Below, piece by piece: positions 1-25,206 of a DNA stretch of 25,206 nucleotides. Position 1 is the first letter of the stretch, and each line of letters begins with the position of its first letter. The position numbers and the translations under genes were made by a program. Source of the DNA: a virus; IMG/VR virus record IMGVR_UViG_3300037963_004977, positions 1-25,206 of that record; one strand, 5' to 3'. Under the pieces are notes generated by a model. The model was not told the origin of the DNA, made no database searches, and saw nothing but the letters and a program-made list of their open reading frames with translations.

Positions 1-42
1 CTCTAGAATTTCTTTGTAAAGGATGGGTGAATAATAATTCAT
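1..42 (-). CDS. 5' end of an unidentified gene (partial, runs off the left edge)
   Basis: On the minus strand an ATG at 42-40 opens a frame that stays open to the window edge and reads MNYYSPILYKEILE. An in-frame stop lies six codons upstream, so this ATG is the only possible ATG start. There is no clear Shine-Dalgarno sequence; the start follows a run of six T. It lies just downstream of the 65-residue gene and of the consensus sigma-70 promoter at 319-347, so it is probably the second gene of that unit. Only 14 codons are visible, too few to name a family. The call rests on position and on the open frame. Confidence 0.42.
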   Translation of the reverse strand, partial: MNYYSPILYKEILE

Positions 43-97
43 AAAAAAGTAATGGAGTCAAATTTTTGCCGGAATTTTTTTCGCCCCTTTTTTGGAA

Positions 98-295
98 TTA
101 AAGCTCGTTTTTGGTCAGGGGGTCAGCATACGCAAGTGTGTCCTCATCACACTTGTCTCGTACCAACTCAAGGACTGCCATGAACTGATCCACGGTTTCA
201 CAATCCACGACACGCTCTTCACCTTCGCTGGAGTACAGGAAAAACTTACGGGACGCGGGGTCAACGACACAGCGTGTCAGGTACTCGTCTTGCAT
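98..295 (-). CDS. Small hypothetical protein, first gene after an early-type promoter
   Basis: A 65-residue acidic protein starting MQDEYLTRCVV and ending LTKNEL, with no signal peptide or membrane segment. I do not recognise the family. Residues about 10-35 read as two short beta strands (RKFFLYS, ERVVDCE) before a helix (VDQFMAVLELVRDKC). It has three cysteines with no zinc-binding spacing. The minus strand is preferred over the overlapping plus-strand frame because a perfect sigma-70 promoter lies directly upstream in the same direction. The predicted transcript start (around 312) leaves a leader of only about 17 nt, and I see no Shine-Dalgarno sequence in it. The promoter type suggests expression early in infection, unlike the structural genes to the right. 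Function unknown. Confidence 0.68.
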   Translation of the reverse strand: MQDEYLTRCVVDPASRKFFLYSSEGEERVVDCETVDQFMAVLELVRDKCDEDTLAYADPLTKNEL

Positions 296-318
296 GGGGT
301 TCGTTTGATTACCTAGGT

Positions 319-347
319 ATTATAGGACAATCAGGGCACAGTGTCAA
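319..347 (-). promoter_or_regulatory. Consensus sigma-70 promoter (early-type)
   Basis: On the minus strand TTGACA (347-342) is followed by exactly 17 bp and then TATAAT (324-319), a perfect match to the bacterial housekeeping promoter. It overlaps the stop codon (346-344) and last bases of the 348-residue gene and points at the 65-residue gene. T4-like phages use host-type promoters for early genes, so this probably marks the change from the late structural operon to an early unit. Confidence 0.85.
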
Positions 348-1390
348 CTGTTGTACTGAGAGATTGATGTCGCATTTCCAACGAGAGCATCCATACCACC
401 TTGGAAATCAAAAATGTTTTTAGTCCTATTTCCTGCCTCATCATACCATACATTCAATTCATCTTGAAACTTACTTGCTCTCATGGTATTGATTCCCGCA
501 TTGTTTACTACATGTGGAGGACCAATACGAATACGTAAATTGGTTCTTAAAGCATCAATATCATCAATCAATGCTGAAACCTGACTTTGAGCACCTGATG
601 ATACGTTGTTTATGTTTGCACCAATACCATTAGAGTCCTCTGTCCCACCAAAGAAATAAAAATATCCTAAAGCGGTTTGGGAGGTCACTACTCCAACCGC
701 ACCCGAATAATCATTATCACCAGAATGATAAACAGTCACCCCAATTCCCAGGGTACTGGTTGAATATTCTTCAGATCTAGTAATTGTTCTAGATACTCTG
801 GTAAGTTCTCCACCCTGTAAAGGTAAATCACTATCTCCATGCTTTCCATCGGATAAATTGGGATAATGATATGCTGCCAAAATATCTGGATAAATTTCTC
901 CTCTTACACCAATAACAGGTGTATCTGGTGTCCCTGGTATGGTTGCATATTGAAATGTACTAATTCCTGCCTGATAAACAACTCCCGTATCTGGTGCAGA
1001 ACCAGTTGCTGTAATTAATCTTACGTTGATGGCTGGATTGGAATCTGGAATAGCGTTTTCCGCCGTGGTCATTATGGTGACAATTTCCTGCTTCTTTGCA
1101 TTGATTGGATCAATATATTCTCTCTCAAGAATATCATCCATTGCTTCAGTGGTCTTTTTGAAATCTCTAAACTTTTGAAGTTGTATTCCCTCATAATCTG
1201 GAGGTGTTACATTATTACGAGCCTCCAAAAATTCTGGAACAGAACCAGCTGGTGCAGGTAATGGTGCTCCAGGATTTGGTTTTAGAGTCTCATCATCATA
1301 TGCTTTATCTGTTTGTAGTTCTTTGAAAGCGGCAAACCCAGCTTTGCCACCTGTAGTATCCTGTTTATCCTGAAATGGATTCGTTGACAT
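344..1390 (-). CDS. Probable virion structural protein, last gene of the late tail operon
   Basis: A 348-residue protein that I cannot assign to a named family. Its N-terminus (about residues 1-50) is Pro/Gly-rich and looks disordered. A helical stretch (about 65-105, with TTEAMDDILEREYIDP) is followed by a beta-rich Gly/Ser/Thr region (about 120-260, including GIGVTVYHSGDNDYSG). A second helix (about 265-290, QVSALIDDIDALRTNLRIR) precedes a C-terminal tail. The alternation of short helices and Gly-rich beta segments suits a fibre or baseplate attachment protein. The ATG overlaps the preceding stop (TAATG) and has a strong Shine-Dalgarno (AAGGAGGG) six bases upstream, so it is translationally coupled to the 228-residue gene. 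A structural role is inferred from the operon, not from a motif. Confidence 0.78.
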   Translation of the reverse strand: MSTNPFQDKQDTTGGKAGFAAFKELQTDKAYDDETLKPNPGAPLPAPAGSVPEFLEARNNVTPPDYEGIQLQKFRDFKKTTEAMDDILEREYIDPINAKKQEIVTIMTTAENAIPDSNPAINVRLITATGSAPDTGVVYQAGISTFQYATIPGTPDTPVIGVRGEIYPDILAAYHYPNLSDGKHGDSDLPLQGGELTRVSRTITRSEEYSTSTLGIGVTVYHSGDNDYSGAVGVVTSQTALGYFYFFGGTEDSNGIGANINNVSSGAQSQVSALIDDIDALRTNLRIRIGPPHVVNNAGINTMRASKFQDELNVWYDEAGNRTKNIFDFQGGMDALVGNATSISQYNS

Positions 1391-2076
1391 TACTCACCCT
1401 CCTTCGTACTCTTATCTCCACGGGCATCATAATCATAACCAGAGATTGAGAATTGCTTATCATCTCCTGGATATTCGGCAGGAGTTTCTCCCTCGTACTC
1501 AACAATGAGGGGTTCTCCATCAATCCTTGCTGCTTGAATTACATAATAACAATCAATACTAGTTCCATTACCAGATTTAACTCTGACAACTTTTCCCCAA
1601 TCAATACTCTCAACAATTAGATCTTGGGAAGATCCAATTTGAGTTAGTGTTACAGTTATACTATCAACATCAATCAATCCTTCCCAATAAGATGGAAGTT
1701 CAATGGTATTTTTTCCAGTCAGTCTACCTCTGTAATATACTCCCGCTTCAGGACCTTCAAGACAAATATGTCTCAAGCGATGATTTGGTTTATTGGGATG
1801 CTTAATGTCAAATCCTTTCCAAGACTGAACATTAATAACTCCTTGAAATCTTGGAGCAGTTACAACACCACCAGCCTGTATATTTGTATCAACTGCTAAA
1901 TTACCCAGTCGCATATTATAATGCAACCAAGGTTGACATGCTTCTGGAGGATAACTAGATGCTTGAGTGATAGCCTTGGTTGGATAATCAAACATTGTAG
2001 AGAATCTACCAAAAGTTGGTTGATCTCCACAGTGAGTGTCCCAATTTAGTTCTGGTCCTAAAAATTCAGCGGCCAT
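1390..2076 (-). CDS. Probable virion structural protein, paralogue of the upstream gene
   Basis: A 228-residue protein whose C-terminal half (from about residue 95) aligns with that of the 267-residue protein encoded just upstream. Shared landmarks are RLRHxCxEGP, then VYxRG, LPxYWxGL(I/V)D, a Thr-rich strand ending in QIG or PIG, CYYxI, EYEGExPAxYPG and SGYxYDxRG. The HPxxPxxRLRH...EGP segment resembles a domain I recall from fibre-like and structural proteins of cyanophages. The N-terminal about 90 residues differ from the paralogue and are probably a separate attachment or trimerisation part. Start and upstream stop overlap as TAATG, with GAGGAG just before. A short charged tail (about GDKSTKEGE) extends beyond the paralogue. 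The exact location in the virion cannot be read from sequence. Confidence 0.8.
   Translation of the reverse strand: MAAEFLGPELNWDTHCGDQPTFGRFSTMFDYPTKAITQASSYPPEACQPWLHYNMRLGNLAVDTNIQAGGVVTAPRFQGVINVQSWKGFDIKHPNKPNHRLRHICLEGPEAGVYYRGRLTGKNTIELPSYWEGLIDVDSITVTLTQIGSSQDLIVESIDWGKVVRVKSGNGTSIDCYYVIQAARIDGEPLIVEYEGETPAEYPGDDKQFSISGYDYDARGDKSTKEGE
1397..1404 (-). promoter_or_regulatory. Strong ribosome binding site for the 348-residue gene
   Basis: Minus-strand AAGGAGGG lies six bases before the ATG at 1390, within the last codons of the upstream gene. It is the best Shine-Dalgarno match noticed in the window and fixes this start, even though the ATG overlaps the previous stop. Confidence 0.75.
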
Positions 2077-2879
2077 TATTCTCCTCTCTTGTCATAGTGG
2101 TAACCAGAAACAGAGTATTCATCATTATTTCCTGGGTAATCTGCTGGAGATTCACCTTCATATTCAGGGATAAGTCTTTCTCCATCTGCTCTTTCGGCAA
2201 AAATTTGGTAGTAGCAATTGATTGGAACACCTCCATTCGATTGAAGATATACTTTTTCCTCATCGACTCTTTTGACGATCACATTTTGATGTGCTCCAAT
2301 CGGAGTAAGATTGACCGTAATTGTTGTCCAATCAACTAACCCCTTCCAATATGTAGGCAATATAATCTCTTTTTTATTCACTACTTTACCTCTACAGTAA
2401 ACATCATTAGATGGTCCCTCAGGGCAAGTATGACGTAATCGATATCCAGGTCTGGTTGGGTGAGGAATATCAAAGTTTTTCTTTGCAGCAAGGATATGTC
2501 CACCGTTGTTGGACATCACATCCCCTTGAGCGATTAGATCGCCACCGACATGAACATTATCATTAGTATCTACAACTCCAAGAAAAGCACTTGGTCCAGA
2601 CACTGCAAGAGAATATGGACTATGATTACCTCTTGGAAGAAGGATGCCTGGACAAATTCCTGCGAGAGAGGAGATAGGAGAGTCATCAGAGTTTCCATAT
2701 GCACCAATACATACGGTCGCATATGGAGTAATAAACTCTGTGGCACCACCAAAGACAGCAGGGCCCTCTGAATACATGGAACCATTAATTTTTAATGGAC
2801 CTTCTCCAATAGCAGGAACAATACCAATTCCTACTTTAAGTTGTCCACCTACGTTTTGATCGTCTGAAAAGAATGCCAT
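2076..2879 (-). CDS. Probable virion structural protein with fibre-like C-terminal domain
   Basis: A 267-residue protein with two parts. The N-terminal part (about residues 1-125) is Gly/Pro-rich with short beta segments (QLKVGIGIVPAIG, SMYSEGPAVFGG, NVHVGGDLIAQGDVMSNNGG), a pattern common in trimeric fibre shafts. The C-terminal part (about 130-267) contains RLRHTCPEGP, VYCRG, LPTYWKGLVDW and YEGESPADYPG and is shared with the 228-residue neighbour. The ATG lies one base after the stop of the 208-residue gene, in a tight late operon. A tail-fibre or baseplate-decoration role is inferred from composition and neighbours. No catalytic motif is evident. Confidence 0.8.
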   Translation of the reverse strand: MAFFSDDQNVGGQLKVGIGIVPAIGEGPLKINGSMYSEGPAVFGGATEFITPYATVCIGAYGNSDDSPISSLAGICPGILLPRGNHSPYSLAVSGPSAFLGVVDTNDNVHVGGDLIAQGDVMSNNGGHILAAKKNFDIPHPTRPGYRLRHTCPEGPSNDVYCRGKVVNKKEIILPTYWKGLVDWTTITVNLTPIGAHQNVIVKRVDEEKVYLQSNGGVPINCYYQIFAERADGERLIPEYEGESPADYPGNNDEYSVSGYHYDKRGE

Positions 2880-2880
2880 T

Positions 2881-3507
2881 TTATCCCGCTAATTTAAAGT
2901 TTTCTTTTTCCATTCGTTGATGTCCATACTTATCATCTTTTAAATCACATGCATTGGTAGCTCCTCTTATAACTGAGGCGATCATTTTCATCTGTCCATT
3001 TGCAACAATTTCAAGTGTATTTGGTGTTGCTAATCTGAGAAGATTTTTTGCAGTAGATGTTATCTTTTTAGAATCTAGCAAAATAGCTTCACTAGCATTC
3101 AGTTTAATGTTTCCTTGATCAAGAGCACCAACAGCAACTAATTCAATATCATCGGCAACCATTCTTATTTTACCATTACTGGCGATAATGTCAATATCAC
3201 CGTTCTCTGCATTAAGGAAGATACCATCTTGCTCGGCGTCAAGATCCATTCCACACTTGACAGCAAAAGTTCCAGGACTTGTCAGTGTTGTATATCCTGG
3301 CCTCTGTCCATCATTATCCATATAGAAACGATGACGACCATCCTTTGCCTGAAGCATCACTCCAGAGGTCACATCTCCTGTCTTATGGACCTTACCAAAG
3401 GAAATAGATCCATTATCATTTCCATAATCAATGGCAGTATAATTACGTTTAGCAGTTCCAGACTGTTCTCCTGTTCTACTATTATTTGTATTGGATCTGG
3501 TTGACAT
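2881..3507 (-). CDS. Probable beta-helical spike-like virion protein
   Basis: A 208-residue protein. Residues about 1-30 are Ser/Thr/Asn-rich. About 30-85 is compact and beta-rich (GSISFGKVHKTGDVTSGVML, RHRFYMDNDGQRPGY). From about residue 85 to 185 it shows a short-period pattern of alternating hydrophobic strands and turns: GDIDIIASNGKIRMVADDIE, then NIKLNASEAILLDSKKITS and NTLEIVANGQMKMIA. This is the pattern of phage and type-VI spike beta-helices. A separate small spike would make sense here because gp5 in this window lacks visible beta-helix repeats. A TTTAAATA late-type element lies 20 nt upstream of the ATG and overlaps the stop of the giant gene. The fold is inferred from periodicity. 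Confidence 0.78.
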   Translation of the reverse strand: MSTRSNTNNSRTGEQSGTAKRNYTAIDYGNDNGSISFGKVHKTGDVTSGVMLQAKDGRHRFYMDNDGQRPGYTTLTSPGTFAVKCGMDLDAEQDGIFLNAENGDIDIIASNGKIRMVADDIELVAVGALDQGNIKLNASEAILLDSKKITSTAKNLLRLATPNTLEIVANGQMKMIASVIRGATNACDLKDDKYGHQRMEKENFKLAG

Positions 3508-3527
3508 TTATCTCATGTAATAAGAAC

Positions 3528-3535
3528 TATTTAAA
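3528..3535 (-). promoter_or_regulatory. Late-promoter-like element TTTAAATA
   Basis: Minus-strand TTTAAATA differs by one base from the T4 late -10 element TATAAATA and lies 20 nt before the ATG of the 208-residue gene. The TAA inside it (3533-3531) is also the stop codon of the 2509-residue gene. Confidence 0.5.
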
Positions 3536-6500
3536 CAAGATTATCTGGAGTTCCTGGAATGTTAAGTCTAGGATTATTACTGTTGACATCAGTACCAGAT
3601 CTCTGAATTGCAGAAGGTCTAGTGGTGACTTCACCATCAATGCTCTCCTGAAGGGTGGCGTAGACTTGAATAAGTCTTCCCGCAGTTTCATATCTTCCAG
3701 CAAAAGCGGTGCCATCCTTAAAGAATACTTCACCATAGTATGGACGACCCTCAATATATCCAGTCTGCTTGAGTCCGGCAAGGTCTGTGATCTGAATAAC
3801 TGTAGCTGGATCAACTTCTGGAGTGTCAGGACGAAATTCAGTTATAAGACCAATTCCAATTCCAATTCCAGTTGTAGTTATAGTGGTGATTTTTGGAATT
3901 CTAGTAATCGGTATGGGAGTAATACCGACACCAACAACCTTTCCAAATTCTCCAATGGTGGGTGAGAAACATTCCCTTGTTCCATCTTCCTTTTCAATAC
4001 AGATAAGATCACCTGGAGTATATCCAATACCTGATTTTTTTATGTCAAGAGTTGTGATTATGACTTGAGCAGGAATGCTAATACTACCACTAGGAGCACT
4101 ATAAGAATTACCTGGTTCCTCAACAAAAACTTGAGGTACTGTTCCAATACCACCATTAATTCTCTTACATGGAGGAGCAAGAAGGACTGCGCTGACACCA
4201 ACAGGATTAGTCAACCATGATCTTTGGTCAGCAAGTTCTACAGGAACTTCACATGTAATCTTGCAAGCTGCAACAGTAGGATTCTGCTGGAAAGTAGTTC
4301 CAGGTATTTTAACGTTCTCTAAGATTAACTTGATATCACGCTTTCCAGGATTTGGAACACTAAAACTAAAAACCTCAACTCCTCGATTAGTTCTTGTTTC
4401 ACCGATAAGTTTATATCCCGCCTGACCAAAACTATTACTTAAATTTTCACCTATGTAAACTTGTAAAAGATCATCTGCCTCAATTTCCATTTTGTAATCA
4501 CCAGCAATTGGAAACTCAACATTCTCCCATACCATTTCCCATCTTCTACCTTGAAGATTACTACCACCTTCTCTTGTTCCCAAGGGGAAGAATGGTGATA
4601 AGAATGGACCAAGTGATCCTGTTCTATAAGTTGCAAGAGTTGGATTCAAAATTACTGGAGCAGTATTAGGAGTACCTGATCCAACAGTGGCTGATCTAGA
4701 GAGTTCTTTATTCTTAACATCATATTTGCCAAACCCTTCACCAATACTAGTGATTGGTTCTGCTACAGTTTCCTCTGAAGCATCAACTCTGAATGTAAGA
4801 TCCCAGGTATTTCTCTTTTGAGTTCCTTGACCCGATGTACCCTTTACACCCTTTCTCTTGTTAGATGGAGTAAAGATACCTTTATTGCATCTAATCTGCA
4901 TGTCATCATTATCATTTGCAGATCCAATAACATCGGCAAAGATAACATCAGATTGATTTGGACTTTCTTTAGCACCACCTGCTCTGCTAGAACCAAAAGT
5001 TCCTCTCTTCAATGTTCCTTGTTCTGGAACAAGTCTCACTTCTTCAGGTGCTGCAGGAATGAATTGAGTTGCATCAAGTCTAATAGTTTGAGTTTTAGTC
5101 CCCTCTTCTCCTACCTGGTTCCATACTTTACCACCAATCTCAAAACTATCTAAAGCTTTACCCGCAACATTTGGATTATCATCCCATTCTAAAGTTATTC
5201 TTACAGAACAATCACCGTTTGCCTCAATAGACTTTCCATCATTAGAAAATTTAGCAGTACCTCCTTTCACATCTTCGATGATGATTTTTGCGTTTATGTC
5301 CCTGCCATTACTATCTCTCAATTTCAACGCATCATTTTGTTTGTTTCTGTTATTACCTGAAACCTCGATGGGATTATTATTGGGATTAAGGTTATTGAAT
5401 TTGATGGGAAAATTCTTGGTGATGTTTTTTCTTGTTGTACCTTTATTTGAACCACTACCAACTCTAATGGTTTCCCTTTCCTCTCCTTTCTCACCTCTTT
5501 GTCTAAAAGTTTTACCTCCGACTTTCAGTACTCCAACTGCTTTACCAGCACTCTTGGGATTATCATCCCATTTAAATTTTAAAGTAACATCACCATTACC
5601 CTTTACAATTAATTCAGACCCATCATCACTGAACTTGGCAGTTTGTCCTGGTGACATTGAGTCAATACTAAGAGTTGCATTTGGATCATCTCCATGTTCA
5701 TCCAGATATCTAATTTTTTTGCGTTCAACATTACCAATTTTGGCTTTCCTTCCTCTACCGCTCTCTCCAGGTGGTGCCAGTACAATTTTATATCGCTTTT
5801 CTTCATTTTTTATAGTATGAGTTCCAGTGGCAATCGCAGTGACTTTATAATCAGTATTGCGCTTTACTCTCTTAGATATTGTATCAGTTGTATTACTTTT
5901 TTCAACATTATCAATCGTAAAACTATGATCTCCACCTTTCTCTTTGAAGACAAACTTCAATCCCATATTTTTCTTCGATCCCTGACCATAGACATCAAAG
6001 TCAACACCAATTTTATCTGGTTTATCGGTAGGTTTTGACACCCAATCTTTAGTGTTGAATACTTTTTTAGTAACTTGCTTGTACTTAATTCTCTCCCCAT
6101 TTCTAACATTAATATTAATTGTGGCCTCACCTTTTTCTAAGAAGATTTTATTGCTTGTAAGGTCTTTCTTTTCAGTACGGAATCCATTAACATCTTTAAT
6201 TTCTTTTGTAGTAGCCGTGCTAACTTCACTGCTTTCTGGATCTTGAGTGATAGTGACTTCAGCAAAATTATCAACAGTTCCTTTGAAAACATAGAAACCC
6301 GTAAATGGAATAGTGGTGGTCCAACTATTACTCCATGAGTTGCCACTATATCCACTACCTTTAGTTCCGATAGGAAGAACAGGAGACATAGCATAACGAT
6401 TCATGAACTTACTCCAAGATCTTCTTCCGCTAGCAAAGCGATGAGTTACTGGATGCCATTGATTTTTTGCAGGATGTCTAGTTGTCCAAATTGGATTTGG

Positions 6501-9500
6501 TGGACAAGGACCTTCTGGTTTTACTACTGGTTCAATGGGAATTGGTGGTGGGGGAGCTTGAATTGTTAAAGCAGCACCGAAAGGATTTTGATTCCAAGAT
6601 TGACGAAGCGTAATTTCTTTTGAAACAGTAACAAATGCAGTTTTAATGTTAATAGCAAGTCCCATTGGATTGCCTGCATAGATCGGTTTACCAGGGATCT
6701 GCTGTAAGAATGCTCTAATTGTATACGTTCCTTTCTGAACTTCTAATGCGAATGTTTGTTTTCCATTAGATTTTCCTGGACCTCTAAATCCTTTTACATC
6801 TAATGTTTGTGCCTGGAATTTTCTATTAAAAATTTCAAGACGTACATTATCATCAACCTGAATATCTACTGTGTAAGTTCCTGATGCAGGAAATTTAATA
6901 TCTTTCCAAACAATCTTATGAATCCCTGCATAGTCATCACAAGAACCTGTTGCATCATCTAAATTTTTGTTAGATGGATTATTTCTTCCATTCTTCGGGG
7001 GTTTTGGTAGTTCCGATTTAGATGGTTTAACAGCGTTGATATAATCAATGAAAAGTTCTCCATTATTGTCAAGACCATTTGTAATATCATCATCAAAAAC
7101 AACAGTATCATCTACTGGCTTGAACCCAGAAGTTGGTGATCCTCCAATAGATTTAACTTTATATTCTTTACCTGCTGTGAATTCTCCCGATCCTTTGATT
7201 GTTTCTTTCTCTTTTATTCTTCTATTGTAAGCATCGCGTCCCTGGAATCTACTTTTTCCAGAAGCGTTGAATCTTTTCTGTTCTGTTCTTTCTAAAATAA
7301 CATCTGGACCGTCCGCACTAACTTTTACTTTTCGTGCAAATACACCAGAAGCTACAAAGTTGTCATCTGTTTTTAATTTAAATCCAATCTTTGCTTTACC
7401 AGTTCCAATAACTTTTAAGAATACCTCACCATTTCTTTTTATAAACTTTGCCTGTGGTTTTACAAAAGGAGTGGGTTTCACGGTAGGGGGGACAGCAGGA
7501 ATCTCCTTATCAAGTTCTACTGGGTTAAACGGAGTGATACCATCTCTATTGAAGAAATCTCCAAAAGGACCAACATCAGGTCTCATTCTATAAAGTTTTC
7601 TGTCTGCTTTATCAATAAACTGTCTTGTATTGAATACCAGTGCTTTCTGTATATCTTCTTTCTCCAGAGATTCTCCAGTTTTTGCGTCAACAATATCCTG
7701 GTCCTTGAGATCTTGCCAAAGGTCTTTTACTAATCCACCAGTTTTTTCATCAAATACATATTCGAGATCAAAAGTGTTTCTACCCTTATTTGTGTCACCA
7801 TGTCTATTACTTCTCCTTGGATTAGATGACGTGAAAACTCCACCCTTCTTGACAAAGACTTGCATATCATCATTATCATTCGCAGATCCAAGATAGTCTG
7901 CAAAAACTCTACTAGAACTCGCTCTTGTTTCTTTATTCTTGGTGCCGTTTTCAATACAACCCTGTTCTATGAGGGATTTATAACTTTGTGGAGATGGTCT
8001 AGTTCCTTTGAGACTGATCGTTTGAGTTTTAGTTCCTTCTTTTCCTACCTGGTTCCAAACCTTACCACCAATCTCAAAACTATCCAATGCTTTGCCTGCA
8101 ACATTTGGATTGTCATCCCACTCTAAAGTTATTCTTACCTCACAATCTCCTTTTACCTCAATACCCCTTCCATCTGAGGTAAATTTAGCAGTACCTCCTT
8201 TTACATTTTCAATAATAATTTTCGCATTTACGTCCTTACCATTATTATCTTTTAATTTTAATGCATTCCTTTGATTTTTTCTGTTGTTACCCGAAATCTC
8301 AATGGGATCATTGTTAGGATTGAGGTTATTAAATTTAATTCGATGGACTCTTGTAGCTTCAGCTAAGGGAGTACCGCCTCCAGTATTTCCAACTCTAATG
8401 GTTTGTCTTTCTTCTCCTTTCTCACCCACTTGTTTGAAAGTCTTATCACTAACTTTCAATTGTCCAACTGCTTTACCAGCACTCTTGGGATCATCATCCC
8501 ATTTAAATTTCAGGGTAACATCACCACTTCCTTTTGTGATAAGTTTAGATCCATCATCACTAAATCTAGCAGTTAATCTTGGTGATGTCGAATCAATGCT
8601 CAACTGTGCATTCGGATCATCCCCTTTTTCATCTAGATATTTAATTTTTTTGCGTTCAACTTTACCAAGACGAGCCTTCTTTCCTCTACCCTTTGTTCCT
8701 GGTGCTGCTAATTCAATTGGAATGATTGTTTCTTTATTTGGATTTTCTTTTGTTTCAGCGGTTGCTATAAACTTAACATCATATTTTGCACCAGCAGTTA
8801 CTTTACGATATACAAGTCTAACTTCTTTATTCTCTCCCTCATTATCAATGGTAAAATTATCAGAAGCATCTGCCTTATTTGTGAAAACACATTTAATTTT
8901 TCTATGTCTACCACTACCTCGACCAACAACATGAAACTTGACAGTACGAATCTTAGTCTTGTCGCCACCATCAGCACTGTAAGTTTCCTCAATAATTTTC
9001 TTTTGTGGGAAGTTTAATAAATCAATTCTAATCTCATGGAGACCTTCTTTCACCTGCTTCTTCAACTTTACTGGGGATTTACTAAAAGTGTCGGTGATAT
9101 CCATAATCTTTTCCCCATCCAAGAGAACTTCACCCTGATTATCAGCAGCTCCTCTGAAGATATACTCTCCATCATGAGGAAAATGCTCTTTATACAATAA
9201 TGTATAAGGTTTGTCCGCTCTATCTGTTCCAGGTTGATCTGATGCAAACTGTGGCGCAACAGCATACCTGTTCATAAAACTGGGTTCAACTTTCTCTGTG
9301 AAAGTTATTTGCTTTCTTCTATTGAGACGATAGGTTAAGGCAAAAGTACCTCTTTTAAATTTGTTATTTTCGTTCTTGTCAATATCTCTAAGTTTTTTTC
9401 TTAATTCTTGTTGTTCTGCTCTCTTTTCCGCAAGTTCTACTGTAAGGTTTCCATGTTCTTCTTTGAGTGTTCGACTATCGCCATTTCTAGATAGTTCTTT

Positions 9501-11060
9501 TTTAATGTCAAGTCTTCTAGCTTGAATTTTATCAATAGATTTCTTTAATCTAATTTGTTTATTTTGAATTCCAGAAGTATCAAACTTAACTGCGGTTCTT
9601 TCACCCGCTTTGAAACTACCAATGTTAGCAGTTACTTGAATATCATCATTATCATTTGCAGAACCAATAATATCAGCAAAGATAGCTTTAGATCTCTGCC
9701 CAATTGCTTTGTTTCCTCCTATTTCTTTTGGTCTTCTTCCTGCTTCTTCTATAAGACCCTGTTCTAGTTTCCTAGTACCTGGATCTACTGTTTTCTTTCT
9801 TATATTAGAAGTGACATTGTATGTTGTGTTTGCTTTAAGGGATACTAATTGAGTTCTTTTCTTCCCACTTCTTGCGTCATGAGTGATACCTTTAACTCTG
9901 AATTGATGAGATCCATCTTCTGCTTCAAACTGGAAGTAGATCTGTCTATTTTTATATGTTCCTTGTCCATAAACTTCAAATTCAACATCCTGAAATAAAT
10001 CATCTTGCTCTCTTTCTCCACCCCATGCCCAATGCTCTACAGGAAATAAGGCAGTACCAAACTTCTTTGATTTTTTACTTGTACCATTACCTTTTACATT
10101 TACTGGAGTTTCATCTCTAGTTGTCCACCAAGGTTTATTTGGATCATAACCTTTAAGAAATTTCAAATATGCATTCAGTTCTGTTTGAAAACTACTTGCA
10201 TTAGTCAAACTCAAAAAGTTAGCAGGATTCCAATCTCCAACTACACTTTGACTGCCCATATCATAAGTCTTTCCCCAAGGATTATCATCAGGATCATAAT
10301 CATATTCACCTAACTTGAAATTGTAATCTTCTACATCTGCCTCTTCATCAAATCGTTCTTCTATAAATCCAATACTTCCTAATACAGATTTACCTTTAGC
10401 ACCAGATCCTCTTTTACAATCATCAATGATACGAACCTGTGGAGGAATCTTGTACCCAAATCCACCATGAATCACGCGGACATGAAGGATTGAACCATCA
10501 AGACCAACAATTGGAGTTGCAACGGCACCAACTCCACCACCACCTTGAAGTTCTACTTTTACTCTGCAGGTGTCAAGTTCTGATTTGTATCTTTTATAAT
10601 TTGCTTCTGAAGTCTTAGATGGTGTAGCACCATCGGTAGAGATCTGATTCTCATCTCCAGGATCTGGGATTACTGGTTCTTCACCATCAGGACCCCCAGC
10701 GTATTTTTCAGATCCAGATCCTTCTTTCGCAGTTTTAAATCCCTTTACCGTATTACAAGGGTCAAATTCACCATTCTCATCTACAAGACCTTCTGGGTTA
10801 GCTGCCGGTAAGGTATCTTTATTTGTTAATTTATTAACTTCATTGATATTGATATATCTTACTTTATCTCTATTCGTTATAATAAATTGAGTACCAGGAT
10901 TTCTTTCTGCATACTTGTTTGCTTGATATACAGAAAGTCCGCTTACATATCCTCTTTTTGGGTCAATGTATCCAACACGAACAGCATCATTCGCACCTTC
11001 TTTGGTAGAGAAAATATCATATGTTGCATTAATTTTTCTGTCGGACTTTGACCCTGCCAT
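3531..11060 (-). CDS. Giant modular virion protein with repeated beta-sandwich domains
   Basis: A 2509-residue protein and the largest gene in the window. It has no signal peptide or long membrane helix. Four kinds of module recur. (1) A segment beginning F-x-V-x-G-x-G, at about 362, 707 and 1687. (2) PA14-like beta-sandwiches with the pattern F..G.Y......D(D/N), at about 599-686, 1371-1457, 1552-1654 and 2174-2254. (3) A paired domain with WDD(N/D)P..AGKA and (V/K).Q.G..G, at about 791-1015 and 1768-1993, four half-units in all. (4) Three caps with FAD..GSANDNDD, at about 460, 1053 and 2040. A helical coiled-coil-like stretch lies near 510-565. The C-terminus has Gly/Thr/Ile-rich strands. 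PA14-type folds often bind sugars, so host-surface binding is a reasonable inference. It is probably a long fibre or baseplate decoration. A late-type element lies 32 nt upstream of the start. Confidence 0.88.
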   Translation of the reverse strand: MAGSKSDRKINATYDIFSTKEGANDAVRVGYIDPKRGYVSGLSVYQANKYAERNPGTQFIITNRDKVRYININEVNKLTNKDTLPAANPEGLVDENGEFDPCNTVKGFKTAKEGSGSEKYAGGPDGEEPVIPDPGDENQISTDGATPSKTSEANYKRYKSELDTCRVKVELQGGGGVGAVATPIVGLDGSILHVRVIHGGFGYKIPPQVRIIDDCKRGSGAKGKSVLGSIGFIEERFDEEADVEDYNFKLGEYDYDPDDNPWGKTYDMGSQSVVGDWNPANFLSLTNASSFQTELNAYLKFLKGYDPNKPWWTTRDETPVNVKGNGTSKKSKKFGTALFPVEHWAWGGEREQDDLFQDVEFEVYGQGTYKNRQIYFQFEAEDGSHQFRVKGITHDARSGKKRTQLVSLKANTTYNVTSNIRKKTVDPGTRKLEQGLIEEAGRRPKEIGGNKAIGQRSKAIFADIIGSANDNDDIQVTANIGSFKAGERTAVKFDTSGIQNKQIRLKKSIDKIQARRLDIKKELSRNGDSRTLKEEHGNLTVELAEKRAEQQELRKKLRDIDKNENNKFKRGTFALTYRLNRRKQITFTEKVEPSFMNRYAVAPQFASDQPGTDRADKPYTLLYKEHFPHDGEYIFRGAADNQGEVLLDGEKIMDITDTFSKSPVKLKKQVKEGLHEIRIDLLNFPQKKIIEETYSADGGDKTKIRTVKFHVVGRGSGRHRKIKCVFTNKADASDNFTIDNEGENKEVRLVYRKVTAGAKYDVKFIATAETKENPNKETIIPIELAAPGTKGRGKKARLGKVERKKIKYLDEKGDDPNAQLSIDSTSPRLTARFSDDGSKLITKGSGDVTLKFKWDDDPKSAGKAVGQLKVSDKTFKQVGEKGEERQTIRVGNTGGGTPLAEATRVHRIKFNNLNPNNDPIEISGNNRKNQRNALKLKDNNGKDVNAKIIIENVKGGTAKFTSDGRGIEVKGDCEVRITLEWDDNPNVAGKALDSFEIGGKVWNQVGKEGTKTQTISLKGTRPSPQSYKSLIEQGCIENGTKNKETRASSSRVFADYLGSANDNDDMQVFVKKGGVFTSSNPRRSNRHGDTNKGRNTFDLEYVFDEKTGGLVKDLWQDLKDQDIVDAKTGESLEKEDIQKALVFNTRQFIDKADRKLYRMRPDVGPFGDFFNRDGITPFNPVELDKEIPAVPPTVKPTPFVKPQAKFIKRNGEVFLKVIGTGKAKIGFKLKTDDNFVASGVFARKVKVSADGPDVILERTEQKRFNASGKSRFQGRDAYNRRIKEKETIKGSGEFTAGKEYKVKSIGGSPTSGFKPVDDTVVFDDDITNGLDNNGELFIDYINAVKPSKSELPKPPKNGRNNPSNKNLDDATGSCDDYAGIHKIVWKDIKFPASGTYTVDIQVDDNVRLEIFNRKFQAQTLDVKGFRGPGKSNGKQTFALEVQKGTYTIRAFLQQIPGKPIYAGNPMGLAINIKTAFVTVSKEITLRQSWNQNPFGAALTIQAPPPPIPIEPVVKPEGPCPPNPIWTTRHPAKNQWHPVTHRFASGRRSWSKFMNRYAMSPVLPIGTKGSGYSGNSWSNSWTTTIPFTGFYVFKGTVDNFAEVTITQDPESSEVSTATTKEIKDVNGFRTEKKDLTSNKIFLEKGEATININVRNGERIKYKQVTKKVFNTKDWVSKPTDKPDKIGVDFDVYGQGSKKNMGLKFVFKEKGGDHSFTIDNVEKSNTTDTISKRVKRNTDYKVTAIATGTHTIKNEEKRYKIVLAPPGESGRGRKAKIGNVERKKIRYLDEHGDDPNATLSIDSMSPGQTAKFSDDGSELIVKGNGDVTLKFKWDDNPKSAGKAVGVLKVGGKTFRQRGEKGEERETIRVGSGSNKGTTRKNITKNFPIKFNNLNPNNNPIEVSGNNRNKQNDALKLRDSNGRDINAKIIIEDVKGGTAKFSNDGKSIEANGDCSVRITLEWDDNPNVAGKALDSFEIGGKVWNQVGEEGTKTQTIRLDATQFIPAAPEEVRLVPEQGTLKRGTFGSSRAGGAKESPNQSDVIFADVIGSANDNDDMQIRCNKGIFTPSNKRKGVKGTSGQGTQKRNTWDLTFRVDASEETVAEPITSIGEGFGKYDVKNKELSRSATVGSGTPNTAPVILNPTLATYRTGSLGPFLSPFFPLGTREGGSNLQGRRWEMVWENVEFPIAGDYKMEIEADDLLQVYIGENLSNSFGQAGYKLIGETRTNRGVEVFSFSVPNPGKRDIKLILENVKIPGTTFQQNPTVAACKITCEVPVELADQRSWLTNPVGVSAVLLAPPCKRINGGIGTVPQVFVEEPGNSYSAPSGSISIPAQVIITTLDIKKSGIGYTPGDLICIEKEDGTRECFSPTIGEFGKVVGVGITPIPITRIPKITTITTTGIGIGIGLITEFRPDTPEVDPATVIQITDLAGLKQTGYIEGRPYYGEVFFKDGTAFAGRYETAGRLIQVYATLQESIDGEVTTRPSAIQRSGTDVNSNNPRLNIPGTPDNLV
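3851..3870. repeat. Short tandem repeat (6-bp unit aattcc, three units)
   Basis: Three consecutive hexamers encode alternating Gly-Ile residues (GIGIGIGL) near the C-terminus of the giant protein. The 6-bp period keeps the reading frame if units are gained or lost. Confidence 0.6.
4896..4943 (-). repeat. GSANDNDD cap repeat, copy 3 (coding)
   Basis: Encodes FAD(V)IGSANDNDDMQ at about residue 2040 of the giant protein. The core DNA, tcatcattatcatttgcaga on the plus strand, is almost the same in copies 1 and 2. Confidence 0.75.
5082..5759 (-). repeat. Long direct repeat copy B in the giant gene
   Basis: About 678 bp encoding residues about 1768-1993, from GRGRKAK to QTIRL. It aligns along its length with copy A at 8017-8691, about 2.93 kb away in the same orientation. 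Many stretches of 15-20 bases are identical, for example around 5111-5150. It contains two half-units that each carry a WDDNP..AGKA motif. Confidence 0.8.
7860..7907 (-). repeat. GSANDNDD cap repeat, copy 2 (coding)
   Basis: Encodes FADYLGSANDNDDMQ at about residue 1053 of the giant protein, shortly after long repeat copy A. Copy 3 stands in the same relation to copy B. Confidence 0.75.
8017..8691 (-). repeat. Long direct repeat copy A in the giant gene
   Basis: About 675 bp encoding residues about 791-1015, from GRGKKAR to QTISL. It is the partner of copy B and has the same internal order: VERKKI(K/R)YLDE, the WDD half-unit, a linker with KFNNLNPNN, the second WDD half-unit, then QTI. Confidence 0.8.
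9636..9683 (-). repeat. GSANDNDD cap repeat, copy 1 (coding)
   Basis: Encodes FADIIGSANDNDDIQ at about residue 460 of the giant protein. Unlike copies 2 and 3 it has no WDD-domain pair before it, which suggests that an N-terminal pair was lost or that this is the ancestral arrangement. Confidence 0.72.
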
Positions 11061-11092
11061 CTTATACTACTTCTTCCGATGTCATGTGTGAA

Positions 11093-11100
11093 TATTTATT
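11093..11100 (-). promoter_or_regulatory. Late-promoter-like element AATAAATA
   Basis: Minus-strand AATAAATA has one mismatch to the T4 late -10 element and lies 32 nt before the ATG of the giant gene, within the only gap of some size (38 bp) in this part of the operon. It overlaps the TAA stop of gp5. Confidence 0.55.
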
Positions 11101-13090
11101 AGGCTATTTGTAGGTAATCATCTGGGTTATAAGTTTCATCATCATACCCTGCGTCAAGATCAACGTCTGGTTGATCTTTACTTGGAACAGCATAATCTGG
11201 TGGAGGTGCTGGTGTAGTCATTATCTCATTCCTGTCCGAACCACTTACGGCAACGGAGTTGCCAACGGACTCAAGACTAGGAACTTCTGCTGCAGATGCT
11301 CCTGAACCACCAGTAGCAAGTTGATAGTAATCGTTGATTGCTTGCTTTGGTGGTAGTTCTCCTGCAAAAACATTTGCTACAACATTAGCAAAATCGAGAG
11401 CAGCACCAAGACCACCAGCAATGTCCGGAATCATATTCACTGCTCCACCCATGCCACCAGTTATGACATCAGCACTTGCTCCAAAATCTCCAAAGCTATC
11501 TCCCAATCCATTACTCATCAACTCTTTTCCAGCACTCAAAGCACTAGAAACACTATCCATTTCTGCTTGAACTCCATCAAGATACATGTTCAAACTACGA
11601 ACAACATTAGTATTTGCCTGTTCTATCTGTTCTTTATTTTTAGATATTACAGTTGATGCTACACTTTCAGCATAGCACGCTGGAACTTTTGGAGCGGTCC
11701 TAAATTTTCCATTGTTGCGGCGATCTCCAATTCCAATAGCATTTCCAGTATTTGGATCAATGCCACTCTGCCCACCACCTGAAGTTTGTTGTGCTGCAAA
11801 ATCCCTTGCTTCTTGTTCTCTTGCGGCAGGTTGCAATGCATCCATTAGAGTAGCACACAATTGATCACCAAGTCCTCCAATCATTTGGTTGTACATTCCC
11901 AGAATCATTTCATTCAATTTCTCTTTTAGATCACCTATTTGATTTCTAAAAGAAGATGGTAATGAAGCAACAACTTTTGTCATAACGGAATTGAGTTGTT
12001 TCAAAACAAATTCCATTATCTTATCCATCAACACTTTCATATATTTTGCTGCCTGCATTGCACCCTTGCAGATCATATCTTCAAGGCCTCCTGACATAGT
12101 ATTTGATACGGTATCAACATAACTCTGGATAGCATTCAAATACTTATCCATCTTTTGACTGATATTATCAATGATAGTCTGAATTGCTTTCATTGCAGAC
12201 TGAACTGGATCATCAGGAATGGGCATGACAGTTTTTTCTTCTGCCAAGTCCTGCTCCTTTACATCACCAGCAGTAATATTTTGAACGTCTGGACTTTCTC
12301 TTTGTGCTCCTTTTCTGAATGGAGCAGTAGGTGCTGTCTGTTGTGCTTCTCTATTGCCTACAACATTTGCTACTGCTGCCATTGCAGCATTTTCTACTTC
12401 CTGAACAGACTTGCCTTGTGCCCTTGCCTTCTCTCTTGCTGCCTGTGCTGCTTCTAATCCTCCAGGAACTGATGACAATGGTTGGTCTGGTCTTAATCCA
12501 AACTTATTCAGTTTTACATTTTTCGGTACTTGTTGTGCAGCAGGTGATGAGTTAGGGTGCTCTGATTTTATATCACCATCAGGAGGAGTTGGTTTTTCTC
12601 CAGTGCTTGCATCTTTGGATACTTGTCCGTCAGCATATCCACTGACTGCCAAAGATCCTGGTTGTTTGTTTGTAACTCGATTATCACCAACGGTCAGTGC
12701 AGGTTCATTCTGAGCATTATTTCCAAGAACTCCCATGATGACAGGAACGGTCATTGCCGTTCCATCCATGAAGAAACCAAACACCATGTTTCCTTGACGG
12801 AGTGCTGGCGTCTGACCACTATTACTGAGACTTCCTCCCGATGTTACGGGCATCATCACGTTAGCCCAAGGCAAGTCTTTAGAAGGTATTACCTCTTCAC
12901 CTTGATCATGAAGACCAAGAATTCTTACCTTGTACCTTCTACCCCAGCCTACGTTTTCTGCATCGCTTGCATGAGGAGCACATATAATATTTTCTCTCCA
13001 GACGGAATCGTCAGCAATCTGACCGATCCACCAGTGAAAACTGGATCCTAGTAAACCAGAATCAAATAATGCTCCCCCGTCCTGTGCCAT
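11099..13090 (-). CDS. 5: Baseplate central spike/hub protein gp5, OB-fold form
   Basis: A 663-residue homologue of T4 gp5, which sits at the tip of the tail tube and pierces the cell envelope. The N-terminal about 135 residues look like the gp5/VgrG OB-fold: WGRRYKVRILGLHDQGE, LPWANVMMPVTSGG, RQGNMVFGFFMDGT and VPVIMGVLGN. What follows differs from T4 gp5. Residues about 135-290 are Pro/Gln/Ala-rich linker, about 295-435 is helical (KMDKYLNAIQSYVDTVSNTM and further amphipathic helices), and the end is Gly- and Asp-rich. I see neither the T4 lysozyme domain nor the eight-residue VxGxxxxx beta-helix repeats of T4 gp5 (575 residues). The ATG is five bases after the CP12-like gene with a weak Shine-Dalgarno, suggesting coupled translation. 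Identity rests on the N-terminus and on its place beside the gp27-like gene. Confidence 0.85.
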   Translation of the reverse strand: MAQDGGALFDSGLLGSSFHWWIGQIADDSVWRENIICAPHASDAENVGWGRRYKVRILGLHDQGEEVIPSKDLPWANVMMPVTSGGSLSNSGQTPALRQGNMVFGFFMDGTAMTVPVIMGVLGNNAQNEPALTVGDNRVTNKQPGSLAVSGYADGQVSKDASTGEKPTPPDGDIKSEHPNSSPAAQQVPKNVKLNKFGLRPDQPLSSVPGGLEAAQAAREKARAQGKSVQEVENAAMAAVANVVGNREAQQTAPTAPFRKGAQRESPDVQNITAGDVKEQDLAEEKTVMPIPDDPVQSAMKAIQTIIDNISQKMDKYLNAIQSYVDTVSNTMSGGLEDMICKGAMQAAKYMKVLMDKIMEFVLKQLNSVMTKVVASLPSSFRNQIGDLKEKLNEMILGMYNQMIGGLGDQLCATLMDALQPAAREQEARDFAAQQTSGGGQSGIDPNTGNAIGIGDRRNNGKFRTAPKVPACYAESVASTVISKNKEQIEQANTNVVRSLNMYLDGVQAEMDSVSSALSAGKELMSNGLGDSFGDFGASADVITGGMGGAVNMIPDIAGGLGAALDFANVVANVFAGELPPKQAINDYYQLATGGSGASAAEVPSLESVGNSVAVSGSDRNEIMTTPAPPPDYAVPSKDQPDVDLDAGYDDETYNPDDYLQIA

Positions 13091-13095
13091 ATTAA

Positions 13096-13323
13096 TCAGT
13101 TATCGTGTGTCTTACATTCAGGAGCACTTGGTTCCACTTCGCAGTAAAGTTCTAGTGCTGTAGGATCGTGATGGTCTCCTGCTTCGATTTCTTCTTTATG
13201 ATTTTCGACGTATACTTCTAATTCATGCAACTCTTCTTCAACATGACGACGTTGTTGCGGGTTGGTAGTAGGATCTTGCAGAATCTGCTTATCCTTCTCA
13301 ATGTGCTTTTCGATGCTTTCCAT
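13096..13323 (-). CDS. cp12: CP12-like protein (Calvin-cycle inhibitor motif)
   Basis: A 75-residue, acidic, mostly helical protein. Its C-terminus, LELYCEVEPSAPECKTHDN, matches the conserved CP12 tail: Tyr/Phe-Cys, Pro four residues after the Cys, Glu-Cys with eight residues between the cysteines, a basic residue, then an acidic end. In plants and cyanobacteria that disulphide loop binds GAPDH, and CP12 then traps phosphoribulokinase and shuts the Calvin cycle. The usual central AWDxVEEL helix is only loosely present (RHVEEELHEL), and the N-terminal cysteine pair of many CP12s is absent. Cyanophages are known to carry cp12 to redirect host carbon flux towards the pentose phosphate pathway. 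It lies between gp27-like and gp5 with gaps of 6 and 5 bases, and its Shine-Dalgarno (AAAGG) overlaps the upstream stop. CP12 activity is an inference from the motif. Confidence 0.72.
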   Translation of the reverse strand: MESIEKHIEKDKQILQDPTTNPQQRRHVEEELHELEVYVENHKEEIEAGDHHDPTALELYCEVEPSAPECKTHDN

Positions 13324-13329
13324 GTACTG

Positions 13330-14655
13330 TTACCTTTTCGTGTGGTTTCCTTGTCTCCCGAAGGAATCTCGTATTAAACAGAGTTTAGTTAGAGTCTTAT
13401 CGGGTTTTATTTGATGACATAGACTTGCTATAATATATAGACCCCCAGCCTGCTTGTCAATCTCATCGTTTTTTGTGTCTTCTTCTGGTGACGGAGCATC
13501 AAAGAATATCATGTCTCCTGCATGTAATTCAAAATCTCCTTGAACTAAAATATGAACTTTCGATGCGAAAACCTGATTATATCTCATAATCGACTGGTTG
13601 TAAATACCACCAAAGTCAAAGTTATTTTCTGAGGATTCTTCAGCAGTTTGTCCAAAGGATCCAGTATCAAGAAAATTCAATGTAGTTCTTGAAAACTCTT
13701 GTATTAACGATGGATTAAAAGTAGCCAACTCCTTTGCTGCGGATGTCAATGGTTTAATTGCTTCATCAACATTCTCTACTATGTCTTCTATTGTAGATAA
13801 AATAGTTCTCTTAAAATTAAAATTGATTGGGTCAAATGTTATGGAAGCAGTTGAGAATGCTCCCATCTTTGACATCTCTAATTTACTAGCACTCTCTCTG
13901 TCATATGTTAATGCCTTATAATCATAACCTTCAGGAACTTGATTCTTCTCTGGTCCTTGGTTGTAAATAATTGATCTCTTCCTAGGGTTTTTCTCCTCAT
14001 CAAAAAAACTATCAATTGACTTAAAGACCATCTTTTCTGAAGTTTCAAAGAAAAAATATCCTGCAGTCTGACCTTCACCGCCAGATGGTTGTGCTTTCTT
14101 GGCGAAGGTGTTCAGCATATAATATGGTTTTCTGTTTAATCCATATTCTTTAAGAGAGTTACTTGTGTCCTCAACATCTAATGTTTTTTCTGTTTTCAAG
14201 AAATCTGTCATTAGAGTTTTTACATGATCAGAAATTTTTTGTTTTGGGAAAAACTTTCTAACATTTTGAGTATCATTAACAGCAAATGCTTTAGATGACA
14301 GAGGTAAAATTACAAGAGACTTGGTAGTTTCTGATGATATATTCATATCATTACCAACGATCATATCAAATTCTAATGTCGTTTCGTTATTATCTTTAGC
14401 CTTAAATGAGAAGGTTTCTCCTCCATTTAAAGGAAGACCTTCACTCACAGTCTTTTTATCAATTGAATTACCCGCATCAGAGAACATAAATGTTGCCTGA
14501 ATTCCATCCTGCAAGATACTCTCATAGTATCTCAATTCAACAAAACCACCAGCAACACTAACAGAGCGACTAGGATCTTTTTTATCAAATATAGTTGCAA
14601 GTTCTATTTTACAAGATCCTGCATTTTGTCCTTGAGTTTTCTTTGTTTCTGACAT
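13330..14655 (-). CDS. Baseplate hub protein, gp27-like
   Basis: A 441-residue protein, slightly longer than T4 gp27 (391). The N-terminal region (about 15-75: CKIELATIFD, VELRYYESILQDGIQATFMF, SDAGNS) and the later beta-rich parts resemble hub proteins that form the ring joining the tail tube to the gp5 spike. T4 gp27 has this role and binds gp5 directly. Here the gene is separated from gp5 only by the small CP12-like gene, which supports the call. Residues about 115-185 are charged and helical (FFPKQKISDHVKTLMTDFLK). No enzyme motif is seen. The start has GAGGG about nine bases upstream and a TAAATA element 19 nt away. Identification rests on the N-terminal pattern, length and neighbours, as gp27 homologues are poorly conserved. 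Confidence 0.7.
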   Translation of the reverse strand: MSETKKTQGQNAGSCKIELATIFDKKDPSRSVSVAGGFVELRYYESILQDGIQATFMFSDAGNSIDKKTVSEGLPLNGGETFSFKAKDNNETTLEFDMIVGNDMNISSETTKSLVILPLSSKAFAVNDTQNVRKFFPKQKISDHVKTLMTDFLKTEKTLDVEDTSNSLKEYGLNRKPYYMLNTFAKKAQPSGGEGQTAGYFFFETSEKMVFKSIDSFFDEEKNPRKRSIIYNQGPEKNQVPEGYDYKALTYDRESASKLEMSKMGAFSTASITFDPINFNFKRTILSTIEDIVENVDEAIKPLTSAAKELATFNPSLIQEFSRTTLNFLDTGSFGQTAEESSENNFDFGGIYNQSIMRYNQVFASKVHILVQGDFELHAGDMIFFDAPSPEEDTKNDEIDKQAGGLYIIASLCHQIKPDKTLTKLCLIRDSFGRQGNHTKR

Positions 14656-14674
14656 TGGTATTTCCCTCTACATC

Positions 14675-14682
14675 TATTTACC
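14675..14682 (-). promoter_or_regulatory. Possible late element GGTAAATA
   Basis: Minus-strand GGTAAATA lies 19 nt before the gp27-like ATG and contains the TAA stop of the 920-residue gene. It matches only the TAAATA core of the T4 late element. Confidence 0.3.
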
Positions 14683-17440
14683 CAAATTTATAAAGAATAT
14701 CTTTGTACGATGAACCTCTACCTGGGGTTGGAGATGTCGATCCATCGATCATAGATCCACTACCCTCATCCCCACCAGAATAACCAGGAGCAGATTCAGC
14801 ACCTACCATTTGCATTTGAGGTTCTTGTGGTCTCTCATAATCAGTATATGCCATGAGTGCCTCTACAGCAGCAGGACCTTTTGCTCTGTTTATTGCATCA
14901 AATAATCCAGGGAATGTCCCTTCAATAGCGGTGTAAGAATCATTATCAACAACAAACTCCTTACCTTTCTCACCCAACATTGCATGGGTAATACCTTTGA
15001 CTAGACCACCAAGACCATATGCAATATGAACGTGATCAGCATGACCACCAGGATCATTTCCTTCATGTGCAAACTCAGCACGTTGAGTTATACCCTTACT
15101 CTTCTCCCAGGTATTGATAGCATTAATGATCTGGGTTTGGTCATCAGTGCCCGATTGACCCTTCCTTCTAAAGAGATTTGGTCCCCATCCACCAATATCA
15201 ATTGCTCTTCCACCTTGAGACTCATAGTGTAGAGAAGCAGCTCTGTGACCAGACTCTCTAGGCCATGGTGGGTGTTCTGGGTGCTGGTGTACTCCAGATC
15301 CCCATCCACCAAGACCCTGTTCATCAAGATATCTACCAAGTTCTCCAGCGAGTTTAGATCCTTCACCTTGATTTCTGATACCTGCTCCAGCAGATGGAGA
15401 TCCAGTATTAGTATTAGTAGTATCACCTGCTAAAGTATCTGATCCATATCCTTCAGATGGATTGATTCCTTCTGCTGCTTTTGCTGCCTCAAGTTCTTCT
15501 GGAGACTTTTGCGTTACTTCTTCGCCCTTTATCATCGCAACGATGGTGCCAAGATCTGGAAGTTTAGATGCAAATGCGTCAATCTTACTCTTAATACCTC
15601 CCAGACCTGCTTTCTCAAATATGGCATCTTCACCTGCTTTGATGTCAAAACCGTCTCCAAGCAGCATCGGACCCATGTCTCTCACAAACATATAACCATC
15701 TAATGCTGTTGATAGAACACTTAATGGTGCTAATGGTGGGAAGATGCTTGCGATATCTGCAACACCCGCCATCATTTCGATTAAGGCACCAAAAGTATCT
15801 CCTCCAGCAAGTCTATCATATCCAAATGCAAGGTTTACAAAACCACCAACAACTGGAAGAACTTTACTTCCAAGTTTCTCCATTATCTTTGAACCAAGTT
15901 CTCTCAGTCCAGCCTTAGCTCCACCCCCCTTGGCAAATGCTTGCAGCAGTTTCTGAACTACGGGTAATTTTGCAAGAAACTTAAATACGTCATCGGCAGT
16001 TTTTTGTATTTGTTTTGCTATTGGTTCGATGACTGGTTTTAATGGTTCAATAATTTTCTGTACTGCAAGTCTCTTTCCAGCATCAATTAAGTTACCCAGA
16101 CCTGATGTTACAGATTTATATTTGTCAGCTAAATTTTTACCAAGATTTGAGAACCCTTTTGATATTCCCAGTTTACTATCAACAAACTTAGCAGTATCTA
16201 CAACTTTTCCGCCAACAAATACAGCACCCTCAAGAGTTTTCTTACCAAGAAAATCTGTTGCCTGTTGAGTTTTTTTGCCAACATCATCAAGGAAACCTAA
16301 GAATCCACCAAATTGTTTTGGTGGTGGTTGTGTTGGTGTTACTTTTCTTGCTGTATTTAATGCATCCTGAGTTGATGTACCAGCTTGTTTTGCCTGCTTA
16401 TATGCATCAATCTGTTCATCTGCTAATCCAAATCCCTTTTGGAGTTTAGTTTCTACATCAGTCTTTACACGAATCTTTCCGTCAGCAGAGTCTGCTATCT
16501 CAGTTGCTTTGACCTGTCTAACTTTACCAGTTTTAGGATCTACTCCCTCTCCTGGTTTTAATTTAGGTTTGCCAGTTTTAGGATCTATCTCCGGTGGTTT
16601 AGGTTTAGGTTTATTCTTATCAAATAAACCTTCAAGAGGATTGAACGCAGCAACACCTAATGCAATAATTCCTATCAGGTTAAATGCCTCGTTCAATTTG
16701 GACATTAATTCTTCAAATTTTTCACCAGCACCTTCACCAAACTTATCTTCTATGAATCCTTTGGTTCCCTCATATGCTTTCTTACCCCATAGCAAGAAAG
16801 TTCCTGCAGCATCAAGAATCCCTATTACAAGATCAGTTATAAAATCAATACTACCGCCAATGAATGCAAGAAGACTTTGACCACCTGGTAGTTTAGTATT
16901 GATAAGTTTTATCAACACCCAACCCAAGAAAAGATTCTTGAAGAAATCAAAAACACCAGAGAGTAATCCCTTTCCAGGAACATTAAATCTCTTTCCAGCC
17001 TTCTTATCTTTATTGGGTACAACTTTTTCTAAACCAGTTTCTTGTTTCTTTCTTCTCTGCGTCTCAAGTCCTCTTCTTTCTGCTTTAGATCTTGCTTTAT
17101 CTGCAGCAAGAGTTCCTTTCAGAATATTCTGAATTTGAATTACTCTTTCTTTTATAAGAAGAATAGTATCCTGCTCTGTCTTCTCACCAGCAGGTTCAGA
17201 TGAAGTTGGTTCTTGTATGGGTGCTGGAACGATAGCACCAGCAGGGATCATTGATGTCTTGGGGCGAATTGCTAGTGCTCCAGGTTTTTTCTCTTCTGCT
17301 CCCTCACCTTTTACTGCTTCTGGTTTTACTTTAGTCTTCTTACCTTTGATGAAGTTTGTGGCAGCACCTTTTGCAGCACCCTTTACAAGGCCTCCACCCA
17401 TTGACTTTAATCCTGCTCCTAGTAATGCTGGTAGTGCCAT
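14678..17440 (-). CDS. Large hub/tape-measure-like protein with C-terminal metallopeptidase-like domain
   Basis: A 920-residue protein. Residues about 1-160 are basic and Lys/Ala/Pro-rich. Hydrophobic helices follow at about 165-265 (VFDFFKNLFLGWVLIKLI, SIDFITDLVIGILDAAGTFL, LIGIIALGVAAF). A Lys/Pro linker (about 270-310) leads to a long helical stretch. Residues about 700-810 look like a zinc peptidase of the M15/LAS type: SLHYESQGGRAIDIG with His738 and Asp748, then HADHVHIAYG with His803 and His805. Such enzymes cut peptide crosslinks in cell wall. Next comes GGLVKGITHAMLGEKGKEFV, like the LGExGxEFV motif of tape-measure proteins. The His-to-Asp spacing (10) is longer than the usual SxHxxGxAxD, so activity is uncertain. 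The ATG is one base after the 820-residue gene, with which it shares the FDFxKN...GxVLIK segment. Its role may be like that of T4 gp29, but this is not shown. Confidence 0.8.
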   Translation of the reverse strand: MALPALLGAGLKSMGGGLVKGAAKGAATNFIKGKKTKVKPEAVKGEGAEEKKPGALAIRPKTSMIPAGAIVPAPIQEPTSSEPAGEKTEQDTILLIKERVIQIQNILKGTLAADKARSKAERRGLETQRRKKQETGLEKVVPNKDKKAGKRFNVPGKGLLSGVFDFFKNLFLGWVLIKLINTKLPGGQSLLAFIGGSIDFITDLVIGILDAAGTFLLWGKKAYEGTKGFIEDKFGEGAGEKFEELMSKLNEAFNLIGIIALGVAAFNPLEGLFDKNKPKPKPPEIDPKTGKPKLKPGEGVDPKTGKVRQVKATEIADSADGKIRVKTDVETKLQKGFGLADEQIDAYKQAKQAGTSTQDALNTARKVTPTQPPPKQFGGFLGFLDDVGKKTQQATDFLGKKTLEGAVFVGGKVVDTAKFVDSKLGISKGFSNLGKNLADKYKSVTSGLGNLIDAGKRLAVQKIIEPLKPVIEPIAKQIQKTADDVFKFLAKLPVVQKLLQAFAKGGGAKAGLRELGSKIMEKLGSKVLPVVGGFVNLAFGYDRLAGGDTFGALIEMMAGVADIASIFPPLAPLSVLSTALDGYMFVRDMGPMLLGDGFDIKAGEDAIFEKAGLGGIKSKIDAFASKLPDLGTIVAMIKGEEVTQKSPEELEAAKAAEGINPSEGYGSDTLAGDTTNTNTGSPSAGAGIRNQGEGSKLAGELGRYLDEQGLGGWGSGVHQHPEHPPWPRESGHRAASLHYESQGGRAIDIGGWGPNLFRRKGQSGTDDQTQIINAINTWEKSKGITQRAEFAHEGNDPGGHADHVHIAYGLGGLVKGITHAMLGEKGKEFVVDNDSYTAIEGTFPGLFDAINRAKGPAAVEALMAYTDYERPQEPQMQMVGAESAPGYSGGDEGSGSMIDGSTSPTPGRGSSYKDILYKFG

Positions 17441-17441
17441 A

Positions 17442-19904
17442 TTATGCTACCATACCTAAGACTTTGATTTTTTCCATGGAAATCATTGCATTTGCATCAA
17501 GATCTGGAAAACTATTTGCATTATTCTTCTGCTGAGCAGCACTGTTAGCAGTAGATTTTTGTTGAGATCCTCCAGGCATCGGACCATCAGTAGGGGGAGG
17601 AGAGGTTGGTAGAGGTCCTGGAGGTGATTGGAATGATTTCTTACCTTGCAGTGATGCTAATGTGGTTCCAGATGGAGAAACACCAGCAGCTGCTGTCTTA
17701 CCACCAGTGAGCATTGCAATCCCACTTCCAACCTTATAATTTGACAATGATGCTGCTGTAGTTCCAGATGGCGAAACACCCCCACCGCCAGGTCCAGGAG
17801 GGGTATATGATCCTCCTCCACCACCAAATGCAGTAATAGCTCCTGCGCCAGATGTATTATCATATGCGATTGGTTCTAATCTTGCTTGCTCAACAATTGC
17901 TCTTTCAGAAGCAGTTGCCTTATCACTTGGACCAACCCATGGGGAGATTCCTCTCTCCTTCATTAACTGAAGTGCCATCAAATCTTGGACTGCAGGAGTG
18001 AATTTAGCAGTATCAGGAATACCAGCACGGGATGCAACTCCAGGAAGAGTGTTGCCAATGAACTGATATGCACCGACAGCATGAAGTTTTCCTGCTTGTA
18101 TCCACTGCTGATCTGTCATGGACTTATCATCATATTGCAGTGCTTTAATTTCACCGAGAGTAAAATCTGTCAATGATCTACCTTCATGTTGAGGCATTTT
18201 CTTAATATCACCAGAGAATCCCTTAACACCTCTACCACCCTTCGTTCCAATCTGATTGACAGCATCATATCCTGCTGCTCCAGACTCATACTTTGCAAGA
18301 ACCTGAAGTGCTTTCTGTTGAGTTTCACTTAATGTACTACCAGATTGCTGTTTTTCTTCACCATCAGCACCCTCTCTTGCATCTTCTTTGGTGGTGTCTT
18401 CATCACTACCAAACCCAAACATGCTTTTAACACCACCATATAATCCACTAATCATATCTCCAGGATTAAATGATCCTTTAGCAGCTTTCTTCTTTTCTAA
18501 ATCCTTGTTTTCGGTGTGTGGTTTTTCTACTGAAGACATTGGTTTGTCTCCAATCTGTCCACCACCTGCAGCATAGGTGACACCATTCATTCTCTTGGGC
18601 AAGTTGGTGCCTCCACCTGCAGCATTCATCGATGCCATGGTGCTTGCTCCATACTTCTGGACAGCACCTCTGCTCATAACAAATTCACCAGGTGCCAGCA
18701 TGGCAGGTACGGTGTCTCTGTTTGGTCCACTACCAGGAACCATTCCACCACCCTTCATTTTTGCTGGAGGAGGATTACCCATCTGGGTTGACATATTCGT
18801 CGTCTTTTTTTGCAACTCAGTTGGATTAGCAGGATCGTATTCTTGCCCAGCAACCATCTGTTTGGTTTCTGGTTTTGTCTCATCTTTTGCAGGTGCTGCA
18901 GGTGCTGATTTAGTCAAATCTACGTCATCTGCACCACCATCCATCGCACGACCAACAAGCATCGCTCCACCAACAGCTGTTGAAAGCAATGCCGCACTTT
19001 TTCCAAATCCAAATCTTTTAGCTGCAGTAAATAAGGCGGGTATTATCGTTGATGCAAGTTTAAAAACAAATCCACCAACAACTTTAATCAGACTTACTGC
19101 AAACCGACCAAAACTATTTCCAAATAACAAGTATGCTGCAAGTAGAATAGGCCAAGTGTTCTTAAAGAAATCACCAATTGCTGTAATCTTTTCTTCATTC
19201 TCTGGATCAGAAAACCATTTAATAATTTTAATAAGTACCGTACCAATCAAAACATTCTTGATAAAATCAAACAGTCCATCAAGAAATCCTTTGACTGGTT
19301 TAACTAATTTGGCAGCCTTAGATATAAAACTTTTAATACCAGAATCTTCTAATTTATCTTCTGCTCCTGCTCTCTTTTGTTTTTCCGCACGTTTTCTATC
19401 TTTCTCTGCCTGACTTGCGGAAAGTTTTTGTTGTCTTTTTAAAATTTCTATAATAGAATTGACACCCTTTAGAATATCTTTTAAAGGATCGCTCTTTCTT
19501 GGTGCGCGTTTCTTCTTTACACCCTCCTCTTCTTCAGATTTGGGTGCTTTATATGGGACTATTGCACTAGTAGGAAGTGCCTTCTGTTTTGGTGCAACCT
19601 TTCTTTCAAAAAGATTCTCTGGTTTTATCGTTGTCTTCTTTGCTTTAAACTTTGTGTCTGCTGCTTTTCTTGACTTCCTTACTTTTATTACTTCTTCTCT
19701 TAAGACAGCACTTCTTTCATCACCTTTACCACCCGTCTTAAATTCAATGGTTGCAATCGCTTCTTTTAAGGCACTAAGATAATCCTCTTCCTCCGACAAA
19801 TTGTCGAGGTCAATACCCATCTCAAGGAGGATATCAATAGGATCAGTAGTCTGTATCAAGGCAAAGTTGAGTCTAAAATAAGCCTCAAGATCCATATGGA
19901 TCAT
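17442..19904 (-). CDS. Large baseplate hub protein with lysozyme/transglycosylase-like domain
   Basis: An 820-residue protein. The N-terminus (MDLEAYFRLN, IDILLEMGIDLD) is acidic and helical. It is followed by a Lys/Arg-rich region (about 65-190), a hydrophobic segment GLFDFIKNVLIGTVLIKIIK near 205-228, and more membrane-like helices to about 320. At about 402-414 lies APGEFVMSRGAV, a motif common in tail tape-measure proteins. Residues about 522-676 look lysozyme-like: LAKYESG with the candidate catalytic Glu540, then HAVGAYQFIGNTL (about 608) and FTPAVQDLMALQLM. This is the E...GxYQ...Q-helix order of transglycosylase or lysozyme folds. The tail is Gly/Pro/Ser-rich with two VSPSGTT units. 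T4-like cyanophages often have a gene labelled gp51 beside gp26, and this could be it, but I cannot confirm homology. The frame starts MIHMDL; the second ATG (19895) is better placed after AGG and may be the true start. Confidence 0.8.
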   Translation of the reverse strand: MIHMDLEAYFRLNFALIQTTDPIDILLEMGIDLDNLSEEEDYLSALKEAIATIEFKTGGKGDERSAVLREEVIKVRKSRKAADTKFKAKKTTIKPENLFERKVAPKQKALPTSAIVPYKAPKSEEEEGVKKKRAPRKSDPLKDILKGVNSIIEILKRQQKLSASQAEKDRKRAEKQKRAGAEDKLEDSGIKSFISKAAKLVKPVKGFLDGLFDFIKNVLIGTVLIKIIKWFSDPENEEKITAIGDFFKNTWPILLAAYLLFGNSFGRFAVSLIKVVGGFVFKLASTIIPALFTAAKRFGFGKSAALLSTAVGGAMLVGRAMDGGADDVDLTKSAPAAPAKDETKPETKQMVAGQEYDPANPTELQKKTTNMSTQMGNPPPAKMKGGGMVPGSGPNRDTVPAMLAPGEFVMSRGAVQKYGASTMASMNAAGGGTNLPKRMNGVTYAAGGGQIGDKPMSSVEKPHTENKDLEKKKAAKGSFNPGDMISGLYGGVKSMFGFGSDEDTTKEDAREGADGEEKQQSGSTLSETQQKALQVLAKYESGAAGYDAVNQIGTKGGRGVKGFSGDIKKMPQHEGRSLTDFTLGEIKALQYDDKSMTDQQWIQAGKLHAVGAYQFIGNTLPGVASRAGIPDTAKFTPAVQDLMALQLMKERGISPWVGPSDKATASERAIVEQARLEPIAYDNTSGAGAITAFGGGGGSYTPPGPGGGGVSPSGTTAASLSNYKVGSGIAMLTGGKTAAAGVSPSGTTLASLQGKKSFQSPPGPLPTSPPPTDGPMPGGSQQKSTANSAAQQKNNANSFPDLDANAMISMEKIKVLGMVA

Positions 19905-19906
19905 GC

Positions 19907-20626
19907 CTAGGCGAAAAAACTTGCCAGTCCCTCCAGAAGAACTTCATTTTCCTTCTTGGTATTTGGATTTTCAAACTTCACAGTATGTGAAAGTTTTGGC
20001 ATAGTCTCAAAGAAAGTTTCAATCTCCTTAAACTGAGTAGAATTCATCTGCTCAAGGAAGTCTTTAATTTCTTTCTTAGTACAGTCAGCGGCCGCCCATA
20101 CTTCTTCTTCGCTGTAGATCTTATCAACACAAGATGCAATCAAATCAAAGGACTGTTCCATTTGATTCTTTTCATTAAACTCAAAGTTATTTGAAATGAA
20201 CTGATCCAGTGAAGGATACTTCATTTCCATCATTAAGGTATCATCAAGTTTGATCTGACGAGTGTGATCATCATTCTTTGCTACCTTGATGTCATCCAAT
20301 CCGATTGTGACTTTAACTTCAGTCACACCATCATCAGGAGCAATCAGATTAACTTCAACTTCTTCACCCACAGATTTTCCGCGAATGTTGAGGAAGAGAT
20401 ATTCAATATCAAATGTAGGAAGTTGTTCTACCTTAACTCCCCGCGTTTGAATACAGTTTTTCAGAACAGACTTAATTGCTGTTGTGATTTGTTTTGTATC
20501 CTCACTCTCCATTGCAAGGACAAGAAGTTTCTCTTCCTTGACTAGGAAAGGTCTGTATTGAATTGTCTGTCCAGTTGATGGCAATTCAAGATCATACTTG
20601 GGCGTAGCAATCTTTGGTAAAGGCAT
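19907..20626 (-). CDS. 26: Baseplate hub assembly protein gp26
   Basis: A 239-residue soluble protein. The N-terminal LPSTGQTIQYRPFLVKEEKL segment, followed by LLVLAMES, is the hallmark of the T4 gp26-type baseplate protein family (T4 gp26 is 208 residues). The middle (about 85-130) is beta-rich with acidic loops. The C-terminal half is helical (DLIASCVDKIYSEEEVW, EIKDFLEQMNSTQFKEIETF) and ends with VKFENPNTKKENEVLLEGL. gp26 acts in assembly of the baseplate hub. Its neighbours are gp54 and the large hub-like proteins, so the context agrees. A late-type AATAAATA lies 29 nt before the ATG. The stop is two bases before the next gene. Confidence 0.85.
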   Translation of the reverse strand: MPLPKIATPKYDLELPSTGQTIQYRPFLVKEEKLLVLAMESEDTKQITTAIKSVLKNCIQTRGVKVEQLPTFDIEYLFLNIRGKSVGEEVEVNLIAPDDGVTEVKVTIGLDDIKVAKNDDHTRQIKLDDTLMMEMKYPSLDQFISNNFEFNEKNQMEQSFDLIASCVDKIYSEEEVWAAADCTKKEIKDFLEQMNSTQFKEIETFFETMPKLSHTVKFENPNTKKENEVLLEGLASFFA

Positions 20627-20655
20627 AATGACCTATAGATGTATTTCAGTGTGAT

Positions 20656-20663
20656 TATTTATT
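20656..20663 (-). promoter_or_regulatory. Late-promoter-like element AATAAATA
   Basis: Minus-strand AATAAATA has one mismatch to TATAAATA, lies in the 46-bp gap between gp54 and gp26, and is 29 nt before the gp26 ATG. It is identical to the element before the giant gene. Confidence 0.6.
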
Positions 20664-20672
20664 GGGGTTTTT

Positions 20673-21623
20673 TTAATTCCCGCTAGCGGTGGCTTGAAGT
20701 GATCTTCCTATTGCTGAATTTGGATCAACTCTATCTCCTACATTCGCATTAAGAAGTTGTTGTTCCGTAGTAATCATTACTTCTCCAGTCGCGGAATCAA
20801 TATTTCCTGAACCAGGATTACCATCCTTATCCCTACCTGAAGTGGATTGAATAATCTTAGACGCTTTCTTTTGAGCGACTGGTGGTTCCTGAGTATTCAC
20901 TTTATCAGCATTTTGAGTTGCAACTGCAGGTTTGGGTTGCTCTGTTGGACCTATTAGTTCAGTAATAACATATCTCAGATATGTCATAGAGACACTACAC
21001 TTTAAAAGACTGGAGGAGTCATAACTCACTGGCATCGATGATACAGAGATCGGATATGCGCCGATAAATGTATACTCCAAACTATTTTTGTAATCTCTCT
21101 CGAATTTCTTTATCTTTAGACCTTCACATCTGTAATCATCCGGAAAATTCATTCTGTAATGATACCTAGTGTTTGTTAGTTTATATTCTGAACCATCACC
21201 CCTAGGTCCAGATTCACCTGTTACAAATCTCATCCATCTTTCAAAAAATCTAATGGGAGTATATTTCTCCGCATCCACATAGAATGTAAAGTCTATCCTA
21301 TCATCATACATTCTTCTATGTGCAAACCTTTCGGTTACACCAGTAAAATCATTTTGAACTTCAAAAGTTGCGATAGATGAACCAGGGAGAGATGATTCGG
21401 AGCAATTGATATTTAAAGTCCTCTGACCATCTGTACCAGAACCCACGACTCCTTCTAGCAAGGTTTTAAGATTACCTGCTCCCACAGGGATCTCTACCTC
21501 AAAATGAGAAGTTAATGCGGGTCGAAGTATCTTAGATTTTAACGAAGCTATTACAGGTTCTTGTCCCTGTTGTTCCCCTTTTTTAGAGGATCCAGCTTCA
21601 CCATAGGTTACTTGAGTAGGCAT
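20673..21623 (-). CDS. 54: Baseplate tail tube initiator gp54
   Basis: A 316-residue protein, nearly the length of T4 gp54 (320), which caps the baseplate hub and starts tail tube polymerisation with gp48. The body (about 30-230) has the tube-protein pattern: SHFEVEIPVG, then SSLPGSSIATFEVQNDFTGV, AHRRMYDDRIDFTFYVD, FFERWMRFVTG, YHYRMNFPDDY, IKKFERDYKNSLEYTFIGAY, PISVSSMPVSYDSS and VSMTYLRY. The Pro-Gly-Ser loop, the DFTFYVD strand and the YxFxxAxPxxVxxxxxSY ending are typical of tail tube folds. A Pro/Gln/Ser-rich tail of about 85 residues follows and looks disordered. It is the first gene of the minus-strand operon, diverging from gp4 across 31 bp. No convincing late element for it is seen in that gap. 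Confidence 0.83.
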   Translation of the reverse strand: MPTQVTYGEAGSSKKGEQQGQEPVIASLKSKILRPALTSHFEVEIPVGAGNLKTLLEGVVGSGTDGQRTLNINCSESSLPGSSIATFEVQNDFTGVTERFAHRRMYDDRIDFTFYVDAEKYTPIRFFERWMRFVTGESGPRGDGSEYKLTNTRYHYRMNFPDDYRCEGLKIKKFERDYKNSLEYTFIGAYPISVSSMPVSYDSSSLLKCSVSMTYLRYVITELIGPTEQPKPAVATQNADKVNTQEPPVAQKKASKIIQSTSGRDKDGNPGSGNIDSATGEVMITTEQQLLNANVGDRVDPNSAIGRSLQATASGN

Positions 21624-21624
21624 T

Positions 21625-21632
21625 TATAAATA
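21625..21632 (+). promoter_or_regulatory. Perfect T4-type late promoter element TATAAATA
   Basis: TATAAATA on the plus strand exactly matches the T4 late -10 element and ends 22 nt before the gp4 ATG. It lies in the 31-bp gap between divergent gp54 and gp4. It is part of the perfect palindrome ATTTATAAAT (21622-21631), whose left end covers the start codon of gp54. Confidence 0.75.
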
Positions 21633-21654
21633 GTTTTTACCTTATATATTATGT

Positions 21655-22098
21655 ATGGCAGAAAGTATCAAGAGTAAATACAGACCGTCATTTCCTAAAA
21701 AATATAAGGGCGATCCTAACAATATCATATGCCGAAGTAGTTGGGAACGCAAGTTTTGTCGTTGGTGTGATCTGAATGAGAATATTCTTCAGTGGGGTAG
21801 CGAAGAATTTTACATCCCATATATGTCTCCTCTTGATCGTAGGGTTCACAAATACTACCCAGACTTTATCATAAAAGTAAGAGAAAGCACAGGTCAAATC
21901 AAGACCTATGTGATTGAAGTCAAACCAAAGAAACAAACAAAACCACCAAAAAAGAAACAGAGAGTTACTAAATCTTACATCTTTGAATGCAAAACTTGGG
22001 AAGTGAATAAAGCAAAGTGGAAAGCAGCAGTTGAATTTTGTGAAGACAGAAGAATTGAATTTAAGATCATCACAGAAGACGAACTAGGTATCAAATGA
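21655..22098 (+). CDS. 4: Head completion protein gp4 (PD-(D/E)XK nuclease fold)
   Basis: A 147-residue protein, close to T4 gp4 (150), which finishes the filled head before tail joining. The sequence has a TnsA-like PD-(D/E)XK nuclease arrangement: SSWERKF with Glu31, YYPDFI with Asp70, and VIEVKPKK with Glu88 and Lys90. All likely active-site residues are present, so it may be an active nuclease that trims DNA ends at packaging; that activity is inferred. Lys-rich residues about 90-105 could bind DNA. A perfect late element lies 22 nt upstream. Its end overlaps the next gene by ATGA. It starts a plus-strand block inside an otherwise minus-strand structural region. Confidence 0.88.
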   Translation: MAESIKSKYRPSFPKKYKGDPNNIICRSSWERKFCRWCDLNENILQWGSEEFYIPYMSPLDRRVHKYYPDFIIKVRESTGQIKTYVIEVKPKKQTKPPKKKQRVTKSYIFECKTWEVNKAKWKAAVEFCEDRRIEFKIITEDELGIK

Positions 22099-22445
22099 AC
22101 CGCATAGAACCTGTTATTAGTGACATCAAATCCGAGAAAGATCTTGGAGAAAGAATGGAACTAATAATGTATGCTTTGAATGATACTGTAACACCCATAC
22201 CCGAAGAAGGAAATATCTGTACCTTCAAATACTTTGCAAAGACACCTAATATCGAATACGATCAACACCCATTAGTTGCAGTGACTGATGTATTCTCTTG
22301 GGGGTTTCGTGGTATCAACTTTCACTGGAGAGATTACAGACAATATACCTGGGAGGAATTAGGAACTCAGGTCTATATTGTTCAACGGGAAGAGCTTGAT
22401 GACTTACTATCATTACAATATACAAAACGAGTACTAAATAAGTAA
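22095..22445 (+). CDS. Conserved-looking hypothetical protein after gp4
   Basis: A 116-residue soluble protein starting MNRIEPVISDIKSEKDLGER. The N-terminal half is helical (ERMELIMYALNDTV). The middle has an aromatic-rich beta region (FKYFAKTPNIEYDQHPLV, FSWGFRGINFHWRDYRQYTW). The C-terminus is a helix with basic end (LDDLLSLQYTKRVLNK). I do not recognise a family, and no metal-binding or catalytic motif is obvious. Its ATG overlaps the gp4 stop (ATGA), so the two are co-translated. Placement between gp4 and gp48 under a late-type promoter suggests a role in head or tail assembly, but this is inference from position only. Confidence 0.82.
   Translation: MNRIEPVISDIKSEKDLGERMELIMYALNDTVTPIPEEGNICTFKYFAKTPNIEYDQHPLVAVTDVFSWGFRGINFHWRDYRQYTWEELGTQVYIVQREELDDLLSLQYTKRVLNK
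22433..22440 (+). promoter_or_regulatory. Possible late element ACTAAATA
   Basis: Plus-strand ACTAAATA ends 20 nt before the gp48 ATG and overlaps the last codons of the upstream gene. It matches the TAAATA core only. Confidence 0.35.
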
Positions 22446-22460
22446 AAAGAACCATATCTA

Positions 22461-23879
22461 ATGGCATCGGCAACTAGTAAAGTCGCACCAGTAAAAACAC
22501 AAGAGCCTGGCGCATTTGGATCTACAAGAGATGTGCAAAGGTATTATAAAACAGATGTAACTACTCTCGGTGATGGTAGCATCATGAGAGAAACCTATAG
22601 AACTGATGCAAATGGAAATAACCCCGTAAAGGTTCAGGAAGTAAGAGTTGATAAGGATGGTAATGTAACAAAAGATGTAATCTCTCCTGGTGCTTCAGCA
22701 GGAGAAAAGAAAGCATTAAAAGATCCAAACTCTCAATTAAGAAATTCAATACGAGATCAAACCAAAGATGCTGGAGATGCCGTTCAGAAAAACGAAGCAG
22801 AAGCTGCTGCTGGAGGACTTACATCGGTAGGAAAGAAAAATCAAAAAGTAGTAGGTGGTGATTCTGGTAATGACGCTGAAAATGACAATGATGGTGCTAA
22901 CACTAAACCAGCAACAGGCGATGGTGTAAAAAGTTTATCTAATCTTGTTGAAGAATCTTCTGAAGGAACTAGAACAGAATTTCCAACATTAGTTCATCCA
23001 ACAGGTCTTAGAACATCAAAACAAGATGTTATCCGTTTTGACATGATGGAGTACATGCCTCAAGAATTCATTAATGCTAGTTCAGGAGCACTTGGATTTA
23101 GTAATGCGGGCAGATCAGATTTCATGAACAGATCAATTGGTTCAGTAACTCTTCCCATTCCATCTGGAATCTCTGATCAAAATAATGCTGATTGGGGTTC
23201 TCAATCGATGACTGCACTGGATATTTTTAAGGCAGACGTGGCATTAAGCACACTAAATGGGGCAGCAACAGGAACAGGTGCAGGTGCAGGATTTGCAGAT
23301 GCTGCTGGTGGTTATGCCAATTTTCTTAAAAGTAAGACAGGTAGCAATGCACTCACAACTGCTGCGGTAAATGCTTTTGCTGCTGCTGCCGCAAACGTTG
23401 ATGGTCAGCAGTTGTTAGCAAGAACAACAGGACAGGTGATGAATCCTAATATGGAACTCTTATTCAAGGGTCCAATCCTGAGACCATTCTCATTTAAATT
23501 TACTTTAACTCCTAGAGATACAGCTGAAGCAAAGAATATTATTTCAATAATTAGATTCTTCAAGCAAGGAATGGCACCGATAAGAAGTAAATCAAATCTC
23601 TTCTTGAAGACTCCACATACTTTCCAACTTCGCTACCTACATAGAGGTGATACAGCTGATGGTGGAACAGGTTTACACTTTAAATTGAATGCATTTAAGG
23701 AGTGTGCCCTTCAGTCTTTTGGAGTAAATTACACTCCAACAGGAAACTATGCAACATATCAGGACGGCACAATGGTATCCTATGAAATCACAATGGGATT
23801 TAGCGAACTTGAACCCGTCTTTAATGATGATTATGGTCCAGGTAATGGAAAAGAAGCAGACGATCAAATAGGTTTCTAA
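22461..23879 (+). CDS. 48: Baseplate tail tube cap gp48
   Basis: A 472-residue protein, about 100 longer than T4 gp48 (364). gp48 sits on gp54 and forms the platform for tail tube growth. The family-like core is C-terminal (about 325-460): NPNMELLFKGPILRPFSFKF, TLTPRDTAEAKNIISIIRFF, ALQSFGVNYTPTGNYATY, DGTMVSYEITMGFSELEPV. An earlier conserved-looking part (about 180-245) has VIRFDMMEYMPQEF and GSVTLPIPSGISD. Two low-complexity regions account for the extra length: residues about 1-165, rich in Lys/Asp/Gly, and about 265-315, rich in Ala and Gly. It is followed by gp53 after one base, as expected for baseplate genes transcribed together. Confidence 0.82.
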   Translation: MASATSKVAPVKTQEPGAFGSTRDVQRYYKTDVTTLGDGSIMRETYRTDANGNNPVKVQEVRVDKDGNVTKDVISPGASAGEKKALKDPNSQLRNSIRDQTKDAGDAVQKNEAEAAAGGLTSVGKKNQKVVGGDSGNDAENDNDGANTKPATGDGVKSLSNLVEESSEGTRTEFPTLVHPTGLRTSKQDVIRFDMMEYMPQEFINASSGALGFSNAGRSDFMNRSIGSVTLPIPSGISDQNNADWGSQSMTALDIFKADVALSTLNGAATGTGAGAGFADAAGGYANFLKSKTGSNALTTAAVNAFAAAAANVDGQQLLARTTGQVMNPNMELLFKGPILRPFSFKFTLTPRDTAEAKNIISIIRFFKQGMAPIRSKSNLFLKTPHTFQLRYLHRGDTADGGTGLHFKLNAFKECALQSFGVNYTPTGNYATYQDGTMVSYEITMGFSELEPVFNDDYGPGNGKEADDQIGF

Positions 23880-23880
23880 A

Positions 23881-24546
23881 ATGTCAAATTACTTCAGTCA
23901 ATTACCAGAGTTTGAATATGTCAGCAGACTTCCTGATGCAAGGATATCTGATTATATTCCTGTGAAAAATCTTTTCATGAGAGGAAAACTCAGAGAAGAT
24001 ATTTTTCAGAATGCATCTGTTTTCACTAAGTATAAAATTAAAGGTGATGACAGACCAGATAATGTTGCATTTGAAGTCTTTGGAGATGCTAACTTGGATT
24101 GGTTAGTATTGACATGTAATAATATTATCAATGTATATGATGAATGGCCAATGACTCAGTTTAATTTTGAGAACTACTTACTAGAAAAATATGGGACATA
24201 TGAAAATATCAATGCAACACATCATTTTGAAACAACAGAAGTTAAAAACACATCTGGTGTAGTAATTCTCCCTGCTGGGTTAGAAGTTGATTCAAACTAT
24301 TCTATAACATTTTTTGATGAAGCAGTAGAGGGAATGACTACAGTAAATTCTCCAGTCACAGAAGTAACAAACTATATGTATGAACAGAAATTGCAAGATG
24401 ATAGAAGAAATATCTTTTTACTAAAACCAAGATTCCTCAACGTAGTTAAGGATGACTTAGAAGAAATGATGATATACAAAAAAGGTTCCACTCAATATAA
24501 GAGTGAAACCTTAAAGACTGCAGATAATATTAGATTATTTCAGTAA
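23881..24546 (+). CDS. 53: Baseplate wedge protein gp53
   Basis: A 221-residue protein, slightly longer than T4 gp53 (196). The N-terminal half matches the gp53 family: DYIPVKNLFMRGKLREDIFQ, YKIKGDDRPDNVAFEVFGDA, then LDWLVLTCNNIINVYDEWPM and FNFENYLLEKYG (about 25-105). The pattern of ...RP...A...FGd..LyWlvLmcN....y.eWP is typical. gp53 clamps neighbouring wedges together in the dome-shaped baseplate. The region from about 105 to 175 (HFETTEVKNTSGVVILPAGL onwards) is beta-rich and varies between phages. It ends 53 bp from the stop of gp32, which comes from the other direction. Confidence 0.88.
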   Translation: MSNYFSQLPEFEYVSRLPDARISDYIPVKNLFMRGKLREDIFQNASVFTKYKIKGDDRPDNVAFEVFGDANLDWLVLTCNNIINVYDEWPMTQFNFENYLLEKYGTYENINATHHFETTEVKNTSGVVILPAGLEVDSNYSITFFDEAVEGMTTVNSPVTEVTNYMYEQKLQDDRRNIFLLKPRFLNVVKDDLEEMMIYKKGSTQYKSETLKTADNIRLFQ

Positions 24547-24599
24547 GTTTATATACGCTGCGACAACCAAAAGGGTCAAACACAACTGGTTATATCTCA

Positions 24600-25206
24600 T
24601 CATTCCTCAGCAAGTTTCTGGAAGTAGGACAGAGCATCATCTTCATCTGAGTCCGCAGACTTGGTAGGAGTGATGTCAGGAGCGTTGAAGTCTGCTGCAG
24701 GTGCAGGAGGCTTGCTTGACTCAAAGTTAGGAGAGAAAGATCCACGACCTTCACTCTCGTCTTCCAGTTCCTCATCAAAGCGACGAGCAGGTGCTTTGGC
24801 ACCCAGAACCATCTTCAGACGCTTGTCCAGATCCTCATAGGACTTGAACTGGTCAGCAGCAGTCAGAGCAGTCAGTGAATACTGCTTCTTCCACAGTGCT
24901 TCCAGAGCATCGTCATCATCAAGGAGAGCACCAGGTGCTGCGAACTCAGAAGAATCATAGTTCCAGTAACCTGCAACCTTCTTCAGTTTCAGTTTGAAGT
25001 TGGCACCTGCCCAGAAATCAAAGGGGTTGATGGCAGTTTCATCTTCATACTCAGGTTGCATCGCTTCCATGATCTTGTCAAAGATCTTCTTACCAAACTT
25101 ATACAGGAAGACTTTGCCTTCGTTACCAGGGTTTGCTTTGTCCTGCACAACATAGATGTTGGCATAGTAGGACAGTTTGCGCTTCTGCTTACGAACGGTG
25201 TCCTTG
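24600..25206 (-). CDS. 32: Single-stranded DNA-binding protein gp32 (C-terminal part; 5' end beyond window)
   Basis: A frame open to the right edge encodes about 202 residues of gp32, which coats single-stranded DNA during replication, recombination and repair. KLSYYANIYVVQDKANPGNE, then GKVFLYKFGKKIFDKIMEAM and WAGANFKLKLKKVAGYWNYD closely follow the T4 gp32 OB-fold core (GKVFxYxFGKKIWDKI, PWEGANFxLKVKxVxGxxNYDxS). The acidic C-terminal tail (DSDEDDALSYFQKLAEE) is the region that in T4 binds other replication proteins. An internal GTG at 25148 is not the start, since coding sequence continues upstream with typical gp32 residues. The N-terminal part, where the zinc-binding residues would lie in T4, is outside the window. 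It is convergent with gp53. Confidence 0.9.
   Translation of the reverse strand, partial: KDTVRKQKRKLSYYANIYVVQDKANPGNEGKVFLYKFGKKIFDKIMEAMQPEYEDETAINPFDFWAGANFKLKLKKVAGYWNYDSSEFAAPGALLDDDDALEALWKKQYSLTALTAADQFKSYEDLDKRLKMVLGAKAPARRFDEELEDESEGRGSFSPNFESSKPPAPAADFNAPDITPTKSADSDEDDALSYFQKLAEE

Follow-up and report, generated by a model that had tools for sequence, protein, structure and literature searches.

What is a gene for a Calvin-cycle protein doing in the middle of a baseplate operon, and when during infection would it be expressed? Phage CP12 is thought to halt the carbon fixation of ocean cyanobacteria during infection, and in the stretch of viral DNA analysed here (the window; 25,206 nucleotides, IMG/VR record IMGVR_UViG_3300037963_004977) a CP12-like gene lies among genes for tail and baseplate proteins, a position that taken alone would imply late expression. 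We propose, with a probability of roughly 0.7, that the gene encodes a Calvin-cycle inhibitor at its usual cyanophage site and that it is served both by its own mid-infection promoter and by late read-through. The features on which the argument rests are the following.

11099 to 13090, minus strand: gp5, baseplate hub and tail lysozyme/spike (phrog_33098, Gp5_OB).
13096 to 13323, minus strand: cp12 gene, 75 amino acids (T4-GC 337, phrog_627, Pfam PF02672).
13114 to 13143, minus strand: codons of the C-terminal loop Cys61-EVEPSAPE-Cys70, placed by alignment with the CP12s of 6gfo/3qv1.
13330 to 14655, minus strand: upstream tail/hub protein (T4-GC 15, phrog_350), whose 3' end houses the candidate promoter.
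13432 to 13460, minus strand: candidate host-type (sigma-70/SigA-like) promoter within the hub gene, TTGACA-N17-TATATT, put forward from its hexamers, synonymous-site conservation and lineage comparison.
19907 to 20626, minus strand: gp26-like baseplate hub gene, first in the operon that contains cp12.
20656 to 20662, minus strand: T4-like late promoter motif ATAAATA, 30 nt before the gp26-like gene.

The coordinates confirm the arrangement described in the first-pass annotation, a 75-residue protein with a CP12 loop set tightly between hub and spike genes. The operon runs from the gp26-like gene through two large tail genes and the GC15 gene to cp12 and gp5, with 6 nt between the GC15 tail/hub gene and cp12 and 5 nt between cp12 and gp5. 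The product ends in C61-EVEPSAPE-C70-KTHDN, with Pro65 and Glu69 inside the eight-residue spacer, and we take the Cys61–Cys70 loop to be the GAPDH-binding module, as in known CP12s. A CP12 identity had been suggested from this motif, and profile searching bears it out: the Pfam CP12 profile matches residues 2–74 of the 75 (E=1.3e-8), and as the score of 35.9 bits exceeds the curated cut-off of PF02672 (22.7 bits) the C-x8-C motif is not a chance resemblance. The match to phrog_627 covers the full length (residues 1–75, E=5.4e-39), and all 34 members of a mixed phage–host alignment match Pfam CP12. Membership of the CP12 family is thus supported directly and, judged by its sequence, the 75-amino-acid ORF at 13096–13323 is a CP12 protein. 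An AlphaFold model of the single chain (pLDDT 90) has a helical hairpin and a C-terminal helix (residues 4–16, 22–41 and 56–63); its top PDB match was 6gfo_F, the CP12 of a cyanobacterial GAPDH complex, at a non-significant E of 0.31, and weak sequence matches to GAPDH-bound CP12 chains were found at E 0.025–0.2.

The protein does depart from the canonical CP12s of plants and freshwater cyanobacteria (6gfo, 6kez, 3qv1), which have the C-terminal loop in common with it but also carry an N-terminal Cys pair and an AWD_VEEL core. No cysteine lies ahead of Cys61 in the window protein, and the AWD_VEE core was found neither there nor in any phage or marine host copy examined. Since exceptions without this core are listed within the family (PMC3906501), we regard the window protein as a non-canonical CP12; the CP12 of S. 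elongatus, without the N-terminal Cys pair, still forms the complex (PMC9406205). The absence of the core, which had been read as degeneration, is therefore real but is neither a phage peculiarity nor a sign of phage decay, as the CP12s of marine Synechococcus and Prochlorococcus (about 53 distinct sequences, after seven that resembled phage contigs in bins were left out) likewise have the C-terminal Cys loop, no N-terminal cysteines and no AWD. Phage and marine host proteins have a common frame, H-x3-D...RH...EL...HDP...CxxxPxxxEC, whereas the host form, at 72 amino acids, does without the DP(T)xxP and EIEAGD segments of the phage form.

A further reservation of the first-pass annotation, that Lys and His replace Arg and Tyr in the tail, is also correct, and the replacement is common among phages. 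Lys71 and His73 occupy the Arg and Tyr positions of the CP12s of solved structure; among 63 phage copies (75 amino acids each) position 71 is K, R or L (K in 30/63) and position 73 is Y, H or F (H in 25/63). The phage tails fall into the types CR-x-Y, CL-x-Y and CK-x-H, and 26 of the 70 distinct phage copies combine K with H, a pairing seen in no host copy. Host tails read [LR]-V/I-Y, with R or L first and always Y second, against K-x-H in the window protein, and the two changed residues could make for weaker GAPDH binding. Taken further, the Lys/His tail and the missing AWD core might mean that the protein does not bind GAPDH at all and does something else or nothing. We consider this highly improbable, as the core is missing from the hosts' own CP12s too, and Cys61, Pro65, Glu69 and Cys70 are invariant in the 63 phage copies, for which median dN/dS is about 0.09 (most pairs being near synonymous saturation). 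The C-terminal Cys pair, CxxxPxxxxC, was present in 70/70 distinct phage copies.

Host GAPDH, and through GAPDH also PRK, is the most likely binding partner of the C-terminal Cys loop; such binding would stop the Calvin cycle and leave NADPH and pentoses for phage nucleotides. In infections with phage S-RSM4, whose genome holds cp12, talC, gnd and zwf, host CO2 fixation ceases 2 h earlier than with S-PM2, a phage without these genes (PMC10665884), and no CP12 was found in the S-PM2 record. As S-PM2 nevertheless halts CO2 fixation (PMC10665884), cp12 is not the sole cause of the arrest; it helps at most and is not required.

One explanation for the position of the gene is recruitment of CP12 to the baseplate hub, to serve there in structure or assembly; the first-pass annotation had suggested such a role, and the placement between two hub genes is indeed conserved across many genera. 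Of 80 environmental relatives, 65 have cp12 next after the GC15 gene, 44 of these with gp5 immediately following it; in eight further loci the gp5 homologue was only too divergent for the profile. The closest published phage by hub protein, S-SM2 (44%), has the identical GC15–cp12–gp5 order with tight gaps, and the hub–cp12–gp5 order recurs in S-CAM4, S-SCSM2R, Sf-CH8, DSL-LC03 and SynMITS9220M01. Cyanophage CP12 was described, as T4-GC 337 of T4-like cyanomyoviruses, by Sullivan et al. (2010; PMC3037559), with the positions of talC and cp12 varying between the neighbourhoods of psbA and gp5; the window copy belongs to the same family, with the same 75 amino acids and a place near gp5, and differs in being the Lys/His tail variant. 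Given these published phages and that report, the arrangement is already known: the locus is conserved, and cp12 here is a familiar auxiliary gene, with nothing out of the ordinary in where it sits.

In S-SSM5, S-RIM2, P-SSM4 and Syn9, cpeT, oxygenase or tRNA genes intervene between cp12 and gp5. Against a part in the baseplate stand the other locations of the gene and the junctions without it: in P-HM2 and S-TIM5 cp12 adjoins or lies near talC, and in one environmental lineage (L053, 2732–3392) it directly precedes gp25–gp6, another baseplate operon. The hub gene runs straight into gp5 in P-HM2 and P-SSM2, and among 160 environmental relatives of their hub genes none had CP12 near this junction. 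The same hub genes occur in phages infecting Caulobacter, Agrobacterium and Rhizobium (Cr30, OLIVR6, RHph_I46), and these had no CP12 anywhere in their records, so that the neighbours are shared with phages of hosts lacking a Calvin cycle and cp12 is not. Neither this comparison nor the profile search thus gave the outcome that the first-pass annotation had named as refuting its reading; a 75-amino-acid ORF at the same site in Cr30 is of unrelated sequence and has no Cys pair. The gene has also been reported in podoviruses and siphoviruses (PMC10665884), and a tblastn search for CP12 returned 362 phage records, all of cyanophages judging by their names. Because cp12 is found at several further locations and intact hub–gp5 junctions exist without it, a structural role is not supported and we find it barely credible. 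No second CP12 copy was present in the phage records searched, of which 21 out of 25 have CP12 and each of these has one copy per genome, a comparison for which the window record, only 25 kb long, cannot speak for the rest of its own phage. A CP12 tree has 75 columns, too few to settle single against repeated acquisition. In P-SSM2 itself (GU071092, 55833–55904) the match to the CP12 profile is confined to its last 24 residues, within an ORF of 98 codons that, from its sequence, is a CP12 tail joined to a different N-terminus.

If cp12 is a metabolic gene among structural genes, its timing depends on the promoters that reach it. The window holds three copies of the T4-like late motif ATAAATA, below the 6.5 that chance predicts for its composition, and each copy (11093–11099, minus; 20656–20662, minus; 21626–21632, plus) lies 23–33 nt upstream of a gene read from its own strand, these genes encoding a 2509-amino-acid virion protein, the gp26-like protein and a gp4-like head closure protein. 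The copy before the gp26-like gene is 7 kb upstream of cp12, which has no late motif of its own; as it heads the same operon, cp12 can receive late read-through. One alternative to a dedicated promoter is that cp12 encodes a working Calvin-cycle inhibitor transcribed only late from the gp26 promoter, either keeping the cycle off during assembly or riding as mere cargo. The 6-nt and 5-nt gaps that flank cp12 fit such a unit, many compact relatives have no strong promoter ahead of cp12, and in other lineages, where gp5 is distant, a late-type motif directly precedes cp12 in 12 of 14 loci. Any promoter-like element in the hub gene would then be inactive or reflect other constraints.

There is such an element. 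A TTGACA at 13460–13455 and a TATATT at 13437–13432, separated by a 17-nt spacer and matching the consensus at 11/12 positions, lie in the final 45 hub-gene codons, 108 nt ahead of the cp12 ATG. On its own the site proves little, as chance alone would yield about 0.85 comparable sites in a window of this size and four were found. Its conservation is more telling. In 12 relatives, picked for carrying the motif, the 10-codon window with the least synonymous change of the whole hub gene falls on the -10 (observed/expected 0.18). The ratio is 0.32 for the window that spans -35 to -10, and the TTGACA hexamer is always kept while its codons vary between I/V/L and K/N/R/S; another two relatives have the -10 as well, with a -35 that is no longer exact. 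Codon-shuffle tests at single loci gave modest values (0.03 for the window) and were uninformative where the promoter is intergenic. Neither RNA structure nor an Rfam family accounts for the synonymous conservation, with folding z of -0.06 and -0.85 and no Rfam match. Conservation of the promoter-like element is a direct observation, and the substitution pattern indicates that it is selected at the nucleotide level. A similar site further upstream in the hub gene (TTTACA-17-TATAAT, 13604–13576) was not among the most conserved windows.

The comparison across lineages bears on the same point. When hub proteins are clustered at 75%, 17/40 lineages have a strong promoter in the 220 nt ahead of cp12, and 0/21 lineages without cp12 have one at the hub 3' end (Fisher p=2e-4, with the score threshold set after the scores were seen and the lineages related to one another); elsewhere in these genes, about 3% of stretches score as high. 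Clustering at 60% leaves a strong promoter in 12/31 cp12 lineages and none in 19/31, S-SM2 included, and the cp12-less control then comprises two groups only, so that the Fisher test is uninformative. In S-SM2 and the other lineages without a strong promoter, expression may therefore be late only. Counted back from the cp12 ATG, the end of the -10 lies at about 56 to 126 nt depending on the lineage, and these differing positions suggest repeated origin. Whether cyanomyoviruses have repeatedly built host-type promoters into the coding region of a tail gene expressed late, through which cp12 cargo escapes late timing and the hub 3' end comes under dual selection for protein and promoter, is a proposal we hold with evenly divided confidence. 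For the window, conservation at synonymous sites and across amino-acid changes, the absence of strong promoters where cp12 is absent and the lack of an explanatory RNA structure or Rfam family make exclusively late transcription unlikely, although it keeps more weight than the other alternatives.

We therefore favour a Calvin-cycle inhibitor with its own mid-infection promoter. In P-HM2 all auxiliary metabolic genes, cp12 included, are middle genes (PMC5082946); the P-HM2 gene, the copy with timing data, adjoins talC, whereas that of the window adjoins gp5. T4-like cyanophages have no T4-type middle promoters and no motA or asiA (PMC5780444). With P-HM2 cp12 a middle gene and a candidate promoter in the hub gene, middle-phase expression of the window gene from that predicted promoter is likely, given that host-like promoters reportedly drive the middle genes of T4-like cyanophages (attributed to Doron et al. 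2016). The embedded promoter, probably active with host RNA polymerase, would give cp12 middle-phase expression, to which read-through from the late promoter before gp26 would add late transcripts. The earlier expectation of late expression in the amounts of a virion part thus keeps a source of late transcripts and is weakened by a conserved host-type promoter 108 nt upstream. A metabolic gene among structural genes has a parallel in psbA of the podovirus P-SSP7, which is transcribed with the capsid genes (PMC10452541) and shares their promoters, whereas for cp12 a separate promoter appears inside a structural gene. The gene and its locus were already known; the new part is the conserved candidate promoter hidden in the hub gene, and it makes the timing of the switch in host carbon flow testable and advises caution in inferring timing from operon membership.

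To our knowledge, a promoter within the hub gene upstream of cyanophage cp12 has not been described before. Elsewhere in the window a perfect TTGACA-17-TATAAT at 347–319 (minus strand) overlaps the 3' end of the gene at 344–1390 and precedes a small ORF at 98–295 (minus strand), and may be another embedded host-type promoter. The adjacent genes at 1390–2076 and 2076–2879 (minus strand) both match phrog_17490 and phrog_28536 and resemble a tandem duplication. Phage-type CP12 genes were also met in six loci (L284, L292, L293, L300, L330 and L347) from bins labelled Euryarchaeota, Anaerolineales or Rhodopirellula, which are probably mis-binned cyanophage contigs.
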